A stretch of DNA of 64,000 bases from Herbaspirillum sp. SJZ106. Lineage in GTDB: Bacteria > Pseudomonadota > Gammaproteobacteria > Burkholderiales > Burkholderiaceae_D. The notes below the pieces were generated by a model. That model ran no database searches and was not told the DNA's origin. It was given only the letters and a program-made list of their open reading frames with translations. The translations under genes and the position numbers were made by a program. The stretch covers positions 434,001-498,000 of the forward strand of contig NZ_VFNI01000001.1 of assembly GCF_006715495.1 (NCBI RefSeq), read 5' to 3'. Below are positions 1 to 64,000 of this stretch, piece after piece; position 1 is the first letter of the stretch; every line of letters starts with the position of its first letter.

Positions 1-372
1 ATGCGCCGTTGCGGCCGACAAGCCTCCTGTGTTATTTTCGAGGCATCCGATGGCGTTGCCGGGCGACTGTTCTGCCCGGCATTGTCATTCAGGCCATACG
101 CACCAAGAGCGGACGCAGATCAGCAGAACCAGTCGCCAGCCGCGCCGGCATCAGCCGAACCATCCAGCATCATCCACCTTGTGCGGCGCAACAGCCGTAT
201 CCCAAGCCGCGTCAGGAGCCGAGCTCCGGATGCAGAGGGAGTGTTGCCCATGCAGCAAGCGGAAATGCGGGGCGCCGGCGCCTGATGGTGCAGCGCCGCT
301 GCAAAGTGGCGCATGTCCGGACCGCGACAAATTTGGCAACCCTTACCTGAAACCGAAAGGAAACCCCGCACG
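1..372. other. Intergenic or upstream region without a recognisable gene
   Basis: I see no protein I recognise here; the short open frames have arginine-rich, low-complexity translations typical of GC-rich shadow frames. An 8-bp inverted repeat (TGCCGGGC at 57-64, GCCCGGCA at 74-81) could be part of a terminator for a gene left of the window, but no T-run follows it. The purine-rich AAAGGAAA at about 356-363 is the ribosome binding site of the antiporter gene that starts at 373. Confidence 0.4.
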
Positions 373-2136
373 ATGCACGAAGTCGAGCTATTCATCCAGG
401 ACATGGCGATCATCATGCTGATCGCCGGCATCGTCACGGTGCTTTTCAACAAACTGAAGCAGCCCGTGGTGCTGGGATATATCGTGGCAGGCGTGATCAT
501 CGGCCCGCATACCCCGCCGTACGACCTGATCCAGGATGAGAAGACCGTGCACATCCTCTCCGAGCTCGGGGTGATCTTCCTGCTGTTCTCGCTGGGGCTG
601 GAGTTCAGCCTGAAAAAGCTGGCCAAGGTCGGAGCCACCGCCTTCATCGGCGCTGCCGCCGAGATCCTGCTGATGATCTGGATCGGCTACGAGATCGGCC
701 TGTATTTCGGCTGGAAGCGCATGGACGCCATCTTCCTGGGCGCCATGCTGGCGGTATCGTCCACCACCATCATCGTCAAGGCCTTGAACGAGCTGGGCAT
801 GAAGAACGAGAAATTCGCCCAGATCATCTTCGGCATCCTGATCGTGGAAGACATCCTCGCCATCGGCATGATCGCCTTGCTGTCGGGCATCGCCACCAGC
901 GGCTCGGTCAACTCGGGCGATGTCTTCACCACCGTGGGCAAGCTGGTGCTGTTCATGACCGTCTCGCTGGTGGTGGGCATCCTGGCGGTGCCGCGCCTGC
1001 TCAACTTCATCTCGCGCTTCAAGAGCAATGAGATGCTGCTGGTGGCGATGCTGGGCATCCTGTTCGGCTTCTGCCTGCTGGTGATGAAGCTGCAGTACAG
1101 CGTGGCGCTGGGCGCCTTCCTGGTCGGCGCGGTGATGGCCGAATCGCGCCAGCTGCACCGCATCGAGCGCCTGGTCGAACCGATCCGCGACATGTTCTCC
1201 GCCATCTTCTTCGTCGCCATCGGCCTCATGTTCGACCCCAACGTGCTGGTCCAGTACTGGCAGCCGATCACCGTCATCACCCTGGCGGTGGTGTTCGGCA
1301 AGCTGTTCAGTTGCGGCATGGGCACCTTCCTGGCCGGCCAGAGCGGGCGCACGCCGATGCGCGTGGGCATGGGGCTGGCGCAGATCGGCGAGTTTTCCTT
1401 CATCATCGCCGCGCTGGGGGTGAGCCTGAAGGTCACCAGCGAATTCCTGTACCCGATCGTGGTGGCGGTTTCCGCCGTCACCGCGTTGTTGACGCCGTAC
1501 CTGATCAAGGCCGCCGATCCCTTGTCGGCGAAGGCGGTCTCGCTGGTGCCGTCCAAGGTCTCCAATTTGCTGGGCATGTATTCGCGCTGGCTGGAAAGCC
1601 TGCAGCCGCAGGGCGACCGTGCCGAGCTCTCCAAGATCATCCGCCGCATCCTGATGCAGGTGCTGGTCAATCTGGCGCTGGTGATCGCGCTCTTCCTGGC
1701 CGGCGCCTTCTTCGTCGACGGCTTGAGCAAGTACCTGTCGGACTGGACCCCGGATCCCGACGTGCAAAAGGCCATCATCTGGGGCTGCGCGCTGGTGGTG
1801 TCGCTGCCGTTCCTGATCGCCACTTACCGCAAGCTGCAGGCGTTGTCCATGCTGCTGGCCGAGGTCGGCGTCAAGCCGGAGTTCGCGGGAGCGTATACTT
1901 CGGGGGTGCGGCGCGTCATTTCCGAGATCCTGCCCATCATGTCCATTGTCGGCATCATGTTGCTGATCTTCGTGCTCTCGGCCAGCATCCTGCCGCCGCT
2001 GAACCTGCTGGCGTTCGTGCTGGCGGGGGCGGCGGGGCTGTTGTGGCTGCTGTGGAGCAAGCTGGTCAAGCTGCATTCGCGGCTGCAGATCGCCCTCTTC
2101 GAGACGTTGGACGAGCAACCCGAGGACGTGCACTGA
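373..2136 (+). CDS. Cation:proton antiporter, CPA2 (KefB-like) family
   Basis: Inner-membrane monovalent cation/proton antiporter of the CPA2 family, 587 residues. The first ~390 residues form the Na+/H+-exchanger domain with about a dozen hydrophobic segments, including the glycine-rich stretch around GVIFLLFSLGLEFS and the family-typical IVEDILAI. A second membrane region follows (three or four segments between about residues 435 and 570). The C-terminal TrkA-N/RCK nucleotide-binding domain of true KefB/KefC is absent, so control by glutathione adducts is not expected. I chose ATG 373 over an in-frame ATG at 313 because AAAGGAAA lies at the right distance and the protein then starts at the conserved region. 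The substrate ion (K+ or Na+) cannot be told from sequence. rpiA follows 39 bp downstream on the same strand. Confidence 0.88.
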   Translation: MHEVELFIQDMAIIMLIAGIVTVLFNKLKQPVVLGYIVAGVIIGPHTPPYDLIQDEKTVHILSELGVIFLLFSLGLEFSLKKLAKVGATAFIGAAAEILLMIWIGYEIGLYFGWKRMDAIFLGAMLAVSSTTIIVKALNELGMKNEKFAQIIFGILIVEDILAIGMIALLSGIATSGSVNSGDVFTTVGKLVLFMTVSLVVGILAVPRLLNFISRFKSNEMLLVAMLGILFGFCLLVMKLQYSVALGAFLVGAVMAESRQLHRIERLVEPIRDMFSAIFFVAIGLMFDPNVLVQYWQPITVITLAVVFGKLFSCGMGTFLAGQSGRTPMRVGMGLAQIGEFSFIIAALGVSLKVTSEFLYPIVVAVSAVTALLTPYLIKAADPLSAKAVSLVPSKVSNLLGMYSRWLESLQPQGDRAELSKIIRRILMQVLVNLALVIALFLAGAFFVDGLSKYLSDWTPDPDVQKAIIWGCALVVSLPFLIATYRKLQALSMLLAEVGVKPEFAGAYTSGVRRVISEILPIMSIVGIMLLIFVLSASILPPLNLLAFVLAGAAGLLWLLWSKLVKLHSRLQIALFETLDEQPEDVH

Positions 2137-2175
2137 CGCCGCCATACAAAGTATTTATTACCTGACTGAAAAATC

Positions 2176-2847
2176 ATGACGCAAGATGAACTGAAACAAG
2201 CGGTCGCCAAGGCCGCGATCGAATATGTGGTCGATAGCGAGATCATCGGCGTGGGCACCGGCTCCACGGCCAATTTCTTCATCGATGAGCTGGGCAAGAT
2301 CAAAGACCGCATCAAGGGCGCCGTGGCCTCGTCGGAAGCCACGGCCGAACGCCTGCGCTCGCATGGCATCAAGGTGTTCGACCTCAACGACGTCGACACC
2401 ATGCCGGTCTACATCGACGGCGCCGACGAGATCAACGCCGCTGGCGCCATGATCAAGGGCGGCGGCGCGGCCTTGACGCGCGAGAAGATCGTCGCCTCGG
2501 TGGCGCAGAAGTTCGTGTGCATCGCCGACGGTTCCAAGCTGGTGGAGGTGCTGGGCAAGTTCCCGCTGCCGGTGGAGGTGATCCCGATGTCGCAGGCGGT
2601 GGTCGCCCGCAAGCTGGGCGCGCTGGGCGGCGAGCCGCGCCTGCGCGTCAAGGACGGCAAGCCGGTGGTGACCGACAACGGTTGCTACATCATCGACGTG
2701 GTCGGCTTGTCCATCACCGAACCGGCCGATATCGAAGACAAGATCAACAATATCGTCGGCGTGGTCACCAACGGCCTGTTCGCGCGCCAGGGCGCCAATG
2801 TCTGTCTGCTGGGGACGCCGGAAGGCATGAAGAAACTGGAGTTCTGA
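2176..2847 (+). CDS. rpiA: Ribose-5-phosphate isomerase A
   Basis: Interconverts ribose 5-phosphate and ribulose 5-phosphate in the cytosolic non-oxidative pentose phosphate pathway. At 223 residues it is the usual RpiA length. The phosphate-binding segment GTGSTA is at residues 27-32. Active-site residues match the E. coli numbering: D81 and D84 in DGADEI, K94 in KGGG, and the catalytic base E103. It is 39 bp after the antiporter gene, so co-transcription is possible. A strong bidirectional hairpin terminator at 2875-2909 separates it from the convergent M16 peptidase gene. Confidence 0.97.
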
Positions 2848-2874
2848 CGTACTTCCTTGTCGCCACCGGAATTG

Positions 2875-2909
2875 AAAAAGGCCGTGTCCTCAATGGACAC
2901 GGCCTTTTT
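2875..2909. terminator. Bidirectional rho-independent terminator between rpiA and the M16 peptidase gene
   Basis: A-run, perfect stem GGCCGTGTCC/GGACACGGCC with loop TCAAT, then a T-run. The A and T runs on either side let it serve both converging genes. Confidence 0.92.
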
Positions 2910-2929
2910 CGTTGGGCAGCAGGGGGGGC

Positions 2930-5707
2930 TTATTGGGACGCCGCCGCCTTGGCTTCGTCGCGCGCCACCACCACGCTCATCTTGGTCGGATCGAAGTACT
3001 TGCGCGCCGCCGCGTTGACCTGTTCCAGCGTCAGGCCGGCGATCTTCTCGTCCATCTGCTGCTGCCAGAGGTAGGTACGCCCCAGGTTCAGCAATGAAGT
3101 CCAGCCGCTGGCGATGCCGCCATCCTGCGCGCGCTGCTGGTTGCGTTGCTGCAGGATGCCGGACTTGGCGCGCAGCAGCTCGTCTTGGGTAAAGCCCTGT
3201 GCGACCGCGCGCGCGATCTCTTCGCGCACCGCCACATCCACCTTGTCCAGGTTCTGCGGCGCGGCGATGGCGCGCACCACGAAATTGCCGGCGTCGCTGA
3301 CGGCGCCCACGTTCAGGCCGGAACCGATGCCGTAGGACAGGCCGTCCTGCTGCCGCACGCGGTCGGCCAGGCGCGACTTCAGGCTGGCGCCGCCCAGCAG
3401 ATAGTTGGCCACGACCAGCGCCGGATAGTCCGGATCGCTGTCGAGCAGGCGCAGGTTCTGGCGCGCGTAATACACGCCGTTTTCCTTGTCGGGCGTGTTG
3501 ACCGCCTGGCGCGTGGCGGCAATGTCAGCCCAGGTCGGCAGCACGCGCGCATAGGGCGCAGCGCTGTGCCAGCCGCCGAAGCCTTCGTCGATGGCCTGGC
3601 GCGCCATGGCCGGGTCGAAGTCGCCGACTACCGCCAGCTCGCCGTTGGAGGCGCCATAGAAGTCGCGATGGAAATCCTTGACCTGTTCCAGCGTCACGGC
3701 CTGGATGGCGGCGATGCGTTCATCCAGCGTTTGCGCGGCGCGCCAGTCCCCCGCCGGGTAGTGGTTGAAGTGCAGCGCCACTGCCTCGGCCGCGCGCGCT
3801 TCGGGTTCATTGCGCGAGGCTTCCAGCGAGACCAGGGTTTCGTTTTTCAACTGGGTGAATTCAGCGGCGTCGAAGCGCGGATGGCGCAACACATCGGCCA
3901 CCAGCCTGAGGGCCGGCGCCAGGTTGTCGCGCGTGGTCTGGAAGTTGTAGACACTGCCGCTGATTTTCAGGCGGCTGAATTCGTCAGCCAGTTGCTGGCG
4001 GTTGAACTGCTGGTTGCCGCGCATGAGCATGGCCGCTGCCAGTTGGGCCACGGCTTTCTTGCCGAACAGGGTCTTTTCGTCGCCGAACTCCAAGTTCAGC
4101 CGCACCGAGACCGTGGCCCCGCGCGACTTCTTCGGCAGCAAGGCCAGCTTCAGCGCGGTGTGCGGCGCGCTGCCGGATGTTACCAGCGTGGTGCGCCGTT
4201 CGATGTTGCCGGGCGCCGGGTCGAAGGTTTCGCCCGCCGCCACCGGCGGACGCGGCTGGTACTGCGCCAGCAGCGACTCGACCGGGGGCGCGGCCGGCAC
4301 GTCGGTGCGTTCCGGCTTGTCTTCCGGCAGGTACAGGCCGACGGTGCGGTTGTCGCGACGGAAGTATCTGGCGGCCGCGGCGGCGACATCGGCCGGGCTG
4401 ACCCGTTGCTCGTTGTCGCGGTCGGCGAACAGCAGCCGCCAGTCGCCCAAGGCGATGGCGCCGGACATGGTCACCGCCAGCTGTTGCGGATTGTTCTGCA
4501 GCTTTTCGAACGCATTGGCGCTTTCGCGGCGCAGGCGTTCCATCTCCTCGGCAGTCGGCGGGGTGGCGGCGAAGGACTCGATGGCTGCGATCAGTTCCTG
4601 CTTGACCGGCGCGATATCCGCACCGGCCTTGACCATCGCAGCGATGATCTGCAGCCCCGGCGCCACGCCGTTCAACTGCATGTGGTAGACCGCGCTGGCC
4701 TTGCCGGTTTCGACCAGCGACTTGTGCAGGCGGCCGTTGGGCGTATCGGCCAGAATGGCGCCGGCGAAGGCCAGGGCGTTGGCGTCCGGATGCAGGCTGG
4801 AGGGCATCTTGTAGGCCACCGCCACCAGCTGGATATCGCCCTTGCGGCGGATGGTGAACTGGCGTTCGCCATCCTGCGTCGGCTCCACCGTCCAGAAGGG
4901 CGGCAGCGTGCGCTTGGGTTTGGGCATGCGCCCGAAACTCTGGTTGACCCATTGCAGCACCTTGGCCGGCTCGAACTTGCCCGCCACCAGCAGCACGGCG
5001 TTGTCGGGCTGGTAATAGGTGCGGTAGAACGCTTGCAGGTTTTCGATCTTCACGTTCTCGATATCGCTGCGGTTGCCGATCGTCGAACGGCCATAGCTGT
5101 GCCAGTCGTAGGCCACGCTTTGCATGCGTTTCAACATCACGCTGGTGGGCGAATTCTCGCCGCTTTCGAACTCGTTGCGCACCACCGTCATCTCGGTGTC
5201 GAGATCCTTCCGGGCGATGTTCGAATGCAGCATGCGATCGGCTTCCATGGCGATGGCCCAGCGCAGGTTGTCGTCGCTGGCCTGGAAGGTCTCGTAGTAA
5301 TTGGTGCGGTCCAGCCAGGTGGTGCCGTTGAAGTTCATGCCGCGCTTGCTGAACTCCTGCGGGATTGCCGGGTAATTCGGCGATCCCTTGAACATCAGGT
5401 GCTCCAGCAGGTGGGCCATGCCGGTTTCGCCATAGTTTTCGTGGCGCGAGCCGACCAGGTAGGTAATGTTGACCGTAACGGTAGGCTTGGAGTCGTCAGG
5501 GAACATCAGCAGCTTGAAGCCGTTGGCGAAGCGGTATTCGGTGATGCCCTCGGCCGATGGGCCCTGTACCACGCCGGGCGGCAACGGCGCCGCCGGCGAG
5601 GCGGATACGGCGGCGCCGGCAGCATAAGAAGGCGGGATGGACAGGCCCGACAGCGCAGTAGCGAGGCTGAGGGCGGCAATGAACATGCGTGATGCACGGA
5701 AGGGCAA
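2930..5707 (-). CDS. Secreted M16 family (pitrilysin-type) zinc metallopeptidase, two-domain
   Basis: Zinc-dependent peptidase of the insulinase/pitrilysin family, about 925 residues, with both halves in one chain. The N-terminal half carries the inverted zinc motif HLLEH at residues 99-103 and a downstream acidic helix (VRNEFESGENSP) holding the third zinc ligand. The C-terminal half is the usual inactive partner domain. A signal peptide (RASR, hydrophobic core, PPSYAAGA) predicts export to the periplasm. I chose TTG at 5707 because AGGAG lies 6 nt upstream and it keeps the positively charged n-region; ATG 5686 is the alternative. Longer frames to 5974 overlap the YggX gene and add an unrelated arginine-rich stretch. 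Substrates are unknown. It ends at a shared terminator facing rpiA. Confidence 0.9.
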   Translation of the reverse strand: MPFRASRMFIAALSLATALSGLSIPPSYAAGAAVSASPAAPLPPGVVQGPSAEGITEYRFANGFKLLMFPDDSKPTVTVNITYLVGSRHENYGETGMAHLLEHLMFKGSPNYPAIPQEFSKRGMNFNGTTWLDRTNYYETFQASDDNLRWAIAMEADRMLHSNIARKDLDTEMTVVRNEFESGENSPTSVMLKRMQSVAYDWHSYGRSTIGNRSDIENVKIENLQAFYRTYYQPDNAVLLVAGKFEPAKVLQWVNQSFGRMPKPKRTLPPFWTVEPTQDGERQFTIRRKGDIQLVAVAYKMPSSLHPDANALAFAGAILADTPNGRLHKSLVETGKASAVYHMQLNGVAPGLQIIAAMVKAGADIAPVKQELIAAIESFAATPPTAEEMERLRRESANAFEKLQNNPQQLAVTMSGAIALGDWRLLFADRDNEQRVSPADVAAAAARYFRRDNRTVGLYLPEDKPERTDVPAAPPVESLLAQYQPRPPVAAGETFDPAPGNIERRTTLVTSGSAPHTALKLALLPKKSRGATVSVRLNLEFGDEKTLFGKKAVAQLAAAMLMRGNQQFNRQQLADEFSRLKISGSVYNFQTTRDNLAPALRLVADVLRHPRFDAAEFTQLKNETLVSLEASRNEPEARAAEAVALHFNHYPAGDWRAAQTLDERIAAIQAVTLEQVKDFHRDFYGASNGELAVVGDFDPAMARQAIDEGFGGWHSAAPYARVLPTWADIAATRQAVNTPDKENGVYYARQNLRLLDSDPDYPALVVANYLLGGASLKSRLADRVRQQDGLSYGIGSGLNVGAVSDAGNFVVRAIAAPQNLDKVDVAVREEIARAVAQGFTQDELLRAKSGILQQRNQQRAQDGGIASGWTSLLNLGRTYLWQQQMDEKIAGLTLEQVNAAARKYFDPTKMSVVVARDEAKAAASQ

Positions 5708-5817
5708 ATTCTTCTCCTGCGATGTATGGGGTAAATGGCGACAAAGATGGCGCCAAAGATGGCGGCCAGGCAGCCATTGTAAAAGATCGCACACGGATTC
5801 CAGGGAAATCCGCTGGC

Positions 5818-5857
5818 GATAAAAAACGCCGCAGCAGGCAGACCCGCGACGGCGTTT
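5818..5857 (-). terminator. Terminator of the YggX-type gene
   Basis: On the minus strand AAACGCCG and CGGCGTTT form an 8-bp stem with an 18-nt loop, followed by a run of T (the A-run at 5821-5826 on the plus strand). It lies just past the stop codon of the leftward iron-trafficking gene. Confidence 0.65.
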
Positions 5858-5876
5858 GTTCGGAAGAAGGCTGCGC

Positions 5877-6149
5877 TTACTCGCTCGGCGGCACATACCC
5901 CTGTGCGGCATCGGCGCCTTCGCCGAAGAAATGCTTTTCCATTTGCACCGCCAGGTACTTGCGTGCGCGGGCATCGGCCAGCATCAGGCGGTTTTCGTTG
6001 ACCAGCATGGTTTGGTGCTTGAGCCAGGCGGCCCAGGCTTCCTTGGAGACGTTTTCATAGATGCGCTTGCCCAGTTCGCCCGGGTACGGCGGGAAGTCCA
6101 GACCTTCGGCTTCCTTGTTCAGTTTGATGCAGTGGACCATGCGTGCCAT
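5877..6149 (-). CDS. yggX: Oxidative damage protection protein / probable Fe(2+)-trafficking protein (YggX family)
   Basis: A 90-residue cytosolic protein of the YggX family, linked in enterobacteria to Fe(II) handling and protection of iron-sulfur enzymes from oxidants. It begins [10 protein letters not shown] with the single conserved N-terminal Cys, followed by the family signature around [21 protein letters not shown] and the MLVNENRL region. ATG 6149 is chosen because AAGGAA lies just upstream; a longer frame to 6242 adds an unconserved arginine-rich segment overlapping the argA end. It lies 89 bp after argA on the same strand and has its own terminator at 5818-5857. Confidence 0.93.
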
Positions 6150-6238
6150 GTCGATTCCTTGTTCGGTTAGGGTTGTTGCGCCGGAGGCGGCGGCTCTGCG
6201 ATCTGTTGTGCGTCGAGCCTGCCCGCTCCCGGAAAAAT

Positions 6239-7552
6239 TCAATACAGGTTCTTGATCAGCACCTGCGACTTGCGCTGCCAGTTGTAGATCTGCTGGCGGT
6301 CCTGCGGCAGGTCGCTGACGCCGGAAAGCACGAAGCCGCGCTTCAAGAACCAGTGCGAGGTGCGGGTGGTGAGCACGAACAGCTTGGTCAGTCCGGCTTC
6401 GCGCGCGCGCGTTTCGATGTGTTTCAGGATACGGTCGCCGTCGCCCTGGCCTTGCACTTCGGGATTGACGGTGAGGCAGGCCATCTCGCCCATCCGTTCC
6501 TTGGGGAAAGGGTAGAGCGCGGCGCAGCCGAAGATCACGCTGTCGTGCTCGATCACCGAGAAGTAATGGATTTCGCGCTCGATCAGCTCGCGGCCGCGCT
6601 TGACCAGGGTGCCGTCGGCCTCCAGCGGTTCGATCAGCTTCAGGATGCCGCCCACGTCCTCGATGGTAGCCTGGCGCAGGCTTTCCAGGTTCTCGTAGGT
6701 GACCATGGTGCCGATGCCGTCGTGGGTGAACAGCTCCAGCAGCACCGAGCCGTCGGTGGCGAAAGGCACGATGTGCGCGCGCGACACGCCGGCGTTGCAG
6801 GCCTTGACCACGCTGCCCAGGTAGAAGGCGGCGTCGGCCGGCAGGAAGCCCGCCGACAGCACGGCCTCGGCCTGGTGCGAGGATAGTTCGCGGATATCGG
6901 CGTCGCCGGCATCCTTCATCAGCGGTGTTTCAGACAGGAAGATCAGCTTCTCGGCGCGCAGCGCGATGGCGGCCGACACCGCCACGTCTTCCATGGTCAG
7001 GTTGAAGGCTTCGCCGGTCGGCGAGAAACCCAGCGGCGAGAGCAGCACGATGCCGCCCGCGTTCATGATCGGCTGGATCACGTCGGCGGCGATTTTGCGC
7101 ACCACGCCGGTCAGCTGCAGGTCGACGCCGTCGATCACGCCCATCGGGCGCGCGGTCACGAAGTTGCCTGAAATGACGCGGATGGCCGAATGCGCCATCG
7201 GCGTATTGGGCAAGCCCTGGCTGAAGGCGGCCTCGATATCCAGGCGCAGCTCGCCGGCGGCTTCCTTGGCGCATTCCAGGGCCGCGCTGTCGGTGACGCG
7301 CAAGCCATTGTGGAAGTGCGCCTCGACGTTGCGCAAGGCCAACTGTTCGGCTACCTGCGGGCGCGACCCATGCACCACCACGATGCGGATGCCCAGCGCA
7401 TGCAACAGCGACAGGTCCTGGGCCAGCACTTGCAGGCCGCCGGCCGTGACCAGTTCGCCCGGAAAGGCGACCACGAAGGTCTTGCCGCGGAAGGCGTGAA
7501 CATAGGGCGCGACGGAGCGCAGCCAGTTGACGAATTCGGTCTGATTTTCCAT
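6239..7552 (-). CDS. argA: Amino-acid N-acetyltransferase (N-acetylglutamate synthase)
   Basis: First step of arginine biosynthesis: acetyl-CoA plus glutamate gives N-acetylglutamate. At 437 residues it matches classical ArgA. The N-terminal ~280 residues are an amino-acid-kinase fold ([16 protein letters not shown]), which in this family carries arginine feedback control. The C-terminal ~140 residues are a GNAT domain with the acetyl-CoA loop around [12 protein letters not shown] prefer ATG 7552 (MENQTEFV); an in-frame ATG at 7561 would add three residues. Neither has a strong ribosome binding site. The upstream neighbour is the sigma/anti-sigma operon. Confidence 0.93.
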
Positions 7553-7704
7553 GACGCGCATTATAACCAGCGCAGGCGCGGACTGCCGGTTGCGATGTTG
7601 CGGCCGGCGCACGTCGTATCGCAGGAAAGTCGGATGGATTCCAGACGTTTGAGAATAAATCCCATTACCCTATTGCCGGCCTGGAACAGAAGTCTCCAAG
7701 GGAT

Positions 7705-8346
7705 TTACCAGCGCAGCAGGCGAGGGCCGAATAAAAAGCCCGCCATCGCAGGGATCAGCATGCCGAGGAAATACCACAGTCCCCAGAACGGCACGCCCAT
7801 TTCCGGACAATGCAGGCAATACACCATGGTGGCAGTGGCGCCGGCCAGCAGTCCGGCGATGGCGCCGGCCAAGCGCAGCCGCGTCGGCGCCATGGCGCGC
7901 ACCGCCCAGACGATGGCGGCGAACAGCGGCAGCGACAGCAGCGCGATGTTGAAAGGGCAGGTGCGCCAGGTGGATCCCATCAGCAGCGCCATACGTTCGG
8001 CCGCCGGGGCGGACAGCAGCACCAGTGCGCCGGCAACCCAGAGAGCTGCGCTCGGTGCGGCGATGCCGCTCCAGCGCAAGCCCACCCGCAGGCCGGGGCG
8101 CAGCAGCCGACGCAGCACCAGCAACGAACCTGCCGCCAGCGCGGTGGGAAAGGCCAGCTTGATCCAGAACAGCGGTGTCGACAGCATGGCTGTCAAATCC
8201 GGGCGCGGGCCGAACAGCAGGAGCATCAACGCCACGCAGGCTGCCATGCCCAGGGCCAGCGCCTGCGCCATGCGGCGCGCCGGCAAGCCGCGGTCGACCG
8301 GGGCGACGCCGGCGGCCATCATCGATATCAGGTCATCGGTTTTCAT
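7705..8346 (-). CDS. NrsF-type (DUF1109) membrane anti-sigma factor, distal copy
   Basis: A 213-residue integral membrane protein of the DUF1109/NrsF family with six hydrophobic segments. In Caulobacter, NrsF holds the ECF factor SigF at the membrane and releases it under metal or oxidant stress through two conserved cysteines. Equivalent cysteines here are C130 (TCPFN) and C180 (HCPEMG), with an extra C177. The gene follows the ECF sigma gene by 3 bp and is the last of the leftward operon. It is a diverged paralogue of the first gene, sharing MKT.., LLGSTW/LMGSTW, NIALLSLP and FWG.WY.LGML. Whether both copies bind the same sigma factor is not known; one may have specialised. Confidence 0.87.
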   Translation of the reverse strand: MKTDDLISMMAAGVAPVDRGLPARRMAQALALGMAACVALMLLLFGPRPDLTAMLSTPLFWIKLAFPTALAAGSLLVLRRLLRPGLRVGLRWSGIAAPSAALWVAGALVLLSAPAAERMALLMGSTWRTCPFNIALLSLPLFAAIVWAVRAMAPTRLRLAGAIAGLLAGATATMVYCLHCPEMGVPFWGLWYFLGMLIPAMAGFLFGPRLLRW

Positions 8347-8349
8347 GAT

Positions 8350-8997
8350 TCACATTTTCTCTCTAATTTTCGCCGCCAGCGCTTTGAGGCCGCGATGGAT
8401 TCCCACCTTGACCGCTGACTCCGTCATGCCGGTCAATTGCGCGGTTTCCGCCACCGACAAGCCTTCCAGCTTGACGTGTACGATCGGCAAGCGCTGCTTG
8501 TCGGGCAACAGATCCAGGAGCGAGCCGACGTCGCGCCGCGCTTGCGCGGGTTCCTCGTCGCAGGCGGCGAACAACTCATGCTCGTCGTCCAGCGGATCAT
8601 TGAGGGCTTCGCGGCGCGAACGGGCGCGCAGGAAATCCATCAGCTTGTAGCGCGCGATGGCGTGCACCCAGGCCGTGAGCGGTTGGTCGGCGCGGTAGGT
8701 GTGGCGCGCGTTGTGCACTGCCAGCAGGGTTTCCTGGACAATGTCCTCGACTTCGTCCTGCATGTGTTGCAGCCGCTTGCGCAGGAAGGCGCGCAGGCGG
8801 CCGCTCAGTTCCGACAGGAAGTTGCGGTAGGCGTCCGCGTTGCCCTCCAGCCCGGCCAGGAGCAAGGTCCGGAGACGTTCCTCGGCCGGATAGGCAGGTT
8901 CCTTGCCGGCCAGGGGTTTCATGGCGCGGCCGGCCGCGTTGTCCTCGAAGGAGGGCAATTCATGGGCAAAGAACGGTTGGCTTTTTGTCATGGGCAT
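8350..8997 (-). CDS. ECF RNA polymerase sigma factor, SigF-like
   Basis: Alternative sigma-70 family factor, 215 residues. Region 2 is visible at roughly residues 65-130 ([17 protein letters not shown] and the [15 protein letters not shown] helix) and region 4 at 155-210 ([19 protein letters not shown], then the helix-turn-helix [19 protein letters not shown]). Start ATG 8997 lies 9 bp after the upstream nrsF-like stop; a second ATG at 8991 is possible. Its position between two NrsF-type genes, and matching promoters in front of this operon and of the divergent bufferin operon, suggest it transcribes both. The leader before region 2 (~45 residues) is somewhat long for an ECF factor. Confidence 0.92.
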
Positions 8998-9006
8998 GCC
9001 GCAGGT

Positions 9007-9657
9007 TCACCAGCGCAGGAGTATGGGGCCGGCCAACGCGCCCAGCAGCGTCGGCGCCAGCATTCCCAATACATACCAGACGCCCCAGAATGGCGGCGCC
9101 ATTTCCACGCAGTAGAGCGAATAGACTAGCACGCCCTGGGCGCCGGCCACCAGGCCGGCGACGGCGCCGGCGGCCGCGAGCCGGGTCGGGGCCAGGCCGC
9201 GCATGAACCAGAACATGGCGGCCAGCGTCGGCAGCGACAGCAGGGCGATGTTGAGCGAGCAGACTTCCCAGGTCGAGCCCAGCAGCAATGCCAGGCGTTG
9301 CGAGTTCGGCGCCAGCGCCAGCCAGCCGGCGCCAGCCAGCCATAGCACTGCCGGCGGCAGCATCAGGGCGGCGGCAGGGCCAATGCCGATGCGCACGCCG
9401 GGACGGGCCAGCCGCGAGGCCGCCGCCTGCGCCGCCAGCAATACCGCCAGCGGGAACGATACCTTGAGCCAGAACAGCGGCTGTAACAGCAGTTCCGGCA
9501 TGTCGCTGCGCACGCCGTAGATGATGGCCAGCAATAGCGCGGAGCCGCCCAGGCCCGCCGCAAGCGCCACCGCCATGCGGGCGCCCACGCCGCCGGGCAG
9601 GCTGTTGCTGCCAGCGGTGCCGGCGGCCAGCATGTTGACCAACTCCATTGTCTTCAT
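9007..9657 (-). CDS. NrsF-type (DUF1109) membrane anti-sigma factor, promoter-proximal copy
   Basis: 216-residue DUF1109/NrsF-family protein with six predicted membrane helices and first gene of the leftward operon. The redox or metal-sensing cysteine pair expected from Caulobacter NrsF is present at C133 (VCSLN) and C183 (YCVEMAPPFWG). ATG 9657 is chosen because AAGGAAA lies 7-8 nt upstream. Downstream come the ECF sigma gene (9-bp gap) and a second NrsF-like gene. The promoter on the minus strand at 9703-9732 is about 45 bp upstream. The paralogue has PE after its second Cys where this one has VE, and the periplasmic loops differ, so the two may sense different signals. Confidence 0.87.
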   Translation of the reverse strand: MKTMELVNMLAAGTAGSNSLPGGVGARMAVALAAGLGGSALLLAIIYGVRSDMPELLLQPLFWLKVSFPLAVLLAAQAAASRLARPGVRIGIGPAAALMLPPAVLWLAGAGWLALAPNSQRLALLLGSTWEVCSLNIALLSLPTLAAMFWFMRGLAPTRLAAAGAVAGLVAGAQGVLVYSLYCVEMAPPFWGVWYVLGMLAPTLLGALAGPILLRW

Positions 9658-9702
9658 CCGATTTCCTTTTCGCCATCGGCGCACTGGGCGCCGCTTTCCT
9701 AC

Positions 9703-9732
9703 CTATTCGTTGGCCGGGCCGGTTCGGTTACA
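9703..9732 (-). promoter_or_regulatory. Candidate ECF-sigma promoter of the nrsF-sigF-nrsF operon
   Basis: On the minus strand TGTAACC (9732-9726) and CGAATAG (9709-9703) are separated by exactly 16 nt. The same two boxes at the same spacing occur divergently at 9774-9803. The arrangement resembles SigF-type promoters (GTAACC about 16 nt from CGAA). The predicted start of transcription is ~40 nt upstream of the first gene. Confidence 0.72.
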
Positions 9733-9773
9733 GGGCGCGCAAAAAATATTTATCCGGAATTTGCGCCGTACGC

Positions 9774-9803
9774 TGTAACCGCAGCGCATGGGGCGGCGAA
9801 ATA
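9774..9803 (+). promoter_or_regulatory. Candidate ECF-sigma promoter of the bufferin operon
   Basis: TGTAACC at 9774-9780, 16 nt, then CGAAATA at 9797-9803. It shares both boxes and the spacing with the divergent promoter at 9703-9732. The predicted leader before the bufA start codon at 9884 is about 75 nt. Confidence 0.72.
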
Positions 9804-9883
9804 ACGTACAGATCGGCAGTCACGGCGCGGCAATGATGGCGCCGCCGGTCGTATCCACTTTCAACCCCATAAGGAGTCACACC

Positions 9884-10162
9884 ATGCATACCCGTACCCT
9901 CGCTACCGCCGCCTTCACTCTCGCTACCCTGGCCTCCGGCGTCGCCATGGCGCAAAACCAGCCGCCTGCCGCCAAGACCGCAGTCGAAAAATGTTATGGC
10001 GTCTCGATGGCCGGCCAGAACGATTGCAAGGCAGGCGAAGGCACCACCTGCGCCGGCACCGCCAAGATGGATTACCAGGGCAACGCCTGGAAGAACGTGC
10101 CCGCCGGCACCTGCACCTCGATCAAGACCCCGCACGGCATGGGTTCGTTGAAGCCGTTCTGA
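9884..10162 (+). CDS. bufA1: BufA1-type bufferin precursor (DUF2282), periplasmic Cys-rich metallophore
   Basis: A 92-residue exported peptide precursor of the DUF2282/bufferin family. Residues 1-23 are a Sec signal peptide ending AMA. The mature part has the four family cysteines at C37 (EKCYG), C48 (QNDCKAG), C56 (TTCAG) and C77 (AGTCTS). In characterised bufferins some of these are converted by an MNIO enzyme into copper-binding heterocycles, giving a periplasmic ribosomally made, post-translationally modified metal buffer. ATG 9884 follows AAGGAG at proper spacing; upstream in-frame starts are rejected because they precede the signal peptide. It is first of a four-gene operon with its MNIO and BufC partners immediately downstream. 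Which metal is bound here is inference. Confidence 0.9.
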
Positions 10163-10177
10163 ACCGGAGCCGTAAAA

Positions 10178-11035
10178 ATGGAAGCGACCTCCGCGCCGGC
10201 AGGCGCCGGACTCGGCCTCAAGCCCCAGCATTTCGATGCGGCGCTGTCCTGTACGGCGCCGGGTTTATGGTTCGAGGTCCATCCGGAGAACTACATGATG
10301 GATGGCGGCCCGAGGCTGGCCTGGCTGGACGCCGTGCGCGGCCGCCATCCCATCGCGCTGCACGGGGTGTCGCTTTCTCTTGCAGGGCCGGATGCGCCGG
10401 ACGCCGCTCACCTGCGGCGGCTGGCCAGGCTGATCGCCCGCATCGAGCCGGTGCTGGTGTCCGAGCACCTGGCCTGGTCGCGGGCCGATGGCCGCTATTT
10501 CCCCGATCTCCTGCCGGTGCCGCGCACCGGCGCAACGCTGGCGCGCCTGGCGGCCAACATCGCACGCACGCAAGATGTACTCAAGCGCCGCATCGCGCTG
10601 GAGAATCCGTCCCACTATTTGCATATGGATTGCCACGAATGGAGCGAGCCGGAGTTCCTGGGCGAGCTGGTGCGCCGCACCGGCTGCGGCCTGCTGGTGG
10701 ACGTCAACAACGTGCACGTCAGCGCGGCCAACCTGGGCATCGATGCGGCCGCTTACCTGGCGCAATTGCCGGCCGATGCCATCGAAGAAATCCACCTTGC
10801 CGGCCACAGCAGCGACAGCAACCTGCCCGGCCTGCTGGTCGATTCGCATGACGCCGCGGTGGCGCCATCCGTGTGGACGTTGTATCGCGCCCTGGTGGCG
10901 CGCATCGGTCCGAGGCCGACGCTGATCGAACGCGACGGCAACGTGCCGGCTTTCGATGAACTGCTGGCCGAACGCGACACCGCGCAGGAAATCCTCGCCG
11001 CCAGCCGGCAGCTGCAGGAGGCGTGCGCATCGTGA
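10178..11035 (+). CDS. bufB: MNIO-family (DUF692) bufferin maturase
   Basis: Multinuclear non-heme iron-dependent oxidase of the DUF692 family, 285 residues, TIM-barrel fold. This family oxidises Cys residues of precursor peptides. Conserved metal-ligand segments are visible in order: HPENYM (from residue 35), LHGVSLSL (about 64), SEHLAW (~97), LENPSHY, LVDVNNVHV, EIHLAGH, DSHDAAV and LIERDGNVP. These are the His, Glu and Asp clusters expected to hold two or three irons. It starts 15 bp after bufA1 and overlaps bufC by 4 bp (GTGA), indicating translational coupling. The predicted substrate is the upstream BufA1 precursor. Confidence 0.92.
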   Translation: MEATSAPAGAGLGLKPQHFDAALSCTAPGLWFEVHPENYMMDGGPRLAWLDAVRGRHPIALHGVSLSLAGPDAPDAAHLRRLARLIARIEPVLVSEHLAWSRADGRYFPDLLPVPRTGATLARLAANIARTQDVLKRRIALENPSHYLHMDCHEWSEPEFLGELVRRTGCGLLVDVNNVHVSAANLGIDAAAYLAQLPADAIEEIHLAGHSSDSNLPGLLVDSHDAAVAPSVWTLYRALVARIGPRPTLIERDGNVPAFDELLAERDTAQEILAASRQLQEACAS

Positions 11036-11781
11036 GCCGTCATGATTATTTCAGCCAATTCCTGCATGCCGTATGGCATGGCGAAAGCGGCCATCCGCTG
11101 GTGGCTTCGCTGTTGGCGCAGCCTGCCTTCGCGGTTTACCGCAACACGATTTTCAAGGGTTGCGTCGATGCCTTGTCTGCCAATTACCCGGCGGTGCAGC
11201 GGCTGGTCGGCGAACAGTGGTTCCAGGGCGCGGCGCTGGCCTATGCGCGCCGGCACATGCCTGACGACGCCTGCCTGATCGCTTATGGCGACGGCTTCCC
11301 GGATTTTCTCGACAGTGTCGATGCGGTACGCGAACTGCCTTACTTGCCGGGCGTGGCGAGACTCGACCGCTACTGGAGCGAGTCGCACTTGGCGGCGGAC
11401 GATGCGCCGCTCGATACCGCCGGCTTGCATGCAGTGCTGGCGTCCGGGCGCGATGTGCAACTGGCGCCGCAGGCAGCGACGCGCTGGCACTGGGAGCCGG
11501 CGTATCCGGGCTATTCGATCTGGGATGCCAACCGCAGGCCTGGTGTCGAGCTGCCATCCGAACTCGGATGGCACGGCGAAGGCGCGCTGCTGACCCGGCC
11601 GGAAGGCCAGGTGCGGTGGCAGCCGATCGGCCTTGGCGCCTGCCGTTTCCTGGATGCCTGCCGGGCCGGCATGGGCGTGGCCGCAGCGGCAGGATTGGCG
11701 CTGGAAGCCGAGCCCGGCCTGGATGTGGCCGCCATGCTGGGCGAGCTGGTGCAGGCCGGCGCCTTCACTTCTTTTCATTGA
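11032..11781 (+). CDS. bufC: BufC/HvfC-type partner protein (DUF2063) for RiPP maturation
   Basis: 249-residue protein of the DUF2063 family, which accompanies MNIO enzymes and is thought to present the precursor peptide to them. The N-terminal ~95 residues carry the helical DUF2063 domain ([33 protein letters not shown]); the remainder is the usual RiPP-recognition-like C-terminal part. GTG 11032 overlaps the bufB stop as GTGA and has AGGAGG 10 nt upstream; a GTG at 11023 is too close to that ribosome binding site. It is followed after 11 bp by the DoxX gene. Confidence 0.87.
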
Positions 11782-11792
11782 TGGAGAGCGAC

Positions 11793-12269
11793 ATGAACAA
11801 CACTACCTTGACCCGTACCGGCGAGACGGAGCATTGCCGGAATTCCCTCTGGTCGCGCGGCGCAGGCATGGCCGAACGCCTGATCGGCGATTCGCTGCTG
11901 GCGCTGGTGGCGCGCGTGGCGATGGCCGCGATCTTCTTCCTGTCCGGCCGCACCAAGGTCAGCGGTTTCCTGACGATCAAGGACGGCACTTACGTGTTGT
12001 TCCAGGAAGAATATCGCTTGCCGCTGGTCCCGCCCGACATCGCCGCCCACCTGGCTGCCTATGCCGAACACCTGTTCCCGCTGCTGCTGGTGCTGGGCCT
12101 GTTCACGCGCGGCGCCGCACTGGCGCTGCTCGGGATGACGGCCGTGATCGAGATCTTCGTCTACCCGGACGCATGGCCCACGCACCTGTCATGGGCCGGC
12201 CTGCTGCTGTTGCTGGCGGCGCGCGGCGGCGGCGCGTGGTCGCTGGATCGCCGTTTTGGTATTCGTTGA
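11793..12269 (+). CDS. DoxX-family membrane protein (HvfX-like) of the bufferin operon
   Basis: 158-residue DoxX-type integral membrane protein with about four helices ([67 protein letters not shown]). DoxX proteins are frequent last members of MNIO/bufferin operons and have been proposed to act in copper handling or quinone-linked redox steps at the membrane; the exact role is open. ATG 11793 is used because GGAGAG lies 5-6 nt upstream. It closes the operon and a strong terminator follows at 12286-12320. Confidence 0.83.
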
Positions 12270-12285
12270 CTTGGTTTGCGAAGAC

Positions 12286-12320
12286 AAAAGGAAATGGCCC
12301 CGGTGGGGCCATTTCCTTTT
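12286..12320. terminator. Terminator of the bufferin operon, sharing its stem with the ssrA terminator
   Basis: AAAAGGAAATGGCCCC, loop CGG/GGT, then its exact complement ending in TTTT: a 16-bp perfect stem with A and T runs on both sides, usable in both directions. The same 16-bp stem with a different loop is the core of the hairpin at 27438-27478 and recurs as half-sites in the 159-bp repeats. Confidence 0.88.
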
Positions 12321-12485
12321 GCTGATGGTGCGCTGTCACCCGAACACCAGGTGGGACAAAGCGTAGCAACCCAAGCTGGCGGATACAGTAAATGAGTTGA
12401 TCAAGTTGTTATGCGGGAAATATCTCGTCTTCTGAGAGCACTCATCAAATAGTTTTACCAGATCTAACGTTGGCCCAAGTATCTC

Positions 12486-13100
12486 TTAGCTTGGAGAACT
12501 AGCCGCGTATCCATTGAGAAATATCTTCACGGCATCTTTTGAAATTTTCTCTAGTTCTCTTTTTGTAGGTGGATTAACAGTGCCCCACATCAAATTTTCG
12601 ATGAGGTCACTCGCACAAATCCCCTTGAAATGCAGGGCGGCCAGTTCCGCATCCCGGACGGCTATTTTCCCGTTTTCCATGCAATGCGCCATCACCTCGG
12701 CGAGGGCGGCGACGGTGCGCTTGGGGCCATTTTCGAAGAAGATGCGCGCCAGTTCCGGATAGCGTTTGGCCTCACCGATGATGAGCCGGTCCAGTGCGAT
12801 CACGTCCGGCCGCGACACCAGGTGCAGCAGCGCTACGCCCAGGCGTTGCAAGATGTCCTGGGCGTTGTCTTCTTCCGCGTACACCTTGGTCAGTTTCTCC
12901 ACCGCCCCAGCACCGGCCTGCACGACGAAGGCCTCGAACAATTCTTCCTTGCTCGAAAAATAGTTGTACAGCGTGACCTTGGATTTGCCTGCGGTCGCCG
13001 CAATAGCCTCCATGGTCACGTCGGCGTAGCCCTGTTGGATGAACAAATGCCCTGCGGCACTGATGAATTCATTGCGCTGTTCCACGGTCTTGACCCGCAT
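12486..13100 (-). CDS. TetR/AcrR family transcriptional regulator
   Basis: 204-residue repressor-type regulator. The N-terminal helix-turn-helix is clear (FISAAGHLFIQQGYADVTMEAIAATAGKSKVTLYNYF), and the C-terminal ligand domain resembles the AefR-like group. It is transcribed divergently from the aldehyde dehydrogenase / carotenoid oxygenase operon. A perfect 20-bp palindrome at 13172-13191 and a weaker one at 13125-13140 in the shared intergenic region are likely operators, so it probably represses both directions until an aromatic effector binds. The effector is unknown. Confidence 0.9.
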   Translation of the reverse strand: MRVKTVEQRNEFISAAGHLFIQQGYADVTMEAIAATAGKSKVTLYNYFSSKEELFEAFVVQAGAGAVEKLTKVYAEEDNAQDILQRLGVALLHLVSRPDVIALDRLIIGEAKRYPELARIFFENGPKRTVAALAEVMAHCMENGKIAVRDAELAALHFKGICASDLIENLMWGTVNPPTKRELEKISKDAVKIFLNGYAASSPS

Positions 13101-13124
13101 CGCTAGGCATCCTTTTCTTATATC

Positions 13125-13140
13125 TGAACGTATTCGTACA
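13125..13140. promoter_or_regulatory. Imperfect palindrome, possible secondary TetR-regulator site
   Basis: TGAACGTATTCGTACA resembles the half-sites of the perfect palindrome at 13172-13191 and lies just upstream of the tetR-type start, where it could serve autoregulation. Confidence 0.35.
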
Positions 13141-13171
13141 TTTTAGCACGGGCTGTGCTACCATATTTTTA

Positions 13172-13191
13172 AATGAACGAAGTCGTTCATT
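13172..13191. promoter_or_regulatory. 20-bp perfect palindrome, probable TetR-family operator
   Basis: AATGAACGA-AG-TCGTTCATT, perfect 9-bp arms around a 2-bp centre, in the divergent promoter region of the TetR regulator and the aldehyde dehydrogenase. Size and symmetry fit TetR-family operators. A second inverted repeat, TAGCAC-N5-GTGCTA, lies at 13144-13160. Confidence 0.65.
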
Positions 13192-13303
13192 ATTGGGCTG
13201 GGCCCGATCGATCCGGGCTGCTCCAGCCATCTGGTTCGCGCACGGCTATGGTCTTGCGCGGACTCTTTCGCCTCATGGGCGCATGACAAGCAAGGAGACC
13301 ACC

Positions 13304-14785
13304 TTGAAAGACAACCTGACATTGCCGCACTACCAGAACGGCTTTACCGGCCAATACATAGGCGGGCAGTGGCGCGAAGGCACTGCCGCCAGCCTGCTGC
13401 AGGACCATGATCCCTATACCGGGCAATTGCTGACCGAGATCCGCCAGGCTTCCCTGGGCGACCTCGACGCTGCCTATGCCGCTGCTGCCCAGGCGCAGCA
13501 GGCCTGGGCGGCGGTCTTGCCGTCGGAGCGAGCGGCACTGTTCCTGCGTGCTGCCGCCATCATGGAGCAACGCCATGGCGAGATCGTCGACTGGCTGATT
13601 CGCGAGTCCGGCAGCACCCGCATCAAGGCAGAGATCGAGTGGGCTGCAGTCAAGTCGGGCATGCTGGCGGCGACTGCCATGCCGGCGCGTGTGCATGGCC
13701 GCATCTTGCCCATCGATATTGCCGGCCGCGAGAGCCGGGTCTATCGTCAGCCGTTGGGCGTGGTTGGAGTCATCAGTCCGTGGAACTGGCCGATGCATCT
13801 GTCGAACCGCTCCATTGCACCGGCGTTGGCCGTTGGCAATGCCGTGGTGGTCAAACCGGCTGACGACACTCCGGTCACGGGTGGCTTGCTGCTGGCCAAG
13901 ATTTATGAAGAGGCCGGCTTGCCGCAGGGCCTGCTCAACATCGTCATCGGTGCAGTCAGCGAGATCGGCGATGCCTTCACGCTGCACCCGACGCCCAGGT
14001 TTATTTCCTTTACCGGCTCTACCCGGGTCGGCCGCCACATCGGTGCGCTGGCCATGACCGGGCCGACGATCAAGCGCGTAGGGTTGGAGCTGGGCGGCAA
14101 CGCGCCCTGCGTGGTGCTGGACGATGCCGATCTGGAGCGGGCGGTTGATGGCGCGATACTCGGGCGCTTCCTGCACCAGGGGCAGATCTGCATGAGCAGC
14201 AATCGCATCATCGTCGATGCCAGCCTCTATCCGCGCTTCGTCGACGCCTTCGTCGAAAAGGCCAAGGCGCTCAAGCATGGCAATCCCAATGATCCCGATA
14301 CCCTGATCGGTCCGCTGATTAATCAGCGCCAGTTGCAAGCGGCGCTGGGACGCCTGGAGGCCGCGCGACATGCTGGCCAGCGCCAGGTGCTCGGTGGAGA
14401 GGCGCAAGGCCTGGTGCTGCCGCCGCAGGTCTTCGTGGATGTGGCCAATGATTCGCCGCTGGCCCAGGCCGAGCAGTTTGCGCCCATCGCGCCGCTCATC
14501 AAGGCCGCCGATGAGGCGGAGGCCCTGCGCCTGGCCAACCAAACCGAGTTCGGCCTGTCGAGCTGTGTCTTCACTCGCGATGAGGCGCGCGGCGTGCGCT
14601 TCGCACAGGGGATCGAGGCGGGCATGACGCACGTCAATGCCATCTCGCCCTGCGACGATCCCAACAACATGTTCGGCGGCGAAAAGAACAGCGGTATCGG
14701 CCGCTTCAACAGTGACTGGATCGTCGCCGAGATGACCACGGAGCACTGGGTCAGTATCCAGTCGCCGCAGTCCCAGCAGCACTGA
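13304..14785 (+). CDS. NAD(P)-dependent aldehyde dehydrogenase, likely acting on aromatic aldehydes
   Basis: Oxidises an aldehyde to the acid. 493 residues, the standard size for the ALDH superfamily. The catalytic Cys is C296 (GQICMSS), the general base E262 (LELGG), the Rossmann motif is FTGSTRVG, and the NAD-site region is PWNWPM. The sequence resembles vanillin and benzaldehyde dehydrogenases (GRILPIDIAGRES region), which is similarity by eye only. I chose TTG 13304 since AAGGAG lies 6 nt upstream; ATG 13283 would add seven residues. The carotenoid oxygenase gene follows after 33 bp, so the natural substrate is probably the aromatic aldehyde released by that enzyme. Likely controlled by the divergent TetR regulator. 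Confidence 0.9.
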   Translation: MKDNLTLPHYQNGFTGQYIGGQWREGTAASLLQDHDPYTGQLLTEIRQASLGDLDAAYAAAAQAQQAWAAVLPSERAALFLRAAAIMEQRHGEIVDWLIRESGSTRIKAEIEWAAVKSGMLAATAMPARVHGRILPIDIAGRESRVYRQPLGVVGVISPWNWPMHLSNRSIAPALAVGNAVVVKPADDTPVTGGLLLAKIYEEAGLPQGLLNIVIGAVSEIGDAFTLHPTPRFISFTGSTRVGRHIGALAMTGPTIKRVGLELGGNAPCVVLDDADLERAVDGAILGRFLHQGQICMSSNRIIVDASLYPRFVDAFVEKAKALKHGNPNDPDTLIGPLINQRQLQAALGRLEAARHAGQRQVLGGEAQGLVLPPQVFVDVANDSPLAQAEQFAPIAPLIKAADEAEALRLANQTEFGLSSCVFTRDEARGVRFAQGIEAGMTHVNAISPCDDPNNMFGGEKNSGIGRFNSDWIVAEMTTEHWVSIQSPQSQQH

Positions 14786-14818
14786 AGCTCCTCTCCCTCT
14801 CCACAAGGAAGCCAGATC

Positions 14819-16264
14819 ATGTCCATGCAATATCCCGCCACCCCTGAATTCCAGGGCATCTATCGTCCCAGCCGAGTCGAGGCCAGCGTGCAGGCGCTGG
14901 AAGTCGTCGGCGAACTGCCCGCGCAGCTTCAAGGCAGCTTCTACCAGGTCTCGCCCGATCCGGCCTATCCACCGATGCTGGGCCAGGACATCTTCTTCAA
15001 CGGCGACGGCATGGTCAGTGCCTTTCGCTTCGGCCAGGGCCAGGTTAGCCTGACCCGCCGCTACGTCCAGACCGAACGGATCAAGGCGCAGCGCCGCGCC
15101 GGGCGCTCGCTCAATGGCGTCTATCGCAACAGCTACACCAATGCGCCTGAGGCGGCCCGCGACAACACCACGGCCAATACCACAGTGATCAAGCATGCCG
15201 GAATACTGCTGGCGCTGAAGGAAGACGGCCTGCCCTACGCCATGGATCCGGTGACGCTGGAAACGCACGGGGTCTGGGATTTCCACGGCCAGGTCAAGTC
15301 GGCGACGTTCACCGCCCATCCCAAGATCTGTCCCGAGACCGGGAGCATGCTCTGCTTCGCCTATGAGGCCAAGGGCGATGGCACGCCCGACATCGCCTAT
15401 TACGAGATCGATGCGGCCGGCAAGCTCATCCGCGAAACCTGGTTCCAGGCGCCTTACGCTGCCATGATCCATGATTTTGCGGTGACGGAAAATTACGTGA
15501 TCTTTCCCATCATCCCCCTGACCGTCGACGTGGAAAGGATGAAGCAAGGCGGCCAGCACTTCCAATGGCAACCGGATCTGCCGCAACTGTTCGGCATCTT
15601 GCCGCGCGCCGGCAAGGCCAGTGAGGTACGCTGGTTCTACGGTCCGGCCGATGGTTTCCAGGGCCATACCCTCAATGCCTATGAGCAGGGCCGCAAGCTG
15701 ATCCTGGACATGCCCGTCACCAGCGGCAACGTGTTCTATTTCTTCCCGCAGGCCGATGGTTTCGTGCCTTCCCCGGAGACACTTAAATCCAGCCTGGCGC
15801 GCTGGATCTTTGATCTGGATGCGAGCAGCGATCAGGTCCTGCCCGAGCCGCTGACCCAGTTCCCCTGCGAATTCCCGCGCTGCGACGAGCGCTACAGCGG
15901 CCGTCCCTACCAGCATGGTTTCATGCTGGCCTTCGATCCGACGCTGCCATTCGATGCCGCCACGCTGGGAGCGCCGCCGTTCCAGTTCTTCAACCAGCTG
16001 GCCCACGTCAACGTCAGCACCGGGGAGACCCGCACCTGGTATGCCGGGGATGCGCACTGCTTCCAGGAGCCGGTCTTCGTGCCGCGTAGCTCCGAGGCCC
16101 CCGAGGGTGACGGCTTCTTGCTGAGTCTGCTCAATCACCTGCGCAGCGGTGCGGCCGAACTGGTGATTCTGGACACGCGGGATATCTCAGCCGGGCCGGT
16201 GGCGCGGGTACAGATTCCCTTGCGCATGCGCATGTCCCTGCATGGCAACTGGTCGTCTGACTGA
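14819..16264 (+). CDS. Carotenoid-oxygenase family dioxygenase, probable lignostilbene/hydroxystilbene-cleaving enzyme
   Basis: Iron(II) dioxygenase of the RPE65/carotenoid cleavage family, 481 residues. The four iron-binding histidines are visible at H167 (TAHPK), H218 (MIHDF), H283 (QGHTLN) and about H475 (SLHGN). Residues that bind the 4-hydroxyl group in bacterial stilbene-cleaving members have counterparts in Y102 (GVYRN) and K134 (ALKED), favouring a phenolic stilbene- or isoeugenol-like substrate over a carotenoid. Double-bond cleavage would release an aromatic aldehyde, matching the aldehyde dehydrogenase 33 bp upstream. ATG 14819 has AAGGAA upstream. The precise substrate is inference. 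Confidence 0.87.
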   Translation: MSMQYPATPEFQGIYRPSRVEASVQALEVVGELPAQLQGSFYQVSPDPAYPPMLGQDIFFNGDGMVSAFRFGQGQVSLTRRYVQTERIKAQRRAGRSLNGVYRNSYTNAPEAARDNTTANTTVIKHAGILLALKEDGLPYAMDPVTLETHGVWDFHGQVKSATFTAHPKICPETGSMLCFAYEAKGDGTPDIAYYEIDAAGKLIRETWFQAPYAAMIHDFAVTENYVIFPIIPLTVDVERMKQGGQHFQWQPDLPQLFGILPRAGKASEVRWFYGPADGFQGHTLNAYEQGRKLILDMPVTSGNVFYFFPQADGFVPSPETLKSSLARWIFDLDASSDQVLPEPLTQFPCEFPRCDERYSGRPYQHGFMLAFDPTLPFDAATLGAPPFQFFNQLAHVNVSTGETRTWYAGDAHCFQEPVFVPRSSEAPEGDGFLLSLLNHLRSGAAELVILDTRDISAGPVARVQIPLRMRMSLHGNWSSD

Positions 16265-16276
16265 GTGCCACAGCAC

Positions 16277-16308
16277 AGCGGCGGACGGGCTTGCGCCTGT
16301 CCGCCGCT
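16277..16308. terminator. GC-rich hairpin between convergent genes
   Basis: AGCGGCGGACGGGC and GCCTGTCCGCCGCT form a 14-bp stem with one G-U-type mismatch and a 4-nt loop, between the stop of the dioxygenase gene and the end of the leftward MFS gene. There is no T-run, so terminator function is probable only by position. Confidence 0.5.
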
Positions 16309-16330
16309 ACCGGTCATGCACGTTAGTGCT

Positions 16331-17653
16331 TCACTCGGTGCACGGCGTCTCGGCACGGCGATTGAAGACGATGGCCAGCCCGGCGATCACGGCCGGGGTG
16401 ATGCCCATCAGGAAAATGTGCCTCACGTCCATCTGCCATCCCAGCATCAGGCTGCCGGCCAGCGGTCCGCAGATCGATCCGATGCGGCCGATGCCAAGCG
16501 CGAATCCGACACCGGTGGCGCGAATGGCGGTCGGATAGATTTCCGTAGCCAGCACATTCAGCCCCGCTTGCGCGCCCTGAATCACCACACCCATCAAGCT
16601 GCTGACCGCAATAACGTTCCATTCCGACTGCGGCCAGTTGGCTAGCGCCAGTGCCAGCAAGGCGTACAGCGCCAGTTCCAGCACCAGGGGGCGGCGCACG
16701 CCCAGCGCATTCATCAGCCAGCCTTGCAACAGGCTGCCAAGGACACCGCCGGCACTGAAGCAAGAGATGGCGGTAATGCCCACGTTCACCGGATGATGCG
16801 CTCCCATGAGCACGGCAGGCATCCAGCTGACGATGAAGTACAACACCACCAGGTTCATGAAGTAAGGGATCCACAGCAATACCGTATCCTTCCAGCGGCC
16901 ATGGCGAAACAGCTCGGCCACGGGCACGCCCGGCGCCTGCGGCGGCGGTACGGCCAGGTCCTGATCGGCGCCCAGCTCCGGGGCGATGCGGCGCATCAGC
17001 GCCTGCAGGCGGGCGCGGTGGTTGCCTCGCACCAGCAGAAAGCGCGCCGATTCGGGCATGAAGATCAGCGCAAACAGCGCCACCGCGACGGGCAGCGCGC
17101 CGCCGACGATGAACACCGCTTGCCAGCCATGCGAGGGCAGCAGCAGAGAAGTGACGATGCCACCCAGCACCGCCCCCAGCGGCATGCCGCACATCAGTGT
17201 GGCGACAATCACGCGCGCATGGCGGCGCGGAGAATACTCGGAAGCCAGCGCCAGCGCATTGGGCAGCGCGCCTCCCAGGCCGATGCCGGTCAGAAAGCGC
17301 AACAGCAGCAAATCATCATGGGTGGCCGCCAGTGCGGTCAGCAGCGACATGCTGCCAAAGGCCAGGGTGGAAGCGATCACCATGGTTTTGCGGCCAAGGC
17401 GGTCGGCCAGCGGCCCCAGGATCATGGCGCCCATCAGCATGCCCAGTAGTCCGGCGCTGAAGATGGGGCCGAAGCTGGCCATCGGTATTCCCAGTTCGCG
17501 GGCCATGGCCGGCGCCAGCATGCCGATAGTCTGGGTATCGAAGCCGTCCAGCACGGCGATCAGGATGCAGGTACCGATGGCGCTCCATTGCACCATGCCG
17601 ACAGGGCGCGCGTCGATGACCTCGCTGACCTGGATGGGGGTAGCGGATTGCAT
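16331..17653 (-). CDS. MFS transporter, aromatic acid:H+ symporter (AAHS) family
   Basis: 440-residue proton-coupled carrier with twelve membrane helices. The AAHS signature DGFDTQTIGMLAPAM is in helix 1 and the MFS loop motif GPLADRLGRKTM lies between helices 2 and 3; ALASEYSPRRHR follows helix 4. Characterised members (BenK, VanK, PcaK, MhpT types) import benzoates, vanillate or phenylpropionates. ATG 17653 is chosen for its AGGAAGAG ribosome binding site; an upstream in-frame extension is unconserved. It is divergent from a LysR regulator with candidate operators between them. Likely imports a phenolic acid that feeds the neighbouring ring-cleavage genes. Confidence 0.9.
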   Translation of the reverse strand: MQSATPIQVSEVIDARPVGMVQWSAIGTCILIAVLDGFDTQTIGMLAPAMARELGIPMASFGPIFSAGLLGMLMGAMILGPLADRLGRKTMVIASTLAFGSMSLLTALAATHDDLLLLRFLTGIGLGGALPNALALASEYSPRRHARVIVATLMCGMPLGAVLGGIVTSLLLPSHGWQAVFIVGGALPVAVALFALIFMPESARFLLVRGNHRARLQALMRRIAPELGADQDLAVPPPQAPGVPVAELFRHGRWKDTVLLWIPYFMNLVVLYFIVSWMPAVLMGAHHPVNVGITAISCFSAGGVLGSLLQGWLMNALGVRRPLVLELALYALLALALANWPQSEWNVIAVSSLMGVVIQGAQAGLNVLATEIYPTAIRATGVGFALGIGRIGSICGPLAGSLMLGWQMDVRHIFLMGITPAVIAGLAIVFNRRAETPCTE

Positions 17654-17795
17654 GTGTCTCTTCCTCTTCTTGTCGAGTTTGTCTTTGTTGTATTGGCACC
17701 CGCTGCGTTGCCAGGGAGGGCAACGCAGCGGCGCAGGCGGCCGATGGCGTGCGACGAAACGGGCGACCATCGCGAGGCAGTCTAGGAGTTTGACT

Positions 17796-17847
17796 TTTAT
17801 CAATCAATACGTCCATGCTGATACTTTTAATCAGTGATATTGATAAA
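17796..17847. promoter_or_regulatory. Candidate LysR-type operator region
   Basis: TTTATCAAT (17796-17804) and ATTGATAAA (17839-17847) are perfect inverted copies 34 bp apart. Within the right part, TTAATCA-N7-TGATAAA contains the T-N11-A core (T17831 to A17843) typical of LysR regulators. It lies between the divergent MFS and lysR-type starts. Confidence 0.5.
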
Positions 17848-17851
17848 GGCC

Positions 17852-18778
17852 ATGGACAATCTCGATCTCCGGCAGTTACGCATCTTTCTCGAAATCTACA
17901 AGACCAAGAGTATTTCCCAGGCCGCTGCCAGCCTGGATCTGGGACAGCCGGCGGTCAGCATGGCGCTGGCCAAGCTGCGCGAGCACTACGACGATCCGCT
18001 GTTTTCCCGCACCTCCAGCGGCATGCAGCCGACCCCGTTGGCTGAACAGATCGCGGGGCCGATGCGGCTAGCGCTGAGTACCCTGACCTCGACCTTGCAG
18101 CACCGCGTCAGCTTCGATCCGGCGCGCTCGGATCGGCTGTTTCGCCTGTGCATCACCGATATCGGCCAGCGCGTCATCATTCCCCGGCTGCTGGCGCATC
18201 TGAAGCAATCCGCGCCGGCCATCCGCATGGAGCTCAGCTACGTGTCCGAGCGCACCAGCAAGGACCTCGAATCAGGGCACATCGACCTGGCGCTGGGCTA
18301 CATCAGCGGTCTGGACGCCGGTTTCTATCAGCAAGCCTTGTTTAGCGAACGCTTCATCTGCATGGTTAGCCGCGATCACCCGCGTATCCGTAGAGGACGC
18401 ATGTCGCTGCGCGACTTCGAGCGGGAGTGGCATCTGGTCATCTCTACTCAGGGCACGGGCCATCACATGATCGACCGCAAAATCGAGGAAGACCTGGGTA
18501 TCCAGCGCAAGGTGGGTTTGCGCATTCCCAACTACCTGGGCGTGGTCTCTAGCATCATCGATTCGGATTACCTGGCCCTGGTGCCGGAGCGCTTCGGCCG
18601 CATCGTCTCCCAGCACAATCCGGTGCGGCTGGTGGAGTTGCCCTTCAGGCTAGCGCCTTACCGCGTCATGCAGCACTGGCATGGGCGTTACGCCAATGAT
18701 CCCGGAATCAAATGGTTGCGCCAGGTCATCGCGCAGTTATTCGGGGATGCGCAGGGAGCCCGGAAACTGGGTGGATGA
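17852..18778 (+). CDS. LysR-type transcriptional regulator
   Basis: 308 residues. N-terminal winged helix (LRQLRIFLEIYKTKSISQAAASLDLGQPAVSMALAKLREHYDDPLFSR) followed by a periplasmic-binding-like effector domain of the NodD/LinR/NahR type, which often responds to aromatic effectors. ATG 17852 has AAAGG 3-4 nt upstream; ATG 17834 would extend through the candidate operator and is less likely. It is divergent from the AAHS carrier gene. The ring-cleavage operon starts 132 bp downstream, so it probably controls both. Confidence 0.9.
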   Translation: MDNLDLRQLRIFLEIYKTKSISQAAASLDLGQPAVSMALAKLREHYDDPLFSRTSSGMQPTPLAEQIAGPMRLALSTLTSTLQHRVSFDPARSDRLFRLCITDIGQRVIIPRLLAHLKQSAPAIRMELSYVSERTSKDLESGHIDLALGYISGLDAGFYQQALFSERFICMVSRDHPRIRRGRMSLRDFEREWHLVISTQGTGHHMIDRKIEEDLGIQRKVGLRIPNYLGVVSSIIDSDYLALVPERFGRIVSQHNPVRLVELPFRLAPYRVMQHWHGRYANDPGIKWLRQVIAQLFGDAQGARKLGG

Positions 18779-18828
18779 TAAAAACATAAATATCTTATTT
18801 AGACGTTTTTATATGTATAAACAATAAA

Positions 18829-18849
18829 AATTATCTTATTTTGATAATT
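18829..18849. promoter_or_regulatory. AT-rich promoter region with inverted repeat before the ring-cleavage operon
   Basis: AATTATC-N7-GATAATT, a perfect 7-bp inverted repeat that also holds T-N11-A spacing. It sits in a markedly AT-rich 100-bp tract (18779-18870) between the LysR gene and the FAH-type hydrolase. Candidate regulator site; which regulator binds is not shown. Confidence 0.45.
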
Positions 18850-18910
18850 ATGTTTACTTCTCCGCGCTGACGGGATTATGATCGGGCCCTCGAACAGCAA
18901 AGGAGATGTC

Positions 18911-19750
18911 ATGAAATTCGCGAGTTTTCGCCATCAGGGCAGGGACGGTTTCGGCCTCGTGGCAGGCAAGCAGGTGGTTGATCTGGGCCATGCCGGTGCC
19001 GGCAGCCTGAAGCAGTATCTGGCCCAGGGCGGCGCGGCGCGGGCGCAGCAGGATGCCGAACAGGGACGCGCGCTGGCGATTGCCGAAGTGCAATTCCTGC
19101 CGGTCATTCCCGATCCTGAAAAGATTCTGTGCGTGGGCATCAACTACCTTTCGCACGTCAAGGAAACCGGGCGTGAACTGCCCAAGCATCCGATGATCTT
19201 TGCCCGCTTTGCCGACTCGCAGACCGGCCACCTGCAGCCCATCATCCGTCCGCATGCGTCGGAAAAGCTCGATTTCGAGGGGGAGCTGGCCGTGGTCATC
19301 GGACGCAAGGCACGTCATGTCAAGGCCGCCGAGGCTCTGGATTACGTGGCCGGCTATGCCTGCTACAACGATGGCAGCGTGCGCGACTGGCAAAAGCACA
19401 CCATCCAGTTCATCCCCGGCAAGAACTTCCCCCAGACCGGCGGCTTTGGCCCGTGGTTGGTCACGCCCGATGAAGCAGGCGATCCCTCGCAACTGAGCCT
19501 GGTGACCCGGCTCAACGGCACCGTCGTGCAGGAGGCGCGCACCGATGACCTGATCTTCCCTATCCCGGCGCTGATCGAATACTGCAGCACCTTCACCGAG
19601 CTGAACCCGGGCGACGTCATCATCACCGGCACCACTGGCGGCGTGGGCGCCTTCCGCGAGCCGCCGCTGTGGATGAAGCCCGGCGATGTGGTCGAGGTCG
19701 AGATTTCCGGCCTCGGCAAGCTGGTCAATCCGATCGCCCAGGAAGCTTGA
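18911..19750 (+). CDS. Fumarylacetoacetate hydrolase (FAH) family protein
   Basis: 279-residue FAH-superfamily enzyme. These proteins hydrolyse or decarboxylate 2,4-diketo acids or act as hydratases at the end of aromatic meta-cleavage and gentisate-type routes. The metal-binding acidic residues are visible in DFEGELAVVIGR and YNDGSVRDWQ, and the family core GVNYLSH / TGTTGGVG is present (here GINYLSH). ATG 18911 is preceded by AAAGGAG. It is first in a probable operon with the flavin hydroxylase and extradiol dioxygenase, so it likely processes the ring-cleavage product. Confidence 0.88.
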   Translation: MKFASFRHQGRDGFGLVAGKQVVDLGHAGAGSLKQYLAQGGAARAQQDAEQGRALAIAEVQFLPVIPDPEKILCVGINYLSHVKETGRELPKHPMIFARFADSQTGHLQPIIRPHASEKLDFEGELAVVIGRKARHVKAAEALDYVAGYACYNDGSVRDWQKHTIQFIPGKNFPQTGGFGPWLVTPDEAGDPSQLSLVTRLNGTVVQEARTDDLIFPIPALIEYCSTFTELNPGDVIITGTTGGVGAFREPPLWMKPGDVVEVEISGLGKLVNPIAQEA

Positions 19751-19823
19751 GTAGGAGCCTGCGTTCTGGCCCCACGGCGATGACAGCGCAAAGGGCAGGG
19801 CGCCTTGGAAGAGAGAGACACCT

Positions 19824-21518
19824 ATGACAGACCAACAGACGCACAGCGTCGATATTCTCATCGTCGGGGCCGGTCCGACCGGCCTCACGCTGGCCAACGT
19901 CCTGGGCCAAGCCGGCATCCGCACCCTCATCATCGACCGCAAGCCATCGACCGTGGCCGAGCCCCGCGCGGTGTCCATCGATGATGAATCCCTGCGCACC
20001 ATGCAGTTCATCGGGATGGACCAACAGGTCTTGAAGGATGTTGTGCTGGGATACGGTGTGCATTATTTCACCCGCCCCGGCGGCCATTGTTTTGGCAAGG
20101 TCGAGCCGACCCGCAGCGAGTACGGTTTCCCGCGTCGCAACGCCTTCCGCCAGCCGCTCTTCGAAGCTACCCTGCGCCAGGGGGGACAGCGTTTCGCTTC
20201 GCTGGAGATGCGCTTCGGGCATGAGCTGACATCCTTCCAGCAGGCGGACGGGCAAGTCGAGGCGCTGATCCGGAATGACGCAGGCCAGGCATTGAAGGTC
20301 TGCGCGCGCTATCTGGTGGCGTGCGACGGGGGCCGCAGCACGGTCCGCACCATGCTCGATATCCCCATGTCGGGCACTACCTTCAAGTCGCGCTGGATTG
20401 TGCTCGATACCGAGAACGATGACGATTCCTTCTGGCAGACCCGCGTCTATTGTGATGCCGAGCGCCCCATCGTGGAAGTGCCGGGGCCGCATCGCACACG
20501 GCGTTTCGAGGTGATGATCCATCCGCATGAAGATGCCGATGCGATGCTACAGGATGAGCGCATTAGTGAATTCCTGCGTCCCTTCCGCGGCGATAAGCCC
20601 ACCACGATCGTGCGTAAGGTGGTCTATACCTTCCATGCGCGCATGGCCGAACGCTGGCGCATCGGCAACGTTTTTCTGGCCGGCGACGCCGCCCACCTGA
20701 CGCCGCCCTATGCTGGCCAAGGCATGAACAGCGGCATTCGTGATGCCCACAACCTGGGCTGGAAGCTGGCCGAGGTGATCGCCGGGCGCCTGCCCGATGC
20801 CGCCCTGGATTCCTATGAATCCGAGCGCCGTCCGCATGCCTGGGCCTTGATCAAGCTGGCCCTGAATCTGGGTGAAGTGATGGCGCCGCGCAGCCGCTGG
20901 CACGCCGCCGCCATCAGCGGTTTCTTTCGGCTGGTGGCGTATGTGCCGCCGCTGCGTGACTACTTCCTGCAGATGAAATTCAAACCCAAGCCGCGCTATT
21001 ACCGGGGTTTGCTGGTCAGGCAGGGCAAACCGGGCGGCCAGCAGCTGGTAGGAACCATGTGTCCGCAGCCAAAACTGCAGGCCGTCGATGGCAGCATCGT
21101 ACGGCTTGACGATGTGGTCGGCCCCGCCTATGCCTTGCTGGCCTTCGGTACGCAAGCAGCACAGATGCTGGCCGGTTTGCAGGCGCCCTTGTGGGATGCT
21201 CTGGGTACTCGCCGCATTGCCATTGTCCCGCGCCAGGCTGCGGTTGCTGCCATTGATAGTCCGGGCGTGGTGCAATGCGTGGACGTTGAGGACCAGGCCC
21301 AAGCCTTCTTCAAGTCCTTGGGGGCAGCCATTGTGCTGGTGCGCCCTGACCGCTACGTCGCCGGCAGTTTTACCGTCGCCCAGGAAGCCGTTTTTGCCCA
21401 GGCCTGCATGGACAGCTTTAGGCTGCACTCGACACCGGCCGCCGCCACCGCCACCGCCAGCGCAGAGGGCATTGTCGAAGCAAGCGCCCTGGTTCGTCCC
21501 ACTGCCTTAGCCGAATAA
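19824..21518 (+). CDS. FAD-dependent aromatic hydroxylase, MhpA-like (3-(3-hydroxyphenyl)propionate hydroxylase type)
   Basis: Class A flavoprotein monooxygenase, 564 residues. The FAD dinucleotide-binding motif GAGPTG is at residues 15-20, the DG motif is in VACDGGRSTVR, and the second FAD motif is GDAAHLTPPYAGQGMNSGIRD. A C-terminal thioredoxin-like tail of ~170 residues matches the MhpA/phenol hydroxylase type. It would ortho-hydroxylate a phenolic acid to a catechol with NAD(P)H and O2, producing the substrate for the downstream extradiol dioxygenase. It lies 73 bp after the FAH gene and 11 bp before the dioxygenase. Exact substrate is not determinable. Confidence 0.9.
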   Translation: MTDQQTHSVDILIVGAGPTGLTLANVLGQAGIRTLIIDRKPSTVAEPRAVSIDDESLRTMQFIGMDQQVLKDVVLGYGVHYFTRPGGHCFGKVEPTRSEYGFPRRNAFRQPLFEATLRQGGQRFASLEMRFGHELTSFQQADGQVEALIRNDAGQALKVCARYLVACDGGRSTVRTMLDIPMSGTTFKSRWIVLDTENDDDSFWQTRVYCDAERPIVEVPGPHRTRRFEVMIHPHEDADAMLQDERISEFLRPFRGDKPTTIVRKVVYTFHARMAERWRIGNVFLAGDAAHLTPPYAGQGMNSGIRDAHNLGWKLAEVIAGRLPDAALDSYESERRPHAWALIKLALNLGEVMAPRSRWHAAAISGFFRLVAYVPPLRDYFLQMKFKPKPRYYRGLLVRQGKPGGQQLVGTMCPQPKLQAVDGSIVRLDDVVGPAYALLAFGTQAAQMLAGLQAPLWDALGTRRIAIVPRQAAVAAIDSPGVVQCVDVEDQAQAFFKSLGAAIVLVRPDRYVAGSFTVAQEAVFAQACMDSFRLHSTPAAATATASAEGIVEASALVRPTALAE

Positions 21519-21529
21519 GGAAACCCGAT

Positions 21530-22363
21530 ATGAGCATGCAATCGCACAGCCCGGCGCAACTGCATCATCTGCACATCACCAGTCCGAATCCAGATGCGCT
21601 GGCGCTCTTCTATAGCCAGCATATGGATCTGCAGGCCAGCCGTGAGCAAGAATGCCACGTGTTGCTCGGCGGCAGCCGTGCCGCCGTGATCTCGGCCGGA
21701 CCGGCTGGCCTAATGTATCCGGCCTATGCCCTGCGCGATGCCGACGCCCTGGACGCGCTGATCACGCGACTGGCGCGCAATGGCGTGGCCATGCGCGGCG
21801 TCGATGATCCCTTGCTGCAAGCCGGGGCCTTCAGCATCGCCGATCCGCAAGGGCGCTTGACCGTCTATGGCCTGGCTCGCGCGCCGCGCCAGGCCGATGC
21901 CATGCCGGCCCGCCTGCAGCACGCCGTGTTCCAGACTACCCAGCTCGATGAGGTGGTGCGCTTCTACATTGAACAGGTTGGCTTCACGGTCTCCGACGAG
22001 GTCATTGATGAAGAGAGCGGGCAAGTCATGGTGGTCTTCCTGCGCTCGGACGACGAGCATCATTCTCTGGCTTTCTTCCGTGGATCGCGCAATGAATGGG
22101 ATCATCATTGCTACGAGACCAATGAATGGAATAACATTCGCGACTGGGGCGATCGGTTTGCGCGCTTGAGAATTCCCATCTTCTTCGGGCCGGGCCGTCA
22201 TGGACCAGGCAACAACCTGTTCTTTATGGTCACCGATCCGGATGGCAACCGCCTGGAAATCTCGGCCGAGATCGATCGCGTCGCCATCGACGCCGTGCCC
22301 GGCGTCTGGCCCCACAATGAATACACCCTCAATTCGTGGGGCCGCGCCTGGATTCGGACCTGA
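21530..22363 (+). CDS. VOC-fold type I extradiol ring-cleavage dioxygenase
   Basis: 277-residue protein with two vicinal-oxygen-chelate modules (about 8-118 and 127-255). The second, catalytic module has the 2-His-1-carboxylate set at H131 (LQHAVF), H192/H193 (WDHHCYE) and E243 (RLEIS), as in BphC-type catechol 2,3-dioxygenases. It would open a catechol meta to its hydroxyls using Fe(II) and O2. ATG 21530 follows AAGGAA. It is third in the hydrolase-hydroxylase-dioxygenase series, so all three steps of hydroxylation, ring opening and hydrolysis are encoded together. An IclR regulator follows 31 bp later. Confidence 0.9.
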   Translation: MSMQSHSPAQLHHLHITSPNPDALALFYSQHMDLQASREQECHVLLGGSRAAVISAGPAGLMYPAYALRDADALDALITRLARNGVAMRGVDDPLLQAGAFSIADPQGRLTVYGLARAPRQADAMPARLQHAVFQTTQLDEVVRFYIEQVGFTVSDEVIDEESGQVMVVFLRSDDEHHSLAFFRGSRNEWDHHCYETNEWNNIRDWGDRFARLRIPIFFGPGRHGPGNNLFFMVTDPDGNRLEISAEIDRVAIDAVPGVWPHNEYTLNSWGRAWIRT

Positions 22364-22394
22364 GCGCCGACCCGGTAAGATGTACAGGAAAGCC

Positions 22395-23171
22395 ATGGCA
22401 ACCGACCGATCGTTAAGCGTACTGCGCCTCTTCACGCTGGAGACGCCAGCCTGGACCGTGGAGCAGATTGCCCGCACGCTAGAGGTTTCCATGAGCACCG
22501 CCTACCGTTACGTGCTGGCGCTGGAAGAGGTTGGGCTGGTGGCTGCCAGCGGCGGCGGGTACTACATTCTGGGGCCGGCCATCCTGCAACTGGATCGCCA
22601 GATCCAGTTGACCGATCCGCTGCTCTTGAGCGCGCGCCCGGTGATGAACCGGCTGGCCGGCTATGCACCGGATGGCTCGGTGGTGCTCCTATGCCGCGCC
22701 TTCGCCGATACCGTGCTATGCATCCACCAGGTACATACCAAAGGCCCGCAATCGCTGATCAGCTACGAGCGCGGCAGGCCGATGCCGCTGTTTCTTGGCG
22801 CGACTTCGCGCATCATCCTGGCACATGAACCGACGCGCCGCCTCAAGCGGCTCTACGAACGCCACCAGGAGCAATTGCGCAGCAGTGGCATGGCCGACTC
22901 CTGGGAGCAGTTCCGCAGCCAGCAGTCGCAGTTGCGCAAGGTCGGTTATGCGGTGTCCTTCGGCGAGATCGATCCGGATCGCATCGGCATCGCCGTGGCG
23001 TTGTTGGGAGATACGCGCCAGCCCATCGGCAGTCTCAGTTTCGTCCTGCCGGGTAGTGCCGAAGAGGCCCACATTCCCATCCTGGCCAGCGTGCTGGCCA
23101 CCGGCAGCCGGGATATTGCCACCGGTATGCAGAGCATTGGCGGCGACGAGGACAGACGCGCAAGCGCCTGA
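22395..23171 (+). CDS. IclR-family transcriptional regulator
   Basis: 258 residues: N-terminal winged helix (VEQIARTLEVSMSTAYRYVLALEEVGLV) and C-terminal IclR ligand domain. Start ATG 22395 is chosen because AGGAAA lies just upstream; ATG 22380 is also in frame. IclR proteins commonly control aromatic-acid catabolism. Placement directly after the dioxygenase suggests it is co-transcribed and controls the ring-cleavage genes, in addition to the LysR regulator. Confidence 0.88.
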   Translation: MATDRSLSVLRLFTLETPAWTVEQIARTLEVSMSTAYRYVLALEEVGLVAASGGGYYILGPAILQLDRQIQLTDPLLLSARPVMNRLAGYAPDGSVVLLCRAFADTVLCIHQVHTKGPQSLISYERGRPMPLFLGATSRIILAHEPTRRLKRLYERHQEQLRSSGMADSWEQFRSQQSQLRKVGYAVSFGEIDPDRIGIAVALLGDTRQPIGSLSFVLPGSAEEAHIPILASVLATGSRDIATGMQSIGGDEDRRASA

Positions 23172-23269
23172 CCCGGACCACAAGCAGAAGGCTGCAGGCA
23201 ACAAGAAGAGTAATGCACACGTGAGTTGCGTCATGAAGCGCAGCGAAGACGCTGGCCAAGGAGATCAGC

Positions 23270-24244
23270 ATGGCAAGACTGGCTGTCGTCGTCACCGACG
23301 ACATCGCACAAACAGAACGTAGCCAGATCTGGAAAACCTGGCTGAGCACTTATGTGGCGCGTGACCCGGATGATCTGGCTGCCTCGGACATCAGCTTCAG
23401 CCCTGGCGATTCGCAAGATTTTCGTGGCTGTATCGAATATGGCGACCTGGGCGACGCCAGTCTATGCCGGGTGCGCAGCGATGCATGCCGTTATCTGCGC
23501 CAGCCGGCAAAGATGCCGCAGGATGCTCCGAGCGCTGCCATGATCGTCCTGCAGACGCGCGGCACCAGCGTATTTCGCCAGGGCCAGCGGCAGGATGTCT
23601 TGCGTCCAGGGGACTGGAGTCTCTACGACACCTCGCGCGCCTTTTCCATTGCCAGTGAAGGGGAGGGCGAGCATCTGGTGCTGCTGCATCCGCGCTCTGC
23701 CGAACCGCCTCTGCAAGCCGCACTGGGCCATCTTGCTGCACGCAGCTTCGGTCGCACCGGAATTGAGCGCATGGTGCGTGAGCAGATCAGCAGCGCCTTC
23801 CGCGAATGCCACACCATGCCCTTGCGTTCAGGCAACGTAGTGGCCAACAGCATCCTGCAACTGGTGGCCTCGGCCCTGGAAGCCAGCAACGACCATCCGG
23901 CTGGCGTCGCCATCGGTTTGCGCCAGCGGATTGTGCAATTCATCGATGAACACCTGGGTGACGAACATCTTACCGTCGCGCGCATTGCCGAAGCATTCGG
24001 TTATTCCAGCCGGCAGATCCACCGCATGTTCGGCGACGAGACTGGCATGACGGTGGCCCAGTATCTCTGGCAGCGTCGGCTGGCACAGAGTCTCAAGGAT
24101 TTGCAGGATAGCGAGCAGGCCGGCTGCACCATCACCGAAATCGCTTTCCGCTGGGGCTTCAGTAATGCGGCCCACTTCAGCCATGCCTTCAAGCAGGCCT
24201 ATGGCCTCAGTCCTCGTGAGTGCAGGATGGCTGCGCGCTGCTGA
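23270..24244 (+). CDS. AraC-family transcriptional regulator with AraC-binding-like N-terminal domain
   Basis: 324 residues. The first ~190 form the AraC_binding_2-type effector domain (RGTSVFRQGQR, GDWSLYDTSRAF), and the last ~105 the double helix-turn-helix (LTVARIAEAFGYSSRQIHRMF and ITEIAFRWGFSNAAHFSHAFK). This architecture occurs in activators of aromatic and alkyl catabolic operons. ATG 23270 has AAGGAGA 5-6 nt upstream. A terminator follows at 24275-24298, after which comes a separate unit (outer-membrane channel and MFS carrier) that it may activate. Confidence 0.9.
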   Translation: MARLAVVVTDDIAQTERSQIWKTWLSTYVARDPDDLAASDISFSPGDSQDFRGCIEYGDLGDASLCRVRSDACRYLRQPAKMPQDAPSAAMIVLQTRGTSVFRQGQRQDVLRPGDWSLYDTSRAFSIASEGEGEHLVLLHPRSAEPPLQAALGHLAARSFGRTGIERMVREQISSAFRECHTMPLRSGNVVANSILQLVASALEASNDHPAGVAIGLRQRIVQFIDEHLGDEHLTVARIAEAFGYSSRQIHRMFGDETGMTVAQYLWQRRLAQSLKDLQDSEQAGCTITEIAFRWGFSNAAHFSHAFKQAYGLSPRECRMAARC

Positions 24245-24274
24245 AAGATCCTGCGTCGCTTCGTCTGAACGATT

Positions 24275-24298
24275 CGGCCCGCTTTGGCGGGCCGTTTT
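24275..24298 (+). terminator. Terminator after the AraC-family gene
   Basis: CGGCCCGC-TTTG-GCGGGCCG stem followed by TTTTC. It separates the regulator from the channel/MFS unit. The rest of the gap to 24539 shows no gene; TTGACA occurs at 24351 and 24447 without a convincing -10 box at standard spacing. Confidence 0.82.
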
Positions 24299-24538
24299 CG
24301 TGTCTGCGTGCGTTTTTTTCTTTGTCATGAATCCGCTCGAGCTCCAGCTCTTGACACAGGTCACTTTCAACAAAGAACGCGTCGCTCAGGCAAAAGAGCC
24401 GCTCCGGCATTGCTTCTACACTTGCCAGGAACTTGATCAGACCGCTTGACAGCACTGCCCAGACAGGTAGGCAAGGCGGCTTCGGGTTTCACCATAACAA
24501 GACAGCGATCCGCAGATCGCCTCATATCGGAGACAACC

Positions 24539-25570
24539 ATGCAAGTGCCATCGGGAAAGCGCCGGGCTTTCCGTCATCTCATTCTCATCACTCTCATCGG
24601 TGCCAGCCTGGCACTGGGCGCCGACCATGCGCTGGCGCAGGCCAGCGGCATTGCACCCACGGTATCGCAGCCGCAGGGACTGAACCTGGGCGAAACCAGT
24701 TTCATGGATGGTTTTTCGCGCACCGAGCCCGGCTGGGTCTACCTGCCCGCGCTGCGTTACTCCAACGGGAATGCCATCAAGGATGGCAGCGGACGAGATT
24801 CGGCCGCCTTCAAGGATCCGCGCATTGACGCCCTGACCCTGGTCAATCACCTTTCCTATACCTCGCCCATTCGTATCGGCAATGCCACGCTTGGCATGAA
24901 CGCAATCCTGCCAGTGGTTTACCTGGATGGGCGCTTTGGTCAGCCTGGCGCAACGCTGACCGGGGGCGGAACCAGCATCGGCGATCTGACCATTGGTCCA
25001 TCCCTGCAATTCGCCCCCGTGATGGGCGCGACCGGGCCGCTTTACTCACAGCGTCTGGAGTTATCTTTCCTGCTGCCCACGGGGCACTACAACCGCAACA
25101 ACGACCTCAACCAGGGGGCCGGCTATTACTCGATCAACCCCTACTGGGCCGCGACGCTGCTGCCCGCACCGCGCTGGGAAATCAGCTGGCGCCTGCACTA
25201 TCTCTACAACTTCAAGAACACCCAGCCGGCGGGCAGCGCGCCTCTGGCCTACCAGGGGCAAACCGTGCGCGACACCCAGGCCGGACAGGCGGCCTGGATC
25301 AATCTGACCACTTCCTATGAGGTGATGCGCGATGTGCGACTGGGCTTGAACAGCTACTACTTCAAGCAACTCACCGACAGCAAGACCAATGGAATGGACA
25401 TGGCCGATTCGCGCGAACAGGTGCTGGGTGTGGGCCTTGGCGCGATGTTTACCATCCATCGTGGTGACAAGCGCGATGCCTTGTGGATCAACAGCTATAC
25501 CGAAAGCCACGTGCGCAATCGCACCCGCAACAGCCTGATCGTGCAGGCGCGTTACGCCTACGAGTTCTGA
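24539..25570 (+). CDS. Phenol-MetA-type outer-membrane transporter
   Basis: 343-residue exported protein of the Phenol_MetA_deg family, predicted outer-membrane beta-barrel channels linked to uptake of hydrophobic or aromatic compounds. It has a signal peptide (KRRAFRHLILITLIGASLALGADHALAQ), and the rest alternates polar and aromatic residues as in barrel strands, ending in a short strand with terminal Phe (RYAYEF). ATG 24539 has GGAGA upstream. The MFS gene follows after 21 bp, so outer- and inner-membrane transport steps are probably co-expressed. Confidence 0.82.
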   Translation: MQVPSGKRRAFRHLILITLIGASLALGADHALAQASGIAPTVSQPQGLNLGETSFMDGFSRTEPGWVYLPALRYSNGNAIKDGSGRDSAAFKDPRIDALTLVNHLSYTSPIRIGNATLGMNAILPVVYLDGRFGQPGATLTGGGTSIGDLTIGPSLQFAPVMGATGPLYSQRLELSFLLPTGHYNRNNDLNQGAGYYSINPYWAATLLPAPRWEISWRLHYLYNFKNTQPAGSAPLAYQGQTVRDTQAGQAAWINLTTSYEVMRDVRLGLNSYYFKQLTDSKTNGMDMADSREQVLGVGLGAMFTIHRGDKRDALWINSYTESHVRNRTRNSLIVQARYAYEF

Positions 25571-25591
25571 TTCAGGCCACCACAGGAGAAC

Positions 25592-26782
25592 ATGATGAGC
25601 CAGCAACATAAGACAGAGGCAAGCCACAACGTCGACAGCGGCAAGACGCTCGGTCTGTTGGGGTTCCTGATGATGATCGGCGTAGGTACGTTGCAGATGC
25701 AACCGGTGCTGGGCGGCGCGTTGGTCGATCATTGGGGGGTGAGCCTGCAGCAGATGGGCATGTTGTTTGGCGCTGAACTGATCGCCATGGCCATCGGCTG
25801 CGGTAGTTCCGCGCTGGTGGTCAATCGTTGGGACCGGCGCCGATTGTGTCAGTGCGGCTTGCTGCTGCTGGCTGGAGGGAGTGCGCTGAGCGCCTTGCAC
25901 GGCGAGTACTGGCTGTTGTGCGCTTCCCGCGCGGTGGCCGGTTTCGGCGGCGGTGTGGCGCAAACGGTGGTGTATGCCACCAGCGCGCAACGCAGCAACA
26001 AGGATCGAACCTATGCGGCCACCAACATCATGCTTCTGCTATGGGGGGCGATCTCGATTGGCGCTACGCCGCTGCTGATCTCGGCTGCCGGCGTCGGTGC
26101 GGTATTCTTGAGTTTCCCGCTGATGGTGATGCCGGCCTTGGCCATGACGCGTCTGATCCCGCGCCAGGCCCGCTTGCCTGTTCGCAGCGCTGAGCCGTTG
26201 GCGGCGCCTCCGCTCACTCTACGGACCACCTTGTTGCTGGTCTTGTTCGGTTTGCTCTTTGCCGGGCATGGCGTGCTGTGGGTTTATCAGGAGCGTATCG
26301 GTGTCTCCATCGGCCTGCCCGGTCACGTGATTGGTGCAATTCTCGGTCTGAGCACGCTGGCTGGGGCAGCTGGCGCGGCCAGCGCGGGCATATTGGGGAA
26401 ACGTCTGGGGCACCTGCCAGCACAGGTGATCGGGTTTGTTGGCTCTATCGTGGCCTCGCTGGCCATCGTGCACGGCCAGACACCGCTGGTCTATGCGGCG
26501 GCGGCGGCGCTGGTGATGGCGGTGTGGTTCTTCGGACTGACTTACCTGTTTGCCTTGTCTGCCGAACTGGATCCGACCGGGCGCCTCACGAGTCTGGCCA
26601 ATGCCGCTGTCTTCATCGGCCAGGGGCTGGGGCCGGTCATGGCAGCGCTGTTCGTGAGCGGCAACCACTTCCGAGCGGTCGGATGGCTTTCTGCCAGCAT
26701 CTATGCCATCTGCCTGGTCATTGCGTTCTACGTCACTGCCCACGCAGCACCGGCGGCGCCTCGAGGGGCACCGCAACTTTGA
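25592..26782 (+). CDS. MFS transporter
   Basis: 396 residues with about twelve hydrophobic helices and the weak MFS loop motif around VVNRWDRRRL. It belongs to a less typical MFS group (no DGFD signature), so substrate and direction are unclear; with the adjacent barrel protein it may import or expel an aromatic compound. Start ATG 25592 (or 25595) follows AGGAGA. The 159-bp repeat array begins about 30 bp after its stop. Confidence 0.82.
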   Translation: MMSQQHKTEASHNVDSGKTLGLLGFLMMIGVGTLQMQPVLGGALVDHWGVSLQQMGMLFGAELIAMAIGCGSSALVVNRWDRRRLCQCGLLLLAGGSALSALHGEYWLLCASRAVAGFGGGVAQTVVYATSAQRSNKDRTYAATNIMLLLWGAISIGATPLLISAAGVGAVFLSFPLMVMPALAMTRLIPRQARLPVRSAEPLAAPPLTLRTTLLLVLFGLLFAGHGVLWVYQERIGVSIGLPGHVIGAILGLSTLAGAAGAASAGILGKRLGHLPAQVIGFVGSIVASLAIVHGQTPLVYAAAAALVMAVWFFGLTYLFALSAELDPTGRLTSLANAAVFIGQGLGPVMAALFVSGNHFRAVGWLSASIYAICLVIAFYVTAHAAPAAPRGAPQL

Positions 26783-26809
26783 ACGCGAGTGAATCCGACT
26801 ATTGTTGTC

Positions 26810-27478
26810 ACCCCATCGGGGGCCATGTCGTGGAGGTGGGAATCTCCCGGGATTGCGCTTGCAAGCGCAATCCGCTCGCCGGGCGCGACGCATGTGTCGC
26901 GCAACCCCCGGCTCGCCCCGCGTCCGTGCCGGACGCGGATTCGGTTCCCGGAGCATCAAAAACAAAAGGAAATGGCCCCGATGGGGGCAGGGTGGCGGGA
27001 ATCTCCCGGGATTGCGCTTGCAAGCGCAATCCGCGCGCCGGGCGCGACGCGTGCGTCGCGCAACTCCCGGCTCGCCCCGCGTCCGTGCCGGACGCGGATT
27101 CGGTTCTCGGAGCATCAAAAACAAAAGGAAATGGCCCCGATGGGGCCGGGGTGGCGGGAATCTCCCGGGATTGCGCTTGCAAGCGCAATCCGCTCGCCGG
27201 GCGCGACGCGTGCGTCGCGCAACCCCCGGCTCGCCCCGCGTCCGTGCCGGACGCGGATTCGGTTCTCGGAGCATCAAAAACAAAAGGAAATGGCCCCGAT
27301 GGGGGCGGGGTGGCGGGAATCTCCCGGGATTGCGCTTGCAAGCGCAATCCGCTCGCCGGGCGTGACGCATGCGTCGCGCAACCCCCGGCTCGCCCCGCGT
27401 CCGTGCCGGACGCGGATTCGGTTCTCGGAGCATCAAAAACAAAAGGAAATGGCCCCGATGGGGCCATTTCCTTTTGTT
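26810..27478. repeat. Four tandem 159-bp palindrome-rich repeats ending in the ssrA terminator
   Basis: Units start at 26838, 26997, 27156 and 27315, a constant 159-bp period. By eye copies 2-4 differ at only a few positions. Each unit holds GGATTGCGCTTG followed by its exact inverse (24-bp palindrome), a CGCGACGC/GCGTCGCG inverted repeat, a CGTCCG/CGGACG hairpin, and the sequence AAAAGGAAATGGCCCC-GAT-GGGG, which is the left arm and loop of the ssrA terminator. Only the last copy continues into a full 19-bp terminator stem. At the left edge the loop appears inverted (CCCC-ATC-GGGG). 159 is divisible by three, so several frames stay open across the array; I do not regard them as genes. Confidence 0.95.
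27438..27478 (-). terminator. ssrA terminator with 19-bp stem
   Basis: Perfect 19-bp stem (27438-27456 with 27460-27478, loop GAT), immediately 3' of the tmRNA CCA end on the minus strand and followed there by T-rich GTTTTTG. The inner 16 bp equal the bufferin-operon terminator at 12286-12320. Confidence 0.88.
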
Positions 27479-27838
27479 GGTGGAGGCGGCGGGAATCGAA
27501 CCCGCGTCCGCAAGCACTCTACAGACGGTTCTACATACTTAGTGCTGTCATTTGATTTAACCCGGCCGCCGCGGACGCACACGCTGCGGCAAGGCTAGTC
27601 ACCTTGGATTTAACCCCGGTTCAAGTGACCCGTTCCGAGGCGATTCTCTGTAAATGACTCCACTGCTGTTGCCAGCCCACCCCAGAGACGAGATGGTGTG
27701 GAGCTAACCGCGATTAAGCGGCCAGTGCGTACGAGTTATCGTTAGCAGTTATTTACGTTCTGACTGTATTTACGAGGTAATCAGGCCTCGGTATGCCCCG
27801 CGCTGCTTTGCAACCCACGTCGAAACCAAGTCGCCCCC
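27478..27838 (-). ncRNA. ssrA: Transfer-messenger RNA (tmRNA)
   Basis: 361-nt tmRNA. The 5' end GGGGGCG pairs with CGCCUCC next to the encoded CCA at the 3' end, forming the tRNA-like acceptor stem. The T-arm sequence GGTTCGATTCCC is at the 3' end and GACTTGGTTTCGACGTGGG at the 5' end. The tag frame at 27714-27746 starts at a GCT resume codon and reads ANDNSYALAA then TAA, a normal proteolysis tag ending ALAA. It rescues stalled ribosomes together with SmpB. A one-piece (not permuted) tmRNA. Confidence 0.96.
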
Positions 27839-27857
27839 GCAGAAACGCAGAAAGGGA

Positions 27858-27863
27858 ATTATA
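27858..27863 (-). promoter_or_regulatory. -10 box of the ssrA promoter
   Basis: Consensus TATAAT on the minus strand, 20 nt upstream of the mature tmRNA 5' end. No good -35 hexamer lies 16-18 nt further upstream. An 11-bp palindrome CCTACTGTAGG sits just upstream of the box. Confidence 0.65.
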
Positions 27864-27918
27864 ACCTACTGTAGGGGCGCTTTCGGTTTTATCAAGTCTT
27901 CCGGTGCTGTTTCCTGCC

Positions 27919-30900
27919 TTATTGGATGCCGAGGTCGACCCGGGTGGTGGCTTCCTTGTCCGGGATGCCGTCGGCGCTGAGTTTGGGGGCGATCAGGAAA
28001 ATGCGTTCGGCGGGGATCACGCTTTGTTCCTGCAGGTAATTACGGACCTGGTCGGCGCGGCGCTGGGCCAGGTTGCGCAGGTCGTCTTGCGTGACTTCCG
28101 TGTTGTCGGTGATCAACTTTTGCATTTCTTCCGGCGGCAGCGATTTGGCCAGGCCGATCATGTTGCGCGGTTTCTTGAACTTCGCGTCCTTGTAGACCCG
28201 TTCGAGATACTTGGGGCGCTCGGCATCGCTGATTTGCACTGCGCCGGCAGGTTGGCCTTCCTTGTCCATCAGATCCTTGCGCTTGAGGGTGCGCATCTGG
28301 CGGTTCAGGGCTTCCTGGCGCAGGCCCTGGTCATCGATCTTGGGATCGACGCGGCCGGTGATGTCGAGCTTGATGCCGGGGCGTTCGTTGAGGACGTAAC
28401 CGAGGGCGTCAAGCTTCTTGCGGATTTCCGGGGTGATCTCGGCCGAGCCGGGAGCGAATTCGATATACCGCAGTTCGCCGATGTCGTCGGAGCCGTTGAA
28501 CATCGATCCGATCAGCGCGAACGGCGAGGTGACGGCCTTGACGATCAGGTTCACGAACACGCGCAAGATGATGCCGCCGACCGAGAACTGCGGGTCGGAG
28601 AGCGAGCCCGAGATCGGCAGGTTGAGGTTGATGTTGCCATTGCGGTCCTTGAGCAGCGAAACCGCCAGCATCACCGGCAGCTTGGTGGCGTCGGGGCTGT
28701 CGACGCGTTCGCCGAAGGTGAGTTGTTCGATGCGCACGTCGTTTTCGGCGACCAGTTTGTCGTTCTCGATCTTGTATTGCACATCCATCGACAGCTTGCC
28801 CTTGGTGATCGGGTAGCCGGCGTATTTGGCCGAGTAGGGCGTCAGGCGCGGCAACTGCACGCCGTTGGCGCTGGCCTTGATGTCGAGGAACATGGGCTTG
28901 AACAGCGGATTGAGCGAGCCGGAAATCTGCAACGGGGCGTCGTTGTCGATCTTGCCGCTGATGTTGACGGGCGCCGGTTGCGGTTTCTCCGACGAGATTT
29001 CGCCGATGGTGCCGGCCAGGTCGGTCATGTTGGCGGTGTAGTTCGGCTTGACGAAATTGTCGGTGTAGTTGATGTTGCCGGCGGCCAGCACGACTTGCCC
29101 GATGCGCACGATCGGCGCATTCGGATCGGCGGCGGCGGTTACCGGGGCGGCCGAGGTGACGGTCTTGGGCGCGCTGGCGGTGTCCTTGGGTTCTTTGTTG
29201 TCCTGCTTGTCGGCATTGGTGATCGAGCCTTGCGATTGCGCGTCGGACACCAGGATGTCCTGCAGGTTCAGACGGCCTTTCTCGGACAGGATGGTGCGCG
29301 CGTAGAAGTTGGTCAGCGCGATCTTGTCCAGCGAGATTTGCGTACGGCCGCCCAGCTTGGCGCGGATGCCGCTGAGGTCGAGCGCGCGCCAGCGCAGGAA
29401 GTCGGTGGAGGTGATCTTGTCTTGCATGCGCAGGTTGTTGACGGCGGCGCTGCCGTTGTAGCTGAGCGCGAACTTCCGCTGCTCCAGCGGCGGCGTGACG
29501 GCCAGCTTGCCCTTGGCGCTGAGCAAGCCGCTGGTCAGCGTGACGTTGAGCGCATTGGCGAAGTAGCCCTGGAAGGGGGCGATAGGCAGGCTTTTCGCAT
29601 CCAGGTTGAGGTTGATGTCCTTTAACTGCGGCGCGGCCTGGCCGTTGATGTCGAGTTTGCCGCTCTTGTCGAACTGGGCTTGCAGGCTCAACTTGGTGTC
29701 GCGGTCGAGCTTGCTGGAAAGGTTCTGCACTTGCAGGTTGATGCCGTGGATCTTCAAGCGGGACTTGGCGCCGGCGGCCGCATCTTCAAAGTTGAGGCTG
29801 CTGTCGGCCAGGCTGAAGGTGTTCAGGCGCGCCACCCATGGCGATGGCGGCGTTCCCTTGGCCGGCGCCTTGTTGCCGGATGGCTCGGGTGCGCGCTCCG
29901 CGGCGGCGGGGGCAGGGGCTGCCGCCTGCAGCCGTTGCAGGTTGAAGCTGCCGTCGCCTTCGCGCCGGATATCGCCGCTCAGCCCGCTGATGCGGATGGC
30001 GTCGGCTTGCGCCAGATGCGCGGCCAGGTCGAGCGAGGCTTGTTGCAAGGCGATCGATTTGACCGTGATGGCGTTGGCATTTTTTACCTTGGGCGCCAGC
30101 TTGAGGTTGGCGAGGTCGAGGCTGGTATCGCTCAGCTTGAGTTGCTTATCCTGGAACTGGATCGTTGAAGCGCCGGACAAGGCGCCGGATACATTGGCTG
30201 CCAGCGAGCGGTTCAGGTAATTCTGGTAGCCGGCGATGTCGATGCCGTCCAGCGTCAGCTTGCCGTTGAGCTGCGGCTTGAGCGGTGCGATGTCGCCGTC
30301 GAACGCCAGCTTGCCGCGGCCGTTCTCGACCAGGGAGATTTTCAGCGCGGCGGGTTTGGCGTCGGCGTCGGTCGAGAGTTGGGACGCGTCGACGCTGAAT
30401 TGGCTCAGTTGTACGTTTTGCGCGGGCGCTGCGTTGGCTTCGTCGCGCCAGTTGATTTCGCCGTCGCGTACGCTGAGTTGCTGGACGAGGATGGCGGCGT
30501 CTTTCTTTTCAGCGGCGCTGGGGGCGGGAGTTTGCGCCGCCGGCGCATCGCTTGCCTGGGCGGGCTTGGCGGGTTTGGCAGTTTGGCCCGAGGCCAGCGC
30601 CCGTACCCAGTTGATGTCGCCGCGCGCATTCATCGCTGCCCACACTTGCGGCGCTTCCAGGCTGATTTGCGCGATCTCGCCGCTGGCATTGAGCACATCG
30701 AACTGCTTGATGTTGGCGGCCAGTTTCTTGGCCTTGAACAACTGGGCTTGGCTCTTGTCCTGCACCGAGATGTCTTCCAGGGCGAGATCGCCGCTCAGTG
30801 CCACCTTGGGTTTGCCGTCGGTGCGGACGAAGCCCAGGTCCAGTTTGGTCGTGAGCTTGGCGCTTTGCAGCTTGACCGGCAGCGCAACGGGGACGAAGGG

Positions 30901-31647
30901 CAGGTAGCTGACCACATCGAGCTGGTCGATGTCGATGGCGAAGGTCGATTCCTGGGTGCTGGCGAAAGGCTTGCTGCGTCCCTGCAGATGAAAGGGCGTG
31001 CCGTTGATGTCGGCCGAGAGCTGGGGCTGCACCGAGCTGTCGATGCTGCCGGGCAGGTTGGAAATGAAGGGCAGGCCGATCTGCAGCGCCTGGACGTTGA
31101 TGTCTTTGCCGGTGACCTTGTCTTCGAAGCGGATCTTGCCGTCCTGCAGTTGCACGTTGGCCAGCGAGAACTGCGACTTCGAATCGCTCTTGGGCATGGC
31201 ATCGATGCGCTCGAGGATATCGGAGAAGTTGTAGTGGCCGATGCCCTCGGCGTCCAGGCGTACCACGTGCACGTCGGGCGCGGTCAGCTTGATTTCGTCG
31301 AGTACCGGTGCCAGGCGGAAGAGGGAGGCGGAAGAGGCGTTGACCAGCAGGCTCCTGGCCGCGAAGAAGGGCGTTTTCTGGTCCGGTTCGTAGAGCGTGA
31401 CATCGGAGACGGTCAGCGCCAGCCGGAACGGGTTGAAGTCGATTTTGCCGATGTCGAGCTTGCGGCCTATCTTTTCCTGGGTCTGCTCGATGGCGATCTT
31501 TTTGATGAAGGACGGCAGCGCCAGCCAACTGGCGGCGGCCAGCGCGAGCAGGACAACCAGGATCCAGGCGAGCCATTTGAGCGGGCGGCGCAAGCGCTGC
31601 TGCGATTTCCAGTTGTTGAGGGTTGCTGCAATGCCTGGATTTGCCAT
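27919..31647 (-). CDS. DUF748-domain giant envelope protein (AsmA/TamB-like) with OmpA-like C-terminus
   Basis: 1242 residues. A single N-terminal membrane anchor (about residues 22-48, WLAWILVVLLALAAASWLAL) is followed by ~1000 residues of repetitive beta-rich DUF748 sequence, the AsmA-like group of bridge-type periplasmic proteins thought to carry lipids or support envelope assembly. From about residue 1059 there is an OmpA-like segment (IEFAPGSAEITPEIRKKLDAL ... LDITGRVDP, then NLAQRRADQVRNYL), suggesting contact with peptidoglycan. ATG 31647 follows AAGGAA. It is monocistronic by position, between ssrA and gph, and the role is inferred from the family. Confidence 0.85.
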   Translation of the reverse strand: MANPGIAATLNNWKSQQRLRRPLKWLAWILVVLLALAAASWLALPSFIKKIAIEQTQEKIGRKLDIGKIDFNPFRLALTVSDVTLYEPDQKTPFFAARSLLVNASSASLFRLAPVLDEIKLTAPDVHVVRLDAEGIGHYNFSDILERIDAMPKSDSKSQFSLANVQLQDGKIRFEDKVTGKDINVQALQIGLPFISNLPGSIDSSVQPQLSADINGTPFHLQGRSKPFASTQESTFAIDIDQLDVVSYLPFVPVALPVKLQSAKLTTKLDLGFVRTDGKPKVALSGDLALEDISVQDKSQAQLFKAKKLAANIKQFDVLNASGEIAQISLEAPQVWAAMNARGDINWVRALASGQTAKPAKPAQASDAPAAQTPAPSAAEKKDAAILVQQLSVRDGEINWRDEANAAPAQNVQLSQFSVDASQLSTDADAKPAALKISLVENGRGKLAFDGDIAPLKPQLNGKLTLDGIDIAGYQNYLNRSLAANVSGALSGASTIQFQDKQLKLSDTSLDLANLKLAPKVKNANAITVKSIALQQASLDLAAHLAQADAIRISGLSGDIRREGDGSFNLQRLQAAAPAPAAAERAPEPSGNKAPAKGTPPSPWVARLNTFSLADSSLNFEDAAAGAKSRLKIHGINLQVQNLSSKLDRDTKLSLQAQFDKSGKLDINGQAAPQLKDINLNLDAKSLPIAPFQGYFANALNVTLTSGLLSAKGKLAVTPPLEQRKFALSYNGSAAVNNLRMQDKITSTDFLRWRALDLSGIRAKLGGRTQISLDKIALTNFYARTILSEKGRLNLQDILVSDAQSQGSITNADKQDNKEPKDTASAPKTVTSAAPVTAAADPNAPIVRIGQVVLAAGNINYTDNFVKPNYTANMTDLAGTIGEISSEKPQPAPVNISGKIDNDAPLQISGSLNPLFKPMFLDIKASANGVQLPRLTPYSAKYAGYPITKGKLSMDVQYKIENDKLVAENDVRIEQLTFGERVDSPDATKLPVMLAVSLLKDRNGNINLNLPISGSLSDPQFSVGGIILRVFVNLIVKAVTSPFALIGSMFNGSDDIGELRYIEFAPGSAEITPEIRKKLDALGYVLNERPGIKLDITGRVDPKIDDQGLRQEALNRQMRTLKRKDLMDKEGQPAGAVQISDAERPKYLERVYKDAKFKKPRNMIGLAKSLPPEEMQKLITDNTEVTQDDLRNLAQRRADQVRNYLQEQSVIPAERIFLIAPKLSADGIPDKEATTRVDLGIQ

Positions 31648-31913
31648 GCTGGATGTTCCTTCTCGATGCAACCGGGCGGCGAAGGCGCTGCGCAGGAGCA
31701 GGCGGGCGGCACCGGTGCGTTCAACGATATTTGTTATGTGTGCGAAGAACAGGTGGCGGTATGGTTGGCCACTTGCATCATTCTAATGCGGCATCGGCAA
31801 GCGTGGAGCATAGATCTCGAAATAGGGGCAAGCAAGCGTGGTGGCGGAATGCAAATCGGCTGCGCGCGGCAGCCGATTGAACGGGGCGGGGCTTGCCATC
31901 GGCCCTGCGCAAA

Positions 31914-32582
31914 TCAGATCGGCGCAGGCCCCAGCAGTTCCAGCAGTTTTTGCGGCTCGTGCAGCAGCGCGTCGGCATCCCAGGAGGCCGGTGCGGAGTG
32001 GCCGCAATAGCCCCAGGCCGCCGCCACGGTGGGCATGCCGGCAGCCTTGCCGGCTTGCACATCGCGCAAGTCATCGCCGACGTACCAGCAATCCTCCGGC
32101 GCCAGTTGCAAGCGTTTGGCCGCTTCCAGCAGGGGGGCGGGGTGCGGTTTGGGATGCGGCGTGGTGTCGCCCGAGACCACGCAGGCGGCATGCCCCAGGC
32201 CGATCTGCGGCACCAGCGCATCGGTAAAGCGGGCGGCCTTGTTGGTGACGATGCCCCAGGCGATGCCGCGCGCTTCCAGCTGGGCCAGCATGTCGGGGAT
32301 ATTGTCGAACAGTTTGCTGTGGGCGGCCATGTTGGCTTCGTAACGGTCCAGGAAGCGTACTTTCAGGGACTCGTACTCGGCGTGGCCGGGGTGGATATCC
32401 AGCGCGGCGCCGATCAGTCCGCGCGCGCCGGCCGATGCGACAGGGCGCAGCACTTCGTAAGGCGCCGGTTCAAGGCCGTGTTCGCTGCGCAGGAAATTGG
32501 CCGCGGCGGCGAGGTCGGGGGCGGTGTCGGCAAGCGTGCCGTCGAGGTCGAACAGGATGGCGCGCGGTGGGCGTAGCGGCAT
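31914..32582 (-). CDS. gph: Phosphoglycolate phosphatase, HAD superfamily
   Basis: 222-residue HAD hydrolase. The nucleophile motif is FDLDGTLADT near the start (D11 and D13), motif II is VTNKAARFT, and motif IV is YVGDDLRDVQAGKAAGM. It removes phosphate from 2-phosphoglycolate formed during DNA repair; related substrates are possible. It lies 73 bp after ubiG on the same strand, the usual betaproteobacterial ubiG-gph order. The 266-bp gap to the DUF748 start shows no further gene. Confidence 0.9.
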   Translation of the reverse strand: MPLRPPRAILFDLDGTLADTAPDLAAAANFLRSEHGLEPAPYEVLRPVASAGARGLIGAALDIHPGHAEYESLKVRFLDRYEANMAAHSKLFDNIPDMLAQLEARGIAWGIVTNKAARFTDALVPQIGLGHAACVVSGDTTPHPKPHPAPLLEAAKRLQLAPEDCWYVGDDLRDVQAGKAAGMPTVAAAWGYCGHSAPASWDADALLHEPQKLLELLGPAPI

Positions 32583-32655
32583 GGTGCGTCACAGGATGGG
32601 GTTGGAGGAAGGGCGCCGCGCATGGGCAGCGGCGCCCGGCAACTGCTGCGGCCGT

Positions 32656-33363
32656 TCAGGCGAGCGGCCGGGTGCAGGCGACCAGATAGTTGACGTCGGT
32701 ATCGTTGTTGAGCGAATAGATCTTGGTGATCGGGTTGTAGCTCATGCCTTTGAAGGCATCGATATCCAGGTCCGCCTGGCGGATATATCGCCCCAGTTCG
32801 GCCGGGGTGATGAACTTGGCGTAATCGTGGGTCCCTTTGGGCAGCATGCGCAGCAGGTATTCGGCGCCGATGATCGCCAGCAGGTAAGCCTTGGGATTGC
32901 GGTTGAGTGTCGAGAAAAATACCTTGCCACCGGGTTTGACCAGGGTGGCGCAGGCGCGCACGATGGAAGACGGATCGGGCACGTGTTCCAGCATTTCCAT
33001 GCAGGTGACGACATCGAATTGCCCGGGTTCGCGTGCGGCCATGTCTTCCGCGGCGATCTTTTCGTAACGCACCTGCACGCCGGATTCCATGCTGTGCAGG
33101 TCGGCAACCTTCAGGGCCTTGTCGGACAGGTCGATGCCGGTGACGTTGGCGCCCTTGGCCGCCATCGATTCGGCCAGGATGCCGCCGCCGCAGCCGATAT
33201 CGAGCACTTTCTTGCCGGCCAGCGGCGCGCGGGCATTGATCCATTCCAGGCGCAGCGGATTGATCTCGTGCAGGGGGCGGAATTCGGAGCCGGGATCCCA
33301 CCAGCGGTGGGCCAGCTCACTGAATTTCTGGAGTTCTTGGGGGTCGGCATTGGTCGCATTCAT
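32656..33363 (-). CDS. ubiG: Bifunctional ubiquinone biosynthesis O-methyltransferase
   Basis: SAM-dependent methyltransferase acting at two O-methylation steps of ubiquinone synthesis. 235 residues. The SAM motif [13 protein letters not shown] is near residue 56, the acidic loop is GIDLSDKAL, and the post-motifs are [11 protein letters not shown] and [13 protein letters not shown]. It starts at ATG 33363 ([11 protein letters not shown]); an upstream in-frame extension runs into the ompA terminator and is rejected. Downstream of the OmpA-type gene and upstream of gph. Confidence 0.95.
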
Positions 33364-33420
33364 AGGCGCAATGATAGCCGAAACAGGAGCGGGTGTCGGA
33401 TGGCCGGAAATCAAATAGGC

Positions 33421-33447
33421 ATAAAAAAACCCCGCCGAAGCGGGGTT
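33421..33447 (-). terminator. Terminator of the OmpA-type gene
   Basis: AACCCCGC-loop-GCGGGGTT stem followed on the minus strand by seven T residues. It lies 27 bp past the OmpA-type stop codon. Confidence 0.92.
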
Positions 33448-33473
33448 CATTGAGGCCTTGTAGCGTCAATCGA

Positions 33474-34088
33474 TTACTTGCGGGTACCCACAACTTCGAT
33501 TTCCACGCGGCGGTTCTTGGCGCGGCCAGCTGCAGTCTTGTTGTCTGCGACCGGTTGCGACTTGCCCTTGCCTTCAGTGTAGACGCGGTTGGCTTCGACA
33601 CCCTTGGAAACCAGGTATGCCTTGACAGCTTCAGCGCGGCGAACCGACAGCTTCTGGTTGTAGGCAACCGAGCCAACGGAGTCGGTGTGGCCGACAGCGA
33701 TGATGACTTCCAGGTTGATCGCCTTCAGGTTGCCGACCAGCTCGTCCAGCTTGGCCTTGCCGGCAGGCTTCAGGACTGCCTTGTCGAAGTCGAAGAACGC
33801 GTCAGCAGCGTAGGTCACTTTTTCGGATGTCGGAGCAGCAGGAGCGGCAGCAGGAGCAGCAGGAGCGGCAGCAGCAACCGGTGCCGGTGCAGGCGGCTCT
33901 TCGCAAGGGCCGTTCACATAGGCGGTTTGCCAGCACAGACCGTAACCGCTGCGGGTAACGACGTCACGGCCATCTTGCAGGTATGCGCTGCCCGGACGGA
34001 CCTTGATGTCCTTGATTTCCTGAGCGGTGGCAGACAGAGCGATGGCTGCGGACGCAGCAGCGAAGACGAGTTTTGCTAATTTGTTCAT
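33474..34088 (-). CDS. OmpA-family periplasmic/outer-membrane protein without a full beta-barrel
   Basis: 204 residues: signal peptide ending SATAQ, a short region with two cysteines (GLCWQT, GPCEEPP), an Ala/Pro hinge, then an OmpA-like peptidoglycan-binding domain from about residue 95 (FDFDKAVLKPAGKAKLDEL, GHTDSVGS, LSVRRAEAVKAYL, RRVEIEV). It is too short for the eight-stranded barrel of E. coli OmpA, as is common for this betaproteobacterial gene next to ubiG. Expected to tether the envelope to the cell wall. Codons look highly expressed (AT-rich relative to neighbours). Good ribosome binding site AGGAG before ATG 34088. Confidence 0.9.
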   Translation of the reverse strand: MNKLAKLVFAAASAAIALSATAQEIKDIKVRPGSAYLQDGRDVVTRSGYGLCWQTAYVNGPCEEPPAPAPVAAAAPAAPAAAPAAPTSEKVTYAADAFFDFDKAVLKPAGKAKLDELVGNLKAINLEVIIAVGHTDSVGSVAYNQKLSVRRAEAVKAYLVSKGVEANRVYTEGKGKSQPVADNKTAAGRAKNRRVEIEVVGTRK

Positions 34089-34787
34089 GTTTCTCCTCTC
34101 GGGTGAGATATCCGCAGATAAACTGCGCTACAAGATTACGACATCAAAAAAATGAATAATATCATGTGTTCAGGTCGTCACAGCCCCTTGTTTCCTAGGT
34201 GGCATGCGATGAACTTAGCCGCCATTCTGCCACAGGGATTGCCCTTGAGTGATGCTTGCTATTTGGTCCAGACAACGTTTTTGGGACTGTGTTGTTTCCG
34301 CGCAACGCGCTTTTTTAGCGGCATTTTTGTCGCCGAAGAGCTTAAAAAATCACCTTTTCAGCAAGAAAATCCTTATTTTTCATGTAGTTCGCCAATCCTT
34401 GCATGACCATGGAAGTTGCCTTTTGCATGCCATATCGATGCGAGTGAAGGTTCAGATCCCTCCCGTTTCAGGGTTCAGGGAATCCGATTTCAAAGAAACC
34501 TCCCGGAAGCCTCATTCCCGTCGCGATGTTGTCTTATGGAAAATGTTTTGCCGGCAATCCGGGTCCTCCAGGCTATCTGGCCGCTAATAATATATAGGCC
34601 ATCGTTCGCAGCGGGCAGGTTGCGGCCGATCCATGGCGCGAGGCGATGACGGGTATGCGGCTGCGGGGTTCCCAAGCAGGTGGTTCAGCCCTGCGGCATG
34701 CTAGAATGCACTGTTCAGATTACGTCCAAGGGCATGGCCCGCCCGGTATGGTTTTTTTAAGACCGGGAAACATCTTTCGACTCTCCA
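34089..34787. other. 700-bp AT-rich divergent intergenic region between the OmpA-type gene and gyrA
   Basis: No gene recognised; short open frames at 34152-34649 look like non-coding translation. Base composition is clearly lower in GC than the flanks. It must hold the promoters of both divergent genes. A fair -10 box TAGAAT for gyrA is at 34702-34707, without a clear -35. The long leader leaves room for regulatory RNA or a small RNA that I cannot identify from sequence. Confidence 0.5.
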
Positions 34788-37448
<2,661 letters not shown>

Positions 37449-37461
37449 TACGTTGCAACGC

Positions 37462-37494
37462 AAGGCGGTTCATATCAGGTGAGCCGCCTTTTTT
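37462..37494 (+). terminator. Terminator of gyrA
   Basis: AAGGCGGTTCA and TGAGCCGCCTT pair (one mismatch) around a 7-nt loop, followed by TTTT. It ends 17 bp before the serC start, so serC probably relies partly on read-through or an internal promoter. Confidence 0.75.
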
Positions 37495-37510
37495 GATTGT
37501 GATCGCAGAT

Positions 37511-38623
37511 ATGGTTTACAACTTTTCCGCCGGCCCGGCGGTATTGCCCAAGGAAGTGCTGCAGCAGGCAGCCGATGAAATGCTGGACTGGCATGGCAGC
37601 GGCATGTCCGTGATGGAGATGAGCCATCGCGGCAAGGAATACATGTCCATCATCGAGGCGGCATTGGCCGATGTGCGCGATCTGCTGGCGGTGCCCTCGA
37701 ACTACAAGGTGCTGTTCCTGCAGGGCGGGGCGATCGCCGAGAACGCCATCATCCCGATGAACCTGGCGGCGCTGCGTTCTCCTGCCGGCCAGCATGCGCC
37801 GGGCGTGGCCGACTACATCAACACCGGTTCGTGGTCGACCAAGTCGATCAAGGAGGCGGCCCGTTACTGCACCGTCAACGTCGCCGCTTCGTCGGCCGAC
37901 CACAAGTTTTCCAGCATCCCGGCGCGTGCCGACTGGGCATTGTCGAAGGATGCGGCCTACGTCCACATCTGCAGCAATGAGACCATCGACGGCGTCGAAT
38001 ACCAATACACGCCGGATGTGGCCGTCGACACCAACGGCGCGCCGCTGGTGGCCGACATGTCCTCGCACATCCTGTCGCGCGAGGTCGACGTGTCGAAGTA
38101 CGGCGTCATCTACGGCGGCGCCCAGAAGAACATCGGCCCGGCCGGCGTGACCATCGTCATCGTGCGCGAGGACCTGCTGGGCCACGCGCTGCCGATCTGT
38201 CCCTCGGCCTTCGACTGGAAGATCGTGGCCGACAACGACTCCATGTACAACACCCCGCCGACCTACGCGATCTATATCGCCGGCCTGGTGTTCCAGTGGT
38301 TGAAGCGCCAGGGCGGCGTGGCGGCGATGGAACAGCGCAACATCGTCAAGGCCGAACTGCTGTACGGCTATCTCGACGGCACCGATTTCTACAGCAACCG
38401 TATTGCAAAAGATTGCCGTTCGCGGATGAACGTGCCGTTCTTCTTGCGCGACGAGTCGCTGAATGACGCATTCCTCGCCGGCGCCAAGGAGCGCGGGCTG
38501 CTGCAGCTGAAAGGCCACAAGTCGGTCGGCGGCATGCGCGCATCGATCTACAACGCGATGCCGATCGAGGGCGTACAGGCCCTGGTCGATTACCTCAAAG
38601 AATTCGAACGCAAGCACGGCTGA
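37511..38623 (+). CDS. serC: Phosphoserine aminotransferase
   Basis: PLP enzyme of serine and pyridoxine synthesis converting 3-phosphohydroxypyruvate and glutamate to phosphoserine. 370 residues. It starts [12 protein letters not shown] as in the family; the PLP lysine is in [12 protein letters not shown], and WSTKSIKEA and [14 protein letters not shown] are conserved. Start ATG 37511 is preferred over 37493. First gene of the serC-pheA-hisC-tyrA-aroA-cmk-rpsA series. Confidence 0.96.
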
Positions 38624-38743
38624 TTTTTGCCTGCGGGCGGGCCGCTTTCCCGGTGCGGCGATGGCTGCCGCCGGATAGCGGCGCCATGCCGTCACCTGCG
38701 CAAGGCAGGGCGGGGCGCAAGCCATTGAACAAGAAAGAGCGAA

Positions 38744-39817
38744 ATGAGTGACGACAAGTTGCTGCCACTGCGCCAGAAAATCGATGCCATCGATGCGCAG
38801 ATTCTCGACCTGCTGAACCAGCGCGCCCGCGTCGCGCAGGAAGTGGGCCATGTCAAGGCCGAGACCAACGCGCCGGTGTTCCGTCCCGAGCGCGAGGCGC
38901 AGGTGCTGCGCCGCGCGGCCGAGCGCAATCCCGGCCCCTTGCAGGGCGCCGATATCCAGACCATTTTCCGTGAAGTGATGTCGGCTTGCCGCGCGCTGGA
39001 AAAGCGCGTGGTGGTCGCCTATCTCGGCCCGGCCGGCACGTTCAGCGAACAGGCCGTCTACCAGCAGTTTGGCCACGCGATCGAGGGGCTGCCTTGCGTC
39101 TCCATCGATGAAGTGTTCCGCGACGCCGAGGCCGGCACCGCCGATTTTGGCGTGGTGCCGATCGAGAACTCTTCCGAAGGCGTGATCAACCGCACGCTGG
39201 ACCTGCTGCTGCAGACGACGCTGACCATCAGCGGCGAGGTGGCGATTCCGGTGCACCACAGCCTGATGACCAAGGGCGGCAGCATGGACGGCGTGACCCG
39301 CATCTGCGCCCACTCGCAGGCGCTGGCGCAGTGCAACGCCTGGCTCAACCAGAATTACCCGGGTATCGAGCGCCAGGCCGTGGCGTCGAATGCCGAAGCG
39401 GCGCGCATGGCAGGCGAAGACCCAGGCGTGGCGGCCATTGCCGGCGAGATCGCCGGGCAGAAATACAGCTTGCAGACCGTCAATGCCCATATCCAGGACG
39501 ACCCGCACAACCGCACGCGCTTTGCCATCATCGGCCGCCTGCGCACCGCGCCTTCCGGCCGCGACCAGACGTCCATCGTGCTGTCGGTGCCCAACAAGGC
39601 CGGCGCGGTGTATAACCTGCTGGCGCCGCTGGCCAGGCACGGCGTGTCGATGACGCGCTTCGAGTCGCGCCCGGCGCGCATGGGGGCGTGGGAGTATTAC
39701 TTCTACGTCGACCTCGAAGGCCACGAGCAGGACGAGAAGGTCGCGCAGGCGCTGGCCGAGCTGAAGCAGAACGCGGCTTTCTTCAAGCTGCTGGGCTCGT
39801 ATCCGCTGGGCCTGTAA
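38744..39817 (+). CDS. pheA: Chorismate mutase / prephenate dehydratase (P-protein)
   Basis: Bifunctional enzyme of phenylalanine synthesis, 357 residues. The AroQ chorismate mutase is at residues 1-90 (LRQKIDAIDAQILDLLNQRARVAQEVG), prephenate dehydratase at about 95-275 (YLGPAGTFSEQA, PIENSSEGVINRT) and the ACT regulatory domain at ~283-357 with the Phe-binding ESRP motif (TRFESRPARM). Feedback inhibition by phenylalanine is expected. Lies 120 bp after serC and 71 bp before hisC. Confidence 0.96.
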   Translation: MSDDKLLPLRQKIDAIDAQILDLLNQRARVAQEVGHVKAETNAPVFRPEREAQVLRRAAERNPGPLQGADIQTIFREVMSACRALEKRVVVAYLGPAGTFSEQAVYQQFGHAIEGLPCVSIDEVFRDAEAGTADFGVVPIENSSEGVINRTLDLLLQTTLTISGEVAIPVHHSLMTKGGSMDGVTRICAHSQALAQCNAWLNQNYPGIERQAVASNAEAARMAGEDPGVAAIAGEIAGQKYSLQTVNAHIQDDPHNRTRFAIIGRLRTAPSGRDQTSIVLSVPNKAGAVYNLLAPLARHGVSMTRFESRPARMGAWEYYFYVDLEGHEQDEKVAQALAELKQNAAFFKLLGSYPLGL

Positions 39818-39888
39818 GCGATACCGACGACGATTGACGAACATCGTGCCGCCCAGGCGGCGCACCCTCATTTTCCGGAAAGACCAGT

Positions 39889-41025
39889 ATGTCCAAACAA
39901 TTTGCACCCGCTCAGTTAGCACCCGCTCAGTTAGGACCCGATTACGTCCGCGCCATCGCGCCCTACCAGGCCGGCAAGCCGATTGCCGAAGTGGCGCGCG
40001 AATTCGGACTGGACGAGGCCGCCATCGTCAAGCTGGCTTCCAACGAAAACCCGCTGGGCATGCCCGAGTCGGCCAAGCTGGCGATGCAGCAGGCAGTGGC
40101 CGAACTGGGCCGTTATCCGGACGCCAACGGTTTCGAACTGAAGGCCGCCATCAGCGCCAAGTACGATGTGCCGCAAAGCTGGATCACGCTGGGCAACGGC
40201 AGCAACGATATCCTTGAGATCGCCGCGCACGCCTTCGTGCAGCCGGGCCAGTCGGTGGTGTATGCGCAGTACGGTTTCCTGGTCTATGCGCTGGCCACGC
40301 AGGCGGTCGGCGCGCGCGCCATCGAAGTGCCGGCCAAGGATTTCGGCCACGATCTGCCAGCAATGGCCAAAGCGATCGCCGCCGACACCCGCTTGGTCTA
40401 CCTGGCCAACCCCAACAACCCGACCGGCACCTTCGTGTCTGCCGCTGAACTGGAAACGTTCCTGAAGTCGGTGCCGCCCGAGGTGGTGGTGGTGCTGGAC
40501 GAAGCCTACAACGAATACCTGGCCGCCGAGCACCAGTACGAATCGACGGCATGGGTGCGCCAGTTCCCGAATCTGGTGGTCTCGCGCACCATGTCCAAGG
40601 CCTATGGCCTGGCCGGCCTGCGCGTCGGTTTCGCCATCGCGCAGCCGGAGGTGACCGACCTGATGAACCGCATCCGCCAGCCGTTCAACGTCAACTCGCT
40701 GGCGCAGGCGGCCGCGGTGGCCGCCCTCAATGACAAGGCCTTCCTGCAGAAGAGCGCCGAAATCAACAGCGCCGGCTACCGCCAGCTTACGGCCGCGTTC
40801 GACGAACTGGGCCTGCGCTATGTGCCGTCCTACGGCAACTTCGTGCTGGTCAAGGTCGGCGAGGACGACGGCGCCGGGGCGCGGGTCAACCTGGCCTTGC
40901 TGAAAAAGGGCATCATCGTGCGCCCGGTGGGCAACTACGGCTTGCCGCAATGGCTGCGCATCTCGATCGGCCTGCCGCAAGAGAACGCCGCTTTCATCGC
41001 CGCCCTGAAAACCGTCCTTGCCTGA
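39889..41025 (+). CDS. hisC: Histidinol-phosphate aminotransferase (second type, HisC2-like)
   Basis: PLP aminotransferase, 378 residues, fold type I. The PLP lysine is in SRTMSKAYGLAGLRVGF, the cofactor motif is NPNNPTGT, and the conserved Arg lies in QWLRISIG. In this aromatic cluster HisC-type enzymes may also transaminate aromatic keto acids (phenylpyruvate, hydroxyphenylpyruvate), filling the step between pheA/tyrA products and the amino acids. An unusual feature is the N-terminal FAPAQLAPAQLGPD, encoded by a perfect 15-bp tandem duplication at 39904-39933. It abuts tyrA. Confidence 0.93.
   Translation: MSKQFAPAQLAPAQLGPDYVRAIAPYQAGKPIAEVAREFGLDEAAIVKLASNENPLGMPESAKLAMQQAVAELGRYPDANGFELKAAISAKYDVPQSWITLGNGSNDILEIAAHAFVQPGQSVVYAQYGFLVYALATQAVGARAIEVPAKDFGHDLPAMAKAIAADTRLVYLANPNNPTGTFVSAAELETFLKSVPPEVVVVLDEAYNEYLAAEHQYESTAWVRQFPNLVVSRTMSKAYGLAGLRVGFAIAQPEVTDLMNRIRQPFNVNSLAQAAAVAALNDKAFLQKSAEINSAGYRQLTAAFDELGLRYVPSYGNFVLVKVGEDDGAGARVNLALLKKGIIVRPVGNYGLPQWLRISIGLPQENAAFIAALKTVLA
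39904..39933 (+). repeat. 15-bp tandem duplication inside the hisC start region
   Basis: GCACCCGCTCAGTTA occurs twice in a row (39904-39918 and 39919-39933), in frame, duplicating APAQL. A third partial copy (GGACCCG) follows. Confidence 0.95.
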
Positions 41026-41032
41026 GTCCGCC

Positions 41033-41920
41033 GTGTTCAAAAAGGTTGTCATTTTCGGCGTCGGCCTGATCGGCGGATCCTTCGCGCTGGCGTTGCGCCA
41101 TGCCGGTAAAGTCGAACAGATCGTCGGCGTCGGCCGCTCGCCGGCGAGCCTGGCGCGCGCCCGGGAGCTGGGCATCATCGATACGGTCGCCACCGATGCG
41201 GCGCTCGCCGTCGACGGCGCCGACCTGATCCTGCTGGCCGCTCCGGTTGCGCAGACGGAAGCCATCCTCGCCGCCATCGCGCCGCACCTGCCGGCTGGCG
41301 CCATCGTGACCGATGCCGGCAGCACCAAAGGCGACGTGGTCGCCGCCGCGCGCAAGTCGCTGGGCGGCAAGATCGGGCAGTTCGTGCCGGGCCACCCGAT
41401 CGCCGGACGCGAGATGCACGGCCCGGAAGCGGCATTGGCCGACCTTTATGTAGGCAAGAAGGTGGTGCTCACCGCCTTGCCGGAAAACCGGGCCGACGAT
41501 GTCGAACGCGTGGCTGCCGCCTGGCGGGCCTGCGGTGCGCTCATCCATCGTCTCTCGCCGCAAGAGCATGACGCGGTATTCGCCTCGGTCAGCCACTTGC
41601 CGCACGTGTTGGCTTTCGCGCTGGTCGACGACATCGCCGGCAAGCCGCATGCGGCCACGCTGTTCCAGTATGCCGCCAGCGGCTTTCGCGATTTCACGCG
41701 CATCGCCGGCTCGTCGCCGGAAATGTGGCGCGACATCACGCTGGCCAACCGCGACGCCTTGCTGACCGAAGTCGATGCCTATCTGGCCCAGCTCACATCG
41801 ATGCGGCAGATGATCGCCGACAGCGACGGCGCCGCGCTGGAGAAGATCTACGCCAGCGCCCGGCATGCCCGGCTGCAATGGGCCGCGGCCATCGAAGCTG
41901 CCGAGCGCAAGGAATCCTGA
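41033..41920 (+). CDS. tyrA: Prephenate dehydrogenase
   Basis: Oxidative decarboxylation of prephenate to 4-hydroxyphenylpyruvate in tyrosine synthesis. 295 residues. Rossmann motif [10 protein letters not shown] near residue 8, then the dehydrogenase helices ([36 protein letters not shown]-like region). Monofunctional: no chorismate mutase domain. I chose GTG 41033 (MFKKVVIFG); TTG 41018, overlapping the hisC stop, is the alternative. aroA follows after 80 bp. Confidence 0.92.
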
Positions 41921-42000
41921 GGCCACGCCCGCCGCGGCTACAATGCATCATCCGCCGCACCTGCGGCGCTTGTGACGATAAACCTTCATTCCCGATCCCG

Positions 42001-43332
42001 ATGAAACAGCCTTCCTATCCCCGCCATATCGATCTCGCGCCGGTGCCGCATGTGCAGGGCACGGTCAAGCTGCCGGGCTCCAAGAGCATTTCCAATCGCA
42101 TCCTGCTGCTGGCGGCGTTGTCCGGCGGCACTACCCGCATTTTCGACCTGCTGGCCTCCGACGACACGCTGGTCATGCTGATGGCCTTGCAGACGCTGGG
42201 CGTGAAATGGGAGCAGGTCGAGGGCACCCAGGATTACATCGTGCATGGCGTCAACGGCGTGCTGCCGGTGCACCAGGCCGACCTGTTCATGGGCAATGCC
42301 GGCACCGCGATCCGTCCGCTGACGGCGGCGCTGGCGGTGCTGGGCGGCGACTACACGCTGCATGGCGTGCCGCGCATGCACGAGCGGCCGATCGGCGACC
42401 TGGTCGATGCGCTCAATGCGGTCGGTATGCGCATCGAATACACCGGCAACCCCGGCTATCCGCCGCTGCATATCCGCCGCGGCACGCTCAATTCGCACCG
42501 CATGAAGGTGCGCGGCAACGTCTCCAGCCAGTTCCTGACGGCGCTGCTGATGGCCGCGCCCTTGATGGCGCGCGACGAGCCGATGTCGGTTGAGGTGGTG
42601 GGCGAACTCATTTCCAAGCCCTATATCGAGATCACGCTGAACCTGATGCGCCGTTTCGGCGTCGAGGTCGAGCGCCAGGGCTGGCAGCAGTTCACGCTCA
42701 AGCCGGGCCAGCATTACCGCAGCCCGGGCAGCATCCATGTCGAGGGCGATGCCTCCTCGGCTTCCTACTTCCTGGCCGCAGGCGCGATTGCCGGCGGCCC
42801 GATCCGCGTCGAAGGCGTCGGTCGCGACAGCATCCAGGGCGACGTGCGTTTCGTCGAAGCGTTGCAGCAAATGGGGGCGAACATCAGCATGGGCGAAAAC
42901 TGGATCGAGGCGTCGGCCAATGGCCCGTTGAAAGCCATCGACGCCGACTTCAATCACATTCCCGACGCCGCCATGACCATCGCGGTGGCCGCGCTGTATG
43001 CGGATGGCCCCAGCACCTTGCGCAACATCGGCAGCTGGCGCGTCAAGGAAACCGACCGTCTGGCGGCCATGGCCATCGAGCTGCGCAAGCTGGGCGCCGA
43101 GGTGGAGGAGGGCGCGGATTACCTCAAGGTGACGCCGCCGGCCGCTATCGGCACGGCCGCCATCGATACCTATGACGACCATCGCATGGCGATGTGTTTT
43201 TCGCTGGCATCGCTGGATGGCGTGTTGCGCCGCGGCAACCATATCCGCATCAATGACCCCAAGTGCGTGGCCAAGACCTTTCCGGACTACTTCGCGGTCT
43301 TCCAAAGGATTGCCGAGCAAATCTTGATCTGA
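42001..43332 (+). CDS. aroA: 3-phosphoshikimate 1-carboxyvinyltransferase (EPSP synthase)
   Basis: Shikimate pathway enzyme joining shikimate 3-phosphate and PEP, 443 residues. The PEP/S3P-binding segments [17 protein letters not shown] and [14 protein letters not shown] mark the class I enzyme, with the glyphosate-site Gly unchanged. [11 protein letters not shown] and [11 protein letters not shown] are the C-terminal signatures. Supplies chorismate to PheA and TyrA encoded just upstream. Start ATG 42001; cmk follows after 63 bp, with a small hairpin at 43334-43352 between them. Confidence 0.96.
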
Positions 43333-43333
43333 T

Positions 43334-43352
43334 AAACCCTTTTCAAGGGTTT
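43334..43352 (+). terminator. Weak hairpin between aroA and cmk
   Basis: AAACCCTT-TTC-AAGGGTTT perfect 8-bp stem right after the aroA stop. Only a short T-stretch follows, so it may attenuate rather than end transcription. Confidence 0.45.
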
Positions 43353-43395
43353 GTATCCCGTTATTGACGTAAATTATTTTCACAGACAGGTTTGC

Positions 43396-44064
43396 ATGGA
43401 AAAGGCAAAAATTCCGGTTATCGCCATCGATGGCCCGACCGCATCCGGCAAGGGCACCGTGGCCCAGAAAGTGGCCCAGCAACTGGGCTTCCATTATCTG
43501 GATTCCGGGGCGCTGTATCGCCTGACGGCGCTATCGGTTCTGCGGCGCGATATCGCGCTCAACGACGAGCACGCGCTGGCCAAGGCGGCCGAGCACCTGC
43601 ATTGCCATTTCGACGGCGCCCATATTTTTCTTGCCAACGAGGATGTGACCCAGGCCATCCGGGCCGAGGAAGTCGGCAATACGGCATCGAAGATTGCGGC
43701 ATTGACAACGGTTCGCCAGGCCCTGTACGGCCTGCAACTGGGCTTTCGCCAGCCGCCCGGCTTGGTGGCGGACGGGCGCGACATGGGCACGGTGATCTTT
43801 CCGAATGCCCGCCTGAAGGTGTTTTTGACCGCCAGTGTGGCGGCGCGCGCATCCCGGCGTTATAAGCAATTGATTGACAAGGGTTTTTCTGCTAATATCG
43901 ACGACCTTTCGAGGGATTTGGAGGAGCGGGACGAACGCGACATGAGCCGCGCGTCGGCGCCTTTGAAGCCAGCGGAAGGCGCATATCACCTGGATACCTC
44001 GGATATGACCGCTGATGAAGCGGTGCAGCAGGTGCTCGGTTGGTACGCTGCCCTGGGTCATTGA
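43396..44064 (+). CDS. cmk: Cytidylate kinase
   Basis: Phosphorylates CMP and dCMP. 222 residues. P-loop [10 protein letters not shown] near residue 11, then [14 protein letters not shown]-binding [13 protein letters not shown] and LID region [17 protein letters not shown] 43396 ([13 protein letters not shown]) is the family start. Between aroA and rpsA as in many proteobacteria. Confidence 0.96.
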
Positions 44065-44087
44065 AGCATGTAATAAAGCATGTAATA
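44064..44087. repeat. 12-bp tandem duplication at the cmk stop
   Basis: AAGCATGTAATA is repeated perfectly at 44064-44075 and 44076-44087, beginning in the last base of the cmk stop codon. It opens the 247-bp leader region of rpsA. Confidence 0.9.
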
Positions 44088-44311
44088 CGGCCCGCATGCG
44101 ACTGTCGCGCTTGATTTACCGGCATGGCAGGCGCATATGGGGCAGAGGCAAGTTGCAGTACCCGTAGTGCCATTGGTGCCCGGCAGATGCAAAGTCTGGC
44201 GGGTGTTGATAAACCTAACCCAATATTTCATGCCATCCCGGCAACGAGGGCGGCAGTGCAAGGCGGTCTGATTGCATCGACGAATATTGGCAAAATCTTT
44301 CTTTTTCTCAT

Positions 44312-46027
44312 ATGTCTACCACTACCGTTATCGCTGCAGGTGTTGATACCGCCAGCGAATTTGCTGCTCTGTTTGAAGAATCGCTGTCGCGTCAGGACAT
44401 GCGTTCGGGTGAAGTCATCTCCGCAGAAGTCGTCCGTCTCGACCACAACTTCGTGATCGTCAACGCCGGCCTGAAGTCGGAAGCTTTCATCCCTGTTGAA
44501 GAATTCAAGAACGACAACGGCGAAGTCGAAGTCAATGTCGGCGACTTCATCTCCGTTGCGATCGAATCGCTGGAAAACGGCTTCGGCGACACCATCCTGT
44601 CGCGCGACAAGGCCAAGCGTCTGGCATCGTGGCTCTCGCTGGAAAAGGCGATGGAGTCCGGCGAGATCGTCACCGGCACCGTCAACGGCAAGGTCAAGGG
44701 CGGCCTGACTGTCCTGACCAACGGCATCCGCGCCTTCCTGCCGGGTTCGCTGGTCGACACCCGTCCGGTCAAGGACACCACCCCGTTCGAAGGCAAGACC
44801 CTGGAATTCAAGGTCATCAAGCTGGACCGCAAGCGCAACAACGTGGTGCTGTCGCGCCGCGCCGTGATCGAAGCCTCGATGGGCGAAGAGCGCGCCAAGC
44901 TGATGGAAACCCTGAAGGAAGGCACAGTCGTCACCGGTATCGTCAAGAACATCACCGACTACGGCGCGTTCGTCGACCTGGGCGGCATCGATGGCCTGCT
45001 GCACATCACCGACCTGGCATGGCGTCGTGTGCGTCACCCGTCGGAAGTCCTGTCGGTCGGTCAAGAGATCACCGCCAAGGTCCTCAAGTACGATCAGGAA
45101 AAGAACCGCGTCTCGCTGGGCGTCAAGCAACTGGGCGACGATCCGTGGACCGGCCTGTCGCGTCGCTACCCGCAAGGCACCCGCCTGTTCGGCAAGGTCA
45201 CCAACCTGACCGACTACGGTGCGTTCGTTGAAGTCGAGCAAGGCATCGAAGGCCTGGTGCACGTCTCCGAAATGGACTGGACCAACAAGAACGTGGCGCC
45301 GAACAAGGTTGTCCAGCTGGGCGACGAAGTCGAAGTCATGGTCCTGGAAATCGACGAAGAGCGTCGCCGTATCTCCCTGGGCATGAAGCAGTGCAAGCCG
45401 AATCCTTGGGACGACTTCGCCGTGAGCCACAAGAAGGGCGACAAGGTCAAGGGTTCGATCAAGTCGATCACCGACTTCGGCGTGTTCATCGGCCTGACCG
45501 GCAACATCGACGGCCTGGTGCACCTGTCCGACCTGTCCTGGACCGAAGCCGGCGAAGAAGCCGTGCGCAAGTTCAAGAAGGGCGACGAACTGGAAGCTGT
45601 CGTGCTGGCGATCGACGTCGAGCGCGAGCGCGTTTCCCTGGGCGTGAAGCAACTGGAAGGCGACCCGTTCAACAACTTCGCCGCCCTGAACGACAAGGGT
45701 GCGATCGTGACCGGTACCGTCAAGTCGGTGGAGCCGAAGGGCGCCGTGATCCAGCTCAACGATGAAGTCGAAGGCTACCTGCGTGCATCCGAAATCTCCC
45801 GCGACCGCGTGGAAGATGCCGGTACCCACCTGAAGGTCGGCGACGCCGTCGAAGCCCTGGTCATCAACATCGACCGCAAGGCACGCAGCATCCAGCTGTC
45901 GATCAAGGCCAAGGACAACGCCGAGACCCAGGAAGCCATGCAGAAGATGTCGGCCGACTCCAACGCTGCTTCGGGCACCACCAGCCTGGGCGCGCTGCTG
46001 AAGGCCAAGCTCGATAACAAGAACTGA
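44312..46027 (+). CDS. rpsA: 30S ribosomal protein S1
   Basis: 571-residue S1 with six successive S1/OB repeats: two divergent N-terminal ones that bind the ribosome and four RNA-binding ones (visible as [59 protein letters not shown] and the sixth near [10 protein letters not shown]). Codon use is strongly biased, as for abundant ribosomal proteins. The start region before ATG 44312 is pyrimidine-rich (TCTTTCTTTTTCTC) with no Shine-Dalgarno, as known for the self-regulated rpsA leader of E. coli. ihfB follows after 13 bp. Confidence 0.97.
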
Positions 46028-46040
46028 TTCTTCGGGCCAC

Positions 46041-46346
46041 ATGACAAAGTCGGAGCTGATTGCCCGCTTGGCTGAGCGTTATCCGCAACTGGTTGCAAAG
46101 GATGCGGATTACGCGGTCAAAACCATACTCGATGCGATGGTCGACGCGCTTGCGACCGGGCAGCGCATTGAGATCCGTGGTTTTGGCAGCTTTGCGCTGA
46201 ATCGCCGTCCGCCGCGCATCGGCCGCAATCCCAAGTCCGGCGACAAGGTGATGGTCCCTGAAAAACGGGTTCCTCACTTCAAGCCGGGTAAGGAATTGCG
46301 CGAGCGCGTGGATGCGATGGTCGGACAGCCTATTCGAGAGGATTGA
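46041..46346 (+). CDS. ihfB: Integration host factor subunit beta
   Basis: 101-residue DNA-bending protein of the HU/IHF family, partner of IhfA. It has the IHF-beta start [11 protein letters not shown], the core [28 protein letters not shown] with the intercalating Pro in RNPKSG, and the C-terminal [11 protein letters not shown]. Positioned 13 bp after rpsA and probably co-transcribed; a terminator follows at 46450-46477. Confidence 0.97.
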
Positions 46347-46449
46347 ACCGGCTGTCATTGTCCCGCAGGCAGTACTTGAGCAACATCCGTTGGTCAGCCC
46401 GGCCCTGAAACTTCATGAAGGATGGGTGTAAAGGCTTATCAACAAAATG

Positions 46450-46477
46450 AACGGCATCTTTGGATGCCGTTTTTTTT
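46450..46477 (+). terminator. Terminator of the rpsA-ihfB unit
   Basis: AACGGCATC-TTTG-GATGCCGTT perfect 9-bp stem followed by eight T residues. Confidence 0.93.
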
Positions 46478-46615
46478 CACGTACAATTTCGTTACCTCTT
46501 TGAACAGGTTCTGACATGCACGCCTGCGACCGCCGCAAGGCGCCCTGATCCGGCGCAAGGCGCATGAACAAGCTTCACCCCATACTATCGACCAGCCCAA
46601 AAAAGGATAAGCGCC

Positions 46616-46942
46616 ATGAAAATAATCTCCCGGTTGATTGCGGCCATCCTGTTCGTCTGCTTCTTTTTCTTCGCGCTGCGCAATACCCAGGAAGTCACGC
46701 TGCATTTCTTCCTCGGCTATGAGCGTACCGACCCGCTGGTGCTGGTCCTGCTCGCGTTCTTCGTGGTCGGCGCCATTCTCGGCGTGCTGGCCATGACGCC
46801 CATCGTGTTCCGCCATCGCCGCGAAGCGGCGCGCTACAAGAAGGCGCTGACCCAGATCCAGAAGCAACAGGAAGAGATCGCTCAGGCCCAGGCGCAGCCG
46901 CCGCAGCCCGACAGCGTGATCATGGCGCAGCACATCCTTTAA
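46616..46942 (+). CDS. lapA: LapA-type lipopolysaccharide assembly protein (DUF1049)
   Basis: 108-residue inner-membrane protein with two helices (ISRLIAAILFVCFFFFALRN and VLVLLAFFVVGAILGVLAMTPIVF) and a cytosolic coiled tail rich in Gln. In E. coli LapA works with LapB to control LPS synthesis through FtsH and LpxC. AAAGGA precedes ATG 46616. Its TAA stop overlaps the TTTAA flank of the inserted element at 46943-47177, which separates it from lapB. Confidence 0.88.
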   Translation: MKIISRLIAAILFVCFFFFALRNTQEVTLHFFLGYERTDPLVLVLLAFFVVGAILGVLAMTPIVFRHRREAARYKKALTQIQKQQEEIAQAQAQPPQPDSVIMAQHIL

Positions 46943-47179
46943 CCTAGATTCAGCAGTTGACCGCTTGCTATCCCTTGGAAAGCCGCATGAACACAAGCAT
47001 TATCTGTATCAATACCGCTCACCTTGCTGGTGAGAGCGCTATGCCTTCTCCGGCACCGCGCTCGCCGCGCCATGCGGCGTTGCTCCTCCTTGCGCACATT
47101 AAGTGCGCCGCGTCGTCGCGCCTTGCCTGGCACGCCGATCACGGCGCCGGCGAAGGCATTCAACTGCTGAATCTAGGTT
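46941..47179. mobile_element. Inverted-repeat element A (MITE-like), between lapA and lapB
   Basis: 239 bp bounded by perfect 20-bp terminal inverted repeats (left AACCTAGATTCAGCAGTTGA at 46941-46960; right its exact complement at 47160-47179). Counted from CCTAG to CTAGG, it is flanked by direct repeats TTTAA (46938-46942 and 47178-47182), consistent with target duplication. It shares a 59-bp left part (47 identities by hand) and the right end with element B at 54250-54355, but has about 125 bp of extra GC-rich interior. No transposase. Confidence 0.82.
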
Positions 47180-47197
47180 TAATTTTCCCCTCTCGTC

Positions 47198-48373
47198 ATG
47201 GAATTTGAATTCTGGTGGTTGCTCGGTATTCCTGTCTTCTTCGGATTGGGATGGATTGCCGCGCGGGTTGATATCAACCAACTGTTGTCCGAGTCGCGCA
47301 CATTGCCGCGCGGCTATTTCAAGGGGCTGAATTTCCTGCTCAACGAACAGCCCGACAAGGCCATCGACGCCTTCATCGAAATCGTCAAGCTCGATCCCGA
47401 AACGGTGGACCTGCATTTCGCATTGGGCAACCTGTTCCGCCGCCGCGGCGAGACCGAACGCGCCATCCGCGTCCACCAGAACCTGCTGGCGCGCCCGGAC
47501 CTGCCGGCCGAACACCACGGCCATGCGCTGTATGAACTGGGCCAGGATTACCTCAAGGCCGGCCTGCTGGATCGCGCTGAAGAGAGCTTCAACAAGCTCA
47601 TCGATACGCAATACAGCGCCCAGGCCGGCCGCGCGCTGCTGGAAATCTACCAGCGCGAAAAGGAATGGACGCGCGCCATTTCCGCCGCCGAGATCCTGCA
47701 AGCCACCGGCGCCGGCGGTCGCCAGCGCGAGATCGCCCAGTTCTATTGCGAACTGGCCGCCGATGAACTGGTGCGCACCAATGCCGATGCCGCCATCGCG
47801 CTGCTGGACAAGGCCCTGGCCACCGACCGCAAGAGCGTGCGCGCCACCATGCTGATGGGCGATGCGCTGCGCGCCAAGGGCGACATCGCAGGCGCGCTGG
47901 AAGCCTGGCGCCGGGTCGAACACCAGAGCGTGCCGCATACGGCGCTGGTGGCGCAGCGCCTGATGGACGGCTATATCGCCATCGGCCGTCCGCAGGAAGG
48001 CATCAACCTGCTGCGTGCCTACCTGGCTGAAGCGCCTTCCATCGACCTGCTGGAAGTGGTGTTCAAGGCCGTGCTCGATGCCGAGGGCGTCGAAGCGGCC
48101 AACAACCTGGTCAGCGAAGAACTGCGCCGCACCCCCACGCTGCTGGGCCTGGACAAGTTCCTGGAAGCGCGCATGATGACCGCGCCGCTGAGCGTGCGGC
48201 CGGAGCTGTCGGTGGTCAAGACCCTGGTGCACGGCTATACCCAGAAGCTGGCCCGCTACCAGTGCAGCCATTGCGGCTTCAAGGCGCGCCAGTTCTACTG
48301 GCAGTGCCCCGGCTGCAGCCGCTGGGAAACCTACCCGCCGCGCCGCACTGAAGAGCTCAACGTCATGAACTGA
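47198..48373 (+). CDS. lapB: Lipopolysaccharide assembly protein LapB (YciM), TPR protein
   Basis: 391 residues: N-terminal membrane anchor (FWWLLGIPVFFGLGWIAARVD), a long TPR array (residues ~35-330, e.g. NEQPDKAIDAFIEIVKLDPETVDLHFALGNLFRRRGETERAIR) and a C-terminal rubredoxin-like knuckle with CSHC and CPGC motifs that binds iron or zinc. It links LPS assembly with FtsH degradation of LpxC. ATG 47198 lies 18 bp after element A, and the intervening bases are pyrimidine-rich with no visible ribosome binding site, so the insertion may have changed its translation. Confidence 0.93.
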   Translation: MEFEFWWLLGIPVFFGLGWIAARVDINQLLSESRTLPRGYFKGLNFLLNEQPDKAIDAFIEIVKLDPETVDLHFALGNLFRRRGETERAIRVHQNLLARPDLPAEHHGHALYELGQDYLKAGLLDRAEESFNKLIDTQYSAQAGRALLEIYQREKEWTRAISAAEILQATGAGGRQREIAQFYCELAADELVRTNADAAIALLDKALATDRKSVRATMLMGDALRAKGDIAGALEAWRRVEHQSVPHTALVAQRLMDGYIAIGRPQEGINLLRAYLAEAPSIDLLEVVFKAVLDAEGVEAANNLVSEELRRTPTLLGLDKFLEARMMTAPLSVRPELSVVKTLVHGYTQKLARYQCSHCGFKARQFYWQCPGCSRWETYPPRRTEELNVMN

Positions 48374-48410
48374 GGCGTGAGAACGCCAACTTTTTGAATC
48401 TGGATCCACT

Positions 48411-49790
48411 ATGAAAATCACCATCATCGGCACCGGCTACGTAGGCCTGGTGACCGGCGCTTGCCTGGCCGAGCTGGGTAACGACGTGTTTTGCCTGGAT
48501 GTCGACCAATCCAAGGTCGATATCCTCAACAACGGCGGCATCCCGATCCATGAGCCGGGCCTGGAAGACGTGGTGGCGCGCAACCGCGCCGCCGGCCGCC
48601 TGCAGTTTTCCACCGACATCGCCGCCAGCGTGGCGCATGGCGAGATCCAGTTCATCGCCGTCGGCACGCCGCCCGATGAAGACGGTTCCGCCGACCTGCA
48701 ATACGTGCTGGCGGCAGCCCGCAACATCGGCCGCTACATGGACGGTTTCAAGGTGGTGGTCGACAAGTCCACCGTGCCGGTCGGCACTGCCGACCGCGTC
48801 AAGGCGGCCATTGCGGATGAGCTGGCCAGGCGCGGCCAGTCCGACGCCAGTTTCTCGGTGGTCTCCAATCCCGAATTCCTGAAAGAGGGCGCGGCGGTGG
48901 AAGACTTCATGCGCCCCGACCGCATTGTCATCGGCCACGACCAGACGCCCGAAGGGCAGCGCGCCTACGCGCTGATGAAAAAGTTGTACGCCCCCTTCAA
49001 CCGCAACCACGAGCGCACCTTCTGGATGGACGTGCGCTCGGCCGAATTCACCAAGTACGCGGCCAACGCGATGCTGGCCACCCGCATCTCGTTCATGAAC
49101 GAGTTGGCCAACCTGGCCGACAAGGTCGGCGCCGACATCGAGGCGGTGCGCCACGGCATCGGTTCCGACCCGCGCATCGGCCACAGTTTCCTGTATGCCG
49201 GCTGCGGTTATGGCGGTTCCTGCTTCCCGAAGGACGTGCAGGCGCTGGAACGCACCGCGCGCGACTACGGCCAGGATCTGCTGATCCTGCGCGCGGTCGA
49301 GCAGGTCAACGATCTGCAAAAGCATGTGCTGGGCAAGAAGGTGGTCCAGCGTTTCGGCGAGGATCTGTCGGGCAAGCGCTTCGCGATCTGGGGCCTGGCT
49401 TTCAAGCCCAATACCGATGACATGCGCGAAGCTTCTTCGCGCGTGCTGGTGGGCGAACTGGTGCGCCGCGGCGCGACCGTATCGGTGTACGACCCGGTGG
49501 CGATGAAGGAAGCGCAGCGCGTACTCAAGCTGGACTGCGCCGACGACGCCAAGCTGTTCGAGCGCATCAGCTTCGCGGCCAATCCGATGGCGGCGCTGGA
49601 GGGCGCCGATGCGCTGGCCATCGTGACCGAATGGAAGGCCTTCCGCAGCCCAGATTTCGACCGCGTCAAGGTGGCCTTGAAGAACCCCGTGATTTTCGAC
49701 GGCCGCAACCTGTTCGAACCGCAAGTGATGGCCGACAGCGGCATCGAGTATTACGGCATCGGCCGTTCCATCCTGACCCGTGGACAATAA
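48411..49790 (+). CDS. ugd: UDP-glucose 6-dehydrogenase
   Basis: Makes UDP-glucuronate from UDP-glucose with two NAD+. 459 residues. NAD motif [15 protein letters not shown] at the start, substrate segment [11 protein letters not shown], catalytic Cys in [16 protein letters not shown], and C-terminal [14 protein letters not shown]. Provides sugar nucleotides for LPS or exopolysaccharide, in line with lapAB and rfaE1 around it. Overlaps or abuts the heptose kinase start. Confidence 0.95.
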
Positions 49791-49791
49791 G

Positions 49792-50727
49792 ATGAGCATG
49801 GATATCGCAGCAGCCTGGAATTCCGCCCGCATCCTGATCGTGGGCGACGTGATGCTGGACCGTTACTGGTTCGGCGAAGTCAACCGCATCTCACCGGAAG
49901 CGCCGGTGCCGGTGGTGCGCGTGGAGCGCAAGGAAGAGCGCCTGGGCGGCGCCGCCAACGTGGCGCGCAATACCGCCAGCCTGAGTGCGCAGACGGCGCT
50001 TTTGGGCGTGACCGGCGACGACGAGCCGGCGCGCGTGGTGGAAGGCATGCTGGGCGAGATGGGCATCAGCAGCCATCTCAACCGCGACGCCACCATCTCC
50101 ACCATCGTCAAGCTGCGCGTGATCGGCCGCCAGCAACAGCTGGTGCGCATCGACTTCGAGGAAGCGCCCACCGACACCGTGCTGCGCGACAAGCTGACGC
50201 AGTTCAATTCGCTGGTCGGCAACTACGACGTCATCGTCTTTTCCGATTACGCCAAGGGCAGCCTGGTCAACGTGGCGGAGATGATCGCCGCCGCGCGCGC
50301 GCTGGGCAAGCGCATCCTGGTTGACCCCAAGGGCGACGATTTCAAGCGCTACGCGGGCGCCAGCATCCTGACGCCGAACAAGTCCGAGCTGGTGCGCATC
50401 GTCGGCCAGTGGAAAAACGAAGAAGACCTCACCGCGCGCGCCCAGAACCTGCGCGCTTCGCTCAACCTGGAGGCATTGCTGTTGACCCGTTCCGAGGAAG
50501 GCATGAGCTTGTACCAGGAGGGCGACGTGCAGCATTTCCCGACCATGGCGCGCGAAGTGTTCGACGTCTCCGGCGCGGGCGACACCGTCATCGCCACGCT
50601 GGCGGTCATGCTGGGCGCCGGCGCTTCGCTGGTCGATGCGGTTGCCATGGCCAATCGCGCCGGCGGCATCGTCGTCGGCAAGCTGGGGACGGCGACCGTC
50701 ACGCGCGATGAGTTGCTGGCAGGCTGA
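49792..50727 (+). CDS. rfaE1: D-glycero-beta-D-manno-heptose-7-phosphate kinase (RfaE1)
   Basis: PfkB-family sugar kinase of ADP-heptose synthesis for the LPS inner core. About 311 residues, so only the kinase half of HldE is present; the adenylyltransferase must be encoded elsewhere. Signatures: VGDVMLDRYWFG, RLGGAANVARN, and the anion hole/catalytic FDVSGAGDTVIA. Start ATG 49792 is directly after the ugd stop; GTG 49780 and ATG 49798 are alternatives. A terminator follows at 50802-50834. Confidence 0.92.
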   Translation: MSMDIAAAWNSARILIVGDVMLDRYWFGEVNRISPEAPVPVVRVERKEERLGGAANVARNTASLSAQTALLGVTGDDEPARVVEGMLGEMGISSHLNRDATISTIVKLRVIGRQQQLVRIDFEEAPTDTVLRDKLTQFNSLVGNYDVIVFSDYAKGSLVNVAEMIAAARALGKRILVDPKGDDFKRYAGASILTPNKSELVRIVGQWKNEEDLTARAQNLRASLNLEALLLTRSEEGMSLYQEGDVQHFPTMAREVFDVSGAGDTVIATLAVMLGAGASLVDAVAMANRAGGIVVGKLGTATVTRDELLAG

Positions 50728-50801
50728 ATCGGGCGCTGATTTTTCAACGGTCATTTCTCGTTATATTTCTGTCAACGCAGGTCTTGAGGTCACGTTAGCA
50801 C

Positions 50802-50834
50802 AGGCAGTTGCATCCCATGGTGCAACTGCCTTTT
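50802..50834 (+). terminator. Terminator after the heptose kinase gene
   Basis: AGGCAGTTGCA and TGCAACTGCCT pair perfectly (11 bp), loop of 8 nt, then TTTTG and TTTTC. Confidence 0.88.
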
Positions 50835-50867
50835 GTTTTCAGACCTCAATTTTGAAAGGAACCTGAT

Positions 50868-51218
50868 ATGTTGAAGAAATTTCTATTGTTCATCGCTACC
50901 GCTTTGATGGCCGCCGGCTTCGCTTTCGCCCAGGTGGACGTCAACAAGGCCGACCAGGCCGCGCTTGACGGCATTCGCGGCATCGGGCCGGCCATGTCCA
51001 AGCGTATCCTCGAAGAACGCCAGAAGGGCGGCAGCTTCAAGGATTGGGACGACCTCCAGAACCGCGTCAAGGGCATCAAGGAAAAGAGCGCGGCCAAGTT
51101 GTCGGCCAATGGCCTGACCGTCAATGGCAAGTCCAGGCCGGAGGCTTCCGGCCAGCCGGCCAAGGGCGGCAAGGCAGCGCCGGCCGGCGACAAGCCGGCG
51201 GAAACCGCCAAGAAGTAA
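50868..51218 (+). CDS. ComEA-like helix-hairpin-helix protein, exported
   Basis: 116 residues: signal peptide (MLKKFLLFIATALMAAGFAFA), then a ComEA-type double helix-hairpin-helix (VDVNKADQAALDGIRGIGPAMSKRILEERQKGGSFKDWDDL) and a Lys/Pro-rich tail. ComEA proteins bind incoming DNA in the periplasm during transformation; short stand-alone forms like this are common in Burkholderiales and their role is less clear. Good AAAGGA ribosome binding site. Own terminator at 51232-51263. Confidence 0.88.
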   Translation: MLKKFLLFIATALMAAGFAFAQVDVNKADQAALDGIRGIGPAMSKRILEERQKGGSFKDWDDLQNRVKGIKEKSAAKLSANGLTVNGKSRPEASGQPAKGGKAAPAGDKPAETAKK

Positions 51219-51231
51219 CCGCGGGCAACCG

Positions 51232-51263
51232 GGCAATCCCGTTTTGGCGGGATTGCCGTTTTT
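51232..51263 (+). terminator. Terminator after the ComEA-like gene
   Basis: GGCAATCCCG and CGGGATTGCC, perfect 10-bp stem, followed by GTTTTT. Confidence 0.9.
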
Positions 51264-51361
51264 GGCGTGCATCTCAGGACGCGACCACGTCAAAGGCGAT
51301 GCCGGCGGCGAAATAGAATAAAATGCCCACCTGAGCCAAAAAGCCGACCGCCGCCATCGTC

Positions 51362-53413
51362 ATGTCCTATCAAGTTCTCGCCCGCAAGTACCGTCCCCGC
51401 AGTTTCGACACCCTGGTAGGCCAGGAGCACGTCGTGCGCGCGCTGACGCATGCGCTGGAGCAACAGCGGCTGCACCACGCCTACCTGTTCACCGGCACCC
51501 GCGGCGTGGGCAAGACCACGCTTTCGCGCATCCTGGCCAAGTCGCTCAACTGCGTCGGCACGGACGGCAACGGCGGCATTACCGCCGCGCCCTGCGGCGT
51601 GTGCGAGGCTTGCGTGGCCATCGATGCCGGGCGATTTGTCGACTACATCGAAATGGACGCGGCCTCCAACCGCGGCGTCGATGAAATGGCGCAGTTGCTG
51701 GAGCAGGCGGTCTATGCGCCGTCCAATGCCCGTTTCAAGGTCTACATGATCGACGAAGTGCACATGCTGACCAACCACGCCTTCAACGCCATGCTGAAGA
51801 CGCTGGAGGAGCCGCCCGCGCACATCAAGTTCATCCTGGCCACCACCGACCCGCAAAAGATCCCGGTGACCGTGTTGTCGCGCTGCCTGCAATTCAACCT
51901 GAAGCAGATGCCGCCGGGCCACATCATCGGCCACCTCGACAACATCCTGAACCAGGAAGGCATCGAATTCGACCCGCCGGCCTTGCGCCTGCTCGCGCAA
52001 GGCGCTTCCGGCTCCATGCGCGACGCGTTGTCGCTGACCGACCAGGCGATCGCCTATGCCGCCGGCAAGGTCACGCTGGAAGCGGTGCAGGGCATGCTGG
52101 GCGCGCTCGACCAGTCCTACCTGATCCGTATCCTCGACGCCCTGGCGGCGCAAGATGGCGCGGCCCTGCTCGGCGTGGCCGACGACATGGCCGCGCGCAG
52201 CCTGTCCTATAACGCCGCCTTGCAGGACCTGGGCACCTTGTTGCACCAGGTTGCGCTGGCGCAGAGCGTGCCGGCGGCACTGGCCGACGATGTGCCCAAC
52301 CGTGAAGACATCCTGCGCCTGTCGTCCCAGTTCAGTCCCGAGCATGTGCAGCTGTTCTACCAGATCGCCGTGCATGGCCGCAATGAGCTGGGCCTGGCGC
52401 CCGACGAATACGCCGGCTTTTCCATGACGCTTTTGCGCATGCTGGCCTTCCGGCCGGTCAGCGCGAACGCCGCGGCGCCGGTACCGGCAGCCGGTGGCGC
52501 ACCGGGGCCGCGTCCGCCCGCTGCGCGCCAGGCGGCGCCCCTGGTCGCGCCACAAGCGGCGGTGACCAGTGCGCCTGTGGTCCGTGCGCCGGTGGCCCCT
52601 GCGCCAGCGGCGCCGGCAGCGCGACCCGCACCCTCCGCGGCCCCCGCCGCCGCGCCGAGTTCGGCCCGCGAAGCTGCATTGATGGCCGCGCGCGCGTCTA
52701 TCGGCAAGAATGGCAAGGCGCCCTCTGCGCCGCGTCCGGCTGCGCCAGTACCCGCTCCTGCGCCCGCAGCCGCGCCTGTGGCATCTGCCGCGCCGGAGAT
52801 GCCGCCATCCATGCCGGAACCGCCGCCATTCGATTCCATGCCGCCGTGGGAAGAGGATGCGATGCCGGCCGGCATCGACGCTCAAAAAAAAACTGAATAC
52901 TCCCGCCCGCCAGACGTAAGCGAAGAGGCTTTTGCCCCCGCACCGCCTGCGGTGCCAGCCGCGCCGCAGCGCCCCGCGGCGACGCCTGCCCAGAAGCAGG
53001 AAACCCTGCGTATCGCCGCCGATCTCGGTTGGGACGGCCACTGGCCCAGCCTGGCCGCCAGCCTGCCGCTGCGCGGGGTGGTGCACCAGATGGCGTTCCA
53101 GAGCGAGCTGGTGCGCTGCGAAAGCCTGGCCGGCGGCAATGTCTGCTTCCATCTGCGCATCCCGCTGGAGACGCTGCGTTCCTCCGGCAGCGTGGAAAAG
53201 CTGATGGCGGCGCTGTCGGAACGCTTCGGCCGCGAAGTGCGCGTGGAAACCGAGATCGGCGCCGTGGCCGACACCGCCAACGCGGTGGCCGAAGCCGACC
53301 GCGCCGAGCGCCAGCGCAAGGCCGAACAAAAGATGCAGAACGATCCCTTCGTGCTGTCCATGATGCGCGAGTTCGGCGCCTCGATTGTGCCGGGATCGAT
53401 ACATCCCTTATGA
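51362..53413 (+). CDS. dnaX: DNA polymerase III subunits gamma and tau
   Basis: Clamp-loader ATPase, 683 residues as tau. AAA+ core at 1-230 with Walker A GTRGVGKTT, a zinc-binding cysteine cluster (C..C..C in NCVG...APCGVCEAC), Walker B IDEVHML and SRC sensor in VLSRCLQF. Domain III runs to about 365, an Ala/Pro linker from 370 to 530, then the tau-specific C-terminal domain (to 683). At 52884-52892 nine A residues encode Q508-K509-K510; a -1 shift there reads AAC then TGA, giving a gamma-like protein of about 511 residues. First gene of dnaX-ebfC-(yciI)-recR. Confidence 0.96.
   Translation: MSYQVLARKYRPRSFDTLVGQEHVVRALTHALEQQRLHHAYLFTGTRGVGKTTLSRILAKSLNCVGTDGNGGITAAPCGVCEACVAIDAGRFVDYIEMDAASNRGVDEMAQLLEQAVYAPSNARFKVYMIDEVHMLTNHAFNAMLKTLEEPPAHIKFILATTDPQKIPVTVLSRCLQFNLKQMPPGHIIGHLDNILNQEGIEFDPPALRLLAQGASGSMRDALSLTDQAIAYAAGKVTLEAVQGMLGALDQSYLIRILDALAAQDGAALLGVADDMAARSLSYNAALQDLGTLLHQVALAQSVPAALADDVPNREDILRLSSQFSPEHVQLFYQIAVHGRNELGLAPDEYAGFSMTLLRMLAFRPVSANAAAPVPAAGGAPGPRPPAARQAAPLVAPQAAVTSAPVVRAPVAPAPAAPAARPAPSAAPAAAPSSAREAALMAARASIGKNGKAPSAPRPAAPVPAPAPAAAPVASAAPEMPPSMPEPPPFDSMPPWEEDAMPAGIDAQKKTEYSRPPDVSEEAFAPAPPAVPAAPQRPAATPAQKQETLRIAADLGWDGHWPSLAASLPLRGVVHQMAFQSELVRCESLAGGNVCFHLRIPLETLRSSGSVEKLMAALSERFGREVRVETEIGAVADTANAVAEADRAERQRKAEQKMQNDPFVLSMMREFGASIVPGSIHPL
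52884..52892 (+). promoter_or_regulatory. A9 slippage site, candidate programmed frameshift in dnaX
   Basis: Nine consecutive A residues in frame as CAA AAA AAA ACT. Reading one base back gives AAC TGA (immediate stop); losing one A gives a stop after eight further codons. The cut falls between linker and tau-specific domain, where gamma ends in other bacteria. Confidence 0.6.
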
Positions 53414-53494
53414 TCCGGGGCCGACGGCGAATTCGCCGGGGCCGCGGGCAAACAAGATAGAATTCCGTGAATTGAAAGATGAAGGAGCAATGCG

Positions 53495-53821
53495 ATGATG
53501 AAAGGTCAATTGGCAGGTCTGATGAAGCAAGCGCAGGCCATGCAGGACAACATGAAGAAAATGCAGGACCAGCTGGCGCAGATCGAAGTCGAAGGCCAGT
53601 CCGGCGCCGGCCTGGTCAAGGTCGTCATGTCCTGTAAGAACGACGTCAAGCGCGTTTCCATCGATCCGTCGCTGCTGGCCGATGACAAGGACATGCTGGA
53701 AGACCTGGTCGCCGCCGCGTTCAACGACGCAGTGCGCAAGGCCGAAGCCACCAGCCAGGAAAAGATGGCCAGCGTCACCGCCGGTATGCCGATGCCCCCG
53801 GGCTTCAAGATGCCGTTCTGA
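53495..53821 (+). CDS. ebfC: Nucleoid-associated protein, YbaB/EbfC family
   Basis: 108-residue DNA-binding protein that forms homodimers with a tweezer-like shape. N-terminal helix rich in Met and Gln ([35 protein letters not shown]), core strand [19 protein letters not shown]-terminal Met-rich tail. AAGGAG before ATG 53495. Normally adjacent to recR; here the YciI gene and element B intervene. Confidence 0.94.
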
Positions 53822-53945
53822 TCGCCTGGCAGCCGGGCAAGTGCGCATGCCGGCGCGCCTTGCCCGATGATGTGCATGCGCCGGCGCAGGGATGTTGTCG
53901 CAACGATGTCCGGCAGGATGGCAGGAACCGCATTGTGGAGGGAAC

Positions 53946-54248
53946 ATGTTCATTATCTCGATCACGTACACCAAGCCGGCGAGCGAAATCGACAGCCTGT
54001 TGACCGCGCACAAGAAATTCCTCAACCAGCAGTATGCGGACGGCGTGTTCCTGATGTCGGGCCGCAAGGTGCCGCGCACCGGCGGCATCATTCTGGCGGA
54101 TGCATCGGACCGTGCCGAAATGGAGGCGATCATCGAACTCGATCCCTTTTACATCGCCGGCGTGGCCGAGTATGAAATAATCGAATTTGTCCCCTCGATG
54201 ACGGCGGAGGCGCTGGAGGCCTTCCGCTATTCGGTTGACCGCAATTAA
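53946..54248 (+). CDS. YciI-family protein
   Basis: 100-residue YciI-like protein with a ferredoxin-like fold (FIISITYTKPASEIDSLLTAHKKFLNQQYADGVFLMSG, then FYIAGVAEYEIIEFVPS). The family includes small dehydratase/hydrolase-like enzymes of mostly unknown role; the His/Asp pair typical of the active site is present in part (AHKKFL). ATG 53946 follows GGAGGGAAC. It interrupts the common ebfC-recR pair. Its TAA lies at the left boundary of element B. Confidence 0.85.
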   Translation: MFIISITYTKPASEIDSLLTAHKKFLNQQYADGVFLMSGRKVPRTGGIILADASDRAEMEAIIELDPFYIAGVAEYEIIEFVPSMTAEALEAFRYSVDRN

Positions 54249-54249
54249 A

Positions 54250-54355
54250 CCTGGTTGACCGCTTGCTATCATTTGGAGAGTCGTATCAAAACAAGCATTG
54301 ACAGTATCGATAGCGTTTCCCGTGTGGGCGAACGCATTCAACTGCAGGATCCAGG
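54250..54355. mobile_element. Inverted-repeat element B (short relative of element A), between the yciI-like gene and recR
   Basis: 106 bp from CCTGG to CCAGG, with the shared TTGACCGCTTGCTATC at the left and GCATTCAACTGC at the right, as in element A. The right arm is complete; the left arm has lost 9 bp (ATCCTGCAG) of the expected match. Flanks TTAAA and TTGAA resemble a degenerate target duplication. The right arm supplies AGGA 6 nt before the TTG start of recR. Confidence 0.78.
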
Positions 54356-54952
54356 TTGAAAACTCCATCCAGTCTCACCCTGCTGACCGAATCGCTGCGC
54401 AAGCTTCCCGGCATCGGCCCCAAGACCGCGCAGCGCATGGCCTATCATCTCTTGCAGCATGACCGCGACGCCGCGCTCGGGCTGAGCAAGTCGCTGGCCC
54501 ACGCGCTCGACACCATCCGCCATTGCGCGCTGTGCAATACCTTCACCGAGCAAGTCATCTGCGAAACCTGCCAGGATCCGCAGCGCGACCACACGCTCCT
54601 GTGCGTGGTCGAGTCGCCGTCCGACCAGATGATGATCGAGCAGACGCTCACCTACAAGGGACTGTATTTCGTGCTCATGGGGCATCTCTCGCCGCTGGAC
54701 GGCATCGGCCCGCGCGACATCCATCTTGAAAAGCTGATCACCCGCGCCACCGACGGCGTGGTGGCCGAAGTGGTGTTGGCCACCAATTTCACCAATGAAG
54801 GCGAAGCCACCGCCCACTACATCAGCGAGACGCTCAAGGCGCGCGGCCTCAAGGCCAGCCGCCTGGCGCGCGGCGTGCCGGTCGGCGGCGAGCTGGAATA
54901 CGTGGATGCGGGCACCATCGCGCGCGCCATGCTGGACCGGCGCAGCACCTGA
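54356..54952 (+). CDS. recR: Recombination protein RecR
   Basis: 198-residue RecFOR-pathway protein that helps load RecA at gaps. HhH motif ([20 protein letters not shown]), zinc finger with four Cys ([16 protein letters not shown]), Toprim domain ([15 protein letters not shown]) and a Walker-like C-terminus. The family start aligns with TTG 54356 (MKTPSSL), the first base after element B; AGGA at 54346-54349 inside the element is the ribosome binding site. Confidence 0.94.
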
Positions 54953-55236
54953 TCGCGCAACCCAACGGATCTTCTGATGAAAAATTTGCGCCCGTAAAAG
55001 ATCTTGAAAGGCGCGACAGCGGCTGCCCGCTGCAATAGAATAGGCAGCTTGCCGGCTGGCACGTACGATGTCAGGCAATATGGCGGCGCAACATGCCTGC
55101 GTCTGCGCAGACATCGGCGCACAGGCACGGAACGAACGATGGACGCGGGCCGCAGAGCCCGCTCCGGCAATAAGACAAATGAGGAGAACACCGGAACCGC
55201 GCCCCATGCGCGAGCGCAGCATCCGGTGCATGAACA

Positions 55237-56502
55237 ATGACGACAACCGCATCCAACCAGGAAAACGCCGCACGTCCCGGCCCGCTGGCAGGCGTCAAGG
55301 TGCTCGAACTCGGCACCTTGATTGCCGGCCCTTTCTGCTCGCGCATGCTGGCCGAGTTCGGCGCCGATGTCATCAAGGTCGAGGCGCCCGAGAACGGCGA
55401 TCCGCTGCGCCAGTGGCGCGTGCTGAAGGACGGCACTTCGCTGTGGTGGTCGGTGCAGGCGCGCAACAAGAAAAGCCTCACCCTCAACATGAAGGACGAA
55501 CGGGCCCAGGAAATCGCCCGCCAGCTGGCGCTGGAAGCCGATGTCATCATCGAGAACTACCGCCCCGGCGTGCTGGAGAAATGGAACCTCGGCTATGAGG
55601 CGCTGAAAAAACTCAACCCCGCCACCATCATGGTGCGCCTGTCCGGCTATGGCCAGACCGGCCCGCTGCGCGATTTGCCCGGTTTCGGCGCGATCGGCGA
55701 ATCGATGGGCGGCATCCGCTACGTGTCGGGCCATCCGGACCGTCCGCCGGTACGCATCGGTATTTCCATCGGCGACTCCATCGCCGCGCTGCATGGCGTC
55801 ATCGGCGCCATGATGGCGCTGCGCCACCGCGACGTCACCGGCGGCCGCTGGAACGGAAAATCCGGCGCCGACTGCGTGGCGGGGCAGGGCCAGATGGTGG
55901 ATGTGGCGCTGTATGAAGCGGTGTTCAACATGATGGAATCGATGGTGCCCGAGTTCGACCACGCCGGCGTGGTGCGCGAGCGCACCGGCGGCGCGTTGCC
56001 GGGCATCGTGCCCTCCAATACCTACACTACCGGCGACGGCAAGAACATCGTCATCGCCGGCAACGGCGACGCCATCTTCAAGCGCCTGATGAGCGCCATC
56101 GGCCGCGACGACATGGCCAACGATCCCGGCCTGGCGCGCAACGACGGCCGCGTGCCGCGCACCGAGGAAATCGACGCCGTGATCCAGCAATGGTGCGATA
56201 CGCAAACCATCGAGCAGGCGCTGGCCACGTTGCAGGCGGCCGATGTCCCTGCAGGCAAGATCTATTCGGTCAGGGACATGATGGACGATGCCCAATTCCT
56301 GGCGCGCGGCATGTTCGAACAGCACCGTTTCGCCGACGGCACCCCGATCAAGTTACCGGCGATCACCCCCAAGCTGTCCGAAACCCCCGGCCAGACCAAA
56401 TGGCTGGGTCCGGAGCTGGGCGCGCACAGCGATGAAATCCTGCGTTCGCTGGGGTATGATGATGCCCAAATTAAACGATTGCGCGAGGAGCGCGTGATCT
56501 GA
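55237..56502 (+). CDS. CaiB/BaiF family CoA-transferase
   Basis: Class III CoA-transferase, 421 residues, moving CoA between carboxylic acids. Catalytic Asp at D180 (SIGDSIAAL). Family segments LAGVKVLELGTLIAGPFCSRMLAEFGADVIKVE and LVRLSGYGQTGP-like MVRLSGYGQTGP are intact. An unusual insertion of ~12 residues (RWNGKSGADCVA) precedes the conserved GQGQMVDVALYEAVF. ATG 55237 lacks a good ribosome binding site. 121 bp upstream of an ABC importer operon, so it may activate the imported acid. The 284-bp gap to recR shows no other gene. Confidence 0.88.
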   Translation: MTTTASNQENAARPGPLAGVKVLELGTLIAGPFCSRMLAEFGADVIKVEAPENGDPLRQWRVLKDGTSLWWSVQARNKKSLTLNMKDERAQEIARQLALEADVIIENYRPGVLEKWNLGYEALKKLNPATIMVRLSGYGQTGPLRDLPGFGAIGESMGGIRYVSGHPDRPPVRIGISIGDSIAALHGVIGAMMALRHRDVTGGRWNGKSGADCVAGQGQMVDVALYEAVFNMMESMVPEFDHAGVVRERTGGALPGIVPSNTYTTGDGKNIVIAGNGDAIFKRLMSAIGRDDMANDPGLARNDGRVPRTEEIDAVIQQWCDTQTIEQALATLQAADVPAGKIYSVRDMMDDAQFLARGMFEQHRFADGTPIKLPAITPKLSETPGQTKWLGPELGAHSDEILRSLGYDDAQIKRLREERVI

Positions 56503-56623
56503 CAAATCCAGGCCAATAACAAGGGAGGCGCGAGCAGACGCCGCTACGGCGCGGCGCGCGTCCCGCCCAAGCCTGATACGCCGCAAGAACGAAGACGAAG
56601 CACCAATCCACGGAGGAGACATA

Positions 56624-57661
56624 ATGAAATTAAGCTGGAAGCAGTTGATAATCGCTGCGGGCCTGTTTTTGGCCGGCTATTTTTCTTTCAATGGCGAGGC
56701 CTCGGCCCAGGCCCTGGAAAAGCCCAAGGTCTCGATCGCGGTGGGCGGCAAGAACCTTTTCTATTACCTGCCGCTGACCATTGCCGAACAGCTCGGCTAT
56801 TTCAAGGATGAAGGCCTGCAGGTCGAGATCTCCGACTTCGCCGGCGGCGCCAAGGCGCTGCAGGCCATGGTGGGCGGCAGCGCCGATGTGGTCTCGGGCG
56901 CCTATGAACACACCATCAACATGCAGGTGAAGAACCAGCCCATCGAAGCCTTCGTGCTGCAAGGCCGCGCGCCGCAGATCGTGCTGGCCGCCAGCAACAA
57001 GACCATGCCCAACTACAAGAGCGTGGCCGACCTGAAGGGCAAGAAGATCGGCGTCACCGCGCCGGGCTCCTCGACCAGCATCATGGCCAGCTACGTGCTG
57101 GCCAAGGCCGGCCTGAAGCCGACCGACGTGTCCTTCATCGGCGTGGGCGCGGCAGCCGGCGCGATCGCGGCGATCCGCTCCGGCCAGATCGACGCCATCG
57201 CCAACCTGGACCCGGTCATCTCGATGCTGGAACAGCACAACGAGATCAAGGTCATCGCCGACACCCGCACCCTGAAAGACACCAACGACGTCTTCGGCGG
57301 CCCGATGCCGGCCGCCACCCTGTACGCGCCGGCGGCCTTCATCCAGAAGTACCCGAACACCACCCAGGCCCTGACCAACGCCATGGTGCGCGCCTTGAAG
57401 TGGATCCAGAAGGCCGGCCCGTCCGACATCATCAAGGCCGTGCCGGAAAGTTACCTGCTGGGCGACCGTTCGCTGTACATCGATGCCTTCATGAAGGTGC
57501 GCCAGGCCATCTCGCCGGACGGCTATTTCCCGCCGGGCGGCCCGGACACCGCGCTGCGCACGCTGAAGGCCTTCGAACCTTCGCTGGCCGACAAGCAGGT
57601 CGACCTGTCCAAGACCTTCACCAACGCGTTCGTGGCGAAGGCCAACGCCAAGTACAAATGA
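56624..57661 (+). CDS. ABC transporter substrate-binding protein, NitT/TauT family
   Basis: 345-residue periplasmic binding protein with signal peptide (KQLIIAAGLFLAGYFSFNGEASAQA). The NMT1/SsuA-like fold is visible in LPLTIAEQLGYFKDEGLQVEISDFAGGAKALQAMVGGSADV and the DLKGKKIGVTAPGSST motif. The family binds sulfonates, nitrate, thiamine precursors or aromatic acids; the ligand cannot be read. GGAGGA ribosome binding site before ATG 56624. Start of a three-gene importer. Confidence 0.92.
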   Translation: MKLSWKQLIIAAGLFLAGYFSFNGEASAQALEKPKVSIAVGGKNLFYYLPLTIAEQLGYFKDEGLQVEISDFAGGAKALQAMVGGSADVVSGAYEHTINMQVKNQPIEAFVLQGRAPQIVLAASNKTMPNYKSVADLKGKKIGVTAPGSSTSIMASYVLAKAGLKPTDVSFIGVGAAAGAIAAIRSGQIDAIANLDPVISMLEQHNEIKVIADTRTLKDTNDVFGGPMPAATLYAPAAFIQKYPNTTQALTNAMVRALKWIQKAGPSDIIKAVPESYLLGDRSLYIDAFMKVRQAISPDGYFPPGGPDTALRTLKAFEPSLADKQVDLSKTFTNAFVAKANAKYK

Positions 57662-57866
57662 GGCGCAGGACAGCCTGATTCCCGTACAACGCGAATGGAC
57701 GACAAATGCCCGGCAACGGGCATTTGTCCATCTGGCGCGGCGTAAAAGGGAAAGCGGCAGCGCAGCAATGCGTCGGCAAGCGCAGCACCAAAGAAGCAGG
57801 AACAGCAGTAAAACCAGGCAACACACGATCCATCAACCCGGGTTTGCCACATAGCCCGTACCAGTC

Positions 57867-58676
57867 ATGACCCCAGCACTCTTTTTCGACGACATCACCT
57901 GCACCTTCATCTCGAAGGACGACCGATCGCAGCGCTACACCGCGGTCGCCAACACCACCCTGGCGATCGCGCCCGGCGAGTTCGTCTCCGTGGTCGGCCC
58001 GACCGGTTGCGGCAAGTCGACCTTGCTCAATGTCGGCGCCGGGCTGCTGCAGCCGTCGTCGGGCAGCGTCAAGATATTCGGCGAACCGCTGACCGGCATC
58101 AACAAGCGCGCCGGCTACATGTTCCAGAGCGAGGCGCTGATGCCCTGGCGCAGCGCCTTGCAGAACGTCATCGCGGGCCTGCAATACCGCGGCCACGATG
58201 AAAAAGAAGCCGAGCAACTGGGCGAACAATGGCTGGCGCGCGTGGGGCTGCAAGGTTTCGGCGACCGCTATCCGCACCAGCTCTCCGGCGGCATGCGCAA
58301 GCGCGTGGCGCTGGCGCAGACGCTGATCCTCGACCCCGACATCATCCTGATGGACGAGCCGTTCTCTGCCCTCGACATCCAGACCCGCCAACTGATGGAA
58401 AACGAAGTGCTGGACCTGTGGAACGCCAAGAAGAAGGCGGTGCTGTTCATCACCCACGACCTGGACGAGGCGATCGCCATGTCCGATCGCGTCATCGTGC
58501 TGGCAGCCGGTCCCGGCACCCATCCGATCGGCGAATTCAAGATCGACTTGCCGCGCCCGCGCGATGTGGCGGAAATCCGCACGCATCCGCGTTTCGTGGA
58601 ACTGCACCAGCAGATCTGGAACGTCCTGCGCGATGAAGTGCTCAAGGGCTATCAACAACAAAAGCGCGCAGCGTAA
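57867..58676 (+). CDS. ABC transporter ATP-binding protein, NitT/TauT family
   Basis: 269-residue ATPase. Walker A GPTGCGKST, Q-loop FQSEALMPW, signature LSGGMRKRVALAQ, Walker B ILMDEPF and H-loop FITHDLDEA, all intact. Powers the permease encoded 14 bp downstream. 205 bp after the binding protein gene without a clear terminator. Confidence 0.95.
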   Translation: MTPALFFDDITCTFISKDDRSQRYTAVANTTLAIAPGEFVSVVGPTGCGKSTLLNVGAGLLQPSSGSVKIFGEPLTGINKRAGYMFQSEALMPWRSALQNVIAGLQYRGHDEKEAEQLGEQWLARVGLQGFGDRYPHQLSGGMRKRVALAQTLILDPDIILMDEPFSALDIQTRQLMENEVLDLWNAKKKAVLFITHDLDEAIAMSDRVIVLAAGPGTHPIGEFKIDLPRPRDVAEIRTHPRFVELHQQIWNVLRDEVLKGYQQQKRAA

Positions 58677-58690
58677 GAAAGTCGCCGATC

Positions 58691-59542
58691 ATGTGGAAAT
58701 ACCTGAAACCGAATCACAAGAACATCCGCTTCTGGCAACTGCTGGTGCTGGTGGTGGTGCTCATCGTCTGGCACGTCGCCACCCGCAATCCGCAGACCGC
58801 CTTCTTCTTCGGCGAGCCGATCAAGGTCGCGCAGCGCATCTGGGCGTGGTTCACGGTCGGCAGCGGTTCGCTGGAAGTGGGCTTCGGCGACTATACCTTC
58901 TTCACGCTGTCCTTCCCGGCCGAAATCTATTCGCACCTGCTGGTGACCCTGACCGAAACCGTGCTGGCCTTCATCATCGGCACCGTCTCCGGCCTTGGCA
59001 TCGGCCTGTGGCTGGCGCTGTCGCCGACCGCCTCGGCCATCCTCGATCCCTACGTGAAGGCCGCCAACTCGATGCCGCGCGTGATCCTGGCGCCGATCTT
59101 CGCCATGTGGTTCGGCCTGGGCATCTGGTCCAAGGTGGCGCTGGCGGTCACGCTGGTGTTCTTCATCGTCTTCTTCAACGTCTATCAGGGCGTCAAGGAA
59201 GTCAGCCCGGTGGTGCTGGCCAATGCCCGCATGCTGGGCGCCAACGCGCGCCAGCTGCTGCGCACGGTATACCTGCCGTCGGCCACCTCGTGGGTGTTCT
59301 CCAGCCTGCATACTTCGATCGGCCTGGCCTTCGTCGGCGCCGTGGTGGGCGAGTACCTGGGCTCGGCGCGCGGCGTCGGCTACCTGATCCTGCAAGCCGA
59401 GGGCACCTTCGACATCAATACCGTGTTCGCCGGCATCGTCGTGCTGACGGTGTTCGCGCTGGTGCTCGACCTGGCCGTGGGCGTGATCGAGAAGCGCCTG
59501 ATGAAATGGCAACCCAAGAGCGGCGAGACCGAGAAGCTCTGA
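58691..59542 (+). CDS. ABC transporter permease, NitT/TauT family
   Basis: 283-residue inner-membrane permease with six helices and the EAA loop (ANARMLGANARQLLRTVYLPSATSWVFSSL) that contacts the ATPase. Completes the importer with the two upstream genes. A hairpin terminator follows at 59669-59708. Confidence 0.93.
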   Translation: MWKYLKPNHKNIRFWQLLVLVVVLIVWHVATRNPQTAFFFGEPIKVAQRIWAWFTVGSGSLEVGFGDYTFFTLSFPAEIYSHLLVTLTETVLAFIIGTVSGLGIGLWLALSPTASAILDPYVKAANSMPRVILAPIFAMWFGLGIWSKVALAVTLVFFIVFFNVYQGVKEVSPVVLANARMLGANARQLLRTVYLPSATSWVFSSLHTSIGLAFVGAVVGEYLGSARGVGYLILQAEGTFDINTVFAGIVVLTVFALVLDLAVGVIEKRLMKWQPKSGETEKL

Positions 59543-59558
59543 TGCCATTGCGCTGATT

Positions 59559-59586
59559 CCATGGCTTGGAGTCCATTGCTTGGAGT
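59559..59586. repeat. 14-bp imperfect tandem duplication after the permease gene
   Basis: CCATGGCTTGGAGT followed by CCATTGCTTGGAGT, then CCAT; one mismatch. Seen only in this short intergenic gap. Confidence 0.85.
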
Positions 59587-59668
59587 CCATTTTTCGTGCA
59601 AGTGGATGCAGGTCGCTAACCAGCGTAGCGGGAAAGTGAATGTGTTCAGTATCGATCATGCCAGCGGC

Positions 59669-59708
59669 ATGCCGGCCGATGGGCCGACGCCGGTCGGCAT
59701 CGTTTTCG
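59669..59708 (+). terminator. Probable terminator of the ABC importer operon
   Basis: ATGCCGGCC pairs with GGTCGGCAT (one G-U pair) and is followed by CGTTTTCG, between the convergent permease and AraC genes. Confidence 0.6.
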
Positions 59709-59719
59709 TGAAATAAGCC

Positions 59720-60499
59720 TCAAGCCGTCGCGGCGTGTGCCGCGCGCCGGTAGGCGGCAGGCGTGGTGTCGCGCAGCTTGCGCATGGCATGGGAGAGGGC
59801 GCTCTGGTCGGTGTAGCCGCAGCGCAGGGCGATTTCGGACAAGGGCAGGGCGCTCGTGCTCAATAGTTCGCAGACGCGGCGCACGCGGACTTCGGCCAGC
59901 CAGGCGCGGGGCGAGGTAGCGATTTCTTGCTGGAACCATTCATGCAGGCGGCTGGGACTGATTGCCGCGGCCGCTGCCATGTCGGCCACCGCCCACGGCA
60001 GGCCGGGTTCGGCCTCGATCTTCGCCATCAATGCATGCAGCCGTGAGTGGGGGCGTGGCGTCGCCATCGCCAGGGTGTCCAGCAGCAGCGGCACCCAATG
60101 CTGCAATTGCGCCGGCGCCATCTTGTGTTGCTGCCCCATCGCCAGTGCCATGAAATCGACCAGCTTGCCGGCCGCCTGCGACAGCGGCATGAAGGGCCGC
60201 GGCGCCAGCCGTTCCATCAGTTCGGCGGTGAGCATCGACGGCGCCAGATCCAGGATGATGACGCTGTTGAGGCCAGCGGCGCTGGTGGCATGCCGGGCGT
60301 GCGGTTCCACAAAGGCGGCGTTGGCGGCGTCGGCCATGCCCTGGCGCCCGGCGATGTCGAGCTCGATTCGTCCCGATACCGGCAGCACCACCTGCGGGAA
60401 ATCATGGCTGTGCGTGAGCGTCTCGGCGCGGTAGCTGCGCAGGTGCAGTTCGGCCGGCAGCTGGGTGGCACGGAGCGGTTCGGATGAAATTGCGGGCAT
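59720..60499 (-). CDS. AraC-family transcriptional regulator with cupin-like sensor domain
   Basis: 259 residues. N-terminal AraC-type cupin (HSHDFPQVVLPVSGRIELDIAGRQG) and C-terminal double helix-turn-helix (AVADMAAAAAISPSRLHEWFQQEI; LSEIALRCGYTDQSALSHAMRKLRDTTPAAYRR). ATG 60499 is chosen as the family-like start; an upstream frame to 60580 runs over the neighbouring terminator. It faces the ABC importer operon convergently and lies downstream of bdhA, so its target is unclear. Confidence 0.87.
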   Translation of the reverse strand: MPAISSEPLRATQLPAELHLRSYRAETLTHSHDFPQVVLPVSGRIELDIAGRQGMADAANAAFVEPHARHATSAAGLNSVIILDLAPSMLTAELMERLAPRPFMPLSQAAGKLVDFMALAMGQQHKMAPAQLQHWVPLLLDTLAMATPRPHSRLHALMAKIEAEPGLPWAVADMAAAAAISPSRLHEWFQQEIATSPRAWLAEVRVRRVCELLSTSALPLSEIALRCGYTDQSALSHAMRKLRDTTPAAYRRAAHAATA

Positions 60500-60561
60500 G
60501 GCAATCCGGCAATAGCGGGGAGGGGGATGAAGCTGCCATGATAGCCGATAGCGCCTGGCAG

Positions 60562-60592
60562 GAAAAACGAAGCCGCCCACATGGGGCGGCTT
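60562..60592 (-). terminator. Terminator of the 3-hydroxybutyrate dehydrogenase gene
   Basis: AAGCCGCCC and GGGCGGCTT stem with T-run (GTTTTTCC) on the minus strand, separating bdhA from the AraC gene. Confidence 0.82.
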
Positions 60593-60616
60593 GCCGGTGC
60601 CGGTAATGCCGGCGGC

Positions 60617-61399
60617 TTATTGCATATACCAGCCGTGGCTGACCACGACCGACTGGCCGGTCAGCGCATTGGTCGGGAAGGCGGCCAGGAACACGGCCGT
60701 CTGCGCCACATCCTGGGTGGTGGTGAATTCGCCGTCCACGGTGTCTTTCAGCATGATCTTCTTGACCACGTCGTCTTCGCTGATGCCGAATTCCTTGGCC
60801 TGTTCGGGAATCTGCTTTTCCACCAGCGGGGTGCGCACGAAGCCGGGGCAGATGACGTTGGAGCGGATCTTGTCCTTGGCGCCTTCCTTGGCCACCACCT
60901 TGGCCAGGCCCAGCAGGCCGTGCTTGGCGGTGACATACGGCGCCTTCAGCGGCGAGGCTTCGTGCGAGTGCACCGAACCCATATAGATGATCGAACCGCC
61001 GCGGCCTTGCTTGACCATCGCCTTCATCGCCGCGCGGGTGGTCAGGAAAGCGCCGTCCAGGTGGATCGCCAGCATCTTGCGCCAGTTGTCCAGCGAGAGA
61101 TCGACCACCGGGCTGATGATCTGGATGCCGGCGTTGCTGATCAGCACGTCCAGTCCGCCGAAGGCGGCGACGGCGTCTGCCACGCCCTGGTTGACCTGGG
61201 CTTCGTCGGTGACGTTCATGGCGACGGCCATGGCGGTGCCGCCGGCCTTGACGATCTCATCGGCGGCGGCGCGGGCGGCGTCCAGCGCGAGGTCGGCGAT
61301 CACCACCTTGGCGCCTTGCCTGGCGTATTCCTGGGCGATCTCCTTGCCGATGCCGCTGGCCGAGCCGGTGATCAGCGCGACTTTATCCTTGAGTAGCAT
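60617..61399 (-). CDS. bdhA: 3-hydroxybutyrate dehydrogenase
   Basis: Short-chain dehydrogenase, 260 residues, oxidising D-3-hydroxybutyrate to acetoacetate with NAD+, used in polyhydroxybutyrate breakdown. NAD motif TGSASGIG at residues 11-18, NAGIQ, catalytic Ser in [16 protein letters not shown] for Tyr and Lys, and C-terminal GWYMQ typical of BdhA. ATG 61399 has AAAGGAAA 5 nt upstream. Confidence 0.92.
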
Positions 61400-61758
61400 A
61401 TGTTTCCTTTTATGGTTCGAGTTGATGGACATGCGAAACGAAACTGACGCCGGACTGACGGCCGGGCCTGCAGCGGCGCCGGACACGATGCCGGTTCGAT
61501 GATGCCTGTGCCGCAAAGTTCAGCGGCCGGCAGCCGTATCCCGGCGCTTCCCTGTGTCTCCGAAGCCCGGACGGCGCGCAGGTTCCAGGCATCCAACGCC
61601 ATTCTCCTCCGCGACTGCCGCACCGTCTTTGTCATGCAATTGTAACGCCGCGCGCGGCGCTGTTGTTGTGCCGCCAAAGTCGGCGCATACGTCATGTGGC
61701 TGAAATAATCAATCGTTAGTCTGTGCAGCGTTATCCCATGACCTATAAAGGACGATGC
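61400..61758. other. Divergent intergenic region between bdhA and the OlsB-like gene
   Basis: 359 bp with no recognised gene. It must contain both promoters. A GC-rich inverted repeat (GCCGCGC/GCGCGGC, about 61645-61660) is visible; no convincing -35/-10 pair was found, though GAAATAATCAATCG at about 61700 is AT-rich and suitably placed for the rightward gene. Confidence 0.4.
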
Positions 61759-62526
61759 ATGAGACTGCTTACCATTCCTGCCGATGCCAACCCGAGTTTT
61801 TCCAAGCTGAGCTTGAGCCTCGCGAGCACCCCGGAAGAAGTGCGTGAAGTGCAGCGCTTGCGTTACAAAGTCTTCATCGAAGCCATGAACCTGTCGGCGC
61901 TCGCCAACGCCGAAGGCCTCGACAAGGATGATTTCGACAACTACTGCGACCACCTGATCGTGCGCGACTCCAAGACCCTGAGCGTGGTCGGCACCTACCG
62001 CGTGCTCAGCCCGCACGGCGCGCGCCGCATGGGCAAGTTCTACTCGGAGCAGGAGTTCGACCTCTCCCGCCTGGACAACATCCGCGGCGCGATCGCCGAA
62101 GCCGGCCGCGCATGCATCCACCCCGACTACCGCAGCGGCAGCGTGATCATGATGCTGTGGGCCGGCCTGGCCGCCTACATGCGCCGCGAACGCTGCGAAT
62201 ACCTGATGGGCTGCGCCAGCGTCAGCCTGGCCGATGGCGGGCATAACGCCGCCGCGCTGTACCATGCGTTCGCCGAAAAGAACATGGCGCCGCCCGACTA
62301 TCGGGTCACGCCGCACCTGCCGTTCCCGATCGAGGAGCGCGAGACGGGCCACGAGCCGCAAGTGCCGCCGCTGTTGAAGGGCTACCTGCGCAGCGGCGCA
62401 TGGGTATGCGGCGAACCGGCATGGGATCCCGATTTCCACTCGGCCGACTTCTTCCTTCTGTTGCCGCTGTCCAAGCTGGACAACCGCTACGCCCGCCACT
62501 ACCTGAAGGAAACGAGGACCGCATGA
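61759..62526 (+). CDS. OlsB-like GNAT acyltransferase (ornithine lipid synthesis type)
   Basis: 255-residue GNAT-fold acyltransferase resembling OlsB, which transfers a 3-hydroxyacyl group from ACP to ornithine to make lyso-ornithine lipid, or related hemolysin-like acyl-ACP enzymes. Visible features: EVQRLRYKVFIEAMN, CDHLIVRDS, VVGTYRVL, and EAGRACIHPDYRSG. ATG 61759 follows AAAGGA by 6 nt. It overlaps the next gene by 4 bp (ATGA), so acyl-lipid and phosphoesterase steps are coupled. Ornithine as substrate is inference. Confidence 0.8.
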   Translation: MRLLTIPADANPSFSKLSLSLASTPEEVREVQRLRYKVFIEAMNLSALANAEGLDKDDFDNYCDHLIVRDSKTLSVVGTYRVLSPHGARRMGKFYSEQEFDLSRLDNIRGAIAEAGRACIHPDYRSGSVIMMLWAGLAAYMRRERCEYLMGCASVSLADGGHNAAALYHAFAEKNMAPPDYRVTPHLPFPIEERETGHEPQVPPLLKGYLRSGAWVCGEPAWDPDFHSADFFLLLPLSKLDNRYARHYLKETRTA

Positions 62527-63392
62527 AGCCACGCGAACAGTTCATGGACGATGCCCACGGCCTGTTCGGCGATGCGGCCGATGGCGACGACAAGCGCGAT
62601 CCGCTGCGCTTTCGCACCATCTGGATTTCCGACATCCACCTCGGCACCACGGGCTGCCAGGCCGAGCGCCTGCTGGAGTTTTTGCGCGCCACCGAATCCG
62701 ACACGCTCTACCTGGTCGGCGACATCATCGACGGCTGGCAGTTGAAGCGCCGCTGGTACTGGGAACAAAGCCACAACAACGTGGTGCAGACGGTGCTCAA
62801 GAAAGCCAAGAAGGGCACCAACGTCATCTTCGTGCCGGGCAACCATGATGAGGTGATCCGCCAGTTCATCGACCTCGATTTCGGCGGCATCAAGATCCGC
62901 GACGAACTGGTGCACGTCACCGCCGACGGCCGCCGCATGCTGGTGCTGCACGGCGATCGTTTCGACGGCGTTATCGCCTGCGCCAAGTGGCTGGCCTATG
63001 TCGGCGATTCGCTCTACACCATGATCCTCAAGTTCAACCAGTGGTTCAACAGCTGGCGCGCGCGCGCCGGCCTGCCTTACTGGTCGCTCTCGCAATACCT
63101 GAAGTCCAAGGTCAAGAACGCGGTCAACTACATCTCCTCGTTCGAAGACGCGCTGGCCGACGAGGCCAGGAAGAAGGGCCTGGACGGCGTCATCTGCGGG
63201 CATATCCACAAGCCGGAAATCCGCGACATCGGCGGCGTCACCTACTGCAACGACGGCGACTGGGTGGAAAGCCTGTCGGCGCTGGTCGAAGAACCCAGCG
63301 GCGAGCTGCGCCTGGTGTCGTGGCAGGAAATCATGCAGCTCAAGAAAGCCGGAAAATCCAAGGCCGCGGCCAGGGATCTGGTTCTTGCCTGA
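62523..63392 (+). CDS. UDP-2,3-diacylglucosamine diphosphatase-like metallophosphoesterase (LpxH-like)
   Basis: 289-residue calcineurin-type phosphoesterase with the full metal motif set SDIHLG, GDIIDGW, GNHDE, LHGDRFD and GHIHKPEI. It resembles LpxH and the LpxH2-like enzymes of envelope lipid metabolism; with a separate lpxH likely elsewhere, this copy may act on another glycolipid or nucleotide-lipid. Start ATG 62523 overlaps the OlsB-like stop. A glycosyltransferase follows after 25 bp. Confidence 0.85.
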   Translation: MKPREQFMDDAHGLFGDAADGDDKRDPLRFRTIWISDIHLGTTGCQAERLLEFLRATESDTLYLVGDIIDGWQLKRRWYWEQSHNNVVQTVLKKAKKGTNVIFVPGNHDEVIRQFIDLDFGGIKIRDELVHVTADGRRMLVLHGDRFDGVIACAKWLAYVGDSLYTMILKFNQWFNSWRARAGLPYWSLSQYLKSKVKNAVNYISSFEDALADEARKKGLDGVICGHIHKPEIRDIGGVTYCNDGDWVESLSALVEEPSGELRLVSWQEIMQLKKAGKSKAAARDLVLA

Positions 63393-63417
63393 ACAGCACC
63401 TCCAGGATCAACGTTCT

Positions 63418-64000
63418 ATGCGCATTGCCATCATCAGCGACGCCGGCGAGCCGCAGGTCAACGGCGTCGTCAACACCCTGCGCTCCACCGTGCGCTGTCT
63501 GCGCGCGGCGGGGCACGAAGTGCTGATGCTCACGCCACGCGATTTCCGCACATTCGCCTGCCCCACCTATCCGGAGATCCGCCTGGCCTACCAGCCTTAT
63601 GCGCGCATCACCGAGGCGCTCGAACGCTTCCAGCCCGATTGCATCCACATCGCCACCGAAGGCCCGATGGGCCTGGCGGCACGGCGCTATTGCGTGCGCC
63701 GCAAGCTCAACTTCACCACCGCCTACCACACCCGCTTCCCGGAATACCTGGCGGCCCGCAAGCTGCTGCCCAAGGCCATCACCTACCGCCTGCTGCGCTG
63801 GTTCCATGGCCGTTCGCAGGCAGTGATGGCGCCCACGCCGGCGATGAAACTGGCGCTGGAGGAGCAGGGCTTCCGCAATGTCGTGCTATGGGGGCGCGGT
63901 GTCGATACCGAGCACTTCCGGCCGTCGGCGGAGGACCATGCCTGCATCGAGCGTCCGCTGTTCCTGTACGTCGGCCGCGTGGCAGTGGAAAAGAATATCG
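63418..64000 (+). CDS. Glycosyltransferase family 4/1 (GT-B), truncated by the window end
   Basis: The first ~194 residues of a GT-B glycosyltransferase. The N-terminal domain motif ISDAGEPQVNGVVNTLRSTVRCLRAAGHEV is typical of the group containing sulfoquinovosyl- and mannosyl-diacylglycerol synthases, and the start of the donor-binding domain (LYVGRVAVEKNI) is just reached at the edge. With the OlsB-like and LpxH-like genes it suggests a glycolipid pathway. Start ATG 63418; the reading frame is open to the last base. Confidence 0.87.
   Translation, partial: MRIAIISDAGEPQVNGVVNTLRSTVRCLRAAGHEVLMLTPRDFRTFACPTYPEIRLAYQPYARITEALERFQPDCIHIATEGPMGLAARRYCVRRKLNFTTAYHTRFPEYLAARKLLPKAITYRLLRWFHGRSQAVMAPTPAMKLALEEQGFRNVVLWGRGVDTEHFRPSAEDHACIERPLFLYVGRVAVEKNI

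Follow-up and report, generated by a model that had tools for sequence, protein, structure and literature searches.

Promoters of the ECF16 group of sigma factors have the consensus tGTAACc-N16-CGAA (PMC3420878). For SigF of Caulobacter, the corresponding motif, GTAACC-N16-CGAA, lies ahead of both sigF and a bufferin-type operon, CC3254-3257, and the evidence for these promoters comes from 5'-RACE or primer extension, reporters, and deletion (PMC3511200). The bufferin operon depends on SigF and the cysteines of NrsF exert control; sigF itself is partly SigF-dependent, is expressed without SigF, and shows no strong autoregulation under metal stress (PMC3511200). The SigF regulon is induced by copper, to which a sigF mutant is sensitive (PMC8224329). 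In Bradyrhizobium, ecfF is transcribed from an ECF16-type promoter upon H2O2 stress (PMC3420878).

In the betaproteobacterium Cupriavidus metallidurans, gigPABT and rpoQ-rsqA form a divergon of the bufferin/ECF16 type (PMC10304878). Deletion of rpoQ raises gig expression in metal-treated cells, which the authors explain as compensation in the sigma network while still assuming control by RpoQ; the excerpted text reports no evidence of RpoQ-dependent gig transcription and assigns rpoQ-rsqA to RpoD (PMC10304878). In the BcrS-AbcS system of Brucella, matched divergent TGTAAC...CGAA promoters with 5'-RACE-mapped starts likewise separate the sigma and target operons, but the target, bcrXQP, comprises genes for a methionine-rich peptide and of Msr type, and the signal is HOCl (PMC8315932). 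The Neisseria sigma-E operon (NMB2140-2145) similarly includes, besides its autoregulated ECF sigma factor, a DoxX-like gene and others whose function is unknown, although it has a zinc anti-sigma factor (ZAS) and another promoter motif and is a single operon rather than a divergent pair (PMC2893595). Finally, Bufferin-1 clusters share a core of precursor, MNIO, DUF2063, and DoxX genes, with sigma and NrsF genes present in Buf1 clusters; promoters and gap length are not treated in the excerpts of that paper (PMC12452194).

The Promoter Pair in Herbaspirillum

The window, a stretch of 64,000 nucleotides from Herbaspirillum sp. SJZ106, contains the features collected in table 1. Direct reading of the letters places both promoters where the earlier note had put them, and the two boxes and exact 16-nt spacer that it had described are indeed common to the two. 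The 226-bp gap that it gave corresponds to 9658-9883, provided that nrsF1 begins at ATG 9657 and bufA at ATG 9884, each of which has a Shine-Dalgarno-like sequence ahead of it. Its assignment to an ECF promoter type is borne out by the motif, which is the published ECF16 consensus of the Caulobacter SigF type and occurs here beside an ECF16 sigma gene, two NrsF-type anti-sigma genes, and a bufferin operon.

Table 1. Features of the divergent locus and its surroundings (positions in the window)
Feature	Position	Strand	Basis
nrsF2, second anti-sigma gene of sigma operon, NrsF/DUF1109, 213 aa	7705..8346	-	PF06532 242.4 bits
ECF sigma factor gene, at most 215 aa, true start maybe further in	8350..8997	-	Sigma70_r2 and r4_2 above cut-off
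nrsF1, first anti-sigma gene of sigma operon, 216 aa	9007..9657	-	PF06532 210.6 bits
ECF16-type promoter of nrsF1-sigma-nrsF2 operon, TGTAACC-N16-CGAATAG	9703..9732	-	exact match and genus conservation
Parts of the minus-strand promoter	TGTAACC 9732-9726, N16 9725-9710, CGAATAG 9709-9703	-	
Gap of 41 nt from one -35 box to the other, roughly four helical turns	9733..9773	.	
A/T tract AAAAAATATTTAT, UP-element-like, 9-21 nt upstream of minus-strand -35 box	9741..9753	.	read directly
AATTT tract, 12-16 nt upstream of plus-strand -35 box	9758..9762	.	read directly
ECF16-type promoter of bufferin operon, TGTAACC-N16-CGAAATA	9774..9803	+	exact match and genus conservation
Parts of the plus-strand promoter	TGTAACC 9774-9780, N16 9781-9796, CGAAATA 9797-9803	+	
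bufA, bufferin-1-type precursor, DUF2282, 92 aa	9884..10162	+	PF10048 87.3 bits
bufB, MNIO maturase	10178..11035	+	PF05114; NCBIfam MNIO_BufB 357.9 bits, cut-off 310
bufC, DUF2063 partner protein, start uncertain	11023..11781	+	PF09836 above cut-off; ORF bounds
DoxX family membrane protein, last gene of bufferin operon	11793..12269	+	PF07681 above cut-off
Terminator-like perfect inverted repeat of 16 bp, flanked by A and T runs, past DoxX gene	12286..12320	.	read directly

Within the 64-kb window TGTAACC-N16-CGAA occurs at 9732-9706 (minus strand) and 9774-9800 (plus strand) and nowhere else. With the spacer relaxed to 14-18 nt there are again two sites, both in this gap, and none of 100 dinucleotide shuffles of the window contained two such sites (mean 0.05). 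The sequence hallmarks of an ECF16 system are present: the consensus precedes the sigma operon as well as the target operon, the sigma factor contains regions 2 and 4 (PF04542 and PF08281 above cut-off; best NCBIfam match NF009188, 328.8 bits, cut-off 250), and the linked NrsF/DUF1109 anti-sigma gene is found in two copies above the Pfam cut-off. Both copies have the two conserved anti-sigma cysteines, since in an alignment of 14 NrsF sequences Cys133 and Cys183 of NrsF1 and Cys130 and Cys180 of NrsF2 (cysteines at 37, 130, 177, and 180) occupy the two all-Cys columns. These would be periplasmic and are the putative counterparts of C131 and C181 in Caulobacter. The copies are 50% identical to each other (107/213 aligned), and both fall below the cut-off of the NCBIfam NrsF equivalog model (140.5 and 104.8 vs 300 bits). 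On the target side, the DUF2282 precursor, MNIO maturase, and DUF2063 partner constitute a Bufferin-1 (BufA1) cluster. BufA has four cysteines (37, 48, 56, and 77) and an N-terminal stretch that by eye is signal-peptide-like; it scores 26 bits with the BufA2 NCBIfam model, below the cut-off of 60, and its product is predicted to be modified and copper-binding. The inverted repeat past the DoxX gene is, by its letters, possibly a bidirectional terminator.

The genome has two NrsF matches, both at this locus, and one DUF2282 match, bufA. Given that the motif equals the ECF16 consensus and that the only NrsF and DUF2282 genes of the genome are here, the sigma factor of the window would be the obvious user of both promoters. 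Judged from its sequence, this promoter pair is genuine and typical of ECF16 divergons. The layout of the divergent pair is already known, and the window alone is a new member of a known logic. With Caulobacter crescentus SigF-NrsF it shares the promoter consensus, NrsF with two conserved cysteines, and a DUF2282-DUF692-DUF2063-DoxX target operon, which in Caulobacter is numbered next to sigF (PMC3511200). It differs in that sigma is flanked by nrsF on both sides (nrsF1-sigma-nrsF2) and in that the genome has a single DUF2282 gene and lacks any other exact site placed like a promoter. The locus in C. metallidurans represents the same divergon: its gig/rpoQ intergenic DNA (L253) contains an exact TGTAACC-N16-CGAA pair with an in-phase gap of 32 nt, one turn shorter than in the window, although there an anti-sigma gene is found only downstream of sigma.

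The earlier note had also described the logic as transferred to a betaproteobacterium. No transfer is needed, as the divergon has been published for the betaproteobacterium C. metallidurans (PMC10304878) and many betaproteobacterial genera have the exact pair, even if the exact pattern finds it in only a few percent of genomes. Horizontal transfer of the Caulobacter logic is thus not supported as an explanation, judging from the presence of the pair in many betaproteobacterial and other genera. Neither did a genome scan with TGTAACC-N16-CGAA, which had been suggested as a way of defining the regulon, reveal one: the whole genome (4.58 Mb) has three sites compared with two for the reversed control, and the one site beyond the pair is not in a promoter-like place. 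It falls within an ORF of 107 codons whose surroundings resemble, by eye, a mobile-element remnant. A wider regulon was not supported by the looser pattern either, for TGTAAC-N16..18-CGAA gives five sites in all compared with 22 for the reversed control, the two extra sites lying within reading frames of 395 and 101 codons. Because single sites are not enriched genome-wide, the non-random feature is the close divergent pair together with its conservation.

Conservation within the Genus

A sigma match above 200 bits is found in 26 of the 34 genomes of the genus, which provide 28 loci (the window, L047-L071, L077, and L078, with two each from G028 and G026). Both exact promoters are present in 25 of these 28 loci, window included, and in 23 of the 25 they lie within 60 nt of each other; the spacer letters drift while both promoter boxes stay. 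These 23 gaps measure 40-42 nt in 18 loci, 31-32 nt in three, and 54 nt in two (L062 and L067). Far gaps are seen in L066 (118 nt) and L070 (110 nt), L068 combines an exact box with a changed one, a single changed box is present in L069, and L071, at a contig edge, has no promoter of the pair. Within the stretch taken, no bufferin gene adjoins the sigma gene in L068-L070. In L062, by eye, a 12-nt A/T-rich unit is seemingly repeated, and the gap is about one helical turn longer than in its close kin L061.

The arrangement of nrsF on both sides of sigma is found in 19 of the 28 loci (the window at 7705-9657, L047-L059, L061, L062, L064, L065, and L071), with about 700 nt between nrsF1 and sigma in L061, L062, L064, and L065. 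The same arrangement occurs in Pinirhizobacter (L175), and most other surveyed loci have sigma followed by one nrsF. The two genes may represent two sensors for one sigma factor.

Distribution and Partners of the Pair

A scan of one genome per species recovered at least 119 stretches with the exact pair and a gap of 20-50 nt, among them cases of two stretches from one genome (L149 and L187; L168 and L197). At this gap length the pair is present in 7 of 399 genomes of the window's order, its own genome included. With gaps of 0-60 nt it is present in 28 of 377 genomes of a sphingomonad family, in 22 of 379 of a second family in the window's order, and in 3 of 398 in a further search that included the window's own genome; the reversed control pattern gave no match in any of these family and order scans. 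In the family with 22/379 genomes at gaps of 0-60 nt, gaps of 61-121 nt occur in 3/378. The order and family searches contributed 57 loci, reduced to 44 distinct new pairs after removal of repeats of the first set and of each other, so that the survey comprises 163 distinct pairs (119 + 44) among the matches listed.

Partner types were assigned from tblastn matches lying no more than 700 nt away, the queries being the proteins of the window and two of the cytochrome b561 type. Among the 163 pairs listed, 86 have bufferin and sigma genes, 24 bufferin on both sides, 20 cytochrome b561 and sigma, 15 sigma and another gene, 11 other genes on both sides, and seven further or edge types. Pairs with bufferin on both sides are mostly from sphingomonads, and in these bufB and bufC typically face bufA, DoxX, sigma, and NrsF across the promoters. 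Ten partners of other kinds were selected for a Pfam comparison. Families matched include cytochrome b561, MsrA, MsrB, thioredoxin-like, DUF1223, thiolase, and radical-SAM; the L163 partner, one of these ten, has no Pfam match.

Helical Phasing of the Gap

The helical repeat of DNA underlies a reading of gap lengths as whole turns. Across the 163 pairs listed, the gaps peak at 21-22, 31-33, and 40-43 nt, with three at 53-54 nt. Those of bufferin pairs cluster near 21, 31, and 42 nt, with few near 53 nt, that is, at whole helical turns, and the window's gap is 41 nt; the 53-nt class rests on a handful of pairs. In the first set, the 119 stretches listed, the phase coherence is R=0.50 at a period of 10.0, which 0/5000 draws from a smooth null reach. 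The second, independent set of 44 pairs gives R=0.43 (7/5000) at a best period of 9.1 rather than 10-10.5.

Removal of relatedness by sequence clustering was rejected in favor of one-per-genus sampling and tree-based pairs, since shuffled pair regions already average 0.63 identity and clusters merged. In the one-per-genus tests, metagenome-assembled genomes without a genus name form groups of their own, and p values were approximated by the Rayleigh test from averaged R. All 163 pairs listed then give 99 groups with R=0.35 (p ~6e-6, 0/5000 smooth-null draws) and the bufferin pairs 66 groups with R=0.51 (p ~4e-8, 0/5000). Coherence is R=0.53 when bufferin pairs are confined to named or coded genera (49 groups), R=0.51 for bufferin-sigma pairs alone (52 groups), and R=0.63 for bufferin-bufferin pairs (15 groups, 10/5000; R=0.66 over 24 single pairs). 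The mean phase of the bufferin pairs corresponds to a gap of a whole number of 10.3-nt turns with a remainder of 0.5. The phasing is robust to one-per-genus sampling.

Non-bufferin pairs have no significant phasing (40 groups, R=0.12, 2849/5000). Cytochrome-b pairs (15 groups, R=0.36, 755/5000) may be more weakly phased, and pairs of sigma with another gene have no phase (R=0.02), six of their 15 gaps falling in the windows 20-24, 30-34, 40-44, and 51-55 nt, suggesting that ECF16 pairs in general do not need phasing. A phasing rule for all ECF16 pairs was accordingly rejected, as the non-bufferin pairs do not follow it. In these phase windows, which were picked after the histogram had been seen, lie 96 of 113 bufferin pairs compared with 28 of 50 others. 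Permuting the bufferin and non-bufferin labels, over single pairs rather than genera and for a split that was made post hoc after the data had been seen, equaled the difference in 0/20000 cases. Bufferin divergons with far gaps do exist (118 nt in L066; 112 nt on a Pseudomonas plasmid).

The tree of sigma sequences provides a view of how the gap changes. Its input was the 163 pairs minus four short loci from the 20-50-nt search of the order, for which larger stretches were preferred, and minus eight duplicates of larger stretches (one locus was lost, L088 having been dropped as a duplicate without entry of its larger copy L077). Together with the window and 27 larger stretches this made 179 loci, of which 147 with a sigma match of at least 120 aa near the pair were kept. 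Among the 73 independent locus pairs formed, of all partner types, the gap changes by 0-3 nt in 49, by 9-13 nt in 16, by 4-7 nt in four, and by 8 nt in none, with changes of 15, 22, 31, and 76 nt in one each; the histogram omits the pair with a 118-nt gap. For the most part, then, the gap is either kept or shifted by around one turn, and intermediate changes are few. In the open-licence literature we found no earlier description of helical phasing of divergent ECF promoters, and the preference of the gap for whole helical turns in bufferin pairs appears to be a new property.

An A/T Tract Upstream of the -35 Box

The first 8-9 nt ahead of TGTAACC are rich in G/C, and an A/T-rich stretch follows at 10-16 nt. 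The A/T fraction in the 119 pairs listed is 0.66-0.79 at positions 10-16 compared with 0.14-0.37 at positions 1-8. In most genus loci, as in the window, the tract starts 9-10 nt from the minus-strand -35 box. The fetched loci also contain 34 distinct unpaired sites, for which the fractions are 0.59-0.85 and 0.18-0.38, respectively; by eye, some 13 of these sites are homologous ones behind sphingomonad nrsF. The presence of the tract at unpaired sites suggests that it belongs to the promoter rather than to the pair. We take 10-16 nt upstream of the -35 box to be the position at which the alpha subunit binds an UP element, and it is there that the survey places the A/T tract. The tract therefore fits an UP element by position, and the alpha C-terminal domain would be its predicted ligand. 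Its occurrence at 10-16 nt upstream of TGTAACC in ECF16 promoters appears to be a new property.

Proposed Working and Alternative Explanations

We consider it probable that the locus is an ECF16 divergon of the SigF/RpoQ type in which one sigma factor fires both promoters under NrsF control across a phased gap. Two membrane anti-sigma proteins, NrsF1 and NrsF2, would retain the sigma factor at the inner membrane until metal or oxidative stress in the periplasm, the presumed signal, is sensed through their paired cysteines and sigma is released. The released sigma would then presumably transcribe from both TGTAACC-N16-CGAA promoters, so that the operon for bufferin, a copper-chelating peptide, is made and the operon of sigma and its anti-sigma factors is reset. 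With the inverted -35 boxes whole turns apart, four in this case, two polymerases or their alpha C-terminal domains could share the short gap, and such co-occupancy is our leading guess as to the reason for the phasing. A more specific proposal, which we put forward only tentatively and hold to be somewhat short of an even chance, is that in bufferin divergons two ECF16 polymerases sit back to back in a fixed rotation through in-phase UP tracts, such that sigma feedback and the supply of metallophore increase in step. The whole-turn spacing would then be a selected grammar of divergent ECF promoters, distinct from the boxes and weak or absent with other partners.

The main evidence against the simple reading that one sigma drives both operons is the rpoQ deletion in C. 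metallidurans, the effect of which runs opposite to that model (PMC10304878). Sigma might instead drive the bufferin promoter only, with its own operon transcribed mainly by RpoD or another sigma factor and its own site serving as a weak feedback. The RpoD assignment of rpoQ-rsqA (PMC10304878) and the partial SigF dependence of sigF in Caulobacter (PMC3511200) speak for this. We nevertheless find it rather unlikely, given that the minus promoter is as exactly kept as the plus promoter in 25 of the 28 genus loci and that a promoter of this type drives ecfF in Bradyrhizobium under H2O2 stress (PMC3420878). That both promoters are chance similarities without function we regard as close to negligible: although single sites are hardly commoner in the genome than reversed controls (3 vs 2), the pair is conserved, sits ahead of both operons, and equals the published consensus, so that conservation already contradicts this notion.

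Other explanations concern the phasing rather than the promoters. The gap could serve as an operator for another regulator, which would bind as a dimer to an A/T-rich and partly palindromic center whose symmetry sets the phase. Some genus gaps (the window and L047) do have A-tracts flanking a TCCGGA center, and such an operator would suit a phasing that is seen in bufferin pairs whereas A/T tracts are general, but by eye the centers of the 119 gaps listed have no sequence in common across lineages and gaps of 20-24 nt leave little room beyond one A/T tract, which makes an operator improbable. We judge about equally improbable that the steps of roughly 10 nt are a mutational by-product, arising from duplications and deletions of A-tract units that many species inherited. 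The apparent 12-nt repeat by which L062 departs from its kin is what such a process would produce; however, non-bufferin pairs have similar A/T tracts (0.75 at 10-16 nt in cytochrome-b pairs) and no significant phasing, and the 24 bufferin-bufferin pairs share these phase classes (R=0.66) despite facing unlike genes.

The survey yields the rule that ECF16 promoters have a positioned A/T tract and that pairs with a bufferin partner tend to whole-turn spacing. If functional, this DNA geometry could tie a sigma gene to its main target and would improve the prediction of ECF16 targets. It would also offer a concrete hypothesis on how gig and rpoQ of C. metallidurans are controlled, a question still unsolved; the exact pair in their intergenic region is not mentioned in the excerpts of PMC10304878.

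Partners Other than Bufferin and Plasmid-Borne Loci

In six loci (L104, L110, L118, L136, L145, and L259) sigma faces a cytochrome b561-like gene, supported by Pfam for L104 and L110, and the gap lengths are looser; in L259 this gene is annotated next to a molybdopterin-dependent oxidoreductase. In Paraburkholderia L159 and L193 the divergent ECF16 pair faces a DUF1223 protein (by Pfam in L159 and by likeness in L193), and a cytochrome b561-like frame lies on the other side of the pair in L193, with no sigma gene found beside the pair.

Twelve plasmid or chromid loci were chosen by hand out of 205 records. Five have no divergent pair. The others comprise two short-gap bufferin-sigma pairs, with gaps of 32 and 42 nt (in the latter both -35 boxes are altered by one letter), the Pseudomonas plasmid bufferin divergon with the 112-nt gap, and cytochrome-b pairs with gaps of 54, 84, 92, and 105 nt. 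On the Pseudomonas plasmid NZ_CP083747.1 (L255), typed as conjugative, one DUF2282 gene, two DUF1109 genes, and the gene of an ECF16-like sigma factor lie near recombinase, replication, and Tn3 genes.
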